Origin: Halovivax limisalsi
GTDB lineage: Archaea > Halobacteriota > Halobacteria > Halobacteriales > Natrialbaceae
NCBI RefSeq assembly: GCF_023093535.1
Contig: NZ_CP095757.1
Coordinates: 1,550,001-1,614,000, forward strand
DNA length: 64,000 bases
Reading direction: 5' to 3'
Shown piece after piece: positions 1 through 64,000 of the stretch. The position numbers were made by a program, and so were the translations under genes. How positions within the stretch are numbered: position 1 is the stretch's first letter; every line of letters begins with the position of its first letter. The notes under the pieces were generated by a model. The model ran no database searches. It worked only from the letters and a program-made list of their open reading frames with translations, and had not been told where the DNA came from.

Positions 1-1357
1 CGCCGGTGCGATCCGCGTGCCTCGCGAGGGGATGGAGCGCCGTCGTCTCGTCGACGTGAACGTACGCGTCGTAGCGCTCGGCCAGCACCGTCGGGACGTA
101 GTTCCCGGACTCGCGATCCGGGTCGTAGACGACGCCGATCGCCCGGTGTCCGCGCTCCTCGTCGAAGACCGAGTCCGACGGCAGGTCGTCCGTCACGAGC
201 AGGCGGTCCCGCCCGTCGGCGCGGTGGAAGCGCTCCTCGATACTGCCGCGTCGGGCCGGCGGGACGGGCATCCGTTCCATCGGCGCGTCCCAGCGCTCGC
301 CGGCGACGACCTCCCCGCGGTGGGAGCCGAAGCCGACGAGCGCGACGTCGCCCGCCAGCTCTTCGCGAGCGAGCTGGCCCAGATTCAGGCGGCCGCGACG
401 CTCCATGTCCGTGGCGCGAGCGTCGCCGACGTGCGTGTTGTGCGCCCACACGATCCCCAGCGCGTCCTCGCCGTGGTGCTCTTGCAGCCGGTCCAGCGTC
501 TCGGCCATGTGTCGGTCGCGGGTGTTCCACGAGTCGGCACCGCCGCCGACCATCGAGCGATAGTACGCTTCGGCGTTCTTGGCCACGAGGGCGTTCTGCT
601 CGGCGCTGAACCGTTCGTCTGGGTGCGAATCGCCGTACTCGCCCCCGTCTTCGGTGAGCGACGCGAGCGCGTCGACGACCTCGTCCTCGCACGACTCGGG
701 CGCGAGCCGGATAGCCTGCGCGTACTCGCGCGCGTCCTCGCCGTAGGGTTCGAAGCAGCGGTAGGCGCGTCTCGCGTCCTCGGCCGCGTCCGGGTCGATC
801 CGCTCGAGGGCGTCGATCAGGGCCCGCATCGACTCGAAGAGGCCGTAGACGTCGAGGCCGTAGAACCCCGCCCGCTCGCCCGCCTCGCGGGACTCGTTGT
901 GCGAGGCGAGCCACTCCGCGAAGTCGACGACTTCCCAGTTCGCCCACAGCCACGTCGGCCAGCGGTCGAACCCGTCCAGCACGTCGCGGGCGGATTCGGC
1001 GCCGTCCAGCCCCTTGACGTACCGGTTCACCGCGTAGCAGTCCGCCCAGTCGCCTTCGACGCAGACGTAGGCGCGTCGCCGCGATTGCAGCAACCGGGCG
1101 GTCAGCCACGATCGCCACCGGTAGAACTCCGACGTCCCGTGCGACGCCTCCCCGAGGAGGACGAGGTCGTACTCGCGCAAGCGATCCGCTAGCCCCGCGA
1201 GCGCGGTCGGACCCTCGAGAACGCTCGTTTCCGATCGAATCGTCTCGGTCACCTCGTCGTCGGTCGCCGATGTTCCACTCTCGATCGCCCCACCGTCGGT
1301 CGCCGACGCTCCACTCTCGGTCGACGCCGCCGACGGTTCGGTCCGTGGTGCGGTCAT
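1..1357 (-). CDS. Erythromycin esterase family protein (C-terminus cut by window edge)
   Basis: About 452 residues are visible; the C-terminus lies outside the window. The EreA/EreB-like family (PF05139) opens macrolide lactones in some bacteria, but most members have no proven substrate, so the role here is open. Family hallmarks are visible: GEASHG at residues 69-74, EGDWADCYAVN near 100, GFYGLDVYGLF further on, and WAHNTHVGDA near 300, whose histidine belongs to the active site. The first 40 residues are a Ser/Thr/Ala/Asp-rich leader, partly made by a 36-bp duplication (1259-1330). The ATG at 1357 opens the frame. No signal peptide is seen, so the protein is probably cytoplasmic. The neighbouring hydrolase at 1508-2143 lies on the same strand. 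Confidence 0.85.
   Translation of the reverse strand, partial: MTAPRTEPSAASTESGASATDGGAIESGTSATDDEVTETIRSETSVLEGPTALAGLADRLREYDLVLLGEASHGTSEFYRWRSWLTARLLQSRRRAYVCVEGDWADCYAVNRYVKGLDGAESARDVLDGFDRWPTWLWANWEVVDFAEWLASHNESREAGERAGFYGLDVYGLFESMRALIDALERIDPDAAEDARRAYRCFEPYGEDAREYAQAIRLAPESCEDEVVDALASLTEDGGEYGDSHPDERFSAEQNALVAKNAEAYYRSMVGGGADSWNTRDRHMAETLDRLQEHHGEDALGIVWAHNTHVGDARATDMERRGRLNLGQLAREELAGDVALVGFGSHRGEVVAGERWDAPMERMPVPPARRGSIEERFHRADGRDRLLVTDDLPSDSVFDEERGHRAIGVVYDPDRESGNYVPTVLAERYDAYVHVDETTALHPLARHADRTG
1259..1330. repeat. Two-copy 36-bp direct repeat inside the esterase gene
   Basis: Two nearly identical 36-base units start at 1259 and 1295. Because 36 is a multiple of three, the duplication keeps the frame and adds a Ser/Thr/Asp-rich block to the N-terminal leader, outside the catalytic core. 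Confidence 0.7.
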
Positions 1358-1507
1358 TCGCGATCGGAGAACCGACCACTTCGTCCCCCATGAGCGTGTC
1401 CGCTTCGTCGTCCGGGGTCCGATGTCGTGGCCGGCGGTTGACCGCGCTTCGTCGGACCGGGAGTCCCTCCCGGGGCGACCCTGGCTCGTAGCCAGCGGCG
1501 GCCGATC

Positions 1508-2143
1508 CTAGGCGTGCTCGGCGAGAAAGTCCGCGACGTCCGCGGCGACTCTCTCCTCCTGGCCGACGAAGAAGTGGTCGGCCGACCACTCGACGACTTC
1601 CGTGTCGCGGCGGCCGGCGGCATCGCGACGGCGAGCGGCCTCGACGACGGGTTCCCAGTCCGCGACGTCGTCGCGCGTCCCGTAGACGACCTGCAGGGCG
1701 ACCCCGCCGTCGAGGTCGTCGATGGCCGACGGGACCTCGAGATCGTCGCCGAGGCTCGCGGTGGGCGCGAGCGCGGAGACGCAGGCCACGTCGACGTCGA
1801 CCGAGGCGGCGGCGAGGATCGCCTCCGCGCCGCCGAAGCTGAACCCGAAGCAGCCGACGGTCTCGACGCGGGCGGCCGCCCACCGGAGCGCGTTCCTGAC
1901 GTCCTCGCACTCGCCGTAGCCCTCGTCCCAGGGGCCGTAATCGAAGCGGAGACAGCCGACGTCGCGGGTCGCGAGGGCGTCGCCGACGGCCCGTAACCGG
2001 GCGTCGGTCCGTGATCCCCCTTCCTTCGGGTAGGGCGGACAGGCGACGACGAGGGCGTCGGGGTCGTCCGGGCCGTCGATCGTCCCGCGGACGTCGCGCG
2101 CGCCGGGAACGACGATCGATTCCCCACCGCGGATTCGATCCAT
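1508..2143 (-). CDS. Alpha/beta hydrolase, dienelactone-hydrolase-like
   Basis: A 211-residue single-domain alpha/beta hydrolase. The nucleophile elbow GFSFGG is at residues 100-105 (Ser102), with an Asp in YGTRDD near 175 and a His in ADHFF near 190, so the catalytic triad looks complete. An early P-P-Y-P-K-E-G-G segment and DYGPWDEG fit the group of small hydrolases annotated as dienelactone-hydrolase-like or CocE/NonD-like. The substrate is unknown. The frame extends far upstream, but ATG 2143 is chosen because the upstream part lies antisense to pspA and the protein homology begins here. No signal peptide, so cytoplasmic. Confidence 0.85.
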   Translation of the reverse strand: MDRIRGGESIVVPGARDVRGTIDGPDDPDALVVACPPYPKEGGSRTDARLRAVGDALATRDVGCLRFDYGPWDEGYGECEDVRNALRWAAARVETVGCFGFSFGGAEAILAAASVDVDVACVSALAPTASLGDDLEVPSAIDDLDGGVALQVVYGTRDDVADWEPVVEAARRRDAAGRRDTEVVEWSADHFFVGQEERVAADVADFLAEHA

Positions 2144-2289
2144 ATCGCCGCTTCGAGGCTCGACCCCTTCAACGCGGGGATTCGGACGGCGGAGCGACGG
2201 TCGTACCGACGCGGCGCCGGCGCGACACCGTGCCGAAGAACCGTCCCCGGTCGTCGACGGACCGGCGTCCTCGGGGAACGTGTGTGATG

Positions 2290-2297
2290 TTTTTAAG
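2290..2297 (+). promoter_or_regulatory. TATA box of pspA
   Basis: TTTTTAAG lies about 27 bases before the ATG at 2321, in a GC-rich spacer. The spacing predicts a leaderless or very short-leader transcript. Confidence 0.55.
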
Positions 2298-2320
2298 TAA
2301 CGGGAACAACAGCTACCAGT

Positions 2321-3148
2321 ATGGGCATCCTCTCTCGGACGTCGTACATCATCCGGTCGAAGCTCAACTCGGTGTTGAACCGGGCGGAGGATCCGACGCA
2401 GACGCTCGATTACTCCTACGAGCAGATGCGCGATCAACTCCAGCAGGTCAAGCGGGGGATCGCGGACCTGACGACGCAGAAGAAGCGCCTCGAGATGCAG
2501 AAACGCCGCCTCGAGGAGAACGTCGAGAAGCACAACGACCAGGCCCGCACCGCGGTCCAGCAGGATCGCGAGGATCTGGCGCGCAAGGCCCTGGAGAAGA
2601 AGAAGACGAAGATGAACCAGATCGAGGAGCTCGAGCGCCAGATCTCGAACCTCCAGAACCAGCAGGACCAGCTCATCGAGCAGAAGGACGAACTCCAGTC
2701 GCGCATCGAGGAGTTCCGCACCAAGAAGGAGACGATGAAGGCCCGCTACGAGGCGGCGGAGGCGAGCACCACGGTCAACGAGGCGATGACCGCGACGGGC
2801 GAGGAGTTCGAGGACGTCGGCCGGGCCATCGAGCGCGCCGAGGAGAAGACGCAGGACATGGAGGCTCGATCGGCCGCGATGGACGAACTGCGCGAGTCGG
2901 GCGCGTTCGAGGACGTCATGTCCGACAAGGACCAGATCGACCGCGAACTCGAGCAGGTCTCCACCGACAGCGGCGTCGAGGCCGAACTGGAGACGCTCAA
3001 GGCGGAGGTCGGCGCGAGCGAGACCGAGGCCACGAGCGAGTCGGCCGACGCTGCGACCGACGCGACCGAAACCGCGACCGAGGAACCGGCCGTCGACGAG
3101 GACGTCGAGGCGGAACTCTCGGAACTGCAGGAAGAAGAGAGTCAGTAA
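2321..3148 (+). CDS. pspA: PspA/IM30 (phage shock protein A) family protein
   Basis: A 275-residue protein beginning MGILSRTSYIIRSKLNSVLN, the amphipathic N-terminal helix typical of PspA/Vipp1, which binds the inner face of the membrane. Residues about 25-200 are almost continuous heptad-rich coiled coil (many E, K, Q and R). The last 60 residues are an acidic Ala/Thr/Glu tail. Bacterial relatives form ESCRT-III-like polymers that stabilise stressed membranes; haloarchaeal PspA homologues have been linked to salt and membrane stress. It stands alone with its own TATA box and is followed by a CA/CT microsatellite. No PspF/PspBC partner genes are next to it. Confidence 0.93.
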   Translation: MGILSRTSYIIRSKLNSVLNRAEDPTQTLDYSYEQMRDQLQQVKRGIADLTTQKKRLEMQKRRLEENVEKHNDQARTAVQQDREDLARKALEKKKTKMNQIEELERQISNLQNQQDQLIEQKDELQSRIEEFRTKKETMKARYEAAEASTTVNEAMTATGEEFEDVGRAIERAEEKTQDMEARSAAMDELRESGAFEDVMSDKDQIDRELEQVSTDSGVEAELETLKAEVGASETEATSESADAATDATETATEEPAVDEDVEAELSELQEEESQ

Positions 3149-3165
3149 CGGCGACCGTCCGGTTC

Positions 3166-3196
3166 CACACACACACTCTCTCTCTCTCTCTCTCTC
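3166..3196. repeat. (CA)5(CT)10 dinucleotide microsatellite
   Basis: Directly behind pspA, alternating CA (3166-3175) passes into a run of CT (3176-3196). Such simple-sequence tracts stand out in a GC-rich haloarchaeal chromosome. It lies between two convergent genes (pspA and the lipoprotein gene at 3252), so it may act in transcription termination or simply be slippage-prone spacer. Confidence 0.9.
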
Positions 3197-3251
3197 GATC
3201 GGGTCGACCGACGCTCGGGCGCCCGATTGTATTCTTCAGTCCCGTCCAGGG

Positions 3252-3749
3252 TCACCCGGGCGTCCCGAGGACGGCGATCTCGTAGCGATCGAGTCGGGCG
3301 GGCGGCTGGAGGACGATCACGGTGAACGACCACGTACTCCCGCCGTCGAGGTCGCCGGTCCGGGCGAAGTATCGGCCGAGTTGCGCGCCGCTCTCGTCGT
3401 AGACCCGGACGCGCACTTCGGCGAGTTCGACGCGCTCGTCGGCGCGATTCAGCACGCTCCCCTGGACGGTCGAGCCCTGATAGCCGTCCTCGAAGACGAA
3501 CCCGTGATCGTCGAGCGAGAGCGTCTCGAGCGGGGAGACGCCCTGAACGGTACTCGTCGTGGCGCTCGCTACGGCGGCGATCTGCTCCCGCGTCGACCGG
3601 TTACTCCCGTTGACGTCCGGGACCGGGCCCGATTCGTACCCGACCCGCCCGCTATCGAGACAGCCGGTCAGGGTGAACCCGGCGAGGCCCGTTCCCAGGC
3701 CGTACAACAGGCGTCGTCTCCCGCGGCGAGAATCGGCCCCGTTCCGCAT
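3252..3749 (-). CDS. Predicted FxLYD-domain lipoprotein
   Basis: A 165-residue exported protein. The N-terminus has an Arg-rich stretch (RRGRRRLL), a hydrophobic segment and the lipobox LTGC at about residues 22-25, so a lipid-anchored surface protein (probably Tat-exported) is expected. The second half (VLNRADERVELAEVRVRVYD and following, ending with a Trp-Ser-Phe-Thr-Val strand) matches the FxLYD beta-sandwich found in many haloarchaeal lipoproteins. The function is unknown. The open frame extends upstream to 3959, but the signal peptide sets the start at ATG 3749. Confidence 0.8.
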   Translation of the reverse strand: MRNGADSRRGRRRLLYGLGTGLAGFTLTGCLDSGRVGYESGPVPDVNGSNRSTREQIAAVASATTSTVQGVSPLETLSLDDHGFVFEDGYQGSTVQGSVLNRADERVELAEVRVRVYDESGAQLGRYFARTGDLDGGSTWSFTVIVLQPPARLDRYEIAVLGTPG

Positions 3750-3964
3750 GTGACCGTCGACAACGCGGAAACATTTCAGTGTGGACCCTGCTGGGGCTGG
3801 ATCCTCGAACGCGCTCGTCGTGACGGTCGCTCGCGGATCGTCCGCGACCGGCGCGTCGGATCGCCCGAAGCCGGGATCCGGATCGCTCGTGGCCGGATCA
3901 CCCGATCGCCGTCCACTCGTTGCAACGCCGACGCTTTTCTGCCCGTCCGTCGAAGCCACGCCCG

Positions 3965-5032
3965 ATGGGAGCGGACGCCGACAGCGGCGATTCTCGCGAC
4001 CCGGCGCCCGGCGGTGTTGCGCCGACCGACGACGCGGGCCCGCTGGTTCGGGGTCGCGAGTGGTTCCTCCTCGACGGTGACCGACTCGTCGTCGCGACGC
4101 TGCTTTCCGTCGCGATCTTTCTGTCGGTGCTCGTGCTCGAAGCCGTCGGAATCATCTCGTTCACCAACGCGAACTCGATGACCCGGGTGGCAAGCGGGAT
4201 GATCGCCGGGACGTTCTCGCTCGTGACGCTCGTCGTCTCCATCAATCAGCTGATCCTCTCGCGGGAGTTCGTGGCCGCGGGGACCGCCGAGGACCGGCTG
4301 GAGGGCGTCGAGTCGTTTCGGGAGCAGGTCGCGACGCTGGCGAGCGCACCCGCGGCGCCGGCGGCACCGGCCCAGTTGCTCGAACTCCTCGCCGAAACGA
4401 TCGCCCGTCGGGCGACCGCGCTCGAGTCGATGGTCGACGGGGCTGACGCGGTCGTTCGAACGCCGATCCGGCGCTACGTCGCGGAACTGACCCGGGAGAC
4501 GGACCAGCTCGACGACGCTCTCGACCGAACCTCGTTCAGTTCGTTCGACGCGCTATCGCTCAGCGCCCGTTTCGACGACGACTGGTTCCGGTACGCCGGG
4601 TCGTACCTCAGGGCCGCCCACGACGAGGCGCTTTCGGACGACGCGACGGCCGCGTTCGACGACGTTCTCACCGGCCTGCGGCTGTTCGCCGTGGCCAGGG
4701 AACACTTCATGACGACCTACCTGCAGCGGGAGCTGACTCGGTTCTCGCAGCTGACGATCGTCGTCGGCGTGCCGTCGATCCTGTCGGCGGTGTTACTCGG
4801 CTTCTTCTACGCGGATATCACCGGTCCGACGGTCTCGTTCGGGGTCTTCCCGTACGTCGTCAGCACCGTCGTCGCGATCGTCTTCGCGCCGGTCTCGTTA
4901 CTCGTCGCCTACATCCTGCGGACGGCGACGATCACCCGCCGAACGGCTTCGACGGGTCCGATGATGCCGACGAAGGATCCCGACGAGGGGCCGTTCGACG
5001 TGACGGAATCGGACGGTGGCCGGGACCGGTAA
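3965..5032 (+). CDS. Uncharacterised membrane protein, paralogue of the protein at 5738-6772
   Basis: 355 residues with a hydrophobic pair at about 40-110, a long soluble helical middle (110-265) and another pair at about 275-335. It shares three conserved patches with the protein at 5738-6772: a VVSINQLILS-like motif after the second membrane segment, an A-R-E-H-F-x-T-x-Y-x-Q-x-E-L motif before the third, and an AYILRTATITRRT-like motif at the end of the fourth. I do not recognise a named family. ATG 3965 is chosen over an upstream in-frame start because a TATA-like CGCTTTTCT lies about 30 bases before it. Its position beside an HPP-like protein and its paralogue suggests a joint membrane function. 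Confidence 0.8.
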   Translation: MGADADSGDSRDPAPGGVAPTDDAGPLVRGREWFLLDGDRLVVATLLSVAIFLSVLVLEAVGIISFTNANSMTRVASGMIAGTFSLVTLVVSINQLILSREFVAAGTAEDRLEGVESFREQVATLASAPAAPAAPAQLLELLAETIARRATALESMVDGADAVVRTPIRRYVAELTRETDQLDDALDRTSFSSFDALSLSARFDDDWFRYAGSYLRAAHDEALSDDATAAFDDVLTGLRLFAVAREHFMTTYLQRELTRFSQLTIVVGVPSILSAVLLGFFYADITGPTVSFGVFPYVVSTVVAIVFAPVSLLVAYILRTATITRRTASTGPMMPTKDPDEGPFDVTESDGGRDR

Positions 5033-5081
5033 CCGGCGGACCGCCCGCCGAACGACGACCCCGTCGTGTACCGCCCGCCTA

Positions 5082-5087
5082 CTTATT
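5082..5087 (+). promoter_or_regulatory. TATA box of the HPP-like gene
   Basis: CTTATT about 28 bases upstream of ATG 5113. The spacing supports ATG 5113 over the in-frame TTG at 5101. Confidence 0.45.
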
Positions 5088-5112
5088 CCGTCGTGGGGCG
5101 TTGGCCCGCCGG

Positions 5113-5637
5113 ATGGGGATCAGGGACGACGTCAGCGCGGGGATCAACGTCGCGTTACACGTCACGTTGCTCGGCGGGCTGGCGTGGGCGAGCGGCCAGC
5201 CGATCCTCTTCCCGAGTCTCGGTCCGTCGGCGTACCTGCTCGCGACGGGCGAGAATCCGCGGGCGGAGGGCGCGTATCACGTCGTCGGCGGCCACGCCAT
5301 CGCGGCCGTCGCCGGATTCGTCACGTACGTCGCCCTGGCGGACGGCCTCGTCGCCGTCGACGTCTTCCGGGCGGGGACGCCGTTCTCGCCGGCCGTCGGT
5401 CGGCTCGTCCTCTCCGGGCTCCTCGCGATGGTGCTGACCACGGTGGGAATGCTCTGGTCGGACACGAACCACCCCGCGGCCTGTGCGACGACGCTCATCG
5501 TCGCGCTGGGGCTCATGTCCTCGCCGCTCGAGATCGCCATCATCGTCGGTTCGGTCGCGATCCTCGTGGGCTTTCACGGGACGGTCGTCGAACGCGTGCA
5601 GGAGCTCTACGGCGTGGAACCGAAAGACCCGCGCTAA
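5113..5637 (+). CDS. HPP-family-like integral membrane protein
   Basis: 174 residues with about five hydrophobic segments. Two motifs are typical of the HPP family: FPSLGPSAYLLA (residues ~32-43) and NHPAACATTLIVALG, where the usual HPP tripeptide reads HPA. HPP proteins are small membrane proteins; plant and cyanobacterial relatives have been implicated in nitrite transport, but no role is established in archaea. ATG 5113 is preferred over TTG 5101 because of the TATA spacing. It sits between two paralogous membrane proteins (3965-5032 and 5738-6772), all on the same strand but each with its own apparent promoter. Confidence 0.75.
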   Translation: MGIRDDVSAGINVALHVTLLGGLAWASGQPILFPSLGPSAYLLATGENPRAEGAYHVVGGHAIAAVAGFVTYVALADGLVAVDVFRAGTPFSPAVGRLVLSGLLAMVLTTVGMLWSDTNHPAACATTLIVALGLMSSPLEIAIIVGSVAILVGFHGTVVERVQELYGVEPKDPR

Positions 5638-5737
5638 CTCCGCGCCGACGGACGTCGAAGCGGTCCACGGCGCCGGCTGTCGGCCGGTACCGGGCGGGGA
5701 CTTTTGTTCGCGGTCGTGGACGGGACACGCAGGTTCG

Positions 5738-6772
5738 ATGGGACGCGCGCAGCTGCTGACCGACGGCGGCGAATCGACCGATCGACTGGGTGGGATCCGG
5801 CTGTACCTCCTGCTCCGGCTCGACCGCTGGGTCTTCGCCGGAGCGATCTCGCTCGTGATCTTCCTCGCGCTGGTCGGGCTGAGTCAGCTCGGTCTGCCGT
5901 CGCTTCGGTCCATCATCGCGACCAACAACGGCACGTTCTGGATCTTCTCGGCGTTCATCGGAGCGATCATCACCGGGACGTCGATCGTCGTCACGATCAA
6001 TCAGCTGGTGCTCTCGCAGGAACTCGGCGCCGTCGGCGACCAGCGCGAGCGGATGCGGGATTCCATGGACTTTCGCCGCGACCTGGAATCCGAACTCGAC
6101 GAGGACGCCTCGCCGCCGGAACCCGCGGCCTTCCTCTACGAACTCGTCGACGGGATCGAGGACGAGGCGACGGACCTCCAGTCGGTCGTCGCGAACGATC
6201 CGTCGCACGGCGACGACATCGATGAACTGGTGGACGGCTACGTCGACGATGTCGTCGAGAACGCGCGGACCGTCAAAGGCTCGCTGGAGGACGCCCAGTT
6301 CGGCACGTTCGAGGTGATCTGGCACGCGCTCCGGTTCAACTACTCGCGAAAGATCTACGACGCGCGCAAGCTCCGGGCCGACCACGGGGACGAACTCTCC
6401 GAGACGGCCGACGAGGAACTCTCCGATGTGATCGAACTGCTCACGTTTTTCGGCCCGGCCCGCGAGCACTTCAAGACGCTGTACTTCCAGTGGGAGCTGA
6501 TAAACCTCTCGCGAGCCCTGCTGTACATCGCGGTTCCGGCGCTGTCGGTGATGGTGACGATGCTGATGTACCTCGACGCCGGCACCCTGCCCGGGTCGAC
6601 GCTCGGCGTCGACAATCTCGTCTGGGTGACCAGCGCGGGCGTCGTCGTCGGACTCGCCCCGTTCGTGGTCTTCATCGTCTACATCCTCCGGATCACGACG
6701 ATCGCCAAACGAACGCTGGCGATGGGTCCGTTCATCCTCAGACGATCCGGCCGGGACGAGGATCTCGGCTGA
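5738..6772 (+). CDS. Uncharacterised membrane protein, paralogue of the protein at 3965-5032
   Basis: 344 residues; hydrophobic segments at about 30-55 and 65-95, a highly charged helical middle (residues ~100-255), then two segments at about 260-330. The shared patches are TSIVVTINQLVLSQELG, FFGPAREHFKTLYFQWEL and VYILRITTIAKRT. The charged middle is cytoplasmic or extracellular depending on topology, which cannot be settled here. The ATG at 5738 follows a TATA-like CTTTTGTT by about 32 bases. No known domain is recognised; conservation in duplicate around an HPP-like protein is the only functional clue. Confidence 0.8.
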   Translation: MGRAQLLTDGGESTDRLGGIRLYLLLRLDRWVFAGAISLVIFLALVGLSQLGLPSLRSIIATNNGTFWIFSAFIGAIITGTSIVVTINQLVLSQELGAVGDQRERMRDSMDFRRDLESELDEDASPPEPAAFLYELVDGIEDEATDLQSVVANDPSHGDDIDELVDGYVDDVVENARTVKGSLEDAQFGTFEVIWHALRFNYSRKIYDARKLRADHGDELSETADEELSDVIELLTFFGPAREHFKTLYFQWELINLSRALLYIAVPALSVMVTMLMYLDAGTLPGSTLGVDNLVWVTSAGVVVGLAPFVVFIVYILRITTIAKRTLAMGPFILRRSGRDEDLG

Positions 6773-6808
6773 TCGCGACCCGCGGGCGCGTTCGACGGCT
6801 CGGGATCG

Positions 6809-7054
6809 TCAGTTCGCCGACCGGAAGGAGACGACCGTGCTGACGCCGTCGTGACCCTCGATCGATTCCGTCGAGACGTTGACGCCGAACCGGGGCGCCT
6901 CGTCGAGCGTCTCGTCGACGACCTCGCGGGCCGCGTCGGCGCCGACGTCCTCGGCGAGGACGATCCGGACGCGGTCGCGGTTCTGCGTTACCTCGCTCAC
7001 GTCGTACCCCGCCGCCTCGTAGGCCGATTGCAGGTCCGCTGTCAACTGGCTCAT
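6809..7054 (-). CDS. Small conserved haloarchaeal protein of unknown function
   Basis: 81 residues: an N-terminal helix (SQLTADLQSAYEAAGYDVSE) followed by alternating strands and a helix, ending VSTVVSFRSAN. No domain is recognised and there are no Cys pairs or membrane segments. A GTG directly precedes the ATG at 7054; the ATG is chosen. A clear TATA element (TTTTTAT, 7081-7087 read on the minus strand) lies 27-33 bases upstream, which supports a real, leaderless gene despite its size. Confidence 0.65.
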   Translation of the reverse strand: MSQLTADLQSAYEAAGYDVSEVTQNRDRVRIVLAEDVGADAAREVVDETLDEAPRFGVNVSTESIEGHDGVSTVVSFRSAN

Positions 7055-7080
7055 CACCGCCCGATTCCGGCCGTATCGAC

Positions 7081-7087
7081 ATAAAAA
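7081..7087 (-). promoter_or_regulatory. TATA box of the 81-residue protein gene
   Basis: TTTTTAT on the minus strand, about 30 bases before the ATG at 7054. Confidence 0.55.
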
Positions 7088-7154
7088 TGCGGTGTCGGGG
7101 GCGGCCTGTCCGCCGAGACGTCCCGGCCGTGAGCTCGGTTCCGTACGGCCGTGC

Positions 7155-8195
7155 CTACGCCTCTCGAACGCCGGTCCCCGCCCGAGTCACCGCCGAGAGG
7201 TCGATCCGGCCGCCGGGCATCGGGACGCCGTCGTACGGGTCGTCCGCCAGCAGGAGCGAGCCGTCGAGGTCGGCGTAGTCGAGCAGCGGTGCGAGGTGAC
7301 AGGCCGCCGCGATCGAAGCGTTGGACTCGGACATACAGCCACACATCACCTGCAGGCCGTGGGCTCGCGCCGCGTGGACGATGCGCCTGGCTTCCAGCAA
7401 CCCGCCGCACTTCATCAGCTTCAGGTTGGCGACGTCGCAGCGATCGGCCACCCGCGGGACGTCGGCGGCGGTCAGCAGCGACTCGTCCGCCGCGATCGGA
7501 AGCGGGCTGTGCTCGGAGACGTAGCGAAGTCCCTCCGGGTTCTCGGCGGGGACGGGTTGCTCGACGAATTCGAGGTCGTATGCGGCGAAGCGCTCGATCT
7601 TCCGGACGGCTTCCTTCGGCGTCCAGGCCTCGTTGGCGTCGACGTAGAGGCGGGCCTCGGGGGCGACGTCGCGGATCGTCTCGACGATCTCGACGTCGCG
7701 GTCCGTGCCGAGCTTGACCTTCAGCGTGTCGTGACCGCGCTCGAGCGCGGTCTCGGTCTTCTCGGCCATCGTCTCGGTGTCGTCGATGCCGATCGTGTAC
7801 GAGGAGGTGACCGTCCGATCGGGATCGAGCCCCCAGTAGCGATACAGCGGGACGTCGAGTCGCTTGCAGACGAGGTCGTGCAGGGCGATGGAGACGGCAC
7901 ACCGGGCGGCCGGGTTGTCGGCGACCGCCTCGCGCATGCGCCGCTCGATCCGTTCGAGCTGGTGGGGATCGCCCGCGTCCTCGACGACGGCGAGCAGGTC
8001 CGGGAGGACGGCCTCGACCGTCGCCGCCGTCTCGCCGTAGTGCGTCGAGGGCGCCGCGCCGCCGATCCCGACGACGCCGTCCTCGTCTTCGATCCGGACG
8101 ATCACGTTCGCCGTCTCCGTCGAGGTGCCACGGGCGATCGTAAACGGGAACTCGAGCGGGAGCGAGACGCGCTCGACGCTCGTCTCGAGGGTCAT
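7155..8195 (-). CDS. dgcA: Enolase-superfamily racemase, probable N-acetyl-D-glutamate racemase (dipeptide epimerase family)
   Basis: 346 residues with the muconate-lactonising/dipeptide-epimerase fold. Catalytic features are intact: KxK lysines K159 and K161, metal ligands D186 (YVDANEAW), E212 (VEQPV) and D237 (ADES), and the second catalytic lysine K262 (LMKCGG). The C-terminal CMSES loop is typical of dipeptide epimerases. By sequence alone it would be called L-Ala-D/L-Glu epimerase. The gene overlaps by 4 bases the upstream DUF1611 gene, and that pairing is the one described for D-glutamate catabolism (DgcN acetylates D-Glu, DgcA racemises the N-acetyl product) in marine proteobacteria and haloarchaea. 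I infer the DgcA role from this context. Confidence 0.85.
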   Translation of the reverse strand: MTLETSVERVSLPLEFPFTIARGTSTETANVIVRIEDEDGVVGIGGAAPSTHYGETAATVEAVLPDLLAVVEDAGDPHQLERIERRMREAVADNPAARCAVSIALHDLVCKRLDVPLYRYWGLDPDRTVTSSYTIGIDDTETMAEKTETALERGHDTLKVKLGTDRDVEIVETIRDVAPEARLYVDANEAWTPKEAVRKIERFAAYDLEFVEQPVPAENPEGLRYVSEHSPLPIAADESLLTAADVPRVADRCDVANLKLMKCGGLLEARRIVHAARAHGLQVMCGCMSESNASIAAACHLAPLLDYADLDGSLLLADDPYDGVPMPGGRIDLSAVTRAGTGVREA

Positions 8196-9208
8196 ACGAT
8201 GGCCTCCAGCACCTCGGCGGCGTCGTACCGGATCGGGTCGGTCGCCGGCGCGCCGACCGCGTCCTCGAAGTCAGACAGCGCCGCGCGAGCCGCGTCGTCG
8301 CCCTCGAGGTGGTGGGTGTCGAGCATGCCGGCGACAACCTCGCTCTCGCGGACGGGCGCGGCCAGCGACTCGTAGAGGGAAACGTAGGTCTCGATCGGCG
8401 GGAGGTCGAACGACTCGTAGCCGTGGATCGACTCGCGCGTGGCGTCGTGACACATGACGAGTCGGTCGGCCATCGCACCGTGGAGGATGCCGCAGGTGAC
8501 CGCGGAGTAGGCCGGGTGGACGATGCTGCCCTGGCCCTCGACGACGAGCAGGTCGTGTTCGTCACCTTTCTCGAGGATCATCTCCTCGACGGCGCCGGCG
8601 GTGAAGTCGCTGATCACCCGGTCGATCGGGTTGCCCCACCCCTCCACCATGATGCCCGTCTGGCCGGTGGGGATGACCGCCGCGTCGTGGCCCGCCTCGC
8701 GGGCCGCGTCGACGAGTTCCATCGTCGCCGTCATCTTCCCGACCGAGCAGTCGGTGCCGACCGTACAGACGATCTCGGCGTCGATGTCGGCCGCGACGCC
8801 CTCGCTCACCGAAAGATCCTCGGGCGGTTCGCGCACGTCCCAGAGCTCCGCGTCGTGGGCGGCCGCCAGCGCGGCGAACTCCTCGTCCTCGGTGAGGAAG
8901 TAGTGCAGGCCGGAGACGACGTCGCAGCCGCGTTCGAGCGCGGTTCGGACGTCGGGGCGCCAGGACTCGTCGAAGCCCCCGCCGATCGGGGCGATGCCGA
9001 CGATCAGGGCGTCGACCGGCTCGTCGACGTCGTCCATCCCCGTCACGATCGGTGCGTCCTGGGCGTCCGGCACGTGGTCGGCGACGCGCTCGCCGGCCCG
9101 GTCGCGGTCGAGGACGGCGACCACGTCGTAGTCGGCGTACCGCAAGATGCCCTGGGCGGTCTTCGCCCGGTCGGGGAACTGCTCGTGTGCGAGGATGGTG
9201 ACGCGCAT
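8192..9208 (-). CDS. dgcN: DUF1611 family protein, probable D-glutamate N-acetyltransferase
   Basis: 338 residues of the DUF1611 family: a Rossmann-like N-terminal part (1-140) and a P-loop NTPase-like C-terminal part with GTDCSVGKMTAT at 151-162, EGQGSIVHPAY near 225 and a late LDTHHLEGD. In the D-glutamate pathway known from marine bacteria and haloarchaea, DgcN N-acetylates D-glutamate before racemisation. The stop codon overlaps the ATG of the enolase-superfamily gene (ATGA), so the two are translated as a unit. A TATA-like element 25 bases upstream of ATG 9208 marks the operon promoter. No transporter or deacetylase is next to it in this window. Confidence 0.85.
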   Translation of the reverse strand: MRVTILAHEQFPDRAKTAQGILRYADYDVVAVLDRDRAGERVADHVPDAQDAPIVTGMDDVDEPVDALIVGIAPIGGGFDESWRPDVRTALERGCDVVSGLHYFLTEDEEFAALAAAHDAELWDVREPPEDLSVSEGVAADIDAEIVCTVGTDCSVGKMTATMELVDAAREAGHDAAVIPTGQTGIMVEGWGNPIDRVISDFTAGAVEEMILEKGDEHDLLVVEGQGSIVHPAYSAVTCGILHGAMADRLVMCHDATRESIHGYESFDLPPIETYVSLYESLAAPVRESEVVAGMLDTHHLEGDDAARAALSDFEDAVGAPATDPIRYDAAEVLEAIV

Positions 9209-9230
9209 ACTCGGCCCATTGCCGAGGGCC

Positions 9231-9239
9231 CACTTAACG
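9231..9239 (-). promoter_or_regulatory. TATA-like element of the dgcN-dgcA operon
   Basis: On the minus strand CGTTAAGTG lies about 25 bases before ATG 9208. The spacing suggests a leaderless transcript. Confidence 0.45.
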
Positions 9240-9388
9240 ATTCGAGTATCGGCGGGAATTCGCGACCGGGCGCGGTACGGGCCCGTGGTTCGATCGACCG
9301 ACCTGCGGTCGCGGGCGTCGGCCGATTGACTCGCGGTCGCCGGTCTCGATCGACCGCTCGCGAGTGTCGGCCGATCCGTCGACCGGCC

Positions 9389-10306
9389 TCAGAGTGCGAC
9401 GAGTTCGGTCGTGAAGAACGAGCGGAACGCGTCCTCGAGCGCCGGGGCCGGCTTCCCGGTCGCGTCGACGGTCCCGGTGGCGGCCGGGTCGAGGGCGTCG
9501 GCCAGGGCGTCGACGGCGTCCCGCTCGCCGACGAGGTAGAGCGTCTCGACGCCTGACTCGCTTCGCGTCGCCTCGATCGCCTCCCGCGAGGCGTCCAGGT
9601 GGTCGTCGATCTGCCCCTCGCGAACGCGTTCGAAGCGAGCCTGCGAGAAGCCGCCCTTCGAGTGGGCGCTCTTCACGTCGCTCTCGAAGCCGACGAAGTC
9701 GACCTGCTCGGTCCCCTCGTAGGTCCCGAGGGCGAACAGATCGGCCCTGACGAGTGCGAACCGGAACGAGCCGGTCGGGCGGAACCAGCCGGACTCGAGG
9801 CGGGGCCGATCCGCCCAGACCGCGTCGATCGCGGGCTCGATCGGGGGGTCCAGCGCCACCGAGACGACTTCGGCGTCGTCGGCCACCACGAGACAGGGTG
9901 CGACGGCTGCCGCGAGGCGAGCCCGCTCGCCCAGGAGCGATTCGACCGGCCCGGGAACGGCGTTGGCCTCCGATACCCAGGCGGTGAGGACGGATTCGGG
10001 ATCCGACCGAATCGAGCGGAGCCGATCGAGTACCGCGGCCGCCCGCTCGCCGCGAAGCGACTCCCGGCGACGCGGCTCGGGCGCGCGGTCGCCCGCGTCG
10101 GTACGTTCCAGCTCCCCCTCGAGCTGAGCGATCCGGTCTTCGAGGCGGTTGACCCGCTCCTCGGCCCGCTGGCGCCCCCTGACGGCCTCCCGGCGCCGTT
10201 CGGACTCGGCCTCGTAGCGCGCTCGCTGGTCCTCGAGGTCGGCTTCGAGCTCCGCAATGCGCTCTTTCAGCGACGCCCGCCCGAGCAACGCGTCCAGCCT
10301 GGACAT
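9389..10306 (-). CDS. Vms1/ANKZF1-like (VLRF1) peptidyl-tRNA hydrolase family protein
   Basis: 305 residues. An N-terminal coiled coil (about 10-75, rich in E, R and A) is followed by a release-factor-like domain of the Vms1/ANKZF1 VLRF1 family. The diagnostic segment KGGFSQARFERVREGQ (near residue 218) contains the conserved G-x-x-Q glutamine that replaces the GGQ of aRF1; eukaryotic Vms1 uses this Gln to release peptides from stalled 60S subunits. The final domain is a short alpha/beta unit. A role in ribosome rescue is inferred from the family. ATG 10306 is chosen over an upstream start because the coiled coil begins here. It is transcribed alone, without obvious partners. Confidence 0.8.
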   Translation of the reverse strand: MSRLDALLGRASLKERIAELEADLEDQRARYEAESERRREAVRGRQRAEERVNRLEDRIAQLEGELERTDAGDRAPEPRRRESLRGERAAAVLDRLRSIRSDPESVLTAWVSEANAVPGPVESLLGERARLAAAVAPCLVVADDAEVVSVALDPPIEPAIDAVWADRPRLESGWFRPTGSFRFALVRADLFALGTYEGTEQVDFVGFESDVKSAHSKGGFSQARFERVREGQIDDHLDASREAIEATRSESGVETLYLVGERDAVDALADALDPAATGTVDATGKPAPALEDAFRSFFTTELVAL

Positions 10307-10460
10307 CGAGCGCAATGGCGTCCCCGCAACACTTCTAGGTACCGGAACGGCGAGGGCACGTATTCCCGCTATACCGCGGCGGAGCGCGATCTTCGACACG
10401 CTGTAGGATGGGCATTGCTCGTTCGAGCGCATCGGCAAAAAATCGCGGTCGCGCGTCCGA

Positions 10461-10730
10461 TCAGGTGGACGCGCGGTCGCACATCCAGCCGGGATCGTGG
10501 CCGGTGCGGTCGATGAGGTCGGATCGACACGCCGGGCAGTAGTCGGGGGTACCGGATTCGCTTCGGGGGACGTACACCGCGCCGCCGCACTTCACGCACG
10601 CGTCCGCGACGATGGTCGCGCAGTCCGCACAGACGTTGAAGTCGTCGGCCGTGAGCTCGCGCAGGGGTTCGAGTTGTTTGTCCAGGATGTACTCGTCGAT
10701 GACCGTCTGGCAGCTTTGGCACGGTTTCAT
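10461..10730 (-). CDS. Small zinc-ribbon protein
   Basis: 89 residues with four C-x-x-C knuckles: C4/C7 (CQSC), C34/C37 (CADC), C45/C48 (CVKC) and C66/C69 (CPAC), enough for two zinc sites. Haloarchaea have many such small zinc-finger proteins; some affect biofilm or motility, but no function can be assigned here. A TATA-like GATATTTAC lies upstream on the minus strand (around 10765-10773). The gene is divergent from the cold-shock gene at 10939. Confidence 0.75.
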   Translation of the reverse strand: MKPCQSCQTVIDEYILDKQLEPLRELTADDFNVCADCATIVADACVKCGGAVYVPRSESGTPDYCPACRSDLIDRTGHDPGWMCDRAST

Positions 10731-10905
10731 GGCGGTGCACGTCTCACCTCGGTATCGCGTCGTAAATATCTGCCTGCGATAACGAGGGGCCTACCGGGAC
10801 CGACGGGCCGTTGCGATCGAGCGGCCCTCGCGTGTGACAGCGAGTGTCGTTCGTCCGGCCGAGGCGGGGGTACGGGGGTGTCGTGGTACTGCGACCCTCG
10901 GAAGT

Positions 10906-10912
10906 GTTATAC
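10906..10912 (+). promoter_or_regulatory. TATA box of the cold-shock gene
   Basis: GTTATAC about 27 bases before ATG 10939; the transcript is predicted to be leaderless. Confidence 0.5.
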
Positions 10913-10938
10913 GCGACCGCGCTCAACCTATTTCCGTA

Positions 10939-11145
10939 ATGGCAAACGGTAAAGTTGACTTCTTCAACGACACGGGCGGCTACGGTTTCATTTCGACGGA
11001 CGACGACGAGGTAGACGACGACGAGGACGTCTTCTTCCACATGGAGGACGTCGGCGGTCCGGACCTCGAAGAGGGTCAGGAAGTCGAGTTCGACATCGAA
11101 TCGTCCCCGAAGGGACCGCGCGCGACGAATCTCACCCGCAAATAA
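10939..11145 (+). CDS. cspA: Cold-shock protein (CspA family)
   Basis: 68 residues forming a single OB-fold cold-shock domain that binds single-stranded RNA or DNA. The start MANGKVDFFNDTGGYGFIS contains RNP-1-like GGYGFI, and VFFHMEDV is the RNP-2 counterpart. Between them is an acidic insertion (STDDDEVDDDEDV), a usual haloarchaeal adaptation. The in-frame region extends upstream to 10834, but ATG 10939 gives the standard family length and correct TATA spacing. Likely acts as an RNA chaperone in the cytoplasm. Confidence 0.93.
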   Translation: MANGKVDFFNDTGGYGFISTDDDEVDDDEDVFFHMEDVGGPDLEEGQEVEFDIESSPKGPRATNLTRK

Positions 11146-11303
11146 CGATTCCTGTCACCATCGCTCCGAGCGATGGTCGACACTTCTTTCCCACGGACTG
11201 CGACACGTCGTAGCGACTGCTCCGATCGAACCGATCGCCGCCGGCTCGGATCGCGGAAGTGCGATCGACGCGCCGCGAATCCTGTCTCGCAGCGGTCTCG
11301 GCC

Positions 11304-11714
11304 TCAGGTGCCGACGGGACCGTCCCAGTCGACGCCGTCGTCGACGGCGTTGTCCTCGTCGATCGGCTGATCCGGATTCCAGCCCGCGTATTCGAGGAGC
11401 TGTCTGGCCCGATCGCGATTTGCGAGCAGGACCGAGGCGAGCTCGGGTGGATTCTCGATGTCGGTGTTTTCGAGGAGGTCGGCCGGCACCGAGAGGGTGT
11501 TCGTCGGCACGGACTCGCTGCCGTGGACCGGGAAGTGCTGGCCCTCGAGTTTCATTACGACCGGCGTATCGAGGCGCTCGGCCCCCTCGCCGGTTGCGTA
11601 GAGCTGCTCGTTGACGCGCTCGTGTTGGGCGTGGTCCATCGTCACGCGGTCGCCCGCGCCCGGGGTCACGTAGAGGCGACCCAGGTAGTAGCTCTTCGAG
11701 AACCGCTCGAACAT
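11304..11714 (-). CDS. Conserved haloarchaeal protein (DUF5802-like)
   Basis: 136 residues starting MFERFSKSYYLGRLYVTPGA. The product resembles the haloarchaeal DUF5802 family, which has no known function. It has an N-terminal aromatic-rich strand pattern, a central VVMKLEGQHFPV strand and a C-terminal helix followed by an acidic tail (DEDNAVDDGVDWD). No membrane segment or metal site is visible. ATG 11714 is chosen although the frame stays open to 11849, because the family normally begins at this MFE-F segment. Confidence 0.7.
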   Translation of the reverse strand: MFERFSKSYYLGRLYVTPGAGDRVTMDHAQHERVNEQLYATGEGAERLDTPVVMKLEGQHFPVHGSESVPTNTLSVPADLLENTDIENPPELASVLLANRDRARQLLEYAGWNPDQPIDEDNAVDDGVDWDGPVGT

Positions 11715-12042
11715 GCTATGTGGTATCAAGAACCGGGAACGGATAACCGTTTTGCGAGTAAGGTTATGTTGAAGGACTTTCAGCGCAGTCGCCGTCGCAG
11801 TGGGGCGTCGTCTCGGTGCGGTGATCGCCGTTCGTCCCGATCGATGCATCAGCAGCTACTGTCGGCCACGGTGCGAGCGATGGTCGCGGCTGGACGGTTC
11901 ACACCGCCCGATCCGATCGGTACGGGTGCCTCGACCCGCCGTTCCCGAGTCCGTTGGACGGCCACACCACCGTTCGAAAACGATGTTGAACGGTCCGAAC
12001 GAAGGGTCATCTTTTATTGGTGGTATCGAGAAGGATCTGTCG
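11715..12042. other. Divergent intergenic region (328 bases)
   Basis: It holds the start regions of two divergent genes: the 136-residue protein (minus) and the exported protein at 12043 (plus; TATA at 12011-12018). The middle part (about 11770-11990) has coding-like GC content but no recognisable product on either strand. Confidence 0.5.
12011..12018 (+). promoter_or_regulatory. TATA box of the exported protein gene
   Basis: CTTTTATT about 28 bases before ATG 12043. Confidence 0.5.
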
Positions 12043-12801
12043 ATGAACCGATGGGGTTTCGCCGCCGTTGGCTGTCTCGTCCTCGTGACGATCACGACGA
12101 TTTCGGTGGGCGGCGTCGCCGTCGTCGACTCGACATCGGGTGACGAGGGGGCACCGGAGCGGTCCATGGGCGAGGAGCTCGGGACCTTCATGCACCAGAG
12201 CACGGCCGAGGCGAGCGGCGACGTCGACCGCGGGATGTTCGAGGCGTCGTTCGACCGGTCGGAGGACAAAGCCACGGCGGTGACCGACCGGACGGGCGAT
12301 CTGGAAGCGACGTACGAGTCGATCCGCGAGCGCATGCGCGCGCTCGAAAACGATACCGCCCTCCCCGAACGGGCGCGCGAGGCGCGACTGACGCGACTGG
12401 CCGTCGAACTCGATTCGCTGAACGAGTCGATCGACGACGTCGAACGACGGGCGACCGACGTCGGCGTCGATACCGCCAGGCTGCAGCGGCTACGCGGCAA
12501 CGCCTCCGATCTGACCGGGCCCGAGGTGGCCGCAGTCGCCCGAAACCTGAGCGGGGTTAACCCGCCGGGGATCGACGGATCGGGCCCGCCGGGCCAGGAC
12601 GGCGAGCGCGGCCCGCCCGCGGAGAAACCGGGTAATGGCGGTGACGGCGGTCCGTCGGAGGGCGATTCCGGTGATGACGATACCCCGCCGGAGGAGGGCG
12701 ATCAGGGGCCGCCGGACGATGATGATCGCGGGCCGCCGGCCGACGACGAAGCCGACTCCGACGACGGGGGCGACGATTCGTCGACCGATTCGACCGGCTG
12801 A
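12043..12801 (+). CDS. Exported helical protein with disordered acidic C-terminus
   Basis: 252 residues. Residues 4-30 form a hydrophobic signal or anchor segment (FAAVGCLVLVTITTISVGGV). Residues about 50-165 are charged helix with coiled-coil character and a few N-x-S/T sequons. The last 80 residues are Gly/Pro/Asp/Ser-rich with repeated GPP and DDD blocks and look disordered. Haloarchaeal surface proteins often have this build; no enzymatic motif is seen. There is no PGF-CTERM sorting signal. The upstream in-frame region to 11800 is rejected because the TATA box at 12011 would fall inside it. Confidence 0.65.
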   Translation: MNRWGFAAVGCLVLVTITTISVGGVAVVDSTSGDEGAPERSMGEELGTFMHQSTAEASGDVDRGMFEASFDRSEDKATAVTDRTGDLEATYESIRERMRALENDTALPERAREARLTRLAVELDSLNESIDDVERRATDVGVDTARLQRLRGNASDLTGPEVAAVARNLSGVNPPGIDGSGPPGQDGERGPPAEKPGNGGDGGPSEGDSGDDDTPPEEGDQGPPDDDDRGPPADDEADSDDGGDDSSTDSTG

Positions 12802-12872
12802 GTAACTGGGGTCCGCCCCAGACGTGCACAGCGACTGATTGTCGCCCGCGATCCGCTCTGCGACGTCGCGGG

Positions 12873-14066
12873 TCAGATGCCCTGACCCATCAGGTGGCTC
12901 CGCAGGACGTCCGCGTCCTTGTTTCCGGTACCGGTATTGACGATCGCCACGGTGTCGTCCGCGTCGAACTCGCCGGACTCGGCGAGCGCCCAGGCGCCGC
13001 TGGCCGCCGCGGCGCAGGTCGGTGCCATCTCGAGGCCCTCGTGCTGGGCGACCGCGACGGCCGCGTCGAGGATCTCGCCGTCGTCGGTCGCCACCGCGCC
13101 GCCGTCGGTCTCGCCCAGTGCTTCGAGGATCCACCGGCTGGCGCCCGGGTCGGGGATCTCGATGCCGCCGCAGATGGTGTCGGGGTGCTCGACGGGGTCG
13201 TGCTCGTCCCGACCGGCCTCGAAGGCCTCGACGATCGGGGCACAGCCCGTCGCCTGGGCGGCGTAGAACGACGGTAGCTCGTCGATCAGGCCGAGCTCGC
13301 GCCACTCCAGGGCGGCCTTGTACATTCCGACGAGGCCGACGCCGCCACCGGTGGGGTAGACGATCGCGTCCGGAACCGTCCAGTCGCGTTGCTCGATCAG
13401 TTCGTAGAGCATCGTCTTCTTGCCCTCGTGGCGGTACGGCGTCACCAGCGAGGACAGCGAGTACCAGTCGGGGTGCTCTGATTGGGCGTCCGCCGCGGCG
13501 GCGCCGGCGTCGCCGATCCGGCCGCCGCTGACGGTGAGGTCGCCGCCGTGGACGTTCACCATCGCCTTGGTGGTGAACCCGGCCCGCGACGGGAGAAAGA
13601 CGTGCGATTCGAGGCCGGCGCGGGCGGCGTAGGCCGAGGCGGCCTGGCCCGCGTTGCCAGCCGACGGAAGGACCACGTCCTCGGCGCCGTGCTGCGTCGC
13701 GGCGGTGACGGCCATCGACGCGCCGCGATCCTTGAACGTGCCCGTCGGATTCCGGCCCTCGTCCTTGATCAGCAGCGTGTCGACGCCGAGTTCGTCGGCC
13801 AGCGTCGGACAGTCGACCGTCGGGGTCGCCCCCTCGTCCATCGTGACGGCGACGTCCCGCTCGAACGGCAGCAACTCGGCGTAGCGCCACAGCGAGTCGA
13901 ACGGCCGCCCGCGAAACGTCTCCCGATCGACGTCGATCGCGTCGTAGTCGTACTGCGGGTCGAGGATGCCGCCGCAGTCCGCACAGCGGTGGGTCCCCTC
14001 GGCCGGATCGTACGTCCGCTCGCAGTCGATACAGGCGAGGCCGATGAACGCGTCGGTGGTCTCCAT
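12873..14066 (-). CDS. thrC: Threonine synthase
   Basis: 397 residues of the PLP-dependent fold II family. An N-terminal zinc ribbon is present (C12, C15, C28, C31), then the PLP lysine K112 in GTFKDRGAS, the phosphate-binding SAGNAGQAA near 132 and TGGGVG near 255. The reaction is O-phosphohomoserine to threonine plus phosphate. Archaeal genomes often carry several threonine-synthase-like paralogues, some with other roles, so substrate is inferred. ATG 14066 is preferred over an upstream in-frame start because the zinc ribbon follows directly. No other threonine pathway gene lies nearby. Confidence 0.88.
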   Translation of the reverse strand: METTDAFIGLACIDCERTYDPAEGTHRCADCGGILDPQYDYDAIDVDRETFRGRPFDSLWRYAELLPFERDVAVTMDEGATPTVDCPTLADELGVDTLLIKDEGRNPTGTFKDRGASMAVTAATQHGAEDVVLPSAGNAGQAASAYAARAGLESHVFLPSRAGFTTKAMVNVHGGDLTVSGGRIGDAGAAAADAQSEHPDWYSLSSLVTPYRHEGKKTMLYELIEQRDWTVPDAIVYPTGGGVGLVGMYKAALEWRELGLIDELPSFYAAQATGCAPIVEAFEAGRDEHDPVEHPDTICGGIEIPDPGASRWILEALGETDGGAVATDDGEILDAAVAVAQHEGLEMAPTCAAAASGAWALAESGEFDADDTVAIVNTGTGNKDADVLRSHLMGQGI

Positions 14067-14134
14067 ACCGGGGCGTGTGCGGTCGGCCGGCAAAGACCTG
14101 TTGGGACCGGTCGGGATGGCCGGAACCGGCGCCG

Positions 14135-14980
14135 TCACAGGACGTGGCGGCACTTCCCCAGGCGCGGAAACCAGTGTGTCTCGCCGGCGTCGTCGTCTCG
14201 GACGATCGGGTAGAGCCCGTCGACGTCGGACAGCAACGGCGACTGGAAGTCCCGCGCCGGGCGATCGTTGATCTTCGTGCCTCGAGCTAGCTGCGAGAAC
14301 GCGGGTAGGACGAGGACGCCCGGTTCGTCGGCCTCACCCGCGGCGTCCTCGTGCCCGGAACGACCCGGCGGTCCGTAGAGGAAGCACGGTCGTTTGCGCC
14401 CGTCGGTGGCCAGCGCCGGGTGGTCGTGCCCGAAGATGCGGGTGACCGGTTCGTCGCGATGGCTCGCCGGATCGTCGGTATCGGGAGTCGGTTCGTCCGT
14501 CTCGGACGTCGAATCGTCCCTCGGGGACGCCGCTTCGTTCGTCTCGGACGTCGAGTCGTCGATCGAATCCGGGTGCTCGTGGCCGTGACTGACGATCGTA
14601 CGACCGTCGGCGAGTCGATAGGCGTCGGCCGTCTCGCCCGCGAAGACGTCTTCGAGCATCCGATCGTGGTTTCCTGGCGTGCAGACGAGCGTCGCGCCCG
14701 AGTCGTCGACCCGAGTTTCGATCCGTTCGACCGTCTCGCGGACGCCGCGGGGCACCCACGAGAACGAGTGCAGGAGGTCGCCCGCGACGACGACCGTTTC
14801 CGGCTCGAACCGATCGAGGAGCCGATCCAGGCGCGAGACGACGCGCTCGGCCGCGTCGATGGGGGCGTCGACGGCCGAAGCCTCGCCGCGGCCGAGGTGG
14901 ATGTCCGCGAGGACGACCGTCTCGGCGGGGCGGACGTAGACCGCTCGCTCCGCGAATGAGAAGGGGGCGTCGGGGGCCAT
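14135..14980 (-). CDS. Calcineurin-like metallophosphoesterase (SbcD/ligase-associated type)
   Basis: 281 residues with all metallophosphoesterase motifs: ADIHLG (D26, H28), AGDLLHS (D67), GNHD (103-106), HGHEH (132-136) and GHDH (184-187). The family needs two metal ions and cleaves phosphoesters. Between the fourth and fifth motifs lies an insertion (about 137-178) made of repeated Asp-Ser-Thr-Ser-Glu-Thr blocks, probably a flexible loop formed by DNA repeat expansion. A GTG directly precedes the ATG at 14980; ATG is used. The gene starts 9 bases after the archaeosortase stop and is probably co-transcribed, though no functional link is known. Confidence 0.85.
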   Translation of the reverse strand: MAPDAPFSFAERAVYVRPAETVVLADIHLGRGEASAVDAPIDAAERVVSRLDRLLDRFEPETVVVAGDLLHSFSWVPRGVRETVERIETRVDDSGATLVCTPGNHDRMLEDVFAGETADAYRLADGRTIVSHGHEHPDSIDDSTSETNEAASPRDDSTSETDEPTPDTDDPASHRDEPVTRIFGHDHPALATDGRKRPCFLYGPPGRSGHEDAAGEADEPGVLVLPAFSQLARGTKINDRPARDFQSPLLSDVDGLYPIVRDDDAGETHWFPRLGKCRHVL

Positions 14981-14989
14981 CACCGACCG

Positions 14990-16024
14990 TCAGTCGGCCG
15001 TCGGCTTCCCCGTTTCGCTCTCGGTGGCGGTGCCGAAGGCCTCGGCGAGGTCGTACTCGTCGCCGGTGAGGACGAACAGGACCTCCTCGAGCGGGTCGAA
15101 CACCTCGGGGACGAACCGGATGACGACGAACGCGATGCCGACGAGCGCGACGACTGACGCCGGCTGGGCGATCACGTTGTGCGAGGCGAGAAACGACGCC
15201 CGCTCGGGGACCGACCCCATCCACTCGGTCGCCATGTAGACGAACGGGCCCTGCTGGAACCAGCCGTGGGGCGTCGCCAGGCCGATGAAGACGTTGCGCA
15301 CCAGGTTGAGGAACCAGATGATGCTCACGGCGGCGGCGATGCCGGCCAGCTTCCGCCGCCAGGGCGCCGTCACCGACGCGATCAGGCCGGTGAAGATCGC
15401 CATGCTGCCCAGGCCGGTACACGAGAGGACGATGTAGGTCGTCCGCCCCGTCGCGGTCGCCTCGGGATCGAACGCGAGCCGACTCTCGTAGCCGTTGCTG
15501 CCGGTCTCGAGGCCCGGGCTCTCCGCGACGAGGTCCATCGCGACGTGGGTCTGGTAGGCCGTCGTCTCGATCAGCCACTCGCGGGCGACGGGGATCGTCT
15601 CGGCCGGCAGGTAGATGATACCCATCACCGCCACCGCGCGGACGAGAACGAACATCGAGTCCCGGCCGGAGAGGAGCAGGTAGGCCGCGTACAGACAGAG
15701 GGGTAACGCCGCCAGGGCCAGGAGCGTTTCGAGCGGGCTGTTCACCTCGCCCCAGAAGTAGGGGACCATCGCGAGCCAGTAGAGTCCGAAAAGCGCGCTT
15801 CCGGCGGCGGCGACGTACCTGGCCACCTCGATGCGGTCGCGCCAGTGGAGGCCGATGGCCGCGACGAACGTGGCGATCGAGAGCCAGGCGAGCAGGTCGT
15901 CGACGCCGAGGCCGAACGCCACCGACGACGAGAGGAGGCTCGCGAACGGGTTGGCCCCGACACCGCCCGTCGCGGCGTCGGCCGCGGCGAGCGAGATCGA
16001 ACCGCCTGCGTCAGTCACCGTCAC
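14990..16024 (-). CDS. artA: Archaeosortase A
   Basis: 344 residues with about eight transmembrane segments. Archaeosortase A cuts surface proteins carrying a C-terminal PGF-CTERM tripartite signal (including the S-layer glycoprotein) and moves them to an archaetidyl lipid anchor. The catalytic Cys is C202 in SCTGLGSM, and the conserved Arg is R243 in LVRNVFIGL; their spacing of 41 residues equals that of the Haloferax enzyme. H282 (ASHNVIA) is a candidate third residue. The start is a GTG at 16024, with another GTG two codons later. The lipid donor pathway gene (archaetidylserine synthase) is also in this window at 48742. Confidence 0.92.
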   Translation of the reverse strand: MTVTDAGGSISLAAADAATGGVGANPFASLLSSSVAFGLGVDDLLAWLSIATFVAAIGLHWRDRIEVARYVAAAGSALFGLYWLAMVPYFWGEVNSPLETLLALAALPLCLYAAYLLLSGRDSMFVLVRAVAVMGIIYLPAETIPVAREWLIETTAYQTHVAMDLVAESPGLETGSNGYESRLAFDPEATATGRTTYIVLSCTGLGSMAIFTGLIASVTAPWRRKLAGIAAAVSIIWFLNLVRNVFIGLATPHGWFQQGPFVYMATEWMGSVPERASFLASHNVIAQPASVVALVGIAFVVIRFVPEVFDPLEEVLFVLTGDEYDLAEAFGTATESETGKPTAD

Positions 16025-16201
16025 TGACCGATTCCACGGGCGGTCGGGATATCAACTTGACGCACTCGGGTCGGTCGGAAACACGCACCGGTCGGGTGTG
16101 CCCATCGCTGCCACAGCGCCGGACTCCGCGCCGTGCTTTCACCACGTTCGAAACCGACGTCGTTCGAAACCGGTATTGTCAGCACGATCGAACGACTCAC
16201 T

Positions 16202-16876
16202 ATGACCGAGCTGTTTCCCGAGCACCTCGAAACCGACCGGCTCCGGCTGGAACGCGTGGAACCGGGGTCGGTCGACGCGCTCGATCATTACGAGGCCTTC
16301 GCCGACGATCCCGATCCGGAGACCGTCTACGAGTACGTGCCGGTCGACGAACCCGATACGCCGGCCGATTCGAAGGCGTTCGTCGCCACCGCGGGCAGGA
16401 GTGCCGCGGAGGCCGACGCTGTGACCTACTTGATACGACCGCGATCGGGCGAACCGGGGGCTGGCGAGATCGCTGGATCGACGATCCTGTACGTCGACTG
16501 GGAGACGCGCCTGGCCCAACCGGCCATTCTCCTTCGGAAACCCTTCTGGGGGCGGGGATATTCCGGTGAGCGCGCCGGTGCGCTACTCGAACTCGCGTTC
16601 GAGCGACTCGATCTCGAGTGCGTCGCGGTCGGCTGTGCCGCTGGCAACGAGCGCTCGAAGCGGGCCATCGAGAACTACGTCGACGCCTACGGCGGCGCGT
16701 ACGAGGGGCGCTTTCGCGATATGACGGTCGTCGATGGGGAACCGTTCGACCTTCATCGCTACTCGATCACCCGGGCGGCGTATCGGTCCGCGACGGACGA
16801 ACGAAGTGGGACGAACGAACGGGAAACGGACGCGCTGGCCGGGACGAACGAACGGGAAACGGACGAGCGCGCGTAA
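16202..16876 (+). CDS. GNAT-family N-acetyltransferase (RimJ/RimL-like), first of a tandem pair
   Basis: 224 residues. The GNAT core is recognisable: an N-terminal TDRLRLERV strand, an acetyl-CoA binding segment PFWGRGYSGERAGALLEL (near 117-135) and NERSKRAIENYVDAYGG. It is most like RimJ/RimL-type transferases that act on ribosomal or other protein N-termini or small amines; the target is unknown. The C-terminal tail holds two copies of GTNERETD, from a short DNA duplication. The neighbour at 16930 is a clear paralogue with the same order of motifs. ATG 16202 is preferred to the in-frame 16133 start because homology with the paralogue begins at MTELFPE. Confidence 0.85.
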   Translation: MTELFPEHLETDRLRLERVEPGSVDALDHYEAFADDPDPETVYEYVPVDEPDTPADSKAFVATAGRSAAEADAVTYLIRPRSGEPGAGEIAGSTILYVDWETRLAQPAILLRKPFWGRGYSGERAGALLELAFERLDLECVAVGCAAGNERSKRAIENYVDAYGGAYEGRFRDMTVVDGEPFDLHRYSITRAAYRSATDERSGTNERETDALAGTNERETDERA

Positions 16877-16929
16877 GCGAAACCCTTACGTCGTGGATTT
16901 CGTACACCTGAGGCGAGCGTGATCTCGCG

Positions 16930-17553
16930 ATGACCGATCTCTTTCCCGAGACGATCCGAACCGAGCGACTCCGACTCGAGCTTCTGCATCCCGAGACGGT
17001 GGACCTCCTCGAACTCTACGAGGCGGCCGGCACCCGCCCGGACGTCGAGGAGGTGACGCGCTATCTCACCTGGGACGCACACCAGACGCCGAAGGACACC
17101 CTCGAGTTCGTCGAGTTCGCCGGCGAGCAGTACGACGAGGGCGACGGGGCGACGTACGTCGTCCGCCCGCGCGAGGGGGAGGACGGGGCGGGAACGCTCG
17201 CCGGTGCGGCCGGCTGTTCCGTCGAGTGGGACCGCCGGACGATGGTCCTGGGCACCTGGCTCTCGAAGCCGTTCTGGGGCCGCGGCTACTCCGGCGAGCG
17301 CGCCGCAGCGATGCTGGAACTGGCGTTCGACCGCCTCGACCTCGAACTGGTCGCCGTCACGGCCCACGTCGACAACGAGAAGTCCAATCGGGCGATCGAG
17401 AAGTACGTCGAGGCCCACGGCGGGCGCCGCGAGGGGACGCTTCGCAACTGGCACACCTTCGACGGCGAGCCCGCGGCGGTCAATCGCTACAGCGTCTCGA
17501 AGGACGAGTGGGACGCGAACCGATCCGACGGCGAGGTCGCCTTCGATGACTGA
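16930..17553 (+). CDS. GNAT-family N-acetyltransferase, second of a tandem pair
   Basis: 207 residues, closely matching the upstream protein (MTDLFPETIRTERLRLE against MTELFPEHLETDRLRLE; both share PFWGRGYSGERA and the K/R-S-x-R-A-I-E-x-Y-V segment). It lacks the repetitive tail of its neighbour. The two genes are 53 bases apart on the same strand and likely arose by tandem duplication. An acyl-CoA dependent transfer is expected; the substrate is unknown. Confidence 0.87.
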   Translation: MTDLFPETIRTERLRLELLHPETVDLLELYEAAGTRPDVEEVTRYLTWDAHQTPKDTLEFVEFAGEQYDEGDGATYVVRPREGEDGAGTLAGAAGCSVEWDRRTMVLGTWLSKPFWGRGYSGERAAAMLELAFDRLDLELVAVTAHVDNEKSNRAIEKYVEAHGGRREGTLRNWHTFDGEPAAVNRYSVSKDEWDANRSDGEVAFDD

Positions 17554-17663
17554 CGAATCCGGCGGTGGCGAGTCCCTCCGCGTCGGGGACCCGCCTGCTC
17601 GTCGAATGCCCGTCTACGATCGCGTCGGATCGTCGAACAGCTGTCGGTGATCGTGTCGAGTCG

Positions 17664-18671
17664 TCAGTCGATGAACTCGGCGACGGCTTCCGTCGTCCGC
17701 TCTCTGTCTTCCTCGTCCATTCCGTTCGCGAACGTGACCTGAACGGCGTCGACGCCGTCGAGCGCCGCGTAGTCGGCCACCCACTCGCGGACGTCCGCGG
17801 GCGTCCCCGCGGCGGCGAGTTCGTCGAGCAGGTCGTCGGGGAGCGCCGCGGCCATCGCGTCCGTATCGCGATCCGCCCACGCGTCTCTGATCGCCTCGAC
17901 GACGTCCTGATACCCCTGCTCGGCCACCGAATCGCCGTAGTACGGGCCGTACGCACCGAGCATGAACGCGACGTCGGAGCGGGCGATCGAGCGGGCCCGG
18001 TCGGCGTCCGGGTCCGCGACGCAGACGACGGTCGGGGCGACGCGGACGTCCGCGATCGATCGGTCGCCGAGTTCGACGCCGCGGCGAAGGTCCTCGAGCC
18101 GATCGGCCAGGCCGTCCGCCGTGAGGAGCTGGGGGAGCCAGCCGTCCGCGAATCGGCCGGCCAGCTCCGTGGCCGTGGGGCCGAGCGCGGCGACGTCGAT
18201 CGGCGGGCACTCGGCGGGCGGGTCGCGGTCGTACGAGAGGCCGTCGATGTCGAACACGGCACCGCGGTAGGCCGAGGTCCCCGTTTCCGCGATGGTGCGG
18301 ACGACGTCGATCGTCTCGCGCAGCCGCCGCAGGGGCCGGTCGTAGGTCTCGCCGTGCCAGCGCTCGGTGATCGCCGGCGAACTCGCGCCGAGTCCGAGCC
18401 GGAATCGCCCGTCCGACAGGTCCGAAAGTGCGAACGCCGTCTGTGCGAGCATCGCCGGCGAACGCCCGTACGGCGAGAGCACGGCCGTTCCGAGCTCGAT
18501 CTCGCTCGTCCGGTCCGCGGCGATCGAGAGCGCGGGGACGACGTTCCAGCCCGTCGTCTCCCCGATCGAAAAGCGCTCGAAGCCGAGCGACTCGGCCCGT
18601 GCGGCGTGCGCTCCGATTTCCTCGATCCGATCGTACGCTGCCCCGTCGACGAATACCTCGAGGTCGGCCAT
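17664..18671 (-). CDS. LLM-class F420-dependent oxidoreductase
   Basis: 335 residues of the luciferase-like monooxygenase TIM barrel. Recognisable parts: ETTGWNVVPALSIAADRT near 38-55, GRSPAMLAQTAFALSDLSDG with the usual LGLGASSP near 93-100, and a C-terminal GTPADVREWVADY. In haloarchaea such enzymes use coenzyme F420 to oxidise or reduce unknown substrates. No F420 biosynthesis gene is adjacent. A TATA-like CATTAATG lies about 30 bases upstream on the minus strand. Substrate cannot be inferred. Confidence 0.87.
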   Translation of the reverse strand: MADLEVFVDGAAYDRIEEIGAHAARAESLGFERFSIGETTGWNVVPALSIAADRTSEIELGTAVLSPYGRSPAMLAQTAFALSDLSDGRFRLGLGASSPAITERWHGETYDRPLRRLRETIDVVRTIAETGTSAYRGAVFDIDGLSYDRDPPAECPPIDVAALGPTATELAGRFADGWLPQLLTADGLADRLEDLRRGVELGDRSIADVRVAPTVVCVADPDADRARSIARSDVAFMLGAYGPYYGDSVAEQGYQDVVEAIRDAWADRDTDAMAAALPDDLLDELAAAGTPADVREWVADYAALDGVDAVQVTFANGMDEEDRERTTEAVAEFID

Positions 18672-18740
18672 CGTCTCGATCCGGGACGGCGACTCACATT
18701 AATGGTGGTGGGCGATCCGCCGTCGCCGGGCGCAGCGCCC

Positions 18741-19322
18741 TCAGGCGTCGCCGCTCGCGAGGAGGTAGCCCGCGACCAGAACGCCGGCGAGGACGGTGAG
18801 TCCCCCGAGGATCGCGGCCGGCCCGTCGACGATCGAGAGCGCGCCGATCCCGACCACCAGCGCGAGGACGACGAGCCCGGCGAGGGCGAGCGCGTCCGTC
18901 GGGACCGACCGCCGTTCGGCGCCGTCGTCGGCCGACTCGCCCCGGTCCGGCGGCGACGCGAGGCGCTCGTCGACGTCGACCCGATCGTCCGGATCGACGC
19001 CGCCCGTCAGCGTCAGGTCGATGGCCGCCGTGTTCGCGCCGAAGCGCGTCGACAGCTCCACCGCGCCGGATCGGTCGCTCTCGTGCGCGCCGACGCGGAC
19101 CGGAATCGTGATCGACTCGCCGGATTCGACGTAGGGGTTCGTCTCCGCGACCGAGACGACGTCCGCGAGCTCGTCGTCGGCGCGGACGTGGAGGTGGACG
19201 GGTTCGCCGTGATTGGTGACGTGGAGGTCGAACGAGCGATCGGTCTCGATCGAGGGCGGCGTACTGTCGATGGCCCCTTCGTCGTAGCGATCGACGTGGA
19301 CCGCGATCGTCTGGGGAGACAC
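18741..19322 (-). CDS. Conserved haloarchaeal protein with beta domain and two C-terminal membrane helices
   Basis: 193 residues. The first 105 residues alternate strands (HVTNHGEPVHLHVRADDE and later IPVRVGAHESDRSG) and look like an immunoglobulin-like or CARDB-like sandwich. Residues about 110-140 are charged linker, and the last 55 residues hold two hydrophobic helices. No signal peptide is visible, so topology is uncertain. The start is a GTG at 19322, five bases after the Trm112 stop; this spacing supports it over the longer in-frame ORF that would overlap Trm112. Co-transcription with Trm112 is likely. Confidence 0.65.
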   Translation of the reverse strand: MSPQTIAVHVDRYDEGAIDSTPPSIETDRSFDLHVTNHGEPVHLHVRADDELADVVSVAETNPYVESGESITIPVRVGAHESDRSGAVELSTRFGANTAAIDLTLTGGVDPDDRVDVDERLASPPDRGESADDGAERRSVPTDALALAGLVVLALVVGIGALSIVDGPAAILGGLTVLAGVLVAGYLLASGDA

Positions 19323-19327
19323 GGGAA

Positions 19328-19519
19328 TCAGGCCGGCGTCCCGTCGCGCATGTCCGGCGGGAGCAGGTTCGGGATGCCGTCCTCGATCGGGTAGCGTTCG
19401 CCACACTCCGTACAGACGAGCGTCCCGGATTCGATCTCCGAGTCACCCTCGGCGTCTTCGAGGTCAAGATCGTGCTTGTCGAGCGGACAGCAGAGAATGT
19501 CGAGAAGCGACTCCTTCAT
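19328..19519 (-). CDS. Trm112 family protein (methyltransferase activator)
   Basis: 63 residues with the Trm112p/UPF0434 pattern: MKESLLDILCCPLDKHDL at the N-terminus, TLVCTECGERYPIEDGIPNLLP at the C-terminus, split as C-C-P and C-x-x-C metal knuckles. Trm112 binds and activates several tRNA, rRNA and protein methyltransferases; in Haloferax it is known to have many partners. ATG 19519 is chosen over 19546 because it gives the normal family start. It heads a two-gene unit with the membrane protein at 18741. Confidence 0.88.
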   Translation of the reverse strand: MKESLLDILCCPLDKHDLDLEDAEGDSEIESGTLVCTECGERYPIEDGIPNLLPPDMRDGTPA

Positions 19520-19639
19520 ACACGTCAGGCCGCGCGCATAGGTCAAAAGGTTTCGGGAAGCCGCGTCGCCGGTCGCAGGTGTCCGCCGGGGTTTCCGACC
19601 GCGTCGTCGGCCGCCGGTGGACCCTGGAGTCCACTTCCC

Positions 19640-21019
19640 TCAGTCAAACGGATCTTCGAGGACGATCGTCTCCTCGCGACCCGGGCCGACGCCGACGGCG
19701 TAGAGGTCGACGTCGAGTTCCTCGCTGACGTACGTCAGGTACGTCCGCGCCGCCTCCGGGAGGCCCTCCCAGCCGGCGTCGACGACGTCGGCCCAGTCGA
19801 CGTCCGGCCAGCCGTCGAACGTCCGCAGGTTCGCTTCGCAGCGCGCCCACTGTTCGGTCGTCGGCGGCATTGTATCGAGCTCCCGGGTCTCGCCGTCGCG
19901 GGTCGTCATCGTGTAGGAATGGCCGACCGTTACCTCGTCGAGGCCGGCGAGCGTGTCGACGTGGTTGACGACGATACCGGTGAAGCCGCTCGTCCGCGCG
20001 GCGTGACGGAGCATCGGCATATCGAGCCAGCCGACGCGTCGCGGCCGACCGGTGACGGTGCCGTACTCGCCGCCCTCGTCGCGGATGTAGGCCGCGAGCG
20101 ACTCCGCCTCGTCGTCCGCGTCGGCCGGGCCGTCGTAGCCCGGCGTCTGTCCCTCGACGCCGCCGAGTTCGGTCGGGAGCGGCCCCGTGCCGACCCGCGA
20201 GAGGTAGGCCTTCACGATCCCGATCACGTCGCCGTCGCCGACGACGGCGGGCGCGACGCCGGCGCCGACCGCGACCCCGCCCGCGCTCGGGTTCGACGAG
20301 GTGACGTAGGGGTAGACGCCGTAGTCGATGTCCAGCGCCGTCCCCTGGGCCCCTTCGAAGACGACGTCGTCGCCGTCGTCGAGGCGCCGGTTCAGGTAGT
20401 CACTGCAGTTGACCGTCATCTCCTCGTCGGCGAGCCGCTCGCCGTACTCGCGGTAGGTCTCGAAGAGTGCGTCGACGTCGAACGCCTCGTCGGGGTCGAC
20501 GCCGTAGACCTCGCTGGCCAGCGCCCGCTTTTGCGGAACGACGTACTCCAGGCGCTCGCGCAGCACCTCGGGATCGAGGAGGTCGCCGACCCGCACGCCG
20601 CGGCGGCCGGCCTTGTCCTCGTACGTCGGGCCGATGCCGCGCTTGGTGGTTCCCGCGGCGAGATCGTCCTTCGCTTCCTCCTCGATGCCGTCCAGCACGC
20701 GGTGGTACGGCAGGATCACGTGGGCGCGTTCGGCAACGCGAACGTCGGGATCGAGGCCGCGCTCGCGGAGGGCGTCGATCTCCTCGAACAGCGTCTCGGG
20801 GTTGACCACGCAGCCGTTGCCGAGGACGCCGACCGTCCCGCGGACGGCGCCGGAGGGAACGAGCGAGAGCTTGTACGTCTCCTCGCCGAGAACGACGGTG
20901 TGGCCCGCGTTATCCCCGCCCTGGTATCGCACGACGACGTCCGCCCCGTCGCCGTAGATGTCGACGACGCCGCCCTTCCCTTCGTCGCCGAGTTGCGACC
21001 CGACGATAGTAACGGTCAT
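19640..21019 (-). CDS. purA: Adenylosuccinate synthase
   Basis: 459 residues; converts IMP plus aspartate and GTP to adenylosuccinate, the first committed step to AMP. Signature segments are present: GSQLGDEGKGG at the start (catalytic Asp12), QGGDNAGHTVV (catalytic His near 40), TTKRGIGPTYEDKAGRRG, VFEGAQGTALDIDYG and TGRPRRVGWLD. The frame is open further upstream, but ATG 21019 gives the standard N-terminus and lies 26-33 bases downstream of a TATA element. The gene stands alone. Confidence 0.96.
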   Translation of the reverse strand: MTVTIVGSQLGDEGKGGVVDIYGDGADVVVRYQGGDNAGHTVVLGEETYKLSLVPSGAVRGTVGVLGNGCVVNPETLFEEIDALRERGLDPDVRVAERAHVILPYHRVLDGIEEEAKDDLAAGTTKRGIGPTYEDKAGRRGVRVGDLLDPEVLRERLEYVVPQKRALASEVYGVDPDEAFDVDALFETYREYGERLADEEMTVNCSDYLNRRLDDGDDVVFEGAQGTALDIDYGVYPYVTSSNPSAGGVAVGAGVAPAVVGDGDVIGIVKAYLSRVGTGPLPTELGGVEGQTPGYDGPADADDEAESLAAYIRDEGGEYGTVTGRPRRVGWLDMPMLRHAARTSGFTGIVVNHVDTLAGLDEVTVGHSYTMTTRDGETRELDTMPPTTEQWARCEANLRTFDGWPDVDWADVVDAGWEGLPEAARTYLTYVSEELDVDLYAVGVGPGREETIVLEDPFD

Positions 21020-21044
21020 GACAGGATCGGCTTCTGTCCCGGTC

Positions 21045-21052
21045 GATAAACC
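21045..21052 (-). promoter_or_regulatory. TATA box of purA
   Basis: GGTTTATC on the minus strand, about 29 bases before ATG 21019. Confidence 0.5.
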
Positions 21053-21142
21053 GATTACGATCCCTCGCCTCCCTCCCAGAGGGGAAGTGTTAACCCCTCG
21101 CACGTCGAACCGCAACGTGTGACCCGTGCCCGCCGAGGGCAA

Positions 21143-21152
21143 CCTTTAAAAG
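21143..21152 (+). promoter_or_regulatory. TATA box of the winged-helix protein gene
   Basis: CCTTTAAAAG, about 30 bases before ATG 21178; one of the clearest promoters in the window. Confidence 0.6.
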
Positions 21153-21177
21153 GGGCAACGACAAGTTAACAAATGCC

Positions 21178-21483
21178 ATGATAGACCGACTTGAGAAGGA
21201 GGTGGACATGTTGGAGCGTCATCTCCAGGTCCTGAAGATGGTCCTCGAGAACGAACCGATCGGCATCGTGAAGATGTCGAACGAGACCGGCTACCCGCAC
21301 CACAAGGTTCGCTACTCGCTTCGCGTCCTCGAGGAAGAGAACCTCATCGAACCGTCCAGCCAGGGAGCGATCAAGACCGAGGAGACGGAGAACTTCGTCG
21401 AGGACCTGGACGGGAAAATCGAGACCATCTCCGAGAAGCTCGAGGGGATGAAGATCGAAAACGCCGCCGAAGCCGAGTCCTGA
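21178..21483 (+). CDS. Conserved winged-helix protein, putative regulator
   Basis: 101 residues. An N-terminal helix (MIDRLEKEVDMLERHLQVLK) leads into a winged-helix-like unit (EPIGIVKMSNETGYPHHKVR, YSLRVLEEENLIEPSS) and a C-terminal coiled helix. The pattern is that of small haloarchaeal HTH proteins conserved across the class; DNA binding is inferred from the helix-turn-helix pattern only. A strong TATA box precedes it. It is divergent from purA, with 158 bases between the two starts. Confidence 0.75.
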   Translation: MIDRLEKEVDMLERHLQVLKMVLENEPIGIVKMSNETGYPHHKVRYSLRVLEEENLIEPSSQGAIKTEETENFVEDLDGKIETISEKLEGMKIENAAEAES

Positions 21484-21731
21484 CCGGCGCCGCCCGGTGG
21501 TCCGCCACCGGCTCGCGATCCCGCTCGCGGTTCCTGTCCGTGTCGGCCGGCTACGTTTTCGACGCCGTCTCGCGACAGCCCGTCGTGTCGCCGACTCCGC
21601 AGTAGCCCGCTCACGTGCGTGTCATCGCGATGCGACCGCGAGCGGCGGGCTCGTCTCGAAACTGTGACCCGCCCACACGGTAGCGTCGCGGCCTGATCGC
21701 CGTCCGAGCGACCGTACGGCGTCGAGCGCTC

Positions 21732-24332
21732 CTACAGCTCGGGGACGGTGACGTGGAAGCCGCCGCTTCTCGACTCGACCAGACAGAAGTGATAGCCCTG
21801 CTTGCGCGAGAGGCTCACGTGGCTGCGCTTCGAACTGCGGTTGAGCAGGCCGCTGCTGGTCGCCTCCTCGGCGAATTCGAGCGCGCCTGGTTCGAAGAAG
21901 CTCGACGTGACCGCGACCGCGCCGCCGAGGGCCGGGTAGTTCGCACAGACGGCCGAGGCCTCGGCCTCGAGCGACTCGAGCATCGATCGATCGGCCGGGT
22001 CGCGCGAGTCGTTGCAGTTGGCCACGACGAGGGGCGTCCCTCGCTTGTCGAACGCGGCCAGGTCGAAGGTGACGCGATCGGGGACGTTCTCGGTGTCGTC
22101 GTCCTCGAGGGAGATGGTCGCGTCGAGTTCGACGCGGTCGATCCGCGGGATCGCGTCGTACAGGTCGGCGAGCCCGGCTGCGTTGCCGGTCTCCCTGATC
22201 TCGAACAGGGCCGTCTCGACGAGCCAGCGGACGAATCGATACTGGACCGTCCCCTCGAGGAACTCGTCGTAGGACGCGTCCCCGACGGTCGCCCGGCTCG
22301 CGTCGAAGCCCGTGTGGCGCTCGAGCTGGAGGTTCTCGACGACGTCGCTCCGGCTCCCGTCGCCGTCGTGGGCCGCCTCGAGGGTCGGCTGACTCTTCGA
22401 GGCGTACCGAACGAAGACGTTCGTCCCGGCGAGGGCCTCGGCCGGTGTGAGCGTCGCCGAACCGGTCGCCGCGGGCGAACCCGTCTCCGGGGAGCCGTCG
22501 ACGCCGGCCGACCCCGCCCGGGATCCGTGACCGCCGGCCGACGCCCGCTGGGAATCGCGTTCAGCTTCGAGGGACCGGAGCTGCGATTCCAGGTCGGCGA
22601 TGCGTTCTCTGAGTTCCTCGTTCTCGCCGGCCAACCGGTCGCGCTCGGCCTCGAGTTCGTCCTTCTCGGCCTCGATCTCGGTGACGCGCTGGGTCAGGCG
22701 GTCGATCTTGTCCTCGCGTTCGAGCATGTCCGACCGCAGCGCGCGGTCAGTCGAGGCGACCGTATCGGTGGCGGAACCGTCGGCGACCGAGCCGGTGTCG
22801 GCTCCCTCGGCGGGTTCGGGAGACTGGCCGTCCGCCGGCCGGGCGGGTTCGGTCGTCTGCGATCGCTCCGACGGCGCCCGTCGCTCGCGTCCGGCGCTCG
22901 GATCCGGCCGGGAGTTCTCCGGATCGATCGACGGAATCTGACGCGTCTCCCGCCAGCGCGCTTCCTCTTTGAATCGCTCGTCGTGTTCTCCCTCGCTCGC
23001 GTCCGCCTCGGGTTCGGCCCCCGTTCGAGGCCCGGCCGCTCGATCGGCGCCGGGGTCCGCATGCCCCGTCGGATCGTCCGCATCCGGGCGGTCGTCGGGT
23101 TCCGCCCGACCGTCGGCGTCCGCTCGATCGCCCGCTCCGGGGGCCGGTCGGTTCGCGGGTGAGGCGTCCCGTCCGGTCCCGGTCGCCTCGGATGCACCGG
23201 CCGCGGCGTCCCCGTCGCCCTCGTCCGGCCCGATATCGGTCTCGTCGAACGACTCCGACCGGCCGGCCGCCGTCGCCGCGTCGTCCGCGACCGGTTCGGA
23301 CCCAGTTGCGCTATCCTCGCTGGATTCGCCGCCCGGTGACTGGTCCGACGCGTCCGCCGGTTCAGTCGCGCCGGTTCGCGAGGCCGCGTCCGTCGTCACG
23401 CCGTCGGACGCGTCGGAGGTGGGCTCGGCCGCGACGACGGAGTCCGAACCCGAATCCGCCGTCGGATCGGGTGTGGTACCCTCCGGGTCTTCCGCCGCGG
23501 CGCTTCCGGGATCGGGCGCCGACTCGGCGAGGGGATCGACCGGTTCCCCGCCCGTTGCCTGGGACTGGTCCGTCCCGGTCGGATCCGCGGCGTCGTCCGC
23601 GCTCGGATCGCTCGACGCGCTCGCGGCGTCCCCCCGCGCGTCGACCGTCGCGTCCGTTTCCGCACCGCTCGCGGGTGCACCGTTCCCACCGTCAGACGCT
23701 CCCGCCGAGGCGTCGTTCGTCGCGGTCGAGTCGGTGGCGGTCGCCGGGCCGGACCGGCTACCGTCGGCGTCGGACGTCGGGGCGGCTGCGGAATCCCGGT
23801 GTCCGGGAACGTCGGTGACCTCGACGTCGACGTCGACGACCTCGTAGAGGCCGACCTCGTCGTCGGCGCGCTCGAAGGCCTCCTCGCCGGTGACGAGGCG
23901 TTCGGCGTTGCCGATGTAGGCCGCGGACATGCGCTTGCCGCCGTAGTAGACGGCGTAGTAGTCCCCGGAGAGGACCTGTTCGCTCAACTCGACGTAGCCG
24001 GTGAACGATCCCTGTTGCAGCGTGCGGTCGACCTCGGCCAGCGAGGTCTCGTTAGTGTAGTACGTCCCGCGGCTCTCACCGCCGGTTTCGAGCATCGCGA
24101 GCAGGAGGGGAAGGACGTCCTCGGGGGCCTCGTAGATCGTCCCGCTCGTTCCGTGAACGTCCGTGATCCGGCCGTCGACGACGCCGACGACCCGGCCGTT
24201 CAGGACGAACAGCCAGGTGCCGGCGGCCGTCACGGCGCCGGAGAAATCGGCGTCGGCGAGCGCGGGCAGTTCGTCCCCGTCGAACGGGCGCGACTCCCAG
24301 CGCTCGACGCGCGCTTGCGTACGTGAGTCCAT
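21732..24332 (-). CDS. Large conserved haloarchaeal protein with long disordered middle and coiled coil
   Basis: 866 residues in three parts. Residues 1-195 form an alpha/beta domain (WLFVLNGRVVGVVDG, GDYYAVYYGGKRMSAAYIGN). Residues about 200-560 are a low-complexity acidic stretch of Ser, Ala, Asp, Thr, Pro and Gly. Residues about 570-640 are a coiled coil (LTQRVTEIEAEKDELEAERD), and the last 230 form a second globular domain ending SGGFHVTVPEL. No catalytic motif is recognised. Both ends suggest a cytoplasmic scaffold or sensor. ATG 24332 is chosen because a TATA element lies 22-30 bases upstream; the in-frame extension to 24437 would include it. Confidence 0.75.
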   Translation of the reverse strand: MDSRTQARVERWESRPFDGDELPALADADFSGAVTAAGTWLFVLNGRVVGVVDGRITDVHGTSGTIYEAPEDVLPLLLAMLETGGESRGTYYTNETSLAEVDRTLQQGSFTGYVELSEQVLSGDYYAVYYGGKRMSAAYIGNAERLVTGEEAFERADDEVGLYEVVDVDVEVTDVPGHRDSAAAPTSDADGSRSGPATATDSTATNDASAGASDGGNGAPASGAETDATVDARGDAASASSDPSADDAADPTGTDQSQATGGEPVDPLAESAPDPGSAAAEDPEGTTPDPTADSGSDSVVAAEPTSDASDGVTTDAASRTGATEPADASDQSPGGESSEDSATGSEPVADDAATAAGRSESFDETDIGPDEGDGDAAAGASEATGTGRDASPANRPAPGAGDRADADGRAEPDDRPDADDPTGHADPGADRAAGPRTGAEPEADASEGEHDERFKEEARWRETRQIPSIDPENSRPDPSAGRERRAPSERSQTTEPARPADGQSPEPAEGADTGSVADGSATDTVASTDRALRSDMLEREDKIDRLTQRVTEIEAEKDELEAERDRLAGENEELRERIADLESQLRSLEAERDSQRASAGGHGSRAGSAGVDGSPETGSPAATGSATLTPAEALAGTNVFVRYASKSQPTLEAAHDGDGSRSDVVENLQLERHTGFDASRATVGDASYDEFLEGTVQYRFVRWLVETALFEIRETGNAAGLADLYDAIPRIDRVELDATISLEDDDTENVPDRVTFDLAAFDKRGTPLVVANCNDSRDPADRSMLESLEAEASAVCANYPALGGAVAVTSSFFEPGALEFAEEATSSGLLNRSSKRSHVSLSRKQGYHFCLVESRSGGFHVTVPEL

Positions 24333-24353
24333 ACGCCAACAAGCGGCAAGCAA

Positions 24354-24362
24354 AGTATAACC
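24354..24362 (-). promoter_or_regulatory. TATA box of the 866-residue protein gene
   Basis: GGTTATACT on the minus strand, about 26 bases before ATG 24332. Confidence 0.55.
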
Positions 24363-24553
24363 GTTTCGCCTACAAATCGACAGCGCTAATTGTTCGTTCA
24401 CCCGACCGATTCGCCGGCGACGGCTTCGTTCGCACACTCCGACGCCCGAATCGCGGGCGACGACGCGGCACCGACGACACTCGGTGGCTCGGACGGCCCG
24501 CGAGTTTCCTTCGGCGACTCGCTTGGAGTCCGTCCCCCGGGTCCCGATCGGCT

Positions 24554-24832
24554 CTAGATCTTCGATTCCGCGTCGTCGGCCAGTTCCTGCATGCGCTTGC
24601 CGATCCGGCCCGCGCTCGAGAACTCGTCGCTGCTGATGGCGTTCGCGAGGGCGTTTCCGAGCACGAAGACGGCGTGTTTGTGTTCGCTCTTTGACTTGTG
24701 TGCGTCGCCGGGATCCACGTCGAGCTGGCGGTACGCGTCGAAGAGCCCGTCCTCGACGTCCTCCCGGTCGTCGAAGTACTCCATGATGATGACCAGTTCG
24801 GCGTGGAGCTCCAGCAGCTCGTCCTTATGCAT
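24554..24832 (-). CDS. UPF0058 family protein
   Basis: 92 residues, all helical: MHKDELLELHAELVIIMEYF at the start and HKHAVFVLGNALANAISSDE in the middle, the signature of the archaeal UPF0058 family. The family is widespread in Euryarchaeota and its function is unknown. A TATA-like CCCTTAACAG sits about 30-37 bases upstream on the minus strand. It stands alone. Confidence 0.85.
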   Translation of the reverse strand: MHKDELLELHAELVIIMEYFDDREDVEDGLFDAYRQLDVDPGDAHKSKSEHKHAVFVLGNALANAISSDEFSSAGRIGKRMQELADDAESKI

Positions 24833-25159
24833 GATCGCCTGTAGGTGCGTACCCCTGTTAAGGGTTTTGCGGATCGGTTCCGTTCCCGCCGCACGCGGCG
24901 GTATGCGGGCCGTTGGCGTACGACAGTAGCGGTCGGTTACGTCGGACAGATTGCGCTCGGCGTCACCGACGAAGGAGCCCCGGAGCGTCGTTCGATGGTC
25001 CGCTGGTTCGGTGGCCGTCTTCGTCTCGGTACCGTGTTCGCCGTCGACCCGCGTCTCGACCGGCCCGTCGACTCGTTCTGGAGACGGTCGGCGACCGCGA
25101 GACCGACTGCCCGGTGGCAGCCAGCTTGCTGGCCCGGGCCGAGTCAGACGACCGGGTGC
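24833..25159. other. Intergenic region (327 bases)
   Basis: The left 40 bases hold the promoter of the UPF0058 gene. The rest has normal GC content; I see no gene, tRNA or strong hairpin in it. Confidence 0.4.
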
Positions 25160-25783
25160 TCACTCTCCGGTCGGTCCACTGCGGCGACTCCGGTCGACGA
25201 GCAACGCGAGCCACGCGGCCAGGCTGACCGTCGCGACGAGTTCGGGGACGCTGAACCAGTCCCGAGCACCGCGGACGGCGCCGGCGAGCCACAGGAGCCA
25301 GGAGGCGACCGGGATCGCCCCCGCAAGAATCGAGCCCGCGGCGAGTCGTCGCTGGTCGGCCTCCCAGGCGCCGACGCCGAAGCCGATCGCCGCGACCGGC
25401 GCCAGCGTGAACGTCGCGATGGCAGCCGGCGCGTGGAGGTCGATCGGCAGGTAGACGCGCGAGTGATCGAGGAAGAAGACGCCGGCGCCCGCGAGCCCCG
25501 CGAGCGACCCGGCGAGTGCGATCGCGCCGAGGCGCTGGAGGCGATTTTGCGACAGGTCTTGGACGCGCGGAACGAAGCCGATGCCGAGTACGCCCGCGCC
25601 GGCGAGCCCGCCGTTGAACAGGGCGAACGTGCGGGCGTCGGCTCGGCCCATGTCCGAGAGCGCCCGGTGGCGCCAGGCGAACGTCGACGGCTCGGCCAGC
25701 CAGCTCGAGACCAGGATGACGCCGATCACGAGGGCCGCGGCGATCGCACCGCACGCGGTCTGCAGCCGCCAGTACGAACCCAT
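25160..25783 (-). CDS. DUF998-family integral membrane protein
   Basis: 207 residues with about six hydrophobic segments. The family pattern is clear: STFAWRHRALSDMGRADART (the conserved S-D-M/L-G segment) after the first helix, FNGGLAGAGVLGIGF, and LDHSRVYLPIDLHAPAAIAT, containing the conserved histidine. DUF998 proteins have no established function; they resemble small sensor or transporter-like membrane proteins. ATG 25783 is chosen over an upstream start because the first helix begins here. It lies downstream of the ABC ATPase gene on the same strand, 78 bases apart, and may be read through from the iron-box promoter. Confidence 0.82.
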   Translation of the reverse strand: MGSYWRLQTACGAIAAALVIGVILVSSWLAEPSTFAWRHRALSDMGRADARTFALFNGGLAGAGVLGIGFVPRVQDLSQNRLQRLGAIALAGSLAGLAGAGVFFLDHSRVYLPIDLHAPAAIATFTLAPVAAIGFGVGAWEADQRRLAAGSILAGAIPVASWLLWLAGAVRGARDWFSVPELVATVSLAAWLALLVDRSRRSGPTGE

Positions 25784-25861
25784 GTCCTCCGTTCCACCGG
25801 CGATCCCCAAGAACGGGCCCGGTCTCTCTCAGGCCGCGTGTCACCCGGCGGCCGCCCGGTT

Positions 25862-27118
25862 TCAGTCATCGGTCGGCTCGACCGGGCCGGCCTCGCCCGG
25901 CACGCCCGCGGACTCGGCCGGCTCGTCTCGGGCGGCCTCGATCGCGCTGCCGGGCGCCGCCCGGTCCGACTCGGTCGTCGCTTCCGGCGCCTCGTCTCGC
26001 TGACTCGCGGGGAACCAGGCGAGTTCGTGGTCGGCCGTCACGCGGACGGCGACGCGCTCGCCCAATTCGATCCGATCCGAGTGGTTGTGCATGCACTCGA
26101 CGGTCTCGCCGTCGTCGAGCGCGACGCGATAGAGGATCGTCGGGCCGAGATACCGGCGGTAGACGACTTCCCCGTCGGTCTCCACCTCGCTCGCGGGGTA
26201 AGCCGTGACGTCGTCGGGGCGGACGAGGAGGTCGATCTCCGTGCGGTCGTAGGTCTCGACGAGGCCGCTGACGGCGTCGCGCCGAACGGGGCCGAGCGCG
26301 GTCTCGACGTGATCGCCCTGGACCGTCCCCGAGAGGAAGCTCGCGTGGCCGAGGAAGCCGGCGACGAAGCGAGATTTCGGGTGCTGAAAGACCTGCTCGG
26401 GGACGCCGACCTGTTCGAGCGTCCCGTCGGCCATGACCGCGACGCGATCGGAGATCGACAGCGCCTCCTCCTGGTCGTGGGTGACGGAGACGGCGGTGAC
26501 GCCGGCGGACTTGATGATCCGGCGGACCTCCTCGCGCATCTCAACCCGGAGGTCGACGTCGAGGTTCGAGAAGGGTTCGTCGAGCAAGAGGATCGCCGGT
26601 TCGGGGGCGAGCGACCGCGCGAGCGCCACCCGCTGTTGCTGCCCGCCCGAGAGTTCGTCGGGGTAGGCCCCCGCCTGCTCCGGGAGGCCGACCAGATCGA
26701 GCAGTTCGTCCACGCGCGACTCGCGCGCGTCGCGATCCCAGTCGTCGATGCCGAACGCGACGTTCTCGCGCACGGTCAGGTGCGGAAAGAGCGCGAACTC
26801 CTGGAAGACGACGCCGACGTTGCGATCCTCGGGGGCGACGAAGGCCTCGTCGCCGGCCACCGTCTCGTCGTACAGTCGAACGCGACCGGCGTCGGGCGTT
26901 TCGAGCCCGGCGATCAGCCGGAGGGTCGTCGTCTTGCCGCAGCCTGACGGCCCTAGCAGCGTCAGAATTTCGCCGTCGTAGACCTGCAGCGAACAGCGCT
27001 CGATGACGCGTTCGGCGCCGTAGGAGGCAGCGACGTCATCGAGTTCGAGCGCGACGTCGGACTCGTCCGACGCGCCGGTCGACTCCGCCCGCCGCTCGAG
27101 TGTGTGTTGGCTGGACAT
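25862..27118 (-). CDS. ABC transporter ATP-binding protein, iron(III)/polyamine type (FbpC/PotA-like)
   Basis: 418 residues. The nucleotide-binding domain has Walker A GPSGCGKT (56-63), signature LSGGQ (156-160), Walker B LLLDE (177-181) and the switch His in VTHDQEEAL. A TOBE-like region follows (about 245-365, with LLVRPDDVTAYPA), then a disordered acidic tail. This build is that of CUT1/FbpC-type importers for ferric iron, thiamine, spermidine or sugars. A perfect TTTAGG-CCTAAA palindrome covers its promoter start region, which argues for iron control and so for an iron importer. No permease or binding protein is next to it, so its partners must be elsewhere. Confidence 0.88.
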   Translation of the reverse strand: MSSQHTLERRAESTGASDESDVALELDDVAASYGAERVIERCSLQVYDGEILTLLGPSGCGKTTTLRLIAGLETPDAGRVRLYDETVAGDEAFVAPEDRNVGVVFQEFALFPHLTVRENVAFGIDDWDRDARESRVDELLDLVGLPEQAGAYPDELSGGQQQRVALARSLAPEPAILLLDEPFSNLDVDLRVEMREEVRRIIKSAGVTAVSVTHDQEEALSISDRVAVMADGTLEQVGVPEQVFQHPKSRFVAGFLGHASFLSGTVQGDHVETALGPVRRDAVSGLVETYDRTEIDLLVRPDDVTAYPASEVETDGEVVYRRYLGPTILYRVALDDGETVECMHNHSDRIELGERVAVRVTADHELAWFPASQRDEAPEATTESDRAAPGSAIEAARDEPAESAGVPGEAGPVEPTDD

Positions 27119-27147
27119 GGCCGGGACCCGCGATCGATTCGTAGTTG

Positions 27148-27163
27148 TTTAGGCGCCCCTAAA
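27148..27163. promoter_or_regulatory. DtxR-type iron box operator
   Basis: The 16-base sequence TTTAGGCGCCCCTAAA is a perfect inverted repeat of TTTAGG with a 4-base CGCC centre. DtxR-family metal repressors (Idr/SirR in haloarchaea) bind such TTAGG half-sites. It starts one base after the TATA element of the ABC ATPase gene, so a bound repressor would block transcription initiation when iron is plentiful. The assignment is by pattern and position. Confidence 0.7.
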
Positions 27164-27173
27164 ATACTTATAC
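27164..27173 (-). promoter_or_regulatory. TATA box of the ABC ATPase gene
   Basis: On the minus strand GGTATAAGTA directly precedes the iron box; the start codon (27118) is about 50 bases downstream, so this transcript should have a leader of about 20-25 bases. Confidence 0.6.
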
Positions 27174-27249
27174 CTGCTGGTTCGGCCCCGCGCCCCGAAG
27201 CCCTCGCCCACGACCCGTTCGGCGTCAGCACTCGGTCGGGACCGTCCGT

Positions 27250-27717
27250 TCAGAGTTCGACGCCGCCGGGGATCAGACTCTGCTTTCGGAGCAGGCTCCC
27301 CTCGTCGTCGTAGACGAGGAAGGTGCGCTTTTCGTAGGTGACGAACGGCTCGCCGTCGATACTGAGCGTCACCTCGTAGCGCCCGCTCTCGTCGCCGGCG
27401 GCTTCGCCGTAGCGGCGGGCGGCGGTGATAAAGCGGATGACGTCGTCGGCGTCAACGTTTAACTCGAGGACGAAGTCGCCGGTGATCCGCTCGGTGACGC
27501 TGACCACGCCGGGGCCGTCGTCGGCCTCCTCCTGCAGCCGGAGCGCGACGTCCGTTTCGTCCGCGGCGAGCAGTTCGCCGTCGGGGCCGGTGAGGCGCGA
27601 TTCGAGATCCGATCCGGAGCCTTCGAAGTCGATCGTTACCGACGGTTTTCGCGGCTCGCCGTCGGTTCCTACCCAGTCGACGTTCTCGACGTCGAGCGTG
27701 AAGTGTTCGCGCCTCAT
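27250..27717 (-). CDS. Conserved haloarchaeal protein (DUF5793-like)
   Basis: 155 residues beginning MRREHFTLDVENVDWV, followed by alternating strands (KPSVTIDFEG, DVALRLQEE, SVTERITGDFVLELNVD) and a helix (DDVIRFITAARRYGEAAG). It ends with a strand pair (YEVTLSIDGEPFVTYEKRTF). The pattern agrees with the haloarchaeal DUF5793 family, which has no known function. It is soluble and acidic. It lies upstream of the iron-regulated ABC gene on the same strand, but the TATA and operator between them indicate separate transcription. Confidence 0.75.
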   Translation of the reverse strand: MRREHFTLDVENVDWVGTDGEPRKPSVTIDFEGSGSDLESRLTGPDGELLAADETDVALRLQEEADDGPGVVSVTERITGDFVLELNVDADDVIRFITAARRYGEAAGDESGRYEVTLSIDGEPFVTYEKRTFLVYDDEGSLLRKQSLIPGGVEL

Positions 27718-27957
27718 TCGGTACTTCCATGTTAGGGGTCCGACCGTATGAACGTAACGCCCAGTCCCTGAATCGAACTGCCGGTTCGCCTGACTGTCCG
27801 CCGATCCGATACCGCGATCGTGCGGACCGCTCTCTCCGCTCCCGTGACCGCCGACTCTAGCCGTGGGCTCGGTCGCGACGTCCGATTCGGACCGCTGCCA
27901 CCTGGGCGGCGTGTGGCGACAGCGCCGGTGATAGCGTCGCCGTTCCCGCGGCCATCC

Positions 27958-27966
27958 GATTTAAGA
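27958..27966 (+). promoter_or_regulatory. TATA-like element of the pilus operon
   Basis: GATTTAAGA, about 44 bases before ATG 28006, the best TATA match in the spacer. Confidence 0.4.
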
Positions 27967-28005
27967 CGCCGCGTTCCGGATACTTGGTGAGCGACTCCGC
28001 CAGCG

Positions 28006-29913
28006 ATGGACAACCAGGACCCCCCAGACGACGGCGATCCCCTCGACGCCGCCGCGACCGCGTCGACGCCGTCCGACGTCGACCGGACCGGCGCGACTGA
28101 CGGTCGACTCGACCGGCTCAAGCGCCGCATCGGCTACGCGCTCGACGTCCTCCGAGGCTCGCGTCTCGACGTCGAGCGCTACGATCCGACGAGACACGAA
28201 CCGCTGGTTTCCTACGCGGTCCCCGAGGGGCTTCGAGAGGTCGACCGCTACTGGGTGAACGCCCCGTTCGCGTTCGTTTCGATCTGCTACGACCCTGACG
28301 ACAACGCCCACCGGTACACCGTCGTCGAACCGTCACTCACGGAGGAAGAAGCCGCCCTGCTCGAAATGGTCCTCGAGGACGTTCGGGATCCGCTGCTCTA
28401 TCGAGACGACGATCACCCCGACGTCGAGACGCGACTGTGGGATGCGGTGGTGGACCTCCTCGAGCGCTACGGCGTCGATATCGGCGTCGAAACCTTCTAC
28501 CGATTGTACTACTACGTCCACCGGGATTTCCAGGGGTACAGCCGGCTCGACCCGATCATGAAGGACCCGCACGTCGAGGACATCTCGTGCGACGGCTACG
28601 ACCTGCCGATCTTCGTCTACCACGACGAGTACACCGACGTCGCGACGACCGTCTCGTTCGAGCAGGCCTCGCTCGACCAGTTCGTCGTCCGGCTTGCCCA
28701 GCGCTCCGGCCGACACATCTCGATCGGCGATCCGATGGTCGAGACGACGCTGCCCGACGGCTCCCGGGCCGAACTCGCGCTGGGTCAGGAGGTGACGCCG
28801 CGCGGATCCGCCTTCACAATCCGAAAGTACGCCGACGAGCCGTTCACGCCCGTCGACCTGATCGAGTACGGGACGTTCAACGTCACGCAGCTCGCGTACC
28901 TCTGGCTGGCCATCGAGCACAACAAGAGCCTGATCTTCGCCGGCGGGACGGCCTCCGGAAAGACGACGAGCATGAACGCCGTCTCGATGTTCATCCCGCC
29001 CAGGTCGAAGATCCTCACCATCGAGGACACGCGCGAACTCACGCTCTATCACGACAACTGGCTCTCCTCGATCACCAGGGAGCGCATCCACGAGGGCACC
29101 GACGTCACGATGTACGACCTGCTGCGCTCGGCGCTGCGCCACCGCCCGGAGTACATCGCCGTCGGCGAGGTCCGCGGCGAGGAGGCCATCACGCTCTTCC
29201 AGGCGATGAACACCGGCCACACGACGTACTCGACGATGCACGCGGACTCCGTCCAGACGGTCATCAACCGGCTGGAGAACGAGCCGATCAACGTGCCGCG
29301 GGCGATGGTCCAGAGCCTGGACATCCTCTCGATCCAGAAACTCACGCGCCTCGAAGACGGCGAGCGCGTCCGCCGGAACGCGGTTCTGGCGGAGATCGAG
29401 GGGATCGACCAGCGAACCGGCGAACTCGACTACTCGACGGCGTTCACGTGGGACGGCGACTCGGACACGTTCGAGGAGTCGGGCAGCACCCTCCTCGGCG
29501 AGATCCGCGAGAACCGCGGCTGGAGCGAGCGGGAGTTGCGCGTCGAGCGCAAGAACCGCGAGGCGTTCCTGGCGTACGTTCACGAGCAGGACATCTCCGA
29601 TTATCGCCGGTTCACGGCGCTCGTCAACGAGTACTACGCCGACAAGCCCACCGTCCTCGAACGCATCGGCCGCGGCGATGCGATCGAGGATTCGCCCGCC
29701 GGCCGCACCGAGTCGGGCGACGGCGGTCCCGACGACGGCGGCGACACGGCCGATCCGAACGGCGGCCCGACGACAGCGCCGACTGGCGACGGGTCGACGG
29801 AGCCGGCCGGCGACGGACCGACGGACCCGGCCGGGGACGACGGGGCGACGGCGCTCGCCAGCGAGTCTGCGGGCTCGCCACCGACGCAGAGACGGGCCGG
29901 TGAGAACTCGTGA
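28006..29913 (+). CDS. Type IV pilus assembly / type II secretion ATPase (PilB-like)
   Basis: 635 residues. The N-terminal 170 residues are family-specific; the VirB11/GspE-type ATPase core follows. Walker A is GGTASGKTT (313-321), the Asp box holds TIEDTREL, Walker B sits in VGEVRGEEA, and the His box in TGHTTYSTMHA. The ATPase hexamer powers insertion of pilins from the membrane. The last 70 residues are disordered and Gly/Asp/Pro-rich. The gene is followed 51 bases later by the membrane platform gene, the normal pilB-pilC order of haloarchaea. No pilin with a class III signal peptide is found beside it in this window. Confidence 0.92.
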   Translation: MDNQDPPDDGDPLDAAATASTPSDVDRTGATDGRLDRLKRRIGYALDVLRGSRLDVERYDPTRHEPLVSYAVPEGLREVDRYWVNAPFAFVSICYDPDDNAHRYTVVEPSLTEEEAALLEMVLEDVRDPLLYRDDDHPDVETRLWDAVVDLLERYGVDIGVETFYRLYYYVHRDFQGYSRLDPIMKDPHVEDISCDGYDLPIFVYHDEYTDVATTVSFEQASLDQFVVRLAQRSGRHISIGDPMVETTLPDGSRAELALGQEVTPRGSAFTIRKYADEPFTPVDLIEYGTFNVTQLAYLWLAIEHNKSLIFAGGTASGKTTSMNAVSMFIPPRSKILTIEDTRELTLYHDNWLSSITRERIHEGTDVTMYDLLRSALRHRPEYIAVGEVRGEEAITLFQAMNTGHTTYSTMHADSVQTVINRLENEPINVPRAMVQSLDILSIQKLTRLEDGERVRRNAVLAEIEGIDQRTGELDYSTAFTWDGDSDTFEESGSTLLGEIRENRGWSERELRVERKNREAFLAYVHEQDISDYRRFTALVNEYYADKPTVLERIGRGDAIEDSPAGRTESGDGGPDDGGDTADPNGGPTTAPTGDGSTEPAGDGPTDPAGDDGATALASESAGSPPTQRRAGENS

Positions 29914-29964
29914 AACCGACCCCCGAAACCGGCTCGAACGCCGGTTTCGTGGCGAGGTGATCCC

Positions 29965-32079
29965 GTGAGTAGCGTGAATTTCCTGCCGCTCGTGGTCGCG
30001 CTGTCACTGCTGATTCCGCTCGCAGCGGCGCGCGTCCACGAACCGACGGATCGCGTCGTCACCCGACTGGCCATCTACGCCTTCGGCGATTACGTCGACG
30101 AGTTCCGCGACGAGCACCCGAACCGACGTCACGCCTTACGGGCGGCCCACGTCACCGATACGTATCGCGAACACGGAGCCCGGACGCTCGCCGTCGCGTC
30201 GGTCGCCGCGGTCGTCGGGAGCGTCGCCGGCATCTACGCCATCTGGGGCGTGCTCACCGTCCTCTCGATCGAACCGGACGTGCTGCGCGAGTCGCTCCCA
30301 TCGATGCTCGCGTTTCTGGCGGATCTCGGCGGCGTCCCCACGCTGTCGCCGTCGGAGCTCTTCGTCCTCTTTCTGGCGTCGGCGACGACACTCGGCGTCG
30401 TCGCGGGTGTCGGCACCTACTGGTTTCGGTGGTGGTACCCGTCGTACCTCGCCGGCCGCCGGGCCCGGGCGATCGAGGCGACGCTCCCTTCGACGGTCGC
30501 CTTCTGCTACGCGCTCTCCCGGAGCGGGATGGAGTTCCCGACGGTGTTGCGGATCGTCGCTCGCAACGGCGACACCTACGGCGCGGCCGCGGCGGAGTTC
30601 GACGTCGCGGTCAGGAACATGGACACCTTCGGCACCGACGTCACCGAGGCGTTGCAAACGATGGGCCGCCGGACCTCGAGTACACAGTTCAAGGAGTTCA
30701 CCGAGAACCTGGTCAGCGTGCTCCAGAGCGGCCACAGCCTCTCGTCGTTTCTCGAACGCCAGTACCACGACTATCGCGAGGAGGCCGAGTCCCAGCAGGA
30801 GAGCATCCTCAATATCCTGGCGACGCTGGCGGAGGCCTACGTCACCGTCCTGGTGGCCGGCCCGCTGTTCCTGATCACGATCCTCGTCGTCCTGGGGATC
30901 TCGATGGGGAATACGATGGCGCCGCTCCGGGCGCTCATCTACGTCCTCCTGCCGCTCGGCAATCTCGCGTTCGTGGTCTACCTCAGCATGGTCACCGACT
31001 CGATCAATCCGGGGGACGTTTCGTCGGGGCCACCGGACGATCGAGGCGCCGAGTCCGCGACGCCCGCGCTTCCCGACGGCGGCGTCGAACGTGACCCGTC
31101 CGCGACCGCGGCGCCGGCGTCCCCGGTCGATCCGCGGGCCGGGCGGCCCGAGGCGAACCTGGCTCGCCTCCGATTCTATCGGCGGGTTCGACGCGTCAGG
31201 ACTCTCCTGGGGCGCCCACTCCGGTCGATCGTGGACCGGCCGGTTCGGCTCCTCCTGGTGACGGTTCCGATCGCCCTCGCGGCCGTCGGGTCGCGCCTCC
31301 ACCTCGCGCTCGAGTCCGGACCCGCGGCGATCGACGATATCGTGATCCTCGCGGGCCTGTTCGTCACGGGCACGTTCGCGATCGTCTACGAGATCCACCG
31401 CCGCCGGATCGACGCGATCGAGGCGGCCGTCCCCGACCTGCTCGATCGCCTCGCGAGTCTGAACGAGGCGGGCATGTCGATCGTCGCCGCCGTCAAGCGC
31501 GTCGGCGACTCCGACCTGGGCGCGCTCGACGCCGACATCGATCGCCTCAGGGGCGACGTCCGCTTCGGCGCCGACCTCGGGACGGCGTTTCGGCGATTCG
31601 AACGCCGCATCCGCACGCGGTCGGTTTCGCGGATGGTGACGCTGCTGACCGAGGCGATGAACGCGAGCGGCAACCTCACGACCGTGCTCCGGATCGCCTC
31701 GCGCCAGGCGGCCGCCGACCTCCGCCTCGAGCGCGAGCGCAAGCAGACGATGACCGAGTACATGGTCGTCGTCTACGTCTCGTTCCTCGTCTTCGTCTTC
31801 ATCATCGCCGTGCTGACGGCGTACCTCCTGCCGAGCCTGCCGACCGACGCGGCCGCCGAAGCCGCCGCGAACGACGCGGCCGCCGACAGCCCGTTCGCGA
31901 ACATGGGCGACGGCGCTCGCGAGACCTACGACATGCTCTTCTACCACGCGGCGGTGATCCAGGGGGCGACGTCCGGCTTCGTCGCGGGCCAGCTCGCGAC
32001 GGGGGACGTCCGGGCGGGCGCGAAGCACGCCTCGATCATGACGCTCGTCGCGCTCCTGCTATTCACGCTGGTGTTATGA
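29965..32079 (+). CDS. Type IV pilus / type II secretion membrane platform protein (PilC/TadC-like)
   Basis: 704 residues containing two T2SSF (GspF/TadC) domains: the first near 170-350 (LPSTVAFCYALSRSGMEFPT) and the second near 485-640 (VPDLLDRLASLNEAGMSIVA), each followed by hydrophobic helices. An N-terminal membrane pair precedes them, and a 60-residue disordered linker (about 350-410) separates them. The duplicated build is typical of haloarchaeal PilC. The start is GTG 29965. It forms the membrane base on which the neighbouring ATPase acts. The stop overlaps a 30-codon frame (32076-32168) that may be the remnant of a third operon gene. Confidence 0.9.
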   Translation: MSSVNFLPLVVALSLLIPLAAARVHEPTDRVVTRLAIYAFGDYVDEFRDEHPNRRHALRAAHVTDTYREHGARTLAVASVAAVVGSVAGIYAIWGVLTVLSIEPDVLRESLPSMLAFLADLGGVPTLSPSELFVLFLASATTLGVVAGVGTYWFRWWYPSYLAGRRARAIEATLPSTVAFCYALSRSGMEFPTVLRIVARNGDTYGAAAAEFDVAVRNMDTFGTDVTEALQTMGRRTSSTQFKEFTENLVSVLQSGHSLSSFLERQYHDYREEAESQQESILNILATLAEAYVTVLVAGPLFLITILVVLGISMGNTMAPLRALIYVLLPLGNLAFVVYLSMVTDSINPGDVSSGPPDDRGAESATPALPDGGVERDPSATAAPASPVDPRAGRPEANLARLRFYRRVRRVRTLLGRPLRSIVDRPVRLLLVTVPIALAAVGSRLHLALESGPAAIDDIVILAGLFVTGTFAIVYEIHRRRIDAIEAAVPDLLDRLASLNEAGMSIVAAVKRVGDSDLGALDADIDRLRGDVRFGADLGTAFRRFERRIRTRSVSRMVTLLTEAMNASGNLTTVLRIASRQAAADLRLERERKQTMTEYMVVVYVSFLVFVFIIAVLTAYLLPSLPTDAAAEAAANDAAADSPFANMGDGARETYDMLFYHAAVIQGATSGFVAGQLATGDVRAGAKHASIMTLVALLLFTLVL

Positions 32080-32155
32080 TCGACGTCGTTCACTGCCTGC
32101 GACCGAACGTCCACCCGCCGATACTGGCAGTCTCACCACGCAGCTGCCATCGTAC

Positions 32156-32173
32156 ACATGTGGAGTAACATGT
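32156..32173. promoter_or_regulatory. Candidate operator of the vapBC pair (two ACATGT palindromes)
   Basis: Two copies of the self-complementary hexamer ACATGT start at 32156 and 32168, 12 bases apart (about one helical turn), just before the AbrB-type antitoxin gene. Antitoxins of this class usually repress their own operon through paired inverted repeats. Confidence 0.4.
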
Positions 32174-32199
32174 AAATGTGATCGGCGTCTATCACGACT

Positions 32200-32445
32200 A
32201 TGGCGACGTCGGAATCTCCGGAGGAGACGGCCGTGAGTGAACGGGGAATGGTGACGATTCCGGCCGAGATCCGTCGCGATCTCGATATCGGGCCGGGTGA
32301 TAAGCTCCGGTGGGACATCGATTCGTCCGGTGAGTTAACCGTCGAGGTTATTCGACAGCGAGAAGGGGTTTTCGATGACTTCGAACCGGCTGACGTCGGT
32401 GAAACGGACGCCGTTTCCGTCGAGGACGAATTCGGGGCGAATTGA
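32200..32445 (+). CDS. vapB: AbrB/SpoVT-type antitoxin (VapB)
   Basis: 81 residues. Residues about 10-50 have the swapped-hairpin AbrB pattern (VSERGMVTIPAEIRRDLDIG, then GDKLRWDIDSSGELTVEVI). The remaining acidic tail (DDFEPADVGETDAVSVEDEF) is the part expected to wrap and block the toxin. The stop codon overlaps the ATG of the PIN-domain gene (TGATG), a strict coupling typical of toxin-antitoxin pairs. It is likely a DNA-binding autorepressor; a candidate operator lies upstream. Confidence 0.87.
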   Translation: MATSESPEETAVSERGMVTIPAEIRRDLDIGPGDKLRWDIDSSGELTVEVIRQREGVFDDFEPADVGETDAVSVEDEFGAN

Positions 32446-32873
32446 TGGCCGTCGCGATGCTCGATACGAACGTCCTGTTTGCCAGCGCTAGCGCGCGGGA
32501 TGCGTACCACGACCGTGCCCGGGAACTCGTTCGTGGCATCGACTACGGCGAACTGCCGGATGCAATCGTGACGGACTACGTGGTCGCCGAAGCGCTGAAC
32601 CTCGTGAGAGAGAAACTCGGTCCCGAGGTGGCGAACGGAGTACTCGAACGACTCATCGAGGGGACCCATTTCGAAGTCGTTCACACGCCACAGACGGATT
32701 TCATCCGCGCACAATCGCTATTCCGAGAGCATCCGCAACTCTCGTTCGTCGATGCGACGCTCGCCGCATACATGCACCGCGAGGACGTCCAGTACCTGTA
32801 TTCCTTCGACGACGATTTCGATGTCGTCGACGAACTCGTCCGACTTGACACGGCGACCAATCCGCATCGTTGA
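32445..32873 (+). CDS. vapC: PIN-domain ribonuclease toxin (VapC)
   Basis: 142 residues of the PIN fold. The acidic active-site residues are visible: D7 in LDTNVLF, a Glu in VVAEALN near 48, Asp in SFVDATLAAY near 102 and the Asp cluster FDDDFD near 122. VapC toxins cleave tRNA or rRNA when free of VapB. ATG 32445 overlaps the antitoxin stop; an in-frame TTG one codon earlier is rejected. The base composition is lower in GC than that of the flanking genes, in line with mobile toxin-antitoxin modules. Confidence 0.88.
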   Translation: MAVAMLDTNVLFASASARDAYHDRARELVRGIDYGELPDAIVTDYVVAEALNLVREKLGPEVANGVLERLIEGTHFEVVHTPQTDFIRAQSLFREHPQLSFVDATLAAYMHREDVQYLYSFDDDFDVVDELVRLDTATNPHR

Positions 32874-32993
32874 CGCCGTCGACTGCAGACCCGATACGAC
32901 CGAACTCGGCATCGACGGGTCCCGCAACGCCATGTTCGATCGGCAGTACTGCTGTACGAGGCGAACGCCCGCAGTTGAAGCCGTGGAAGAATG

Positions 32994-33632
32994 TCAATCC
33001 ACCCGTGCAAACGCCCGTACCGGCGACCCGTCCCCGCCCGAAATCGGGAGCGGGACGGCAAACAGTTCGAACCGGTCGAGCCCGGCGAGGTTCGTCAGGT
33101 TCTCGACGACGAACAGGTCGTCGCCGAGGAGCGCGTGGTGGGCGGGGTCCCCGGCGGGCTCGTCCGGCCGCGCTGCGTCTGTGGGGGTCGGATCGGGACT
33201 CAGCGTGTCCAACCCGATCGACCAGCCGGCCGTCCGGCAGCGCTCGGCCGCGTCCGGCGCCAGGTACGGGTGATCGAGGTAGCGGTCGGTTCCCCAGTAG
33301 GCGTCCCAGCCGGTTCGAATGACCAGCAGCTCTCCCTCGTCGTCGGTCGGGAGCGCGTCGGGACCGATCGGTTCGCGATCGTCGTAGCCGGAGCAATCGA
33401 CCAGCCTGGCGTCGAAGACGAAGCGTTCGACGGGATAGTCGGAGAGGGTATTGCCCTCGGCTTCGGTGTGACTCGGCGCGTCGACGTGCGTCCCGCTGTG
33501 GGTTGCGCAGTGAAGCTCTGAGACGCGATAGCCGTCCGAATCCATCGTGGCCGCCGGCTCGATCTCGACCGGGGGATCGCCGGGATACGGCCGCACGCTG
33601 GCGTCGAGCGGCTGGGTGAGATCTCGGAACAT
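32994..33632 (-). CDS. Cyclase family protein (KynB-like metal hydrolase)
   Basis: 212 residues with the signature H-C-A-T-H-S-G-T-H-V-D-A-P-S-H at residues 41-55, which supplies the metal ligands of the kynurenine formamidase/cyclase family (PF04199). Members hydrolyse amides such as N-formylkynurenine or isatin; the substrate here is unknown, since no tryptophan-degradation gene is near. The C-terminal ENLTNLAGLDRFELFAVPLP is the second family hallmark. ATG 33632 is preferred over the in-frame 33677 start because MFRDLTQPLD is the standard beginning. Confidence 0.87.
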   Translation of the reverse strand: MFRDLTQPLDASVRPYPGDPPVEIEPAATMDSDGYRVSELHCATHSGTHVDAPSHTEAEGNTLSDYPVERFVFDARLVDCSGYDDREPIGPDALPTDDEGELLVIRTGWDAYWGTDRYLDHPYLAPDAAERCRTAGWSIGLDTLSPDPTPTDAARPDEPAGDPAHHALLGDDLFVVENLTNLAGLDRFELFAVPLPISGGDGSPVRAFARVD

Positions 33633-33725
33633 ACGCGTGAACGCTCCGGGCGTGGGCCGTTCGCGCGGGCGGGCCAAAGTGATTGCGCTCGTCGCGTGCC
33701 GACTACCCGTCGACGATCCGGTCCG

Positions 33726-34700
33726 CTAGTGGCTCTCGAGCATCGCCTCGAAAGCCGCCTCGTGCTCGGCGCTTCGCTCGGTCACCGCCGCGTCGGGCTC
33801 GCCGCGCATCTCGGTGTCGAGGTGGCGGGCCAGTCGGATCCTCGCGAGGAGTTCGTAGCACCGGCGCCGCGGCGTCCCGTCGGCGCCGTCCCCGTACGCG
33901 TCCCAGAACGCGCCGCGTAGAGAACGCCGGGCCTCCGGATCGAGTCGATAACCGTCCGCCAGCAGCGCACTCGCCATCACGGCGTCCCAGAGCGGGTCGA
34001 ACGACGTCGGCCGCTCCCAGTCGAGCACCGCGGTCGTGATCCGGTCGGCCGCCGGATCGATACAGAGGTTCTCGAGCCGGTAGTCGCCGTGGACGAGCGT
34101 CGGTTCGACGCGCTCGGTGTCGATTCGGTCGATCAGGTCGGCGCCGAGCGCGTCGAGCGCGCTGACCCGATCGGCGAACGGCGTCTCCCGCAACTCGGCG
34201 AGCTGGCGATCGAGCGAACGCCGAAGGACCGTCCGCGGCGGCGCCGGATCGACGACGGAAAGTCCGTCTTCCGCCTCGTCCGCCATGCCGAGCGCGCCGA
34301 ACCGCTCGAACCGGATGCGGTGAAGTTCGCGGAGGTGCGCGCCGGCTTCGCGACAGAGCCGATCGGCCGCTCGCGTCGGGAGCTCGCCGACCCACCGGTG
34401 GTCGGTGCCGGGCACGTACTCGTAGACGGTGAACGGGTAGCCGAGCGGCTCGGTGCCTGTTCCGTAGACTCGCGGGACGGGGAGGGTCGTCACGCGGCGG
34501 ACGAGCGCCATCGTCTCCGGCTCCGCCGGAAACGCGTCGGGAAACCGCGTCCCGACCTTGAGAACGCGGTCCGTTTCGTCCGCGAGCCGGAGGCGGTAGG
34601 CGCGATTGGTCCCCGCCTCGATCGGGGCGATCGTGGCCACCTCGACGGGGCCGTCGGAGACGGCGGCGAGGGCGTCGCGAAGGGCGGACTGCGCGAACAC
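33726..34700 (-). CDS. Phosphotransferase of the aminoglycoside phosphotransferase (APH) fold
   Basis: 324 residues of the kinase-like APH family. The N-lobe contains VLKVG with the ATP-binding Lys and VYEYVPG as hinge. The catalytic loop is VHGDYRLENLC (near 202-212), and the metal-binding Asp is in VLDWERPT (near 225). APH-fold enzymes phosphorylate small molecules (aminoglycosides, choline, homoserine, sugars); resistance is not implied. The start is GTG 34700. No neighbour hints at the substrate. Confidence 0.85.
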   Translation of the reverse strand: MFAQSALRDALAAVSDGPVEVATIAPIEAGTNRAYRLRLADETDRVLKVGTRFPDAFPAEPETMALVRRVTTLPVPRVYGTGTEPLGYPFTVYEYVPGTDHRWVGELPTRAADRLCREAGAHLRELHRIRFERFGALGMADEAEDGLSVVDPAPPRTVLRRSLDRQLAELRETPFADRVSALDALGADLIDRIDTERVEPTLVHGDYRLENLCIDPAADRITTAVLDWERPTSFDPLWDAVMASALLADGYRLDPEARRSLRGAFWDAYGDGADGTPRRRCYELLARIRLARHLDTEMRGEPDAAVTERSAEHEAAFEAMLESH

Positions 34701-34859
34701 GGGCGATGGACGCGACGGCAGCCACTACTAGCTGTCGAATCGTCGTCGTGTCGCTGGTGGCCCACCGAGCACGCCGCCCGAGTCACGTCGAGCGTGTGGC
34801 GCCGGTTCGCGTTCAGCCGCTCCCCGCCGGGTTGGCAGGGCTGCGGTCGGCGGGTCGCC

Positions 34860-35621
34860 TCACTGGACGGAGTAGCCGCCGTCGACGGTGATGGGCTGGC
34901 CGGTGACGTAGGAGGCGTCCTCGGAGCCGAGCCAGACGACCGTCGAGGCGATCTCCTCGGGTTCACCGAGTCGCTGGGCGGGGATCGCCGCGATCGTCCG
35001 CTCCGTCGACTCGGGATCGGCTTCGCCCGAACGCTGGACCATCGGCGTGTCGATGACGCCCGGCAGGACCGCGTTGACCCGGATATCCTCCGCGGCGAAT
35101 TCGACGGCGGCCGACCGCGTCAGGCCGACGACGCCGTGCTTGCTCGCGACGTAGGGGCTCAAGTTCGGGAAGCCCAGGATGCCGGCGATGGAGGCGGTGT
35201 TGATGATAGCGCCGCCACCGTCGCTCTCGAGCATCGCCGGGATCTCCTCGCGCATGGCGTAGAAGACGCCGGTCAGGTTGATGTCGACCACGCGCTCCCA
35301 GTTGTCGTCGCTCTGGTCGCCGAATCCCACCTGCTCGCCCTCGATACCGGCGTTGTTGAACGCGACGTCGAGCCCCCCGTAGGTGTCGACGGCGGTCTCG
35401 ACCGCCGCCGCGACGTCGTCCCGATCGGTGACGTCCGTCTCGACGAAGGTGACCTCGCCGCCGTCGGATTCGATCTGCGAGACTGTCTCCTCGCCGCCCT
35501 CCTCGTCGATATCGACGGCGACGACGCTCGCGCTTTCCTCGGCGAATCGCTTCGCGGCAGCGCGGCCGATTCCCGACGCCGCCCCGGAAACCAGGGCGGT
35601 CTTGCCGTCGACGCCTCTCAT
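34860..35621 (-). CDS. Short-chain dehydrogenase/reductase (classical SDR)
   Basis: 253 residues. The cofactor motif GAASGIG is at 13-19, the acidic residue after strand 2 (VAVDIDEEG) predicts preference for NAD(H), and NNAG, the catalytic Ser (NTASIAG) and YVASK (Tyr and Lys) are all present. The C-terminal VTGQPITVDGGYSVQ is typical of 3-oxoacyl reductase or glucose-dehydrogenase-like members. The substrate is unknown. The frame runs upstream to 36014 without stop, but ATG 35621 is the normal family start. It is divergent from the LUD gene. Confidence 0.9.
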   Translation of the reverse strand: MRGVDGKTALVSGAASGIGRAAAKRFAEESASVVAVDIDEEGGEETVSQIESDGGEVTFVETDVTDRDDVAAAVETAVDTYGGLDVAFNNAGIEGEQVGFGDQSDDNWERVVDINLTGVFYAMREEIPAMLESDGGGAIINTASIAGILGFPNLSPYVASKHGVVGLTRSAAVEFAAEDIRVNAVLPGVIDTPMVQRSGEADPESTERTIAAIPAQRLGEPEEIASTVVWLGSEDASYVTGQPITVDGGYSVQ

Positions 35622-35845
35622 CGCTCCCCGCCCTCCGGAACGGCAGTCTGGTGGGTGAGACCTGCGATACGTCGCGTTGCGTCTGCGGTGGTAGTCGTCG
35701 CCATACCGATTCAGACGACGGCACGGACCAAATATGTATTCTCGGTAACACTGATACGAGTAGATCACACCCGGATAACCACCCAACACGGACGTTAGCG
35801 AGCCCTTTTGGGTTCCCGCCGCTATCGATCGGTACGGAAATCGTA

Positions 35846-36502
35846 ATGTCTCAGCAGAAATCCGACTACGCGCCCGACACGGAGATCGACGCATCGCTCG
35901 ACGAGCTGCCGACCGACGAGGCCATCGGTCGGGCCGTCGAGAACCTCGAATCGAACGGCTTCGACGTCGTGGTCGTCGACTCGGCCGCCGAAGCCCTGGA
36001 GACGATCCAGTCACACGTTCCCGCCGGCGCGTCCGTGATGAACGGCCACTCCACGACGCTCGAAGAGATCGAATTTATGACGTACCTCTCCGAGGGCGAC
36101 CACGAGTGGGAGAGTCTCCCTGACGAGATCTGGAGCATCGAGGACGACGCCGAGCGCCAGGCCGCCCGCCGCGAGGCACAGACGGCCGACTACTTCCTCG
36201 GCGGTATCAACGCCATCGCGGAGACGGGCGAACTCGTCGCCGCCGACCGTTCGGGCAGTCGAATCGGCGCGTATCCATTCGCCGCAAGTAACCTCGTCAT
36301 CGTCAGCGGCGTCAACAAGATCGTCCCGACGCTGGACGATGCCCTCGACCGGCTGGAATCGGTCGCCTACCCGCTCGAAAACGAACGCGCCAAGGAGGCC
36401 TACGGTGTCGACTCCGCGATCGCGAAACAGCTCATCTTCCGGCAGGAACTCGAAGAGGGTCGGACGACTGTGGTGTTGGTTCGCGAGCAGTTGGGCTACT
36501 GA
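35846..36502 (+). CDS. LUD-domain protein (LutC/YkgG family)
   Basis: 218 residues of the LUD domain (PF02589). Visible features are GASVMNGHSTTLEEIEF near 59-76, YFLGGINAIAETGELVAADR near 112-131 and VIVSGVNKIVPTLDDALDR near 150. In bacteria LutC works with iron-sulfur proteins LutA/LutB in lactate oxidation; here no lutAB genes are adjacent, and stand-alone LUD proteins are common in haloarchaea, so the role is open. ATG 35846 is chosen as the family start; the in-frame extension to 35651 overlaps the divergent SDR promoter. Confidence 0.85.
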   Translation: MSQQKSDYAPDTEIDASLDELPTDEAIGRAVENLESNGFDVVVVDSAAEALETIQSHVPAGASVMNGHSTTLEEIEFMTYLSEGDHEWESLPDEIWSIEDDAERQAARREAQTADYFLGGINAIAETGELVAADRSGSRIGAYPFAASNLVIVSGVNKIVPTLDDALDRLESVAYPLENERAKEAYGVDSAIAKQLIFRQELEEGRTTVVLVREQLGY

Positions 36503-36665
36503 GCCGGCTGTGGGGTTCGAGCAGTTTTGCTTCTCCGTCGTTCATCCGTGAAACCGATCCAAAAGTCTGGTCGGTTTTGTCGGATCCATTCTGTCCGTCT
36601 TCACTGTGAACTGTGCCGGTTTGCGCTAGATCCGATTGCGTCAGTATCGATGTGAGGGCCCAACG

Positions 36666-37118
36666 TTATGGATACGCCAGACCGTACTCGTTTTCAATAG
36701 CGAAGTCAGCGAGCGTGATCAGTTCGTCGACCCGTTTCTCTTCGCGCCATCCTTCGGCCTGCTCGCGCGCTTGCTCGCAGGCCCGAACGAATTTGGCAAG
36801 CCCAACCGGGTTCGTGACCACTTCGGACAGGTCGTCGATCCCGTATTGATTCCAGATGTCAGTGACAGATGGGTCCATCTTCTCCCCTATAGAGGTGTGT
36901 AGTTTGTAATATATTCGGAACGTGCCGTCCTCCTCGAATCGATCGACTGTTCGTCGATATTCTCGAAGATCGTCGATGGTTTCTGCCTTCGGATGCGACG
37001 CGGAAATCTCTCCCTCGTAGTATTCACGCATAGCCTCTAGATAGTACATGTAATATGCGTCGATCGTCTCTCGGGTTTGCTCGTCAGACGGGACGAGTAA
37101 TGTAATTGTGCTTCCCAT
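36666..37118 (-). CDS. Unknown protein, candidate immunity protein of the adjacent polymorphic toxin
   Basis: 150 residues, soluble, mainly helical and acidic (pattern YYMYYLEAMREYYEGEI at about 22-38; C-terminal AEGWREEKRVDELITLADF). No known domain is recognised. The ATG is three bases after the stop of the 1697-residue secreted protein, so the two are surely co-transcribed and probably translationally coupled. A small unknown gene directly downstream of a large secreted protein with a C-terminal nuclease-like domain is the usual position of an immunity gene. Codon use is much less GC-rich than in the surroundings. The immunity role is inference from position only. Confidence 0.7.
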   Translation of the reverse strand: MGSTITLLVPSDEQTRETIDAYYMYYLEAMREYYEGEISASHPKAETIDDLREYRRTVDRFEEDGTFRIYYKLHTSIGEKMDPSVTDIWNQYGIDDLSEVVTNPVGLAKFVRACEQAREQAEGWREEKRVDELITLADFAIENEYGLAYP

Positions 37119-37121
37119 ATA

Positions 37122-40100
37122 TTACAGGAGTTCTCTCACAGACTCGTGCAGCGCTTTGAGTTCGGCTGGCGTCCTCTCGAACGTTTCGACTTGCTTCACT
37201 GGGTCAGACGTATCGTCCATTCCTTTTGCCACGATGGCGATCTGGCCCTCGTTGTTCCCACTACTCACCACGAAATCGCTTTTAGAGAGGTCATCGAGAT
37301 TCACCCCTTTTTGCCCGTCTACTAGAGATATACTACTGCTGCTCTCGATGTCCGCTAACGATGTCCGGATCTGTTCGAGTTTCGAAGTCGCCGGATCTTG
37401 CCTCCCCACACCCTCTTCCGCGATCCCCACAACTTGATTTTCGCTGTTTACAATCAAGTGATCAAATTCTACGCTTCCTCCATCGACTTTGATTGTAACA
37501 CCCTTCCCAACTGATTCGGGCGTCGGATAGATCACGTCACCGCTTTTCGCAAATTTCTGGACGATGCCCTTTTCGACCGCCAGAATTTCGCCGATATCGC
37601 CAACTGACGAACTAGGTACTTTGTTCGACTCATCCATGACAAGCGCCACCCCCTGCTGGTGGCGGCTAATATCGATTACCATGTCCGCAAGCGTGCTGAT
37701 GCGGCTGGATTCCAGTCCTCGATCTAACAGTTTTCGGGTGGACGTAACCGACTCCGTTTCGAGGACGTACCGGAGTGTATCAGCATCGAGTTCATCAGCC
37801 ACCCGTGCGAGCTCATCGGCTTTCCCTGCATTGGCGAGGTCGGCGGCTTTGTCGAGCAAGTCGTCACCTTTGTCTCCGTCGCTACCGCCAGCAGCGACGA
37901 TCCTCCGTATAGTCTGGCTATCGTAGGCGTTCGTCAGGGTTTCCGCGTCGCTTCGCTTAGCTAGTTGGGCAACGAGGTCGGCCCGCAGGGCTGCGGGGAC
38001 CGTGTCCAGTCCTTCGAGCCCCGATACGACCTGCTTCGCGCTCGCCACCTCATCCACCTCTTTGGCGACCTGTTCGGCGACGGCCTCGGACAGCCCCGCG
38101 TTCTGGAGCGTTCCCTTGCGGACGCCGGTAACGAAGTTCGAGCCCTTGCCGGGCGAGACCTTGCTGGCGACAGTCTGGGCGAACTCGGGCGTGAAGTCGC
38201 CGAACTGGCGACCGGTCAGGTAGCCGAGACGCTGCATCTTCGACGCCGGGACCTTCTTGAGGACCTCGGCGGTCTTCGTGGCCGCCCTGACGAGGTCGCC
38301 CGCCTCGTCGGCCGCGATGGCCGAGCCAGTCAATGCGGCGCCGACGCCGGTGATCGACGTCGCCGCACCGACGACCTTCGCGCCGGTGGTGACGATTTCC
38401 CAGGCGGCGAAGCCGCAGTCGAGCGCGTTCTCCCAGAGGGCGTCGTTGATCGCCAGACACTCACGGACTTCGAGGGCAATCTCGACGCCGTCCTCGACGA
38501 CCGGGACGTACCCCGTCGCGATGACGATGTACGGGAAGAACCAGCCGAACATGTAGGCGACCGTGTCCGAGCCCGCGCGGTCGTTGACGTAGCCCCAGTC
38601 GCCGTAGACCATCCCGTCGAGGAACTCGTCGGTCGGGAGGCCGTCTTCGAGGTGGAACGACTGCTCCGTGATGGTCGGCTTCGTCGGATCGCCGGGATAC
38701 GGATCGTCGACGTCTGCGATCCCGTCGGCGTCGGTGTCGACGATCAAGGGGTTCGTTCGAAGGGCCTGTTCTTCCCCGTCGTCGATGCCGTCCGAATCGG
38801 TGTCCGCCCTGTCCGGATTGGAACTCAATCGAACGGTGACGACCGACTCGCCGTCGACTACCTCCTCGGCGAAGTGCGCTTCGTCGCCGTCGGGAATCCC
38901 GTCACCGTCCGTATCCGGATCGGTCGAGGAGGTGGTGAAGGTCTTGGCGGGTCCGTTCTGGGCGACCCACTCGCGGTCTTCGAGGCGGTCGGGGATCCCG
39001 TCGCCGTCCGCGTCGATCTGACTCGTTCGCGGGATCACCTGGGTGCGAAGGTTCACGCCCTCGGCGTCGATCGTGACGTTCGCCGGGCCGTGTGCGAGCG
39101 AAGAGACGTTGAAGACTTCTTCGACGGTGCCGACGGTGCCGATGGTGAGCGCCTCGTCGACGACGGTCCCGTTCGTCCCTTCGATCGTGAAATTGGCAGC
39201 CGGTTCGACGTCCGTCTGCTCGGTCTGGTACCGGACGGCGATCTCATTGACGTCCTCGCCGAGGTCGTACGTGAAGTTCGCAGTGCCGCTGTCGCCGCCG
39301 GGATCCGTCGATTCGTTCTCCTCGACCGCTTCCGGGAAGTGAATCGTCACCGGCTCGCCCATCGCCAGGTCGTGGTGTTCGGGCGCGGTCGCCTGTCCCG
39401 TCAGGAACTCCCAGCGAGTGAGTTGGCCCGGTGTCAGCGGGTCCTGCGAGGCCGCATCGTTGAAGTACGGCGTCACGGTGAGGGACCGATTCGTGAGCCC
39501 ACCGCGGAACACGCCACCGTCGGTGTTGTCGTAGTTCCACGTCCACTCTGGCCGCGTTGGCGGCCCGCGGTTGAAATCGCCGGGGTCGTCTTCGACGACC
39601 CAGTCACCCTGACTCAGGGGTAATCCGTCGAACGCCAGATCGACCGCGCCACCGGATCCATCGCGCGGTTTGTCGTGCAGGCTGACGAGGCTGAGCCCTT
39701 CCGGACCGGACCAGACGAACAGGCGGCTGGCATCGCTCTTCGCGATCGGGAGCGGTGAGTTGATCTCCGCATCCTCGTAGTCGTAGAATTCCTCGATGTC
39801 CTGGCCGTTGGTCAACGGGACGACCTGAAAGCTCTCGTTGCCCTGTTCGACGGTGATCGTTCGCGCGTCGGGCTCTCCGCCGACGAGCAGGGTACTCTCG
39901 TTCTCGACGGTGCAAGCGTCCTGACACGTAAAGTTCGATTGGTTTTCGAAGGCGATCGGGTCATCCTCCGGACCGCTGGTAGGGAACGTCGTTGCGTCGA
40001 CCCACTCCTCGCTGTCGAGCACCGTGAAGTACGAGAAGTGTTCGGTTTCGGCTACCGCACTCCCGTTCTCGATCGTCGTTTCGAGCGGCCGCCACGTGTC

Positions 40101-42215
40101 GGTCGCCGACCCGTTCCACGTGTAGACGGCGAGATCGTCGTACTCCGTCGCGGAGACCGTCTCATCGATCGGGATTTCGACCGACGCGGACTCGAAGGCG
40201 GTCGCGTTCGTCAGTCGCACCGTCGGGCCGGCGCCGGCATCGGTGGCGTTGAAGTACGCCGGTTTGGGATCGATCGACACGCCCTCGGCGACATTGCCCT
40301 GTCCGCGGACCGCGACGCTCACGCCGGTGGTCTCGTTCGAGGCGACGGTATCGAACGTCTCGTTCCCGTCCAGGATTCCGTCGTCGTCGGTGTCCGGATC
40401 CGTGGGGTCCGTGGGGAGCGGCTGTTCGCCGCCGTCCGTGATCCCGTCGTCGTCGGTGTCGGCCACGGTGGGATCGGTCCCCAGGTCGAGTTCGTCCGCG
40501 TCGCTGACGCCGTCGTCGTCGGTGTCGGGATCGTCGAAGGCCGTTCCGAGTTCTCGTTCCTCTGCCGTCGTGAGCCCGTCGCCGTCGTGATCCTCCTCGG
40601 CGTCGGAGACGCCGTCTCCGTCCGTATCCGCCACGAGCGGGTCGAAGCGATCCTGCTCGACCCGATCCGAATCGTGGCGGACCTCGAAGCGATCGGACAG
40701 GCCGTCCCCGTCGGTGTCGGCGACGAAGGGATCGGTTCCGGCCGCGAATTCGCGGTGCGTGGTCAACCCGTCGCCGTCCGGATCCTCGCGGCCGTCGATG
40801 ACCCCGTTGTCCGCTTCGTCCGCGTCGGTCGACGGGTAGTCGCTGTCGTTGCTGGCGGGGTCGGTCCCGGTGACCTCCCGCTCGTAGAAATCGGGCAGGC
40901 CGTCGTTGTCACCGTCGTTGTCGAGGTAGGCGGGGACGCCGTCTCCGTCCGGATCCTCGCGTCCTTCCTCGCGGTCGGGCGCGCCGTCGCCATCGGCGTC
41001 GGTGTCGACCCAGTTCGGGCGCCCGTCGAAGTCCGCGTCGAGCGCCGCCGGTTTCCCGTCCTCGAACTCCACGGCCGTCGGGATGCCGTCGCCGTCGTCG
41101 TCGGTGTCACGCACGTTCGGCACCCAATCCTCGTCGGTATCGGAGAAACTCTCGGACGGTCTGCGGTCCGGCACCGAATCGTCGTCCGAATCGAGATCGA
41201 GCGCGTCGATCTCGCCGTCGGCGTCGGTGTCGATCGGGAACCCGAACACGGTTTCGGCGCCGTCGCCGAGCCCGTCGCCGTCGGTGTCGTCGTCCTCGGG
41301 ATCGGTTCCGATCAGGAGCTCCCAGGCGTCGACGAGCCCGTCGCCGTCGGTGTCGATGCCGGCCGGTTCGACATCGAGCGAGTCCAGCCGATCCCGAATC
41401 TGCCGGGCGTCGCGCCAGGCGCTCGCGTACGATCCGATGGCATCGGCGCGATCGCGAACGGCCGCTTTGAACGCACGATGGCTCGTCGCGTCTATTTCCT
41501 CGGCGGCCTCGCGCTGGAGCCCCAGCCCGTTCTGGTACTCGGTTCGGGCGCGCTCGAGACTGGCCGTCAGGTCCTCGTACTGCCCGTCGGTTAGGTTCGC
41601 CCGATATCGTTGAATCGAGTGCTCGACCCGCGCGAGCTCCCACTGAGCCGTCACCCGCCCGGCTTCGGTCGTGTGCCGCGTCGCGTTCCGGACGGCCGCC
41701 AGGTCCTCTGACGGGGATGCGTGTTTCCCCTTGAATTTGACCGCGGTAGCCAGCGAGCGCGTGGCGGCCGCCGTCATCTGGATCGTGCCCCGATTGCCGG
41801 GGTCGACGGCCGATTCGTACTTTTTGACCACCCGGTTCAGCGGCGGGGCGACGGCCGATCCGGGTCCGCTGTCACTCGACTCCAGTTGATCCGTGCTCGC
41901 CTGCGCTTGGACGAGCAGGTGGCGCGGTGACGGTCCGGATTCGATGACTGGGTTTTGGGTTGTGCGTTCTTGGTCCGCTGCTACGCCAGTAACACCCTGA
42001 TTCGTGGTCGCCATCTCGTCCGGGAGAAATCTGTCGCTTGCGCCGCCATCCACTCGCTCTGGCGTTGCCGGCGCGGCGAGCACCGGCGTGACGATGATCG
42101 AACTGACGAGCAATACGGCCGTCAGGATGACCGTGAGTCTGCTGGGCCGGTCTCCGCCCGTTCGAAACTGATCCGTAATCCGGGAGAAAATTTTGTAGAA
42201 ATAGTTTGATATCAT
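37122..42215 (-). CDS. Giant secreted protein with thrombospondin type 3 repeats and C-terminal toxin-like domain (polymorphic toxin candidate)
   Basis: 1697 residues. A signal peptide (about residues 25-50, hydrophobic core ending VLAAPA) is followed by a helical segment (to ~285), a long array of D-x-D-x-D-G calcium-binding TSP3 repeats (~287-620), beta-rich domains with many N-x-S/T sequons (~625-1060), a second TSP3 group (~1062-1178) and a hydrophobic helical stretch with Gly/Ala-rich GAATSITGVGAALTGS (~1205-1310). The C-terminal domain (~1530-1697) has SVGDIGEILAVEKG, VEFDHLIV and VVGIAEEG, resembling a PD-(D/E)XK nuclease core with the usual Lys changed. ATG 42215 is chosen from the TATA at 42238-42246; the longer frame starts at 42317. 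Confidence 0.85.
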   Translation of the reverse strand: MISNYFYKIFSRITDQFRTGGDRPSRLTVILTAVLLVSSIIVTPVLAAPATPERVDGGASDRFLPDEMATTNQGVTGVAADQERTTQNPVIESGPSPRHLLVQAQASTDQLESSDSGPGSAVAPPLNRVVKKYESAVDPGNRGTIQMTAAATRSLATAVKFKGKHASPSEDLAAVRNATRHTTEAGRVTAQWELARVEHSIQRYRANLTDGQYEDLTASLERARTEYQNGLGLQREAAEEIDATSHRAFKAAVRDRADAIGSYASAWRDARQIRDRLDSLDVEPAGIDTDGDGLVDAWELLIGTDPEDDDTDGDGLGDGAETVFGFPIDTDADGEIDALDLDSDDDSVPDRRPSESFSDTDEDWVPNVRDTDDDGDGIPTAVEFEDGKPAALDADFDGRPNWVDTDADGDGAPDREEGREDPDGDGVPAYLDNDGDNDGLPDFYEREVTGTDPASNDSDYPSTDADEADNGVIDGREDPDGDGLTTHREFAAGTDPFVADTDGDGLSDRFEVRHDSDRVEQDRFDPLVADTDGDGVSDAEEDHDGDGLTTAEERELGTAFDDPDTDDDGVSDADELDLGTDPTVADTDDDGITDGGEQPLPTDPTDPDTDDDGILDGNETFDTVASNETTGVSVAVRGQGNVAEGVSIDPKPAYFNATDAGAGPTVRLTNATAFESASVEIPIDETVSATEYDDLAVYTWNGSATDTWRPLETTIENGSAVAETEHFSYFTVLDSEEWVDATTFPTSGPEDDPIAFENQSNFTCQDACTVENESTLLVGGEPDARTITVEQGNESFQVVPLTNGQDIEEFYDYEDAEINSPLPIAKSDASRLFVWSGPEGLSLVSLHDKPRDGSGGAVDLAFDGLPLSQGDWVVEDDPGDFNRGPPTRPEWTWNYDNTDGGVFRGGLTNRSLTVTPYFNDAASQDPLTPGQLTRWEFLTGQATAPEHHDLAMGEPVTIHFPEAVEENESTDPGGDSGTANFTYDLGEDVNEIAVRYQTEQTDVEPAANFTIEGTNGTVVDEALTIGTVGTVEEVFNVSSLAHGPANVTIDAEGVNLRTQVIPRTSQIDADGDGIPDRLEDREWVAQNGPAKTFTTSSTDPDTDGDGIPDGDEAHFAEEVVDGESVVTVRLSSNPDRADTDSDGIDDGEEQALRTNPLIVDTDADGIADVDDPYPGDPTKPTITEQSFHLEDGLPTDEFLDGMVYGDWGYVNDRAGSDTVAYMFGWFFPYIVIATGYVPVVEDGVEIALEVRECLAINDALWENALDCGFAAWEIVTTGAKVVGAATSITGVGAALTGSAIAADEAGDLVRAATKTAEVLKKVPASKMQRLGYLTGRQFGDFTPEFAQTVASKVSPGKGSNFVTGVRKGTLQNAGLSEAVAEQVAKEVDEVASAKQVVSGLEGLDTVPAALRADLVAQLAKRSDAETLTNAYDSQTIRRIVAAGGSDGDKGDDLLDKAADLANAGKADELARVADELDADTLRYVLETESVTSTRKLLDRGLESSRISTLADMVIDISRHQQGVALVMDESNKVPSSSVGDIGEILAVEKGIVQKFAKSGDVIYPTPESVGKGVTIKVDGGSVEFDHLIVNSENQVVGIAEEGVGRQDPATSKLEQIRTSLADIESSSSISLVDGQKGVNLDDLSKSDFVVSSGNNEGQIAIVAKGMDDTSDPVKQVETFERTPAELKALHESVRELL

Positions 42216-42237
42216 TACAGATAGAAATAGCAAAAAC

Positions 42238-42246
42238 AATAAAAAG
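42238..42246 (-). promoter_or_regulatory. TATA box of the giant secreted protein gene
   Basis: CTTTTTATT on the minus strand, about 27 bases before ATG 42215, within an AT-rich stretch (42210-42340) unlike the surrounding chromosome. It sets the start codon. Confidence 0.6.
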
Positions 42247-42455
42247 TGTTTCCATCTATAATTGATGGGGCGCACAAATCCGGCCGGGCACGATCGACGA
42301 GCCGTTTCGGTCGGCAACTGAACTAATTAACAAAATCAGACTGGGTCACCAGTCCAAACAGTATAACGGTTCCGATGAGCGAGATGGTGTTCGGTTAGCG
42401 AATGTCGGGATCTGAAACCACGCAAGATGGAGTGAACGGGACGCCTGCCATCGCT

Positions 42456-42740
42456 TCACGCCGAATCGTCGGGTTCTGTCGCTAGATTGGTGACGGTCAT
42501 CCGGTCCTCGAGCGGTCGAATCTCGAAGTCTGTATCGGCGACGACGTACTCGTCTCCCGCCGCAACCTCCCGATGGTATCGAGGTCGAACCGAATCGCGA
42601 GCAGCTCACGCTGCGACGGACTCGGTTCGCGAATCGTACTTCTCCGGCAGGTCGAGCGACACCGCGTCACCTCGTGACCGGGGTCGAGTCGAGATCGATA
42701 CGACGTAATCCGCCCGCAACTTCAGAAGGTTACTTTCCCA
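42456..42740 (-). pseudogene. Degraded reading frame with an internal TGA
   Basis: On the minus strand one frame reads as plausible acidic haloarchaeal protein on both sides of an in-frame TGA (42606-42608): upstream WESNLLKLRADYVVSIS and SLDLPEKYDSRTESVAA, downstream RPRYHREVAAGDEYVVADTD and IRPLEDRMTVTNLATEPDD, ending at a TGA at 42456. The upstream end is closed by a TAA at 42741-42743 and there is no good start codon. I read it as the remains of a small gene; I cannot name the family. Confidence 0.35.
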
Positions 42741-42832
42741 TTATCTCCAGTAGATATAACACCTACCGCTCCGTAGCCACCGCTGGAAGTCAGCGTCTCC
42801 ATCCGTCGCAGGGGGCTGCGCAGAGAATGTCC

Positions 42833-42924
42833 CGGGTGTGGTAGCACCCGAGACGCTTGGCTTCCAAAGCGGGCTCCGCTTTGGTCACCATGATTGCGTA
42901 CACACTTCCGAGACAAAAAGGTCT
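42833..42924. other. Cluster of three perfect hairpins, candidate structured RNA or element end
   Basis: Three inverted repeats follow each other in 92 bases: CGGGTG/CACCCG (42833-42838 and 42845-42850), CCAAAGCGG/CCGCTTTGG with a 3-base loop (42864-42872 and 42876-42884), and CGAGAC/GTCTCG with loop AAAAAG (42907-42912 and 42919-42924). No protein-coding gene is convincing here. Possible meanings: a small RNA, a transcription terminator group, or the right end of a decayed IS200/IS605-type element, whose ends and guide RNAs are hairpin-rich. The sequence alone does not decide. Confidence 0.45.
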
Positions 42925-43038
42925 CGCACGCTCGCGGTACCGAGAGATAAATCCCTGCCCTGCTTCTGGTTTCGATCGTTCGGAGTGGGGACGCTGTCGT
43001 CACGGGTGGATGGCGCGACTGGTCCGGAGGAATCTCCG

Positions 43039-43269
43039 ATGACGTCTCTCGGTACGGTCATGGGGGACCGGTCGGCCCACTCGACGGCCGAGCGCGAGTG
43101 CTATCGGTGTGATCGCGACGTGGCGACCGACGAGCTGTTTCGCGTGGTCGTCCAGCCGCCGGCCTCGTCGGAGCGGTTCGCGGCGGCCACGCGATTCTGC
43201 TGTGCCGATTGTGTGGCTGGCATGGGGATGCTGGAGTTCGCAGATCGGGTGGTGGATAGTAACGGATGA
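43039..43269 (+). CDS. Small zinc-finger protein
   Basis: 76 residues with CYRCDRDV near 24-31 and CCADCVAG near 56-63, two Cys knuckles that can bind one zinc. It resembles the many small haloarchaeal zinc-finger proteins. A Shine-Dalgarno-like GGAGG sits 9 bases before ATG 43039, one of the few visible ribosome binding sites here. A second ATG in frame at 43060 is possible. The longer upstream frame (from 42838) overlaps the hairpin cluster and is not supported. Function unknown. Confidence 0.65.
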   Translation: MTSLGTVMGDRSAHSTAERECYRCDRDVATDELFRVVVQPPASSERFAAATRFCCADCVAGMGMLEFADRVVDSNG

Positions 43270-43503
43270 ATGGAGGATTTCCCTTCGAAGGGCTCCCGAA
43301 GATTGTCCATCGCGTCGATCACAAACTATTCGAGAACGTCGATGAGACGAACGGATTCTATAAGGCCATCGAAATCGGCCGTACCCCCTTCGCCAGCGCG
43401 CTCGAGGCGGACAGTCACGAAAAGGGCTCTGTCGCCTCAGAGTTGTGGAGGCTCATCGCAACTCTGAGGAACGCTTATCAGACACCCACCCGTACGCACA
43501 GCC

Positions 43504-43761
43504 ATGTCGAGCACGACCAGGTCAAACAACAACGAGGGCGTCGAATTCGTCCACGAGGACAACGGCCAAATTACGGCCGTCGACCTCGAAACCGGCGTCG
43601 CCTCCTACGGCGACACGAAATCCGAGGCTCTCACGATGCTCGCCGAAGCGCTTGAGCTTCACGAGGGCGGTGGCGAGCCCGTCACCGACGCCGATCTCGA
43701 AGCGTGGGGCCTCGATCCTGACGAAGTAGACGACAAACCACTTCCCGACTTCATGTCCTAA
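43504..43761 (+). CDS. hicB: HicB-family antitoxin
   Basis: 85 residues. The HicB fold is visible as VEFVHEDNGQITAVDLETGV, SYGDTKSEALTMLAEALELH and an acidic tail (DADLEAWGLDPDEV). HicB binds and blocks HicA and usually represses the operon. It precedes the HicA gene by 54 bases, an arrangement of antitoxin first that is common in archaea. A TATA-like GCTTATC lies about 25-30 bases before the ATG. The pair lies in the accessory region next to the tRNA-Ala gene. Confidence 0.87.
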   Translation: MSSTTRSNNNEGVEFVHEDNGQITAVDLETGVASYGDTKSEALTMLAEALELHEGGGEPVTDADLEAWGLDPDEVDDKPLPDFMS

Positions 43762-43779
43762 CCGGTCAGACCGATGAGA

Positions 43780-43787
43780 TTTTTATG
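43780..43787 (+). promoter_or_regulatory. Possible internal TATA box for hicA
   Basis: TTTTTATG in the hicB-hicA spacer, 29-36 bases before the hicA ATG at 43816. It would allow the toxin to be transcribed apart from the antitoxin. Confidence 0.45.
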
Positions 43788-43815
43788 TATTCTCTCCCTG
43801 TCTACCAGTAACTAA

Positions 43816-44067
43816 ATGCCCAAAACGTCGTTCTCTGGCCGCGAGATTGCGAAAGTCCTCCAGAACCACGGATTTCGACGCGCCGGGCGAAAGGGAAGCC
43901 ACCTCAAACTGCGCTACGAGCACCCAGTAACCAGAGAAGTACGGATAGTTACCGTTCCAATGAAGTCCGAAGACGAGATCCCGACCGGGACGCTCCAGTC
44001 GATCGCAAACCAATGTGGCGCAGAGGATTTCCACGCCTGGTGCGAGTGGATCGACGAGAACCGATAG
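43816..44067 (+). CDS. hicA: HicA-family mRNA interferase toxin
   Basis: 83 residues with the double-stranded-RNA-binding-like HicA fold: FSGREIAKVLQNHGFRRAGR, GSHLKLRY with the catalytic His, and VTVPMKSEDEIPTGTLQSIA. HicA cleaves mRNA and halts translation unless bound by HicB. Length and motifs are complete, so the toxin appears active. ATG 43816 is used. An apparent TATA box in the spacer suggests it can be expressed independently of hicB. Confidence 0.9.
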   Translation: MPKTSFSGREIAKVLQNHGFRRAGRKGSHLKLRYEHPVTREVRIVTVPMKSEDEIPTGTLQSIANQCGAEDFHAWCEWIDENR

Positions 44068-44391
44068 AGTGTCAATCGAAGCCGAGTGACTCGATCCCGG
44101 CCTGGCTGCGGATCACACTCTTTTGGAAACCGAAACTTCCCCACCAGCAACGCCGGTGATCGGCGAGGCAATCTCGCGCAGGTAGACGTGGACGTGTTCG
44201 CTCGACGAATTCAGACGAAGGCACAGAACTCCCCTCCCTGAATCGAGGCGGCGACGGCGTCGGGGTGCGTTCCGAATCGAACTGCCCTCGAATTCTGAGG
44301 GAGCGCCGTCAGGACCTAATTCGCCAGAATACCGGCGAACTGGGCTCTCTCAACGTTTTTAGTTTCCCTCGGAATACGAGTTAAATCGGAA
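44068..44391. other. Intergenic region between hicA and tRNA-Ala (324 bases)
   Basis: No intact gene is seen. On the minus strand fragments such as HPDAVAASIQGGEFCAFV and SSEHVHVYLREIASPITG look protein-like but lie in different frames, so decayed coding sequence is possible. A T-run (44356-44360) lies just beyond the 3' end of the tRNA gene. Confidence 0.4.
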
Positions 44392-44463
44392 TGGACTCGC
44401 CGGGATTTGAACCCGGGGCCTCTCCCATGCCAAGGGAGTGATCTACCACTGATCTACGAGCCC
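44392..44463 (-). tRNA. tRNA-Ala (anticodon GGC)
   Basis: 72 bases fold into a full cloverleaf: acceptor stem GGGCTCG/CGAGTCC, D arm, anticodon stem CTCCC/GGGAG with loop TTGGCAT (anticodon GGC, reading GCC/GCU), and a TPsiC arm with GGTTCAAATCC. The third acceptor pair is G3:U70, the main identity element for alanyl-tRNA synthetase. CCA is not encoded and the discriminator base is A. No intron is present. The gene borders the accessory region to its left. Confidence 0.95.
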
Positions 44464-44922
44464 GCGGTCGCAGCAGGAATTTTTCTGCGGGTGTAGATAA
44501 ACCCCTCGAAAGCGCGAGGCGGGCGCCAGGCGGTGACACGGACTCGGTCCCCTCCGATCATGATGCTACCCCTGCCCGTCTCCCTGGCGGATCGGGAGTC
44601 GGACGCGATCTGGCTGCTCGCTGAGACTCGATCGTTCGCTCCGTTCTCCGTCTGACCCGTTTTCGCCTTCGGTTCCGAGCCACGGTGTGTTTTCGGGCGC
44701 ATCCCGTCTCCCGACCGTTCGTCCGCCTGAATCCGGTCTAGAAACCCTTTTGCCCCCTACCCCACAATACCTCGTTGGGAATCGCACGGCCGCAAATCTG
44801 ACCCGTCGCGCCACGGCGTCCACCTCGGACCCGGATCGGTCTCTCGGCGCGACTCGAGATTGCGGAAGTGCGCCCGGCGAGTAGCCGGATTGTCGCGGTC
44901 AGTGTGGTTCCTATCCTCACCA
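44464..44922. other. Divergent intergenic region between tRNA-Ala and the S15 operon (459 bases)
   Basis: The left end holds the tRNA promoter. The right part must hold the promoter of the ribosomal operon; AAACCCTTTTGCC near 44745-44757 is the most AT-rich candidate. No gene or strong hairpin is seen between them. Confidence 0.4.
44495..44503 (-). promoter_or_regulatory. TATA box of tRNA-Ala
   Basis: GGTTTATCT on the minus strand, centred about 35 bases before the 5' end of the mature tRNA. Confidence 0.45.
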
Positions 44923-45390
44923 ATGGCACGCATGCACACCCGCCGTCGCGGCTCGTCCGGATCGGACAAGCCGACGGCAGACGACCCACCGGAGTGGAGT
45001 GACGTGGACGAAGACGCGATCGAAGAGCGCGTCGTCGAGCTGGCCGACCAGGGCTACGATCCCAGCCAGATCGGCATGAAGTTGCGCGACGAGGGCGTCA
45101 CCGGGACGCCGGTCCCCGACGTCTCGCTCGCGACGGGCAAGTCCATCACGGAGATCCTGGCTGAGAACGACGCGGAACCCGACTTCCCGGAGGATCTGTA
45201 CAATCTGATGGAGCGCGCGGTCCGCCTGCGCGAGCACATCCGGGAGAACCCGCAGGACCACCAGAACAAGCGCGCGCTGCAGAACACGGAGTCGAAGGTC
45301 CGTCGCCTCGCCGACTACTACCGCGGCGACGAGATCGACGCCGACTTCACCTACAGCTACGACGTCGCCGTCGAACTCATCGAAGACTAG
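44923..45390 (+). CDS. rps15: 30S ribosomal protein S15
   Basis: 155 residues, the archaeal/eukaryotic S15 (uS15) form with N-terminal extension: MARMHTRRRGSSGSDKP at the start, SQIGMKLRDEGVTGTPVPDV in the middle and the conserved S15 core (PEDLYNLMERAVRLREHIRE, NKRALQNTESKVRRLADYYR). It binds 16S rRNA in the platform of the small subunit. ATG 44923 gives the standard start. It leads an operon: the stop touches the ATG of the RecJ-like gene with no gap. Confidence 0.97.
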   Translation: MARMHTRRRGSSGSDKPTADDPPEWSDVDEDAIEERVVELADQGYDPSQIGMKLRDEGVTGTPVPDVSLATGKSITEILAENDAEPDFPEDLYNLMERAVRLREHIRENPQDHQNKRALQNTESKVRRLADYYRGDEIDADFTYSYDVAVELIED

Positions 45391-46626
45391 ATGACCGCAA
45401 CGGGCCGATCCGCCGAGGCGACGCCGGCCGCCGTCGAGAGCGCCGGCTTCGTCCAGTTGCTCGCACGGCCAGACGGCGACGCGCTCGCCGCGGCCGGCGT
45501 CCTCGCCCGGGCGCTCGACGCCCGCGAGACGCCCTTCCAGGTGAGCGTCTGCGAGCGAGCCGACCGCGCGTCGCGCGTCGCGACGGACGCCGACACGGTC
45601 ACGGTGGCGCTCGGTCCGATCGACGTTCCGTCGAGTTCCGACGGGTCCGTCGTCTCCATCGACCCCGCACACGGGTCGCTGACGGGACAGGCCGTCGAGT
45701 TGGCCGACGCACTCGATGTCGACGTCGATCCCGGCCTCGCCCTCGCCGGCACCGTCGCCGCGGGGACGGCGACGCCGGACGCCGATCCACTCGCCGAACT
45801 CGTCGATATCGCCCGCGAGACGGGCGTCCTGGATCGACGACCCGGCGTGGCGATCCCGACCGACGATCCCGTCGACGGCCTCGCACACGCGACGCTGGTC
45901 CGGGCCGCGTGGTCCGGTGACGCCGACGCCGCGGCGACGGCCACCGGCGACGCCGAGGGACGGCAACTGGCCTCGGTCGTCGCGATCGACGCGATCGGCT
46001 GCGACGGGGCCTCGGCGCGAGCGGCCGAGACGATCGATCGGGTGCTCCATCCGGATACGACGCCGGACGGCCCGTTCGCGACCGTCGGCGGCCTGGCGGA
46101 CGTCCTCACCGCCACCGCTCGCACGGCGCCGGGCATCGGCGTCACGCTCGCGTACGGGCGCGACGTCACGGACGTCGCGCTCGAGGCCTGGCGGACCCAT
46201 GGCGAGGCGGTCCACGCGGCGCTCGACGCCGCCACGACGGCGCGCCACGACGGCGTCTTCGTCTGTCGACTCGACGACGAGGCGCCCGACCTCGCCCGCA
46301 CGGACGCGATCGAGACCGTCGCCGGCCTGGCCGCGGCGACGATGACGCCGGAACCCGTCGTGCTGGCCGTCGGTGACGATCGCATCGGTCTCGCCACGGC
46401 CGACGGAACCCCGGCGGCCATCCACTGCGACGCCGTGGCCGCGAGCCACGAGGTAGTCGCGGACGCGGGTCACCGGACCGGGACGCTCTATCCCGGCGAA
46501 CCGACCGACCCGGTCGACGGAGCGAGCCATCCGACCGACGACGGTGTCGATCAGCCGACGGACGACGCGTTCGACGCTGCGATCGACGTCGACGCCGTTA
46601 TCGAGACCGTGAGGGCCGAGTCGTGA
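45391..46626 (+). CDS. RecJ-like / DHH-family protein, probably degenerate
   Basis: 411 residues. The N-terminal part (VQLLARPDGDALAAAGVLAR) resembles the first RecJ/Cdc45 motif, where active enzymes have D-x-D; the DHH triad that gives the family its name is not visible. The middle and C-terminal parts follow the haloarchaeal RecJ-like proteins encoded between S15 and Pcc1. Archaeal RecJ-family proteins act in DNA replication with GINS or in repair. Loss of the DHH suggests a structural role like Cdc45, but that is inference. The start directly abuts the S15 stop and the stop overlaps the Pcc1 start. Confidence 0.8.
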   Translation: MTATGRSAEATPAAVESAGFVQLLARPDGDALAAAGVLARALDARETPFQVSVCERADRASRVATDADTVTVALGPIDVPSSSDGSVVSIDPAHGSLTGQAVELADALDVDVDPGLALAGTVAAGTATPDADPLAELVDIARETGVLDRRPGVAIPTDDPVDGLAHATLVRAAWSGDADAAATATGDAEGRQLASVVAIDAIGCDGASARAAETIDRVLHPDTTPDGPFATVGGLADVLTATARTAPGIGVTLAYGRDVTDVALEAWRTHGEAVHAALDAATTARHDGVFVCRLDDEAPDLARTDAIETVAGLAAATMTPEPVVLAVGDDRIGLATADGTPAAIHCDAVAASHEVVADAGHRTGTLYPGEPTDPVDGASHPTDDGVDQPTDDAFDAAIDVDAVIETVRAES

Positions 46627-47057
46627 CCCGCCGCGCCACCATCCGGATGGCCCACGCCGACCCGGAGACGATCGCGGCGGCGATCGCGCCCGACAACACC
46701 GACGAGATGCGGACGCGCGTCGAGCGCTTCCGGGACGACGGACCGGGCGACGGGGGCGCGGCGGACGAGACCAAAATGACGGACACGGCGGGCGCGACCG
46801 AGACGACGGACGCGGCCGACGTATCCGCGACACCGGACGCGGCCGACGCCGTCGTCGTCACGACGATCGAGCGCGACTCGACGAGCGGACTGCACTCGAC
46901 CGTCGACGATACGCTCGTCAACCTGGCCGTCGCCGATCGGGTGGCCACGCTCGCCCGCGGCGACGAGGGTTCGACGGGGTCCGACGACGCGGCGGAATCC
47001 ACGCGAGTTGCATCGACCGACGACCGACCGACGACAGACACGACCGATACATCATGA
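46623..47057 (+). CDS. pcc1: KEOPS complex subunit Pcc1, with acidic insertion
   Basis: 144 residues against a usual 75-90. The first strands (ATIRMAHADPETIAAAIAPD) and the second half (VVTTIERDSTSGLHSTVDDT and LVNLAVADRVATLA) match Pcc1, the dimerising subunit of KEOPS, which makes the t6A modification of tRNAs. Between them lies a 40-residue Asp/Thr/Ala-rich insertion (about 35-75), and there is a similar tail. Both look disordered. The start is a GTG at 46623 inside the preceding gene's last codons (GTGA); the stop overlaps the S3Ae ATG. Its place between S15 and S3Ae is conserved in haloarchaea. Confidence 0.85.
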   Translation: MTRRATIRMAHADPETIAAAIAPDNTDEMRTRVERFRDDGPGDGGAADETKMTDTAGATETTDAADVSATPDAADAVVVTTIERDSTSGLHSTVDDTLVNLAVADRVATLARGDEGSTGSDDAAESTRVASTDDRPTTDTTDTS

Positions 47058-47695
47058 GTGAACGATCAGTTTCACGCGCAAAGCAGGAGAAGCGGTGGTA
47101 CACCGTGCTCGCGCCGGAGCAGTTCGACCGGCAGGAGCTCGGCGAGACCCCCGCGGACGAACCGGAACAGGTGCTCGACCGAACGATCGAGACGACGCTC
47201 GGCGAGCTGACGAACAACGCGAGCGAGAACAACACGAAGCTCACGTTCCGCATCACGGACGTGGGCAGCGATGCCGCCTACACGGAGTTCATCGCTCACT
47301 CGCTCACCCGCGACTACCTGCGCTCGCTGGTCCGGCGCGGCGCCTCGAAGGTCGAGGCCTACGTCACGGTCCTGACGACCGACGACTACCGCGTCCAGAT
47401 CCAGCCCGTCGCCTTTACGACCAAGAACGCCGACGCGAGCCAGGAGCAGGCCATCCGCGAGCAGATGGTCGAGATGGTCGAGGACGCCGCCGCCGATCGC
47501 TCCTTCGAGGAGCTCATCGACAGCGTCGTCCAGGGGCGACTCTCCTCGGCCATCTACGGCGAGGCCAAGACCATCTACCCGCTGCGACGCGTCGAGATCC
47601 AGAAGGCGACGCTCGAGGCACACCCCGAAGAGGTCGCCGAGGAGCAGGAGACCGCCGTCGACGTCGACGAAGCGGACGTCGAAGCCGACGACTAG
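47054..47695 (+). CDS. rps3ae: 30S ribosomal protein S3Ae (eS1)
   Basis: 213 residues of the eS1 family: KQEKRWYTVLAPEQFDRQEL, a central NNASENNTKLTFRITDV and SLVRRGASKVEAYVTVLTTD. The protein sits near the mRNA exit of the small subunit. The start overlaps the Pcc1 stop (ATGA), so translation is coupled. The C-terminal acidic tail (DVDEADVEADD) is encoded in the first unit of a 55-bp tandem repeat that continues after the stop; the tail is therefore the part under change. Confidence 0.96.
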   Translation: MSERSVSRAKQEKRWYTVLAPEQFDRQELGETPADEPEQVLDRTIETTLGELTNNASENNTKLTFRITDVGSDAAYTEFIAHSLTRDYLRSLVRRGASKVEAYVTVLTTDDYRVQIQPVAFTTKNADASQEQAIREQMVEMVEDAAADRSFEELIDSVVQGRLSSAIYGEAKTIYPLRRVEIQKATLEAHPEEVAEEQETAVDVDEADVEADD

Positions 47696-47912
47696 GTCGG
47701 CCGTCGAAGCCGACGACGTCGACGAAGCGGACGTCGAAGCCGACGACTAGGTCGGCCGTCGAAGCCGACGACGTCGACGAAGCGGACGTCGAAGCCGACG
47801 ACTAGGTCGGCCGTCGAAGCCGACGACGTCGACGAAGCGGACGTCGAAGCCGACGACTAGGTCGGCCGTCGAAGCCGACGACGTCGACGAAGCGGACGTC
47901 GAAACCGACGAC
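47663..47912. repeat. 55-bp tandem repeat, about 4.6 copies, overlapping the end of rps3ae
   Basis: Units start at 47663, 47718, 47773, 47828 and 47883 (last one partial and diverging after about 30 bases; it has AAA where the others have AAG). Each full unit contains the rps3ae stop TAG at the same place. As 55 is not a multiple of three, each unit is in another frame relative to the gene. Only the first unit is translated as S3Ae. Copies 1-4 are identical, which shows recent amplification. Confidence 0.95.
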
Positions 47913-48045
47913 GTCGATCGCGAACCGACCGTCGACGCCGACGAACGACCGCCCGGAGTGGGGATTTCCGCGGCGACGCTCAGTGAGCGATCTCGACTGT
48001 CGGCTCGAATAGCGACCTTCGCGTGGACGACCGCGGAGCGACCGC
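47913..48045. other. Spacer after the tandem repeat
   Basis: In the frame of the last repeat unit an acidic coding-like stretch (VDREPTVDADERPPG) continues, which may be the original 3' end of rps3ae before amplification placed stops in front of it. No separate gene is seen. Confidence 0.3.
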
Positions 48046-48495
48046 TCACTCCGTGACTTCGATCGACCCGACCATTCGGGGGTTCTCGTCGCCGTCGAAC
48101 TCGTGGGGGATGCAACAGTAGCCGTAGGTCCCGGGAACCTCGAAGGTGTGTGCGAACGTATCGCGCGTACTGAAGCCGCCCTCGCCCGATCTGTTCCAGG
48201 CCTCCCTGGCCGCCTGCTCGCTCTCGAAGCCGCCGGTGGCGAAGTAAGCGGCGCCGTCGGGGAGTCCCCCCTCGTACGCGGTGATCGTGTGGACGGACTC
48301 GCTCGTGTTCTTCCAGACGACGCGTTCGCCGACGGTCGCCGCGTACGTTTTCGGCGTGAATTTGTTGCGGGTCATGCCGATGTCGTAGGGCTCGCCGCCG
48401 AAGAGGTCCGTCGCCACCTCGCCGAACGCGGTGCACCCGGCGAGACTCGTCAGGCTGACCGTCCCCAGCCCGGCGAGATACGCGCGCCGTCGCAT
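48046..48495 (-). CDS. Blue-copper (cupredoxin) lipoprotein, halocyanin-like
   Basis: 149 residues. An N-terminal MRRRAYLAGLG leads to the lipobox SLAGC (Cys21), so it is a membrane-anchored surface protein. Copper ligands expected for the plastocyanin/halocyanin type are present: H69 (SVHTITA), C128 and H131 (CIPHEF) and M141 (PRMVG). The loop between H131 and M141 is longer than in halocyanins, and C127 is an extra cysteine. It probably carries electrons outside the membrane. It faces the archaetidylserine synthase gene divergently. Confidence 0.87.
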   Translation of the reverse strand: MRRRAYLAGLGTVSLTSLAGCTAFGEVATDLFGGEPYDIGMTRNKFTPKTYAATVGERVVWKNTSESVHTITAYEGGLPDGAAYFATGGFESEQAAREAWNRSGEGGFSTRDTFAHTFEVPGTYGYCCIPHEFDGDENPRMVGSIEVTE

Positions 48496-48741
48496 AGTCG
48501 GGTGGTGGGACAGCGGGCGTTTAACGGCCCCGGTTTCTCCCGTCGGCCGGGAATCGGGCGGTCGAACCCGGCGTCGAATCGGGCGTGGTCGCAGGCGAGC
48601 GGTGACCCCCGGGCGCGGACGAGTTGGGTGGTTGCGGGAGCCAGTTCACCGGCGGCCCGGCTCCTCGCATTGATCCACCGTGATACCGGCTCGACCGCCG
48701 GACGGAAACACGTAAGGTCGACGGCCCGCCAATCGGGGAGT

Positions 48742-49461
48742 ATGCTTCCACGGTTCGTCGGACGCCTCGGCGCGGCCGACGTCGTGACGGTGGCGAACGC
48801 GGCGCTCGGGTTTCTCGCCGTCGTCCTCGCGTTCGCCGACGCTCGCCTGGCCGCGCGAGTCGTCCTCCTCGCGGCGGTCCTCGACGGGCTCGACGGCGTC
48901 GTCGCGCGCCACTTCGGCGGGACGCCGGTCGGCCCGCACCTCGACTCGCTGGCCGACGTGGCGTCGTTCGCGGTCGCGCCGGCCGTCATCGCGTTCGTCG
49001 TCGTCACCGACGGCCTGGCGATCGACGCGGGCGCCTGGAGCCTCGAACTCGGCGCGGTCACGGCCGTCTGCGGCCTGTTCGTCGCGATGGCGGTGACGCG
49101 GCTGGGGCTCTACACCGCTTACGACACCGCCGACGAGTTCACCGAGGGCGTCCAGACGACGCTCGCGGCGACGATTCTCGGCGCGGCGATCCTCGCGAAG
49201 GTGACCGACCCGTGGCTCGTGCTCGGGGCGACCGCCGCGTTCTGTTACCTGATGGTCTCGCGCATCCGCTATCCGGAGTTGCTGGCGCGCGACGCCTTGC
49301 TGATGGGCGTCGTCCACGTCCTCGCCGTCCTCATCCCAGATTTCTTCGGTCGGACATTCCCCTACGCACTACTCACACTGGGCGTGGCCTACCTCGTCCT
49401 CGGTCCGGCGCTGTACTGGCGCGGCGGTGCGTTCGCGTCCGCGGTGTATGGAAACGCTTAG
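48742..49461 (+). CDS. pssA: Archaetidylserine synthase (CDP-alcohol phosphatidyltransferase)
   Basis: 239 residues with about seven membrane helices. The CDP-alcohol transferase motif is complete: D48, D51, G52, A55, R56, G64, D68 and D72 (DGLDGVVAR then GPHLDSLAD). It joins serine to CDP-archaeol to form archaetidylserine, the precursor of archaetidylethanolamine. In Haloferax this pathway is needed for archaeosortase-dependent lipid anchoring, and archaeosortase A is in the same window (14990-16024), though 33 kb away. ATG 48742 gives the family start; the longer upstream frame overlaps the divergent copper protein. Confidence 0.9.
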   Translation: MLPRFVGRLGAADVVTVANAALGFLAVVLAFADARLAARVVLLAAVLDGLDGVVARHFGGTPVGPHLDSLADVASFAVAPAVIAFVVVTDGLAIDAGAWSLELGAVTAVCGLFVAMAVTRLGLYTAYDTADEFTEGVQTTLAATILGAAILAKVTDPWLVLGATAAFCYLMVSRIRYPELLARDALLMGVVHVLAVLIPDFFGRTFPYALLTLGVAYLVLGPALYWRGGAFASAVYGNA

Positions 49462-49536
49462 GGGGATTTGCACCCGAGCGAGGCACATGCAACCGCCCAG
49501 GAGTCCGCGGTCGGCCCGGCGCCGACGGGTGCGGCC

Positions 49537-50976
49537 ATGACCGACGAGTCGGCGCCCGACGACGGCGAATCGGGCGCCCCCGACGAGCAGACGGGCGACG
49601 AATCGGCCGAATCGACGCCCGAGACGGCATCGGGGCCCGACGTGGCCTCGATCGAGGCGTCGCTCGACGCCGTCGAGGCCGAGCACGACGCACTGGCGGC
49701 CGACCTCGAGGCGGCCGAGACCGAGGACGATCTCGACGACGTCGAAGCCGCCCTCGCCGACGTCCGCGAGGACCTCGAGGCCATCGAGATCCCCGAACCC
49801 CCGGAGGAACCCGACGACGAGGAGGAAGACGCGCCCCCGGATCCGTACGAGGACGTCCGCGAGCGACGAGACGAGCTCGAAGACGACCTCGACGACGTCG
49901 CGTCCGGGATCGAAGACCAGCGCGGCCCGTACGCCGAGGACGTCGTCTCCGACCTCGAGAGCGCCAGCGGCGACATCGAGTCGACCCGCTGGACGCGCGA
50001 GGGTATCGCCGACCTCTACGCGACGATCGAGACCGCGGTCGCAGAGAGCGAGGCCGCCCTCGACACCCCGCTGCACATCGACGACTCGGTCGCTAGGAAC
50101 GTCGAACCGGCGGCCGAGGACGAACCCCGGAGCGAGCTCGACGAACGGATCGAGGAGGCCGCCGCCGGCTTCGTCTCGGTGATCGACGACCTGATCGAGG
50201 CCGTCGAGGACGCCGACCTCGACCCCGACGACGATGCGGCAACGATCGCGGCGATGCTCGAGGTCACCGACGACCTGCAGTCGGGCGTCGACGACGCGAC
50301 CGCGTGGGACGATCTCGAGGTTCGCGAACAGCTCGTCCGGGAGGGCTTCTACGAGGGGCTCGGTCACGTCAAGGACTTCCCGCCGGAGTGGCACGCGCTC
50401 AAGGTCCACGAACGCCAGGGCAACGTCGACATGATCCTGCTCGCGCTCGAGTCGCTCGACTCCGATTACATGGAGGAACACTGTCTGGAGGCGCTCGAGC
50501 GGGTCGGCGACGAGCGCGCCGTCGACGCGATGCTCCAGAAGGCGAACCGTCGCGACGAGGCTGCGATCGCCGTCCTCGGCAAGATCGGCGTCGCCGACGA
50601 CGAGGTCGTCGACACCTTGCTCGATTACGTCGACTCGGGCAACCTGAGCATGCAGGCGACGACGTTCCGCGCGCTCGGCGAACTCGGCGCGACCGAGGCC
50701 GTCCAGCCGATCGCCGACCAGCTCGCCGCCGACGACGAGGCGATCAGAAGCCGGGCCGCCCGCGCGCTCGGCCTGATCGGCGATACGCGCGCGATCGACC
50801 CGCTCGCCGATCGCCTCGAGTCCGACGAGAGCGACACCGTCCGGGCCAGCGCCGCGTGGGCGCTCCGACAGATCGGCGTGCCGGCGGCGCTCGAAGCCGC
50901 GGCGGCGTACGCGGACGATCGCACGTACCTCGTCCAGACCGAGGCCGAACGAGCGAAACGAGCCATCGGCGACTGA
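49537..50976 (+). CDS. HEAT-repeat protein with acidic coiled-coil N-terminus
   Basis: 479 residues. Residues 1-45 are disordered and acidic; about 45-240 are helical with strong coiled-coil character (DALAADLEAAETEDDLDDVE). The C-terminal 190 residues form HEAT or PBS-lyase-type repeats (MQATTFRALGELGATEAVQP, SRAARALGLIGDTRAIDPLA, RASAAWALRQIGVPAALEAA). Such repeats bind other proteins; the partner is unknown. An in-frame TTG at 49468 gives a longer version, but ATG 49537 is more likely. No membrane segment is seen. Confidence 0.8.
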   Translation: MTDESAPDDGESGAPDEQTGDESAESTPETASGPDVASIEASLDAVEAEHDALAADLEAAETEDDLDDVEAALADVREDLEAIEIPEPPEEPDDEEEDAPPDPYEDVRERRDELEDDLDDVASGIEDQRGPYAEDVVSDLESASGDIESTRWTREGIADLYATIETAVAESEAALDTPLHIDDSVARNVEPAAEDEPRSELDERIEEAAAGFVSVIDDLIEAVEDADLDPDDDAATIAAMLEVTDDLQSGVDDATAWDDLEVREQLVREGFYEGLGHVKDFPPEWHALKVHERQGNVDMILLALESLDSDYMEEHCLEALERVGDERAVDAMLQKANRRDEAAIAVLGKIGVADDEVVDTLLDYVDSGNLSMQATTFRALGELGATEAVQPIADQLAADDEAIRSRAARALGLIGDTRAIDPLADRLESDESDTVRASAAWALRQIGVPAALEAAAAYADDRTYLVQTEAERAKRAIGD

Positions 50977-51060
50977 ATCGGGTGTCGCCGTCCGGGCCAT
51001 CTGGACTCCGGCCACCCGTCCGTACCTCTAGCGCTCGTCCGGGTTGTCTCCCCGTCCGAC

Positions 51061-51069
51061 ACTTTATAA
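51061..51069 (+). promoter_or_regulatory. TATA box of the phospholipase-D-like gene
   Basis: ACTTTATAA, about 28 bases before GTG 51094. Confidence 0.55.
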
Positions 51070-51093
51070 GGGAGCACCCGGCCACCCCGTGGT

Positions 51094-53208
51094 GTGACCG
51101 GTGCAGCAAGCGACCGACGGCGCGGGGTCGGGGCCGATAGCGCGAGCGCCCTCCTGCTACTCGTGCTGGTCGTCGCGCTCGCTCCGTCGACCGTGGCAGG
51201 CCTCGCAGCGCCGGCGTCGGCCGGTGCTACCGCGGTTGTCGACGGCCCCGACCCGGATGCCGGCGTCGCTCCCGCGGTCAAGCCGGATGGCACCACCCCC
51301 GACTGCCCGGTCACGATCGACGCTACAGACCGGCCCGATCGGCCCCGCATCATCGCACTCTACCCGAACCCACCGACGGAGGGGAACGAAGGCGAGTACG
51401 TCGTCCTCGACGTCCCTCGTGGGGGTCGGGCGACCCCGCTGACGCTCACCGACGGCCACGCAAACGCGACGATTCCGGCGGACCTCCCCGCCGACCGCGT
51501 CGCCCTCACGCGATGGCCGAACGAGACGGCGACGCTCACGGATCTGCCGGTCGTACCCGTCGAGGGCTCGCTCCGTCTCGCGGCCGACGGAGACGAACTC
51601 ACCGTACTCGACGCCGGTGACCCCGTCGAGTCGGTCGTCTACGACCGGGCGCCGGAGGGGGAGCTCTGGCATCGGGGCGGCGAGGCGACCGCCACGACCA
51701 CCGCCGACGGCTCTCACCGGGTTTATCGGGGAACGTGGTGGCCACAGGATGCGACCTGCCGCGAACCGACAGCCGTCGACGGGGCGAACGCCACCGCGTT
51801 CGTCCTGCCAGATTCGCCCTCGTCGGTCCTCGAGTCGATCGAGGGGGCGGACGAGCGGATCCGACTCGCCGCGTACACTGTTACCGACGGACGGATCGCG
51901 CGGGCGCTCGAGGACGCGCTCGAACGCGGCGTCTCGGTCGAGGTCCTCGTCGAGGCGAGTCCGGTCGGCGGCCACGAGCGCGCGACCGACGACCACCTCT
52001 CGGACCTCGCCGCGGCCGGTGCGTCCGTCCGCTCGATCGGCGTCGAGGCCCCTCGCTACGCCTTTCACCACCCCAAGTACGCCGTGATCGACGACCGGGT
52101 GCTCGTGACGACGGAGAACTGGAAGCCCGCCGGCGTCGGCGGCGCGGCGAGTCGCGGCTGGGGCGCCGTCGTCGAGAGCCCGACCCTCGCGAGCGAACTC
52201 GCCGCCGTCTTCGAGGCGGATGCCACCGGCCACGACACGGTGCCCTGGACCGAGTACCGAACTCGCGCCTCGTTCGTCGAGACTGATCCGGCGACCGGGG
52301 CGTTTCCGACGAACCACGACCCGGCGTCCGTCGACGCCGAGCGCGTCGAACTCCTGCTCTCGCCCGACAACGCGGCGGGGCGAATCGAGACGCTGATCGA
52401 CGACGCGGATGACTCGATCCGCATCGTCCAGATGCGAATCGATGGCCCCGACAACCGGTTCCTCGAAGCGGCGATCGACGCGGCACGGGACGGCGTCTCC
52501 GTCTCGATCGCACTGGACGACTCGTGGTACGTCGCGGACGAGAACCGCGACCTCGTCGAGCGACTCGAACGGCTCGCCGACCGCGAGGCCCTTCCCATCG
52601 AGGTCCGCCGGATCGACGGCGGCGACCGATTCGACCGGATTCACGCGAAGGGGCTGGTGATCGACGGCGAGACGACGGTGCTGGGCAGCCTCAACTGGAA
52701 CGACGAGTCGATGACCGAGAACAGGGAGGTGGTGCTCGTCCTCCACGGCGAGGAGCCGGCGAACTACTACGCCGAGGTGTTCGACGCGGACTGGGGCGGT
52801 CGGGAGGCGTGGACGGTGCCGCTGACGCTTCTCGTCGCGGCGCTCGGGGCCGTCGCGGTGGTCGTCCTGATCGTTCACCGCCGACTCGCGTTCGAGTCCT
52901 CGTCCGGACCGGATCGGCCGGGGTCGTCAGTTCGTCCGGCTTCGGTGGGGCAATCGCGTCCGCCGCGGCCGATCGTGATCGAGCGAGACGGCGATAGGCC
53001 GCTCCTGACGGGGTCGGACAACGCCGATACACTCGGGACCGACTCGAAGCCCGATCGCGTCGATCGATCGGCGAACCGGTCACGTTCGACGGGTCGCCGG
53101 CGATCGGCAGATCGGCCCGACGCGGTTCGGTCCCGACCACCGACCCGATCGTCGACGTGCGAGGACGCCGACGCGACCGATCACTCGCCATCGAACCCGC
53201 GCACTTAA
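51094..53208 (+). CDS. Secreted phospholipase-D-superfamily protein with lamin-tail-like domain and membrane anchor
   Basis: 704 residues. A signal peptide is at about 15-44 (LLLLVLVVALAPS). A lamin-tail-like beta domain follows (IIALYPNPPTEGNEGEYVVL, 86-180), then two PLD half-sites: HHPKYAVID near 326 and IHAKGLVID near 516, each followed by the conserved T-E-N-W or S-L-N-W box. A membrane helix (about 575-600) and a basic Ser/Arg-rich tail end it. The enzyme is thus anchored with its catalytic part outside the cell. PLD-fold proteins of this build cleave nucleic acids or lipids; with a lamin-tail domain an extracellular nuclease is plausible. GTG 51094 is the start. Confidence 0.87.
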   Translation: MTGAASDRRRGVGADSASALLLLVLVVALAPSTVAGLAAPASAGATAVVDGPDPDAGVAPAVKPDGTTPDCPVTIDATDRPDRPRIIALYPNPPTEGNEGEYVVLDVPRGGRATPLTLTDGHANATIPADLPADRVALTRWPNETATLTDLPVVPVEGSLRLAADGDELTVLDAGDPVESVVYDRAPEGELWHRGGEATATTTADGSHRVYRGTWWPQDATCREPTAVDGANATAFVLPDSPSSVLESIEGADERIRLAAYTVTDGRIARALEDALERGVSVEVLVEASPVGGHERATDDHLSDLAAAGASVRSIGVEAPRYAFHHPKYAVIDDRVLVTTENWKPAGVGGAASRGWGAVVESPTLASELAAVFEADATGHDTVPWTEYRTRASFVETDPATGAFPTNHDPASVDAERVELLLSPDNAAGRIETLIDDADDSIRIVQMRIDGPDNRFLEAAIDAARDGVSVSIALDDSWYVADENRDLVERLERLADREALPIEVRRIDGGDRFDRIHAKGLVIDGETTVLGSLNWNDESMTENREVVLVLHGEEPANYYAEVFDADWGGREAWTVPLTLLVAALGAVAVVVLIVHRRLAFESSSGPDRPGSSVRPASVGQSRPPRPIVIERDGDRPLLTGSDNADTLGTDSKPDRVDRSANRSRSTGRRRSADRPDAVRSRPPTRSSTCEDADATDHSPSNPRT

Positions 53209-53263
53209 CGCGCGAAATCGGACAGCCGGGCCGGTATCGCCGTCGCCGTCGACGGACCGATCA

Positions 53264-53749
53264 ATGACCGCCGAACCTGGTTCCGACATTGCTTGCTGGG
53301 ACGACCGCGTGGAGGGTGCGTTCGACCCGCGGGTCGTCGCCCTGATCGTCGTTCTGTCCGGGCTGGCAGCCTCGGTGAACGTCCCCTACGGCGGGTTCGC
53401 GTTCGCCGCCGCGGCCTTTCTCCTGCTCTGTGCCGCGGGGCTCCTCGCGCATTTCGCCGGCCAGCGTCGACTGCAACGAATCACGGCGGGACTGGCCGCC
53501 CACTGGGAGGCCCACGGCGCGACCGTCGAAGGGATCACCCGGGATCGCGGCTGGTCGCGGACCGCGTGGGTCGTCCACACCACCGCCGGGCCGATCACGG
53601 TCTCCGGACTCGCGCTCGCGCCGCTGTCGAAGGTCTCGATCGAGTGGGAGGGGACCGGTGACGTGCTCGCCGCGACCGACGCGGAGGAGCGCCTGGACTC
53701 GCTCGCCGCGGAGTGGTACCAGGAAGTGCGGTACGCGACCACGAACTGA
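53264..53749 (+). CDS. Hypothetical membrane protein
   Basis: 161 residues with two hydrophobic helices near the N-terminus (VVALIVVLSGLAASVNVPYG and FAFAAAAFLLLCAAGLLAHF), then a soluble alpha/beta domain (HWEAHGATVEGITRDRGWSR, IEWEGTGDVLAATDAEERLD). No known family is recognised. It lies convergent to the ppc gene, with only 24 bases between their ends. Confidence 0.65.
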   Translation: MTAEPGSDIACWDDRVEGAFDPRVVALIVVLSGLAASVNVPYGGFAFAAAAFLLLCAAGLLAHFAGQRRLQRITAGLAAHWEAHGATVEGITRDRGWSRTAWVVHTTAGPITVSGLALAPLSKVSIEWEGTGDVLAATDAEERLDSLAAEWYQEVRYATTN

Positions 53750-53773
53750 CGGTGAGTTCCGTTCGGGTCGTGA

Positions 53774-56464
53774 TTAACCGGTGTTCTTCATGCCGGCCGC
53801 GATGCCGTGCACGGTCAGCCGCAGCGTTCGTTCCTCGACGTCGGTGCGATCCGATCGAGCGAGCAGCGACGTCTGGAGGAGGTTCAGCGGGTCGACGTAG
53901 GGGTTGCGACGCCGGGTCGACTCGGCGAGCCAGTCGCGGGTGTGCAGGCCGTCCCGACGGCCGATCGTCGTGACCAGTTCGACCGCTCGTTCGTACTCTT
54001 CGCTCAGCAGCGGGACGAACGTCTCCCGGAGGTCGTCCTCGGCGAGGGCGGCGTACTCGGCGGCGATCTCGAGGTCGGTCCGGGCGAGCGAGAGCGCGGC
54101 GTTGTCGAGCGTGGTCCGGAAGAACGGCCACTCGTCGTACATCGTCTGCAAGACCGAGATATCGCCCCCGTCCTCGAGGTAGGCGTCGATCCCCGTCGCC
54201 AGGCCGTACCACCCGGGCAGGATGCACCGCGACTGGGTCCACGAGAAGACCCACGGGATCGCCCGGAGGTCTTCGACCGTCCGTTCGCCGCTTCGCGACG
54301 CGGGTCGTGAGCCGAGGTCGAGTTTCTCGATGACCGTGATCGGGGTGGCCTGTTCGAAGTACCGGACGAAGCCGTCGCGCTCGAGCAGATCGCGGTACGC
54401 CGTCCGGGCCGCCTCAGCCGTCCGTTCCGCGGCGTCGAGCCACGCCTCCTCGATCGACTCCCGGGGCTGCTCGATCGCGCGCTTGCGGGCGCGAAGTTGC
54501 GCGTTCAGCATCTGCTCGAGGTTTCGCCGTGCGATCTGCGGGTGACCGTACTTCTCGGCGATCGACTCGCCCTGTTCGGTGAACTTCACCTGGCCGGAGA
54601 CGGTTGCGTTGGGCAGGGCGAGCAGCGCCTCGTTCATCGGCCCGCCGCCGCGCGAGATCGACCCGCCGCGCCCGTGGAAGAGTCGCAGCGTCACGTCGTG
54701 ATCCTCGCAGATCCGCGCGAGGCGGCGTTGCGTTCGATAGAGCGACCAGTTGGCCGCGAGGAAGCCGTTTTCCTTGTTCGAGTCGGAGTAGCCGAGCATG
54801 ATCTCCTGGGTGCCCCCGCGAGCGGCGAGCGCCTGCGCGTAGGCCTCGTTCTCGAACAGCGTCCCGACGATGCGACGCGCCCCGGAGAGGGCGGCCTCCG
54901 TCTCGAGCAGCGGGACGACGTCGATGCCGGCGTAATCCGGCAGGGAGACGACGCCGGCCTGGTCGGCAAGAAAGAGCACTTCGAGGACGTGGCTCGGCTC
55001 CTCCGTCATCGAGATGCAGTAGGTGTCGATCGCCTCCGGTCCGTAGGTCGACTGCCAGTCGGCGAGCCGGTCGAACAGTTCGAGGACGCGAGCCGACGAC
55101 TCGGAGAGGCCGTCGGTATCGCCGAGGTCGATCACGGGCTCGTCCTGGAGGATCGCGTCGGTCAGCAACTCGACGCGCTCGGCTTCGTCCCGGTCCCGGT
55201 AGTCGATTCCCTCGCGCTCGAAGGCCTCGACGAGCGCGTCGGTGTGTTTCGCCCGGTGATCGCGCAGGTCCAGGCTGGCGAGCGAGAAGCCGAACGTCTC
55301 GACCTGTCGCCGGAGCGGGTCGACGTGGACCGACGCGACCGACTCGGCGTCGTTGGCACGCAGGCTCTCCGCGATCGTGGTCAGGTCCGCGAGCAACTCC
55401 TCGGCGTCCGCGTACCCGCCGGGGCGAACGTCGCCGATCCGATCGAGGCGTTCGCGGACGAGGGCGACCTTCTGTCGGTAGGGCTCGTCCGGGTAGCGAG
55501 TCTCGTATCGCCGCGCACACTCCGGCAGTCGGTCGCGATCCGCCGCGAGCGATTCCTCGAAGTTGTCACCGACCGCGAGCCGGCGACCCTCCTGGCTCAG
55601 GCTGCCCAACAGCCGCTCGAGCGCATCGTCGTAGCGCCGCAGGATCGCCTCGCGCTGGCGTTCGAGCGTGTTCGCGGTCACCTCGGGCGTGACGTACGGG
55701 TTGCCGTCGCGGTCGCTCCCCGCCCACGATCGGAACCGAACGACCGTCGGGACGTCCAGGCCGCCCTCGACCGCCTCGTCGAGGACCCGCTCGAGTTCGT
55801 CGTAGACATCGCCGACGACGTCGAAGAGCGTGTGCTCGGCGTACCACTGGACGTTACGCGCCTCGTCCGCGACCTCGGGTTTTCGACGACGGACCTGCGG
55901 CGTCCCCCAGAGGCTCGTCACCTCCGCGTCGATCGCCCGCCAGACGCGGTCCGCGTCCCCGTCGGTGAGCAGGCGCTCGTCGAGGGTCTCGAGCTGGTTC
56001 GAAATCGTCCTGCGTTTGGCCTTCACCGTCTTCCGTCGCGCCTCAGTCGGGTGGGCGGTGAACGTGGGTTCGATCAGGACGTCCTCGAGAACGCCCTCGA
56101 CCGTCGACCCGTCGAGTTCGGCGAGGGCGTCGGCCGCCGCGACGAGGCCGTCGTCGAGGTCGCCCGACTGGGACCGCCGACGGATCGACCGGACTCGTTC
56201 GCGCTCTTCTGCCAGGTTGACGAGTTCGAAGTACGTCGCGAACGCGCGAGCGACCGTCCGCTCGTGGGCGGGTGACAGGTCGTCGAGTTCGCGACGGAGC
56301 GGTTCCCGGCTGTCCAGTTCGTCAGCCCGGTAGTCGATCGCGGCCGTGCGACACGATTCGACGGCCTCGAAGGCCTCGGTCGAGGTCTGACGCGTCAGGA
56401 CGTCGCCGAGCACGCGCCCGAGATCGCGGACGTCGCGGGAGAGGTTCCTGTTGTGCAGTCGCAT
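53774..56464 (-). CDS. ppc: Phosphoenolpyruvate carboxylase
   Basis: 896 residues, the normal length of the bacterial-type enzyme. It fixes bicarbonate onto phosphoenolpyruvate to give oxaloacetate, refilling the citrate cycle. Key segments are present: FTAHPTEARRKT with the catalytic His (near 136), FRSWAGSDRDGNPYVT, GYSDSNKENGF (bicarbonate/PEP lysine) and the glycine-rich FHGRGGSISRGGGP loop. The C-terminal RLTVHGIAAGMKNTG is the standard ending with the allosteric site. ATG 56464 is used; a GTG four codons earlier is less likely from the TATA spacing. Confidence 0.96.
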   Translation of the reverse strand: MRLHNRNLSRDVRDLGRVLGDVLTRQTSTEAFEAVESCRTAAIDYRADELDSREPLRRELDDLSPAHERTVARAFATYFELVNLAEERERVRSIRRRSQSGDLDDGLVAAADALAELDGSTVEGVLEDVLIEPTFTAHPTEARRKTVKAKRRTISNQLETLDERLLTDGDADRVWRAIDAEVTSLWGTPQVRRRKPEVADEARNVQWYAEHTLFDVVGDVYDELERVLDEAVEGGLDVPTVVRFRSWAGSDRDGNPYVTPEVTANTLERQREAILRRYDDALERLLGSLSQEGRRLAVGDNFEESLAADRDRLPECARRYETRYPDEPYRQKVALVRERLDRIGDVRPGGYADAEELLADLTTIAESLRANDAESVASVHVDPLRRQVETFGFSLASLDLRDHRAKHTDALVEAFEREGIDYRDRDEAERVELLTDAILQDEPVIDLGDTDGLSESSARVLELFDRLADWQSTYGPEAIDTYCISMTEEPSHVLEVLFLADQAGVVSLPDYAGIDVVPLLETEAALSGARRIVGTLFENEAYAQALAARGGTQEIMLGYSDSNKENGFLAANWSLYRTQRRLARICEDHDVTLRLFHGRGGSISRGGGPMNEALLALPNATVSGQVKFTEQGESIAEKYGHPQIARRNLEQMLNAQLRARKRAIEQPRESIEEAWLDAAERTAEAARTAYRDLLERDGFVRYFEQATPITVIEKLDLGSRPASRSGERTVEDLRAIPWVFSWTQSRCILPGWYGLATGIDAYLEDGGDISVLQTMYDEWPFFRTTLDNAALSLARTDLEIAAEYAALAEDDLRETFVPLLSEEYERAVELVTTIGRRDGLHTRDWLAESTRRRNPYVDPLNLLQTSLLARSDRTDVEERTLRLTVHGIAAGMKNTG

Positions 56465-56486
56465 GGGTTGGACCACGCCAGGCGGT

Positions 56487-56497
56487 CGTAAAAACGG
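56487..56497 (-). promoter_or_regulatory. TATA box of ppc
   Basis: CCGTTTTTACG on the minus strand, 27 bases from ATG 56464. Confidence 0.5.
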
Positions 56498-56619
56498 TGG
56501 CGTCGACCCGGATATTGCCGGTCACCCGTCTCGGCACGCCCCACGGGTATCGACGCGAGGCCGGCAACTCGGTCGTCCGCGACGCGTCGCCCGAAGCGGT
56601 CGGCTATAGCGGCGCTCGC

Positions 56620-58524
56620 TCAGTCGTCCAGGGGCGCGGCGCTGGAGAGCGCCTCGTCGATCTCGGCGTCGGCCATCTTCTCGACGAGGGCGTCGATGAC
56701 GGCCTCGCGCTTGCCCGTGACGAACTTGATCGAGCCGACGACGAGGTGGCCGCCGCCGGAGACGCCCGCGCCGGGCACCTCCGCTTTGAGTTCGGCGACC
56801 ATCTCCGGAATGTCGAGTCTGACGCCGTCGCTTCGGAGGACGGCGAAGTCCGGGCCGTACCCCACCGTGATCACCGGGTCGCCCGTCTCCTCGATCTTTT
56901 GATCGTGGATCTCGCCGGTGGTCTTGCCCGGCGCGGGGTAGGTGAATCGATGGGCGTAATCCTCGACGTCGATCCGGTAGAGGTGGGCGCCGTTCTCGAG
57001 CGACTCGTGTTCGAGGTGGGGCGTGGCCGCCTCGAGTTGTCGGTCGACCGCCTCGCGCCCCGTCCCGGAGAACAGCGAGACGAGTTCGTCGTGGTGGTCG
57101 GGTGCACAGTCGATGCCGAGGATGTCGGTGATGAGGTGGTCGCCGGGGCTGTAGCGCAGCCAGTGGGCGGCGTAGTCCAGCGCCTCGCTGACGTCTTGCA
57201 GGTGCGTCTCGTCGAAGTCCGCGTCCGCCGCGAGGTCGATGTAGTCGCTCATCGCGTCGGCCTTCGACCGGTCGGCCAGGCCGGCGACGGCGGGGAGGTG
57301 GCGGATCTCGTCGGTGAGGTCGGGGTAGATCATCCGCGCGAGTTCGACGCAGAGCATCCCGGTCGTGATCCGGTAATCCTCGTCGTGGAGGTACGGATTC
57401 ACGTGGGCGTCGAGGAGGTCCTCGACGGCGGTCGGGTCCGGGTGGTGGTGATCGATCGCCAGGATCGGAATGTCGTAGTGAGCGAGCGTCTCGTAGGCGG
57501 GGACGTCCTCCTCGGTCGAGCCGTTGTCCAGCATCAGCAAGAGCGGCAACTGCTGGCCGTGTTTTGCGCGGTCTTCCAGCGCGTAGGTGAGATCGCGCGT
57601 GGCGTCTTCCATCTCGTAGAACGGCGCCTTGCTCGGCAGGCGCTTGATCAGGTGTCGCGGCGCGTCGGCGTCCTCGTGAACGTCCGCGATGAATCGCTCG
57701 AGGGCGAGCTGGACCGGGACGGCCGCGCACATCCCGTCGCCGTCGGCGTGGTGTCGGACCCGGATCGGCCGCCCCTCGAGAACGGTCCGTCGGAGGCGTT
57801 CGGCGACGCCTCGGAGTTCCTCGAAGAGCGGTTCGAACGCGGGCCACTCGATCAACGGCTCGACGTCGGCGGGTTCGGCACGGTCGGCGTGGGCCGCTTC
57901 GAGCCGGTCGCGCGCCTCGGTTTCGGCCTCGTCGGTGAGCACGGAGAGGCCGTCGACCTCCAGCTGGATCGAGCCCTCGTGGCGCTCGACGGTGGCGGTG
58001 AGTCTGACGATCGAGCCGACCGAGGCGGCGGGGTAGGCGCGCACGCCGGCCTGTTCGAACGCGGCGGCCGTGACGACGCCGTATTCGTCGGCGACGTGGA
58101 AGATGGTCGGGCCGCCCGTCTGTTTGATCTGCACCACCTCGCCTTCGAAGGTGATCTGCTCGCCGACGTTCGCTTCGAGCCGATTCGTCCCGGTGAGCGA
58201 CACCTCGTGGTCGACCGGTTCGACACTTGCGTCGTCGAGGTCGACGGCCGCCGGCGCGAACGAGAGGTCGCCGTTCTCGCGGACGTCTTCGAGTTCGACG
58301 GCGAGTTCGTCGCCGACGTGGTAGGTTCCTTCGAGGACTGACTCGTGGACGAGGCCGGAGATGTCGTCCGCGAGATCGACGAAGATACCGTACTCGACGA
58401 TACCGTTGATCTCGGCGAGATAGGGCGTCTCGTGCTCGAGCTCGTCGGGGGTACACGCCGAGTCGAGATCGTAGACGACCGCCTCGCGTTCCGTGCCGTC
58501 GCCGTCGGCGGTCTCGTGGGTCAT
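56620..58524 (-). CDS. DHH-family phosphoesterase with N-terminal S1 domain (RecJ-like)
   Basis: 634 residues. An S1/OB RNA-binding domain (TPYLAEINGIVEYGIFVDLA, about 28-90) is followed by a second OB-fold (about 110-190), then the DHH core with HHADGDGMCAA (about 255), LMLDNGS and AIDHHHPDP (about 354-362), and a DHHA1 domain near the C-terminus with the glycine-rich SGGGHLVVGSIKF. All catalytic motifs are present, so an active single-strand exonuclease is expected. Haloarchaea have several RecJ paralogues; in contrast to the one at 45391 this one keeps DHH. The long upstream frame to 59007 is antisense to the JAMM gene, and ATG 58524 is chosen. Confidence 0.9.
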   Translation of the reverse strand: MTHETADGDGTEREAVVYDLDSACTPDELEHETPYLAEINGIVEYGIFVDLADDISGLVHESVLEGTYHVGDELAVELEDVRENGDLSFAPAAVDLDDASVEPVDHEVSLTGTNRLEANVGEQITFEGEVVQIKQTGGPTIFHVADEYGVVTAAAFEQAGVRAYPAASVGSIVRLTATVERHEGSIQLEVDGLSVLTDEAETEARDRLEAAHADRAEPADVEPLIEWPAFEPLFEELRGVAERLRRTVLEGRPIRVRHHADGDGMCAAVPVQLALERFIADVHEDADAPRHLIKRLPSKAPFYEMEDATRDLTYALEDRAKHGQQLPLLLMLDNGSTEEDVPAYETLAHYDIPILAIDHHHPDPTAVEDLLDAHVNPYLHDEDYRITTGMLCVELARMIYPDLTDEIRHLPAVAGLADRSKADAMSDYIDLAADADFDETHLQDVSEALDYAAHWLRYSPGDHLITDILGIDCAPDHHDELVSLFSGTGREAVDRQLEAATPHLEHESLENGAHLYRIDVEDYAHRFTYPAPGKTTGEIHDQKIEETGDPVITVGYGPDFAVLRSDGVRLDIPEMVAELKAEVPGAGVSGGGHLVVGSIKFVTGKREAVIDALVEKMADAEIDEALSSAAPLDD

Positions 58525-58529
58525 CGTTG

Positions 58530-58547
58530 CCGGTCGTTTGCGACCGG
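58530..58547. promoter_or_regulatory. Inverted repeat between TATA and start of the S1-DHH gene
   Basis: CCGGTCG (58530-58536) and CGACCGG (58541-58547) form a perfect 7-bp dyad with a TTTG loop, just upstream of ATG 58524 and just downstream of the TATA at 58551-58558. It could be an operator or the stem of a 5' hairpin. Confidence 0.4.
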
Positions 58548-58550
58548 CGC

Positions 58551-58558
58551 GTATAACG
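58551..58558 (-). promoter_or_regulatory. TATA box of the S1-DHH gene
   Basis: CGTTATAC on the minus strand, about 30 bases before ATG 58524. Confidence 0.5.
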
Positions 58559-58687
58559 CTTATCAAGGAGCGCCAGAAACGAGCCCGGGCGCGTTTTTCG
58601 CCCCCCATCGGCGACGTCCCGGCGCTGGGGTCGGAAACCCCGCCCGACTCCGCAACGTTTAGCAACGCCGCGCCCGGATGGAGGGCC

Positions 58688-59194
58688 ATGGGGCTGCTCT
58701 CGTCGCTGTTCCGCTCGAGCGAGATTCTCGGCATCGCCGAGGAGACCCTCGAGTTCGCCGTCGAGTCCTCCGCCGAAACCCATCCCAACGAGTACATGGG
58801 GTTTCTCCGGGGGACGGAGGCGAGCCGACTCGGCCTCGATCGCGACGGCCTGATCATCACCGACGTGCTGGTGGTGCCGGGCACCGAGTCGAACAGCGTC
58901 AGCGCGACGGTCAAATCGAGTTCGATTCCGAACGACACGAAAGCGCTGGGGAGCATCCACTCGCATCCGAACGGCGTGCTCCGTCCGAGCCAGGCCGACC
59001 TCGGCACGTTCGGTCGCGGATCGGTGCACGTGATCGTCGGCGCGCCGTACGGCCGCCACGACTGGCAGGCCTTCGACTCGAGCGGCGAGCCGACGACGCT
59101 GTCGGTGATCGACGTCGATCTGCCCGACTCCGAGGACTTCTTTCACTTCACCCAGCAGGACATCGACGAGGAGTTACAATGGAACGAGCGATAG
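58688..59194 (+). CDS. JAMM/MPN-domain metalloprotease-like protein
   Basis: 168 residues. The JAMM zinc site is complete: E35 (PNEYMGFL), H91 and H93 (SIHSHPN), S101 and D104 (PSQADL), in the order E, H-x-H, S, D. Family members remove ubiquitin-like proteins; haloarchaeal JAMM1 removes SAMP proteins. This protein has a different N-terminus (MGLLSSLFRSSEILGIAEET) from the desampylase as I know it, so the substrate is open. ATG 58688 is 22-29 bases after a TATA-like CGTTTAGC. It is divergent from the DHH gene. Confidence 0.82.
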   Translation: MGLLSSLFRSSEILGIAEETLEFAVESSAETHPNEYMGFLRGTEASRLGLDRDGLIITDVLVVPGTESNSVSATVKSSSIPNDTKALGSIHSHPNGVLRPSQADLGTFGRGSVHVIVGAPYGRHDWQAFDSSGEPTTLSVIDVDLPDSEDFFHFTQQDIDEELQWNER

Positions 59195-59315
59195 TCGCGG
59201 AACGGACGATAGAGCGGCCGCGCCGCGGTATCGAGCCCGTCGGTTCGAGCGGCGGTGACGGGACCGAACGCGAACGAACCGGTCGCGGCCACCGTCGCGG
59301 GGGCGACCCGAAGTG

Positions 59316-59738
59316 ATGCGCGTCGTCGCCCAGGGGACGTTCGACCTCGTCCACCCCGGCCACGTCCACTACCTCCGCGAAGCGGCCGCGATGGGCGACG
59401 AACTCGTCGTCATCGTCGCCCGCCGGACGAACGTCGACCACAAGGAGCGACCGATCTGCCCAGCCACGCAGCGACGCGACGTCGTCGACGCGCTCGAGCC
59501 CGTGGACCGCGCGATCCTCGGCCACGAGTCCGATATCTTCGTCCCCATCGAGGAGCTCGAGCCCGACGTCATCGCGCTGGGCCACGACCAGCACCACGAC
59601 GAGGAGGCGATACTGGCCGAGCTGGATCGCCGCGGCATCGACTGCGAGCTCAGGCGAGCGAGCGGGACCGAACCCGGCGAGGACGAACTGTACTCGACCC
59701 GCAAGATCGTCGATCGGATCATCGACCGCCGGGGCTAA
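59316..59738 (+). CDS. ribL: FAD synthase (archaeal RibL type)
   Basis: 140 residues of the nucleotidyltransferase fold. The HxGH motif is at residues 13-16 ([14 protein letters not shown]), with [10 protein letters not shown] near the C-terminus corresponding to the S/T-x-x-I-V substrate loop. RibL transfers AMP (or CMP) to FMN to make FAD in archaea. A GTG immediately precedes ATG 59316; ATG is used. The gene lies 3 kb from ribH (lumazine synthase), which belongs to the same flavin pathway, though on the other strand. Confidence 0.9.
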
Positions 59739-59792
59739 CAGTTCGGACGAACGACTTGGGTACCGTCCCCGATCTCGCCCCGTTCTCGAAAC

Positions 59793-60965
59793 CTAGTATC
59801 CGAACCCGAAGGCGCGATTCGCGGTCAGTGCCAGAAACGAGGCCACGAAGGGGATCGCGAGCGATCCGAAGGCGGTCTCCCAGCCGAACAGGTCGGCGGT
59901 GAGGCCGACGCCGACCGATCCAGACGCCCCGACGACCGTGTAGACCGTTCGAACGAGACCGAATCCGGTTCCCCGTTGCTCGTCGGGAAGCGCGTCGATG
60001 AACCGCGGATCGATCGCCGAAAAGAAACTCGATCCGAACCCGGTCAAGACGACGCCGGCGGCAATCGCGATCGTTCCCGGACCCAGTACGAGCAACGGCA
60101 AACCGACCGCGCCGGCCAGCATGGAACCGGCGATCGAGGGATCCCGTCCGTAGGTGTCGGAGGTCCGTCCGAGAACGCTCTGACCGAGGACCCTCGCGAC
60201 GAAGAACGCTGAGAATGCGACGCCGGCTTCGGTGGCCGTGTACTCCCGAACGGCGATGAGGAACGTCGGGAAAAACGAGAGCAGCCCCTGGGCGGCGTAC
60301 GTGCCGGCGATCGCGATGAGCAGCGGAAAAGCGACCGACGGTCGAGCGCAGAGTTCGACGAGCGAGTTCGATCGCACGGCGTCTCGCAACGGTTCGTCCG
60401 GCCGCCTCGGTTCCGTCGGACGGACGCGCCACCAGAACAGCAGGAAGATCGGAATCCCGACGGCCGCCGTCACCGCGACCGCGGGCCGCCAGCCGAACCG
60501 AACGCCAACCCAGGCTGCGACGACGGGCGCGAGCAGGCCCGCCAACGGGCCGCCGATCGAGTGGATACCGATCGCCGTCCCGAAATCGTCAAACGTCCGG
60601 GACAACAGCGTCGTCGCGACGGTGTAGTGGAGTCCGGCGACGCCACCGAGACCGACCAGCGCGAGGACGAAGACGCCGTAGACCGGGGACACCGCAAGCG
60701 CGAGGCTCATCACCGAGGTGCCCCCGACGGCGATCAGGATAATGACCCGTTCACCGTACTTATCGGCGAGAATTCCGCTCGGGAACTGCGCGAGACCGTA
60801 GGCGAGCCACATCCCCGTCAGGGCCAACCCCATCAGCGCGTTCGTGATCTCGAACGCCGCGACGATCGACGGAACGACCGGACTGATCGCCAACCTGGCG
60901 AAGTAGGTGACGAAGAACGCCAGCATGCACAGGGTGAGAACCGAGTACCGGTACTGCCAGTTCAT
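59793..60965 (-). CDS. MFS transporter
   Basis: 390 residues from ATG 60965 (402 if the in-frame ATG at 61001 is used) with twelve predicted helices. The motif-A-like loop SGILADKYGERVII is between helices 2 and 3 and GRTSDTYGRDPS between helices 8 and 9; FARLAISPVVPSIV in helix 1 is typical of haloarchaeal MFS proteins. The substrate is unknown. The gene is convergent with ribL. GC content is slightly lower than that of its neighbours. Confidence 0.87.
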   Translation of the reverse strand: MNWQYRYSVLTLCMLAFFVTYFARLAISPVVPSIVAAFEITNALMGLALTGMWLAYGLAQFPSGILADKYGERVIILIAVGGTSVMSLALAVSPVYGVFVLALVGLGGVAGLHYTVATTLLSRTFDDFGTAIGIHSIGGPLAGLLAPVVAAWVGVRFGWRPAVAVTAAVGIPIFLLFWWRVRPTEPRRPDEPLRDAVRSNSLVELCARPSVAFPLLIAIAGTYAAQGLLSFFPTFLIAVREYTATEAGVAFSAFFVARVLGQSVLGRTSDTYGRDPSIAGSMLAGAVGLPLLVLGPGTIAIAAGVVLTGFGSSFFSAIDPRFIDALPDEQRGTGFGLVRTVYTVVGASGSVGVGLTADLFGWETAFGSLAIPFVASFLALTANRAFGFGY

Positions 60966-61118
60966 CGGATCGATACGCAACGAACTGGGCCGAGAACGCA
61001 TGAGTGTGGCGTTTCCAGCACTTCACGCAATCCCGCAACAGCGAGATTCCGTCGGTAATTCCGCGTTCCCCCCGATCCCGGCCGAGCGGGGACGTCCGCC
61101 GCCGGCGGTATCGCGCGC

Positions 61119-62261
61119 TCAGAGGTAGCCCGCGTCGTCGAGTCGCTCGATGCCCTCGCGGAGGCGTTCCTCGCTCGCGGCGTAGGAGAGGCGCGCGTAC
61201 CCGGGCGCTCCGAACGCGCTGCCTGGGACCGTCGCGACGTGGGCGTCTTCGAGCGCGCCTTCACACCATTCGGTGTCCGGGGAGTCGACGGGTAGCATCA
61301 GGTAGAACGCGCCCCCCGGTTTCGGGACGTCGACGCCCGCGTCCGCAAAGAGGTCCAGGAGGAGGTCGCGACGCTCTTCGAACGTCCGGACCATCTCCTC
61401 GACGGCCTCGTCGGTGTTTTGCAGGGCCTCGATACCGGCGTGCTGGACGAAGTTCGTCGCGCACGAGACGGAGTGGGAGTGGAGTTTCCCCGACTGCGCG
61501 ATCAGCTCCTCGGGACCGGCGTAGTAACCCAGCCGCCAGCCGGTCATCGAGTAGGCCTTCGAGAAGCCGTTGACCGTGACCGTCCGATCGGCCATGCCGG
61601 AAAGCGAGCCGAGACTCGTCGGCTCGACGTCGTAGGTGATCTCCCCGTAGATCTCGTCGGCGACGACGGTGACGTCGTGCTCGACGGCGAGATCGCGAAC
61701 GCCCGCCAGCGCGGCGTCGGTGTAGACCGCGCCGGTCGGGTTCGCCGGCGAGTTGACGATCGCGAGGTCGGTCTCGTCCGTGATGACGTTCTCCAGGTCG
61801 GGGAGGGCGGGCTCGAGCGCGAAGTCGTACGGCGAGAGGTCGACGCGGACGAGCGAACCGCCCGCGAGTTTCACCATCGCTTCGTAGGAGACCCAGGCGG
61901 GGTCGAGCAGGACGACTTCGTCTCCATCGTCGATCAACGTCTGGGTAACCTCGTACAGTGATTGCTTGGCACCGGGCGTGACGATCACGTTCTCCGGGCC
62001 GTGTTCGAGGCCGTCTGCCTGCAGTTTCTCGGCGATGGCCTCGCGAAGTTCGGGGATGCCGGCAGACGTGGTGTAGCCGGTGTGGCCGGCGTCCATGGCG
62101 TCCTTGCCGGCTTCGACGACGTTCTCGGGCGTCGGGGCGTCGGGTTCGCCGACGCTCAGGTCGACCACGTCGGCGCCCTCGGCCTCGAGTTCCGAGGCGA
62201 GCGCGGAGATGGCGAGCGTGGCGGACGGTTCGACTCTCGTGATGCGGTCTGCGTACTCCAT
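61119..62261 (-). CDS. Class I/II aminotransferase (aspartate aminotransferase-like)
   Basis: 380 residues, fold-type I. The PLP lysine is in NGFSKAYSMTGWRLGYYAG (near 233), with NSPANPTGAVY (near 175) as the Asn-Pro cofactor motif and DEIYGEITYD following. The C-terminal ARLSYAASEERLREGIERL is normal for class I subgroup 1-gamma, which includes archaeal aspartate aminotransferases. The exact amino-acid pair is not fixed by sequence. The frame is open upstream to 62858, antisense to nothing functional; ATG 62261 is the family start. It lies 80 bases downstream of ribH. Confidence 0.92.
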   Translation of the reverse strand: MEYADRITRVEPSATLAISALASELEAEGADVVDLSVGEPDAPTPENVVEAGKDAMDAGHTGYTTSAGIPELREAIAEKLQADGLEHGPENVIVTPGAKQSLYEVTQTLIDDGDEVVLLDPAWVSYEAMVKLAGGSLVRVDLSPYDFALEPALPDLENVITDETDLAIVNSPANPTGAVYTDAALAGVRDLAVEHDVTVVADEIYGEITYDVEPTSLGSLSGMADRTVTVNGFSKAYSMTGWRLGYYAGPEELIAQSGKLHSHSVSCATNFVQHAGIEALQNTDEAVEEMVRTFEERRDLLLDLFADAGVDVPKPGGAFYLMLPVDSPDTEWCEGALEDAHVATVPGSAFGAPGYARLSYAASEERLREGIERLDDAGYL

Positions 62262-62341
62262 ATGTTTCTTGAATCGGGTGCGTGGTGGGTTCGTCGGTGA
62301 TCGGTACGTCGACGGCGACCGATTGGTTCGGCGACGATTCC

Positions 62342-62752
62342 TCAGGCGGCCGGTAGCTCCTCGAGCAGCGAGAGGGCGCTCTCGACGGCTTTGCGGGCGT
62401 TCGCGACGCGCTCGCGGGCCTCCGCGCCGGACATGCCGGGGCCCGTCACGCCGAGTGTGACCGGCGTGTCGCGCTCGAGGCTCACGTCGGACAGGCGCTG
62501 GGCGGTCGCGTCGGTGATCACCTGGTCGTGGTCGGTGTCGCCCGTGACGACCGCGCCGATCACGACGACTGCGTCGATTGCCGCCCGCCGGGCGAGGCGG
62601 TCGGCCGCGAGCGGGGCGTCGTACACGCCGGGCACCGAGACCACGGTCGCCACCTCCGCGCCGGCCTCGTCGGCCGCTTCGCGGGCGAGGTCCTCCATCT
62701 CGCCGGTGACCGACCGGTTGAACTGTGCGACCACGAGTCCGAGCGTGGGCAT
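62342..62752 (-). CDS. ribH: 6,7-dimethyl-8-ribityllumazine synthase
   Basis: 136 residues. Typical parts: VVAQFNRSVTGEMEDLA at the start, VPGVYDAPLAADRLARR in the substrate loop, VVIGAVVTGDTDHDQVI with the catalytic His, and TLGVTGPGMSGAEARERVAN. It condenses 5-amino-6-ribitylaminouracil with dihydroxybutanone phosphate; the product is converted to riboflavin. A TATA-like CTCTTTAG is about 30 bases before ATG 62752. The flavin link with ribL at 59316 is noteworthy. Confidence 0.94.
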   Translation of the reverse strand: MPTLGLVVAQFNRSVTGEMEDLAREAADEAGAEVATVVSVPGVYDAPLAADRLARRAAIDAVVVIGAVVTGDTDHDQVITDATAQRLSDVSLERDTPVTLGVTGPGMSGAEARERVANARKAVESALSLLEELPAA

Positions 62753-63059
62753 GCCCGAGGAGTCGGGCGGGCGAACTAAAGAGATACCGTTTGCGACCCA
62801 TATTGTACGTGGCCCCGCTCGATCGGGATGCCGCCGATCGCCTGTCGTGGCGGATCACTGTCGTGCGGGATCGGAAGGCACCGAACTCCCTGCAGTTTCC
62901 GTACTGGCGTCGTATTTCGCGCTCGTCGGCTCCGATCGCAAGCTTCGTTCGTCGGCTATCGCGCTTCTAGAGGCAGAACGCCGCGTTTCCCGGCGCCTTC
63001 CCAGAATTGCCCGGTCCTCGAGGTCGCGAGGCTCACCGACGCCGGATCGTCGGTGCGGA
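62753..63059. other. Intergenic region (307 bases)
   Basis: The left 40 bases hold the ribH promoter. The rest has no recognisable gene; a short open frame on either strand lacks protein-like character. It separates ribH from the hydrolase gene on the same strand. Confidence 0.4.
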
Positions 63060-63974
63060 CTACGTGGCGGTGTCCGCAAGGAAGGATTCGACGACTTCGT
63101 AGTGCGCGTCGGGCTGTTCCCAGAAGGGCATGTGGCTGCTGTCGTCGAACACGTGGAGACGAGCGTCCGGGATGCGGTCGGCGATGCCCCGTGCGATGGC
63201 TGGCGAAATTTCGTCGTATTCGCCCGACAACACGAGGGTCGAGACGTCGACCTCACTCAGTCGATCGCGGACGTCCCAGTCGCGAAGGCGCGCGGTCTCG
63301 AGGAGGACGTACTCGTTGGGGCCCCACATCAGGCCGTAGACGTCGAGATTGATCCGGTCGAACGTGGAGGCGACCGGACGCGGGTATTCTTCGGTCCGAC
63401 AGACGTGTTCGCGGTAGGCGCCGTCCAGCGCGGCTGCATATTCGGGCGCGTCGTAGGCTCGCCGGGCTTCCGTGCGCTCGATCGTGGCGCGTTCCTCCGC
63501 CGGCAGTTCCTCGACGACACGCCGCATCGACTCGTAGGCGCTCCGGGTGTCGGCGAGGGTGTTCGCGAGCACGAGTCCGTCGACGTGTCGACCGTATTCG
63601 AGGACGTACTCTTGGGCGAGCATACCGCCCCAGGACTGGCCGTAGAGAGCGAACGAACCGTCGGGGTCGATCGCCCGGCGCACGGCCTCGAGTTCGTCGC
63701 GGTAGTGCTCGACGGTGTAGCGGTCGAAATCACCGGGCGCGGGGTCGTCCGAACGACCGACGCCGAACTGATCGTAGAGGTAGACCGTCAGCTCGTCGCC
63801 GGCGTGGCGGGCGAGCGGCGCGAGGTAGTCGTGAGGCATACCAGGGCCGCCGTGGACGCCGACGAGGACGTCGTCTCCCGAACCGAAGCGTCGGTAGTAG
63901 AGTTCGTAGTCCTCGACGTCGAAGTGCCCCTCGCCGTGGTCGTGGGTGTCGAAGTAGTTTGGGTAATCTGTCAT
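63060..63974 (-). CDS. Proline iminopeptidase-like alpha/beta hydrolase (peptidase family S33)
   Basis: 304 residues. The oxyanion motif HGGPGMPHDY is at 41-50, the nucleophile elbow GQSWGG at 112-117 (Ser114), followed by an Asp in SGEYDEIS (near 252) and a His in DDSSHMPFW (near 280). The HGGPG plus GQSWGG pair is diagnostic for proline iminopeptidases and close relatives such as tricorn-interacting factor F1, which trim N-terminal proline from peptides. Substrate is inferred. ATG 63974 lies near the right edge of the window; the promoter is outside or in the last 26 bases. Confidence 0.9.
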   Translation of the reverse strand: MTDYPNYFDTHDHGEGHFDVEDYELYYRRFGSGDDVLVGVHGGPGMPHDYLAPLARHAGDELTVYLYDQFGVGRSDDPAPGDFDRYTVEHYRDELEAVRRAIDPDGSFALYGQSWGGMLAQEYVLEYGRHVDGLVLANTLADTRSAYESMRRVVEELPAEERATIERTEARRAYDAPEYAAALDGAYREHVCRTEEYPRPVASTFDRINLDVYGLMWGPNEYVLLETARLRDWDVRDRLSEVDVSTLVLSGEYDEISPAIARGIADRIPDARLHVFDDSSHMPFWEQPDAHYEVVESFLADTAT

Positions 63975-64000
63975 CGGTTGCGTAATTTCGAACCCCTCTT

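What the first reader, a model, noticed from the sequence alone, without database searches (positions are those of the whole stretch)
36666..42340. Candidate archaeal polymorphic toxin with its immunity protein
Seen: a 1697-residue secreted protein (signal peptide, two groups of calcium-binding TSP3 repeats, hydrophobic Ala/Gly helices, variable C-terminal domain) followed after three bases by a 150-residue unknown protein of different base composition. Known: polymorphic toxins consist of a long secretion/presentation part and an exchangeable C-terminal toxin with an immunity gene directly downstream; archaeal examples have been predicted in genome surveys. Inference: this pair is such a system, perhaps acting between haloarchaeal cells.
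Basis: partly seen in the sequence, partly recalled or inferred. Interest (0 to 1): 0.88.

Follow-up and report, generated by a model that had tools for sequence, protein, structure and literature searches.

The report
Haloarchaeal secreted toxin with immunity gene
A salt-loving archaeon carries a large secreted protein whose swappable tail looks like a DNA- or RNA-cutting toxin, paired with a small gene that probably protects the producer, and the same tail-and-protector pair appears on unrelated delivery proteins, including contractile-injection effectors, in other haloarchaea.

Summary
A 1697-aa secreted TSP3 protein (window 37122-42215, minus strand) is followed after 3 bp by a 150-aa gene (36666-37118).

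Relatives of the C-terminal domain (about residues 1535-1731 of the longer TTG reading) occur in eight other haloarchaeal genomes on three carrier types: TSP3 proteins, eCIS_core/DUF4157 effectors and short secreted proteins. In seven of seven intact, directly readable loci the next gene (0-44 bp) is a homologue of the 150-aa protein. An eighth locus has it three genes downstream, and one truncated copy has none. Carriers sharing the window's pre-toxin module (1235-1370) have other C-termini and other downstream genes. GC3 drops within the big gene (0.83 to 0.59 at residue 1448), so domain plus small gene look like one acquired cassette.

The toxin is most likely a PD-(D/E)XK nuclease: conserved GxxxE, ExD, (E/Q)xK and Q motifs, and structural second-look matches mostly to such nucleases. 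However, the window allele has Gly where all seven relatives have the catalytic-position Lys, so this copy may be weak or inactive.

Toxicity, neutralisation, binding and delivery are untested. Polymorphic toxins are already predicted in haloarchaea; this is a new toxin-immunity family of a known kind.

The parts
37122..42215 (-). large secreted carrier-toxin gene, 1697 aa from ATG (1731 aa from TTG at 42317)
   Evidence: open frame; Pfam TSP3_bac
42075..42215 (-). N-terminal signal-peptide-like segment ending VLA-AP
   Evidence: hydropathy and sequence; no dedicated predictor run
40338..41354 (-). TSP3 calcium-binding repeats, group 1 (residues 322-660 of the 1731 numbering)
   Evidence: PF18884, motif scan
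38700..39014 (-). TSP3 repeats, group 2 (residues 1102-1206)
   Evidence: motif scan
38208..38615 (-). pre-toxin module (residues 1235-1370) with hydrophobic and Ala/Gly-rich helices; shared with L030 and L031, which carry other C-termini
   Evidence: blastp 33-35% identity, E 7e-9 and 3e-14
37125..37976 (-). low-GC3 part of the large gene downstream of the composition change point at residue 1448
   Evidence: change point GC3 0.83 to 0.59, LLR 36.9
37125..37715 (-). C-terminal toxin domain (residues 1535-1731), putative PD-(D/E)XK nuclease; E1577, E1617-x-D1619, E1634-E1635-G1636 (Lys in all seven relatives), Q1649
   Evidence: alignments A3 and A5, profile searches, VIA-align
36666..37118 (-). 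150-aa putative immunity protein; AlphaFold model pLDDT 91.7, pTM 0.87
   Evidence: homologues adjacent to the domain in 7 of 7 readable loci; model

Best explanation
A polymorphic toxin-immunity pair. Shown from sequence: a secreted carrier made of calcium-binding TSP3 repeats and a hydrophobic pre-toxin module ends in a horizontally mobile C-terminal domain that travels with a dedicated downstream gene. Inferred: the carrier is exported by the Sec route and displayed on or released from the cell; the pre-toxin region helps the C-terminal domain cross the membrane of a neighbouring cell; there the domain cuts nucleic acid with a PD-(D/E)XK-type site; the producer and its kin survive because the 150-aa protein binds and blocks the domain in the cytoplasm. 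The window allele may be weakened, because the conserved Lys of the (D/E)xK motif is Gly.
For: Same domain on unrelated carriers: L029 (Haloferax elongans) and L054 are eCIS_core/DUF4157 proteins (PF13699, E 2e-30 and 5e-28); L056, L057 and L033 are TSP3 proteins; L067 and L059 are of another secreted type. The next gene is a P0002 homologue in window, L029, L054, L056, L057, L059 and L067 (gaps 3, 1, 0, 4, 2, 44, 42 bp). Subfamilies link by profile-profile comparison: small proteins Prob 96% over full length, domains Prob 96% and 94%. Genome co-occurrence: 5 shared, of 7 and 6 positives in 392, p about 2e-9. Toxin and small-protein distances correlate weakly, r=0.52, permutation p=0.022 for 7 pairs. 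Shared pre-toxin module with different C-termini and different downstream genes in L030 and L031. GC3 fall in the last 150 codons of all seven domain genes analysed. Tandem or orphan small-gene copies (L033, L054, L055, L058, L070) resemble polyimmunity loci. Nuclease: E, E-x-D and (E/Q)xK across eight sequences, the window lacking the Lys; weak NERD nuclease-family matches in 3 of 7 members, best E 0.008; VIA-align rows mostly restriction enzymes and resolvases (DrdV Z 4.4, BpuSI 3.4, Bax1 2.7, Hjc 2.3, NotI 2.2). eCIS_core toxins of another haloarchaeon were shown toxic in Haloferax volcanii and neutralised by the downstream gene (PMC11566945). The locus is absent at the syntenic site in two congeners.
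Against: The window copy has Gly at the position that is Lys in all seven relatives, so it may be catalytically dead. The domain's AlphaFold model is poor (pLDDT 52), and structural Z-scores are within the range seen for chance arrangements. No binding, toxicity, export or delivery data. In L033 the small gene is three genes away. How a TSP3 protein would deliver a toxin into an archaeal cell is not known.
Confidence: 0.78

Rival explanations
1. A polymorphic toxin pair whose toxin in this genome is already inactive: the domain has lost its catalytic Lys and the small gene persists as a leftover or as protection against relatives' toxins.
For: Gly1636 replaces Lys at the (D/E)xK motif, conserved in the other seven sequences. 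A relative in G254 is truncated next to a TnpB-like gene and has no small gene left, so decay of this family does happen.
Against: The 1697-aa frame is intact, the other active-site positions are kept, and the small gene is intact. Some PD-(D/E)XK nucleases are known to have altered or migrated active-site residues (general knowledge).
Confidence: 0.3
2. The domain is a toxin but not a nuclease; the motif resemblance to PD-(D/E)XK enzymes is superficial.
For: Low-confidence model. The Pfam Tox-REase-7 profile does not match, nor does any other Pfam toxin family at the curated cut-off.
Against: Three independent hints agree: the motif pattern in eight divergent sequences, weak NERD matches in three members and structural rows dominated by PD-(D/E)XK nucleases.
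Confidence: 0.17
3. A large calcium-stabilised surface adhesin whose end varies by neutral drift, with an unrelated small gene downstream.
For: TSP3 repeats are common in secreted adhesive or structural proteins (general knowledge); no toxicity data.
Against: Domain and small gene move together between unrelated carriers, with adjacency in 7 of 7 loci and co-occurrence p about 2e-9.
Confidence: 0.04

Closest known systems
Polymorphic toxin systems, Tox-REase class (Zhang et al. 2012, PMC3482391)
   Same: long secreted carrier, exchangeable C-terminal restriction-endonuclease-like domain, immunity gene directly downstream, polyimmunity loci; listed Tox-REase-7 motifs GxxxE, IxD, ExK, Q are close to GxxxE, ExD, (E/Q)xK, Q here
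   Different: no match of the Pfam Tox-REase-7 profile to the domain; that survey describes haloarchaeal systems only as PVC/eCIS-delivered; carrier here has TSP3 repeats instead of RHS or filamentous-haemagglutinin repeats; immunity family not in Pfam
Archaeal polymorphic toxin systems (Makarova et al. 2019 mBio, not readable here; cited in PMC8416519)
   Same: large multidomain secreted haloarchaeal proteins with PKD, CARDB or Ig domains linked to toxin and immunity genes; nucleases named as the commonest archaeal toxins
   Different: whether this toxin-immunity family is in their list could not be checked; experimentally uncharacterised as of the 2021 paper
Haloarchaeal T6SS/CIS DUF4157 effectors with immunity genes (PMC11566945)
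   Same: two relatives of the window's domain (L029, L054) sit on DUF4157/eCIS_core carriers with the immunity gene next door; tested members of that carrier class are toxic and neutralised by the downstream gene
   Different: the window protein has a signal peptide and TSP3 repeats and no eCIS_core domain, so another delivery route is implied
Neisseria DMP12 and E. coli YfbM folds (for the small protein)
   Same: second and third VIA-align rows, spanning the whole model (Z 5.2 and 4.9)
   Different: low Z, no sequence similarity found; a lead only

Membership tests
polymorphic toxin system | secreted or displayed multidomain carrier | tested here: met
   signal-peptide-like N-terminus and TSP3 repeats; export itself not shown
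polymorphic toxin system | C-terminal domain exchanged between carriers | tested here: met
   blastp mosaic: 404-837 like L056/L057, 1235-1370 like L030/L031, 1535-1730 like L029/L054/L056/L057/L033
polymorphic toxin system | specific small gene directly downstream of each toxin domain | tested here: met
   7 of 7 intact readable loci within 0-44 bp; three genes downstream in L033
polymorphic toxin system | polyimmunity loci or orphan immunity genes | tested here: met
   tandem copies in L054, orphans in L055 and L070, mixed arrays in L033 and L058
polymorphic toxin system | domain is toxic and the small protein neutralises it by binding | not testable with these tools
   needs expression and binding assays
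PD-(D/E)XK (restriction endonuclease-like) nuclease | alpha-beta core with E, D, (D/E)xK residues | tested here: inconclusive
   residues conserved in relatives but the Lys is Gly in the window; model pLDDT 52; VIA-align rows mostly such nucleases at Z 4.4 or less
Tox-REase-7 (PF15649) | match to the family profile above its cut-off | tested here: not met
   no match at the domain in eight genomes at E up to 10
T6SS/eCIS effector (eCIS_core, PF13699) | eCIS_core domain in the carrier | tested here: not met
   absent from the window protein; present in relatives L029 and L054; one eCIS_core gene elsewhere in the genome
known immunity families of Pfam, and NCBIfam for the window's own small protein | profile match of the small protein | tested here: not met
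   no significant match for the window protein or 12 relatives

The most novel reading that the evidence does not exclude
One toxin-immunity cassette is used by haloarchaea with two unrelated delivery routes, contractile injection and a Sec-exported TSP3 surface protein, and swaps between them, which would mean that TSP3 proteins are a genuine archaeal contact-dependent killing system with their own pre-toxin translocation module.
Probability: 0.55. Interest if true: 0.72.

Novelty: new member of a known kind. Interest (0 to 1): 0.55.

Why it matters
Antagonism between archaea is poorly understood, and outside contractile injection the predicted archaeal polymorphic toxins were described in 2021 as lacking experimental work (PMC8416519). 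This locus gives a defined toxin domain, a defined immunity family absent from Pfam, and a natural control: the same cassette on the contractile-injection effector type already shown to kill in Haloferax volcanii. That makes it directly testable whether TSP3 surface proteins are delivery systems for toxins in archaea.

Tried and rejected
Type II toxin-antitoxin module: rejected, because the toxin domain sits at the end of secreted or injected carriers. Chance neighbour: rejected by adjacency and co-occurrence. Plasmid collection: tblastn with the small protein gave one record, Haloprofundus salinisoli, the same place as L033; two domain queries gave nothing. The genome-contig scan with the small-protein alignment returned only H. 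elongans. PDB sequence search gave only designed helical repeats and other chance matches. A joint model of toxin plus immunity was planned by reading through the in-frame stop, but MAFFT mixed the two halves or left too few toxin rows, so the last job went to the small protein alone. Foldseek found nothing significant in the PDB for either model; for the small protein the viral library gave one unnamed phage protein at E 5.5e-3, not followed. The similarity of residues 815-1065 to other secreted proteins of the genus is a carrier module and was not pursued. The weak G094 match to the small protein disappeared with the larger profile. Makarova 2019 is not in the library.

Full report
What is there. 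The window (part of a 3.89 Mb single-contig haloarchaeal genome) holds on the minus strand a 1731-codon frame from TTG, or 1697 aa from the ATG at 42215, followed after TAA-TAT by the ATG of a 150-aa gene. The protein has a signal-peptide-like start, TSP3 repeats in two groups, a middle part without Pfam matches, a hydrophobic Ala/Gly-rich stretch and a C-terminal domain. Residue numbers below follow the 1731 reading (subtract 34 for the 1697 reading).

Modularity. The last 510 residues were searched in 392 genomes of the order and profiles of the domain in further draws. Relatives were fetched and read. Blastp shows a mosaic: residues 404-837 resemble the TSP3 proteins L056 and L057; residues 1235-1370 resemble L030 and L031, whose ends and downstream genes are unrelated; residues 1535-1730 resemble the ends of L029, L054, L056, L057 and L033. 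L029 (Haloferax elongans contig NZ_AOLK01000015) and L054 are eCIS_core (DUF4157) proteins. The genomes of L029 and L054 hold 15 and 16 eCIS_core matches; the other five domain-bearing relatives searched hold none; the window genome holds one.

Linkage. In seven intact loci (window, L029, L054, L056, L057, L059, L067) the next gene is a homologue of the 150-aa protein, 0-44 bp away. L033 carries a related domain (E 1.1e-58, but that row was part of the profile; by blastp against the window E 2e-8) and has the small gene three genes downstream in what looks like an immunity array. The only relative without the small gene, in G254, is a truncated remnant near a TnpB-like gene. Independent subfamily profiles align with each other: small proteins Prob 96% over the full length, domains Prob 96% and 94%. 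In the 392-genome draw the domain occurs in 7 genomes and the small gene, with the first profile, in 6, with 5 shared (hypergeometric p 1.7e-9; some of these genomes also supplied profile rows and genomes are related, so this is indicative). The distance correlation of the two partners is weak but positive (r 0.52, p 0.022, n=7).

Acquisition. GC3 changes inside the large gene at residue 1448 (0.83 to 0.59), and the small gene has 0.60. The last 150 codons of all seven domain-bearing genes analysed are lower in GC3 than their carrier. In the two congeners where both neighbours were found, the syntenic interval is 1.1 and 2.2 kb instead of 8 kb, so the locus is lineage-specific.

Activity. The eight domains share GxxxE (one exception in the Gly), ExD, an (E/Q)xK motif and, in most rows, a Gln, the pattern of PD-(D/E)XK enzymes and close to the Tox-REase-7 pattern listed in PMC3482391, though the Pfam model of that family does not match. 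NERD, a PD-(D/E)XK family, matches three members weakly (best E 0.008). The AlphaFold model is poor (pLDDT 52), yet the VIA-align second look is filled mostly with restriction enzymes, Bax1 and Hjc (Z 4.4 to 2.2). Each line is weak; together they make a nuclease the best guess. In the window the Lys is Gly1636 (codon GGT at 37410-37412): the only exception in eight, and a reason to doubt this copy's activity.

Small protein. Its model is confident (pLDDT 91.7, pTM 0.87, 13 sequences): alpha-rich with short terminal strands. No significant Foldseek match in the PDB. VIA-align lists DMP12, a DNA-mimic protein, and YfbM over the full length at Z about 5, within the range of chance. Its acidity (pI 4.4) is ordinary for haloarchaea.

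Mechanism. Shown: pairing, exchange, mobility. Inferred: export, contact or diffusion, entry aided by the pre-toxin module, nucleic-acid cleavage, neutralisation by binding. Precedent: in Halogeometricum borinquense, DUF4157 effectors are toxic in H. volcanii and neutralised by the downstream gene (PMC11566945), and two relatives of the window's domain sit on that very carrier type. Classical polymorphic toxins were called rare in archaea, with haloarchaeal ones delivered by PVC-type systems (PMC3482391), and later predicted more widely (Makarova 2019, cited in PMC8416519).

Verdict. It is a new toxin-immunity family of a known kind, interesting chiefly because one cassette serves two delivery routes in archaea. 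Main doubts are the missing Lys and the lack of any experiment.

Noticed in passing
window 37410-37412: Gly codon at the position of the (D/E)xK Lys that is kept in all seven aligned relatives; the window's toxin domain may be inactive.
   Followed up: partly
L060:5857-6069: A congener (G002) has a broken copy of the small gene (one TAG inside) just upstream of an eCIS_core effector gene cluster; that genome has 18 eCIS_core matches.
   Followed up: partly
L033:4765-6198: Three small genes follow the 999-aa TSP3 toxin-like protein on a Haloprofundus salinisoli replicon; the first two resemble each other and may be a second immunity family.
   Followed up: no
L030:5068-5658 and L031:7423-7956: Unrelated small genes directly downstream of carriers that share the window's pre-toxin module; candidates for two further haloarchaeal immunity families, with different C-terminal toxin candidates.
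   Followed up: no
L037:3716-8890: 1724-aa TSP3/PKD protein of a congener with another C-terminal domain (motif YVDVK) and no same-strand gene directly downstream; possibly a toxin without adjacent immunity.
   Followed up: no
L029:7713-8517: Directly after the H. elongans pair lies a second cassette: an eCIS_core remnant with another C-terminal domain, then a 105-aa gene.
   Followed up: no
window 43504-44067: Two small genes that look like a HicB-HicA toxin-antitoxin pair; a similar pair lies near the toxin locus in L056 (14312-14878). Named from memory of the families, not tested.
   Followed up: no
window 32200-32873: AbrB/MazE-like gene followed by a PIN-like gene, probably a toxin-antitoxin pair; not tested.
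   Followed up: no
L059:4715-6747: The carrier and the toxin domain are in two overlapping frames (378 and 315 aa), perhaps a frameshift or a standalone cassette.
   Followed up: no

What the first reader, a model, noticed from the sequence alone, without database searches (positions are those of the whole stretch)
37122..37640. C-terminal domain looks like a PD-(D/E)XK nuclease with an altered active site
Seen: SVGDIGEILAVEKG (helix with conserved-looking Glu), then VEFDHLIV and VVGIAEEG in the spacing of restriction-endonuclease-like folds, but Gly where the catalytic Lys of E-x-K is expected. Inference: a divergent or not yet described nuclease toxin, or a domain that kept only the fold.
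Basis: inference. Interest (0 to 1): 0.7.

Follow-up and report, generated by a model that had tools for sequence, protein, structure and literature searches.

The report
Haloarchaeal toxin tip missing catalytic lysine
A giant secreted protein of a salt-loving archaeon ends in a small domain that looks like a DNA- or RNA-cutting weapon, encoded next to its probable antidote, but this copy lacks the lysine that all six of its complete relatives keep at the predicted catalytic site, so it is either a retooled or a recently disarmed weapon.

Summary
The three motifs are at the stated place, in the last ~180 residues of a 1,731-residue secreted-type haloarchaeal protein (37122-42317, minus strand). 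Six complete relatives of this domain were found (five haloarchaeal, one from another class of the same phylum). They share a G-x3-E / E-x-D / (E/Q)-x-K / Q motif series, and all six have Lys where this copy has Gly. Four of the six resemble the PD-(D/E)XK family NERD in Pfam, sub-threshold but in register. Two AlphaFold models were too poor to settle the fold. The setting is that of a polymorphic toxin: the same domain sits on two unrelated carriers (TSP3-repeat surface proteins and eCIS-core effectors), and a near relative of this carrier bears a different tip. A small gene directly downstream (36666-37118) is homologous to genes beside the five haloarchaeal relatives and is a predicted immunity gene. 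Tip and immunity gene share a G+C of 0.52 against 0.65 for the carrier. Most likely this is a nuclease toxin tip whose motif-III lysine was lost; either a lysine unique to this copy in the next helix replaces it, or this copy was recently disarmed. Activity was not shown. New variant of a known kind.

The parts
37122..42317 (-). Polymorphic-toxin-type carrier plus toxin tip, 1,731 aa as listed from a TTG. An internal Met about 35 residues in, followed by a Sec-type signal sequence ending near LAAP, is a likelier start (inference).
   Evidence: TSP3_bac repeats E 3e-15 with ten stretches.
38766..41372 (-). Carrier body with thrombospondin type-3-like repeats, shared with a Haloarcula sinaiiensis plasmid protein that ends in a different tip.
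   Evidence: 54% identity over residues 316-1184; record.
37698..38720 (-). Pre-toxin region (hydrophobic, mostly helix-like composition), not found in 120 other genomes of the family.
   Evidence: structure of the region not tested.
37122..37661 (-). C-terminal toxin tip, PD-(D/E)XK-like, G+C 0.515.
   Evidence: Homologues in six other genomes; alignments A3 and A6; G+C.
37587..37601 (-). Motif I, GDIGE (family GxxxE in six of seven).
   Evidence: Glu invariant in seven sequences.
37461..37469 (-). Motif II, EFD (family ExD, predicted metal-binding Asp).
   Evidence: Glu and Asp invariant in seven sequences.
37410..37418 (-). Motif III, EEG: Gly (or a two-codon gap) where all six relatives have Lys.
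37371..37382 (-). Motif IV helix start, KLEQ: invariant Gln, and three residues before it a Lys found only in this copy (Ala in five relatives, Gly in one).
   Evidence: Gln-anchored view; L053.
36666..37118 (-). Predicted cognate immunity protein, 150 aa; its start codon lies 3 bases after the toxin stop. G+C 0.521.
   Evidence: Homologues beside the tip in five haloarchaeal relatives, three tandem copies in one; G+C.

Best explanation
The region is the swappable C-terminal tip of a secreted haloarchaeal polymorphic toxin, with its immunity gene directly downstream. The tip is a PD-(D/E)XK-type nuclease domain meant to cut DNA or RNA of a competing cell; the neighbouring protein would bind it and protect the producer. 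In this copy the motif-III lysine is missing, while the other catalytic-type residues (E, ExD, E, Q) are kept. My preferred mechanism, at about even odds over recent inactivation, is that the metal site is intact and that a lysine unique to this copy at the start of the next helix (K107 of the fragment, three residues before the invariant Gln) takes over the role, as described for other PD-(D/E)XK families. Shown: homology, motif series, lysine loss, carrier swap, linked immunity-like gene, G+C step. Inferred: the fold, nuclease activity, secretion, neutralisation, and the replacement lysine. The confidence below is for the identity (nuclease-type toxin tip with immunity partner and a lost motif-III lysine); the replacement-lysine step alone I put at about 0.4-0.5.
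For: Tip homologues E 6e-11 to 1e-6 by single sequence, found again by profile. Invariant E / E / D / E / Q columns across six sequences, and Lys in all other members at the predicted position. NERD matches at E 0.0022, 0.0026, 0.035 and 0.01 for four of the six lysine-bearing relatives, in register with ExD...(E/Q)xK; a Card1 endonuclease match at 0.04 for one. Same tip on eCIS_core carriers (E 1.5e-30, 5.2e-28) and on TSP3 carriers. Carrier 54% identical to a Haloarcula sinaiiensis protein with another tip. Immunity homologues beside the tip in all five haloarchaeal relatives. Tip and immunity gene G+C 0.515/0.521 versus 0.654 for the carrier. Precedent for motif III (D/E)X(D/N/S/C/G) with a basic residue moved to the motif-IV helix: PMC1913061; also PMC1189080. 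eCIS-core (DUF4157) toxins with downstream immunity genes were shown toxic and protected in Haloferax volcanii: PMC11566945.
Against: No confident structure: pLDDT 34.6 and 42.3, with best structural matches to unrelated Sm-like folds at insignificant scores. The window tip itself has no meaningful Pfam match. Basic residues in the motif-IV helix also occur in relatives that keep the normal Lys, so K107 may be coincidence. Only one sequence carries the Gly variant, so co-variation cannot be tested.
Confidence: 0.8

Rival explanations
1. Disarmed toxin: the tip was a normal PD-(D/E)XK nuclease, and a recent substitution or two-codon in-frame deletion removed the catalytic lysine. The protein is still made but harmless, while the immunity gene remains useful against neighbours that carry active versions.
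For: The nearest relatives read EEKTGGG / EEKIGG where this copy reads EEGVG, and the E-to-Q spacing is two residues shorter (15 versus 17), which fits a short deletion. A lysine is kept in all six relatives. Immunity genes can occur as extra copies.
Against: At only ~30% identity to relatives, all other motif residues and the full reading frame are intact, so loss must be recent or compensated. PD-(D/E)XK families with Gly at this place and a basic residue in the next helix are described.
Confidence: 0.42
2. The domain keeps the fold but has another job, such as nucleic-acid binding, immunity-protein decoy, or structural cap of the secreted protein.
Against: The acidic metal-site residues are all conserved, and the cognate immunity gene is intact and adjacent.
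Confidence: 0.1
3. Not a PD-(D/E)XK domain at all: a different alpha/beta toxin fold whose conserved acidic residues mimic the motif.
For: No confident structural or family match.
Against: Motif order and spacing, the (E/Q)xK column, and repeated in-register NERD matches from four relatives.
Confidence: 0.12

Closest known systems
Tox-REase families of polymorphic toxins, especially the Tox-REase-7 motif layout GxxxE, IxD, ExK, Q (Zhang et al. 2012, PMC3482391)
   Same: Motif series G-x3-E / [EI]xD / ExK / Q, C-terminal position, downstream immunity gene, swappable carriers.
   Different: No Pfam or NCBIfam Tox-REase model matched at E up to 10. Archaeal carriers; a different immunity family; this copy lacks the Lys.
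NERD (PF08378), PD-(D/E)XK nuclease-related domain
   Same: Four relatives match in register through ExD...(E/Q)xK.
   Different: All below the curated cut-off (22.1 bits); the window copy has no match; the NERD protein found in a related genome is a helicase-like protein, not a toxin tip.
Haloarchaeal T6SS/CIS DUF4157 toxin-immunity pairs (Halogeometricum borinquense, PMC11566945)
   Same: Two relatives of the tip sit on eCIS-core (DUF4157) carriers with a downstream immunity-type gene.
   Different: The window tip is on a TSP3-repeat, apparently Sec-exported carrier. Toxin chemistry was not assigned in that paper as far as I read.
DUF506/DUF790/DUF1626 PD-(D/E)XK variants with displaced lysine (PMC1913061)
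   Same: Missing motif-III Lys (Gly among the allowed residues) with a basic residue in the following helix.
   Different: Those are whole families with the displaced residue conserved; here it is one copy in a family that otherwise keeps the Lys.
PoNe, PD-(D/E)xK DNase toxin domain of T6SS effectors (abstract of PMC6688995)
   Same: PD-(D/E)xK nuclease used as a swappable antibacterial toxin with an immunity protein.
   Different: Bacterial. No direct comparison with PoNe was made; no Pfam match of any kind to a toxin family was seen here.

Membership tests
Polymorphic toxin system | Variable C-terminal tip on a conserved carrier | tested here: met
   Haloarcula sinaiiensis carrier 54% identical over residues 316-1184 with an unrelated tip; same tip on TSP3 and eCIS_core carriers.
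Polymorphic toxin system | Cognate immunity gene directly downstream | tested here: met
   Homologous small gene beside the tip in the window and five haloarchaeal relatives; neutralisation itself not testable.
Polymorphic toxin system | Export or delivery module | tested here: inconclusive
   TSP3 repeats in the carrier; signal-like N-terminus seen by eye only; relatives on eCIS-core carriers.
Polymorphic toxin system | Toxicity to a non-immune cell | not testable with these tools
   Needs expression experiments.
PD-(D/E)XK nuclease superfamily | Acidic motif series E ... D ... (D/E)x | tested here: met
   E38, E78, D80, E95 invariant in six sequences; in the seventh E95 is Gln.
PD-(D/E)XK nuclease superfamily | Lysine of (D/E)xK | tested here: not met
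   Met in all six relatives, not in the window copy (EEG). Published variants lack it too, so this alone does not exclude the superfamily.
[quoted passage not shown]
   Element order fits in a low-confidence model (pLDDT 42.3; core 50-67), no significant structural match.
PD-(D/E)XK nuclease superfamily | Metal-dependent phosphodiester cleavage | not testable with these tools
   Biochemistry needed.
NERD (PF08378) | Score above the Pfam cut-off | tested here: not met
   Best relatives 18.9 bits versus 22.1; window tip no match.
Tox-REase-7 | Match to the published family model | tested here: not met
   No match in Pfam or NCBIfam at E up to 10; only the motif layout agrees.

The most novel reading that the evidence does not exclude
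A natural polymorphic toxin tip whose PD-(D/E)XK catalytic lysine has moved to the next helix within a single lineage of an otherwise normal toxin family, catching an active-site rearrangement in progress, in an archaeal nuclease-toxin family not yet in the curated libraries searched.
Probability: 0.35. Interest if true: 0.65.

Novelty: new variant of a known kind. Interest (0 to 1): 0.45.

Why it matters
Polymorphic toxins are described as rare in archaea (PMC3482391), and few archaeal toxin tips have an assigned chemistry. This tip-immunity pair recurs on two kinds of carrier in five other haloarchaeal genera (plus a related tip in another class), and is a small, testable system. If the window copy is active, it would show how a PD-(D/E)XK site can shift its lysine within one close family. 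If it is dead, it is a clean natural example of a disarmed toxin kept with its immunity gene.

Tried and rejected
Single-sequence searches of the window tip in genome contigs, viral contigs and plasmids found nothing, nor did a profile scan of viral contigs. Searches of plasmids with the tips of three relatives found nothing. PDB sequence searches gave mainly designed helical-repeat proteins matching the first helix, rejected as composition matches. Two AlphaFold jobs with three-sequence alignments gave poor models. Foldseek and VIA matches were Hfq/Sm-like and insignificant; DrdV, a restriction enzyme I recall as PD-(D/E)XK, had the highest Foldseek probability listed (0.69) but E 0.29, so it is not used as evidence. 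Profile comparison with the Haloarcula tip was not significant. PHROGs and PADLOC gave nothing convincing. Weak tip matches L006-L008, L016, L017 and L044 (E 0.004-0.009) were judged chance from their E-values and, where read, their frame and context. A sequencing slip turning Lys into this Gly was thought unlikely because AAA/AAG to GGT needs three base changes.

Full report
Check of the observation. The region 37122-37640 is the 3' end of a long minus-strand ORF, 37122-42317, 1,731 codons. The window is part of a single-contig 3.9 Mb genome. The carrier holds thrombospondin type-3 repeats (Pfam TSP3_bac, E 3e-15, ten stretches) and, by eye, a Sec-type signal near the N-terminus. No library gave a meaningful match for the last 192 residues.

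Relatives of the tip. A search of 391 genomes of the class found three clear relatives (E 6e-11, 3e-10, 1e-6), and a profile added two more and a fragment. Two of the loci carry public names: Haloferax elongans and Halogranum rubrum. A third lies on a Haloprofundus salinisoli plasmid, matched by the coordinates of its immunity gene. A search of the phylum found one more, in a genome of another class (E 1.3e-7). A repeat over 170 genomes of the family richest in hits added none, so the family is rare.

The motif series. In the alignment of six haloarchaeal sequences only six columns are invariant: E38, E78, D80, V90, E95 and Q110 of the window fragment. This is the layout of restriction-endonuclease-like toxins; Zhang et al. 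list GxxxE, IxD, ExK, Q for Tox-REase-7 (PMC3482391). At the ExK lysine the relatives read EEK, ETK, ETK, EEK and ETK, and the window reads EEG. The relative from the other class reads QTK.

Fold. Four of the six lysine-bearing relatives match Pfam NERD (a PD-(D/E)XK family, from general knowledge) at E 0.0022, 0.0026, 0.01 and 0.035, below the curated cut-off but over the same stretch that holds ExD and (E/Q)xK; one also matches the Card1 endonuclease domain at 0.04. Two AlphaFold models with only three sequences were poor (mean pLDDT 34.6 and 42.3). The better one shows helix, three strands, helix, strand with pLDDT of about 50-67 over most of the core, which is the expected order but not proof. 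Structural searches with it gave nothing significant. The fold is thus inferred from sequence, not shown.

Setting. The tip is found on two unrelated carriers: TSP3-repeat proteins, and eCIS_core (DUF4157) proteins (E 1.5e-30 and 5.2e-28). A Haloarcula sinaiiensis plasmid protein is 54% identical over carrier residues 316-1184 and then ends in a different tip. Directly downstream of the toxin stop, after three bases, lies a 150-codon gene whose homologues stand beside the tip in all five haloarchaeal relatives, with three tandem copies in one; in Haloprofundus another gene is annotated between. G+C falls from 0.654 in the carrier to 0.515 in the tip and 0.521 in the downstream gene, as expected for a tip and immunity cassette acquired together. 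For DUF4157 toxins of Halogeometricum borinquense, toxicity in Haloferax volcanii and rescue by the downstream gene were demonstrated (PMC11566945), which makes the same logic plausible here.

What the missing lysine may mean. In PD-(D/E)XK enzymes the lysine positions the attacking water; several families lack it and carry a basic residue in the next helix instead, with motif III of the form (D/E)X(D/N/S/C/G) in one of them (PMC1913061; PMC1189080). Anchored on the invariant Gln of that helix, the window copy alone has a Lys three residues before it, where five relatives have Ala and one Gly. This is suggestive, but basic residues at neighbouring positions occur in lysine-bearing relatives too, and one sequence cannot show co-variation. 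The opposite reading, a recent two-codon deletion that disarmed the toxin, fits the shorter E-to-Q spacing (15 versus 17 in the nearest relatives). Conservation of every other motif residue and of the full frame means that any loss is recent or compensated. I hold the two about equal, slightly favouring the displaced lysine.

Verdict. Observation confirmed. Interpretation partly supported: a PD-(D/E)XK-type toxin tip in a haloarchaeal polymorphic toxin with a predicted immunity partner, in an altered-site copy. It belongs to a known kind of system; the tip-immunity family has no model in the libraries searched, and the variant site is the unusual part. Activity, target and neutralisation remain to be tested.

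Noticed in passing
window 32200-32873 (+): MazE/AbrB-type antitoxin (E 2.5e-9) overlapping a PIN-domain toxin gene (E 3e-17): a VapBC-like toxin-antitoxin pair.
   Followed up: partly
window 43504-44067 (+): DUF7387 gene (E 9e-37) followed by a HicA toxin gene (E 9.6e-16): a HicAB-like pair.
   Followed up: partly
G000:C1:3333959-3334186 (L049): The same genome holds one eCIS_core (DUF4157) protein (E 1.3e-28), so a contractile-injection effector may be present elsewhere.
   Followed up: no
L013 141-1482 (-): Three tandem immunity homologues behind one tip, with further copies elsewhere in that genome: a poly-immunity array.
   Followed up: partly
L003 2554-3186 (+): A second fragment downstream that begins with the same carrier sequence (MLPQKGELEIDP...) and carries another tip: looks like an orphan toxin cassette.
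   Followed up: no
L053 2375-3253 (+): Behind the tip of the non-haloarchaeal relative, a headless fragment with pre-toxin and a different C-terminus, probably an orphan toxin cassette.
   Followed up: no
L014 1405-1722 (+): A truncated copy of the tip, cut after motif I and followed by a transposon-type TnpB-like ORF: a decayed cassette.
   Followed up: no
L036 10441-10890 (+): The different tip of the Haloarcula sinaiiensis carrier also contains a D-x-Q...ESK...Q pattern that could be another restriction-endonuclease-like toxin; no family match.
   Followed up: partly
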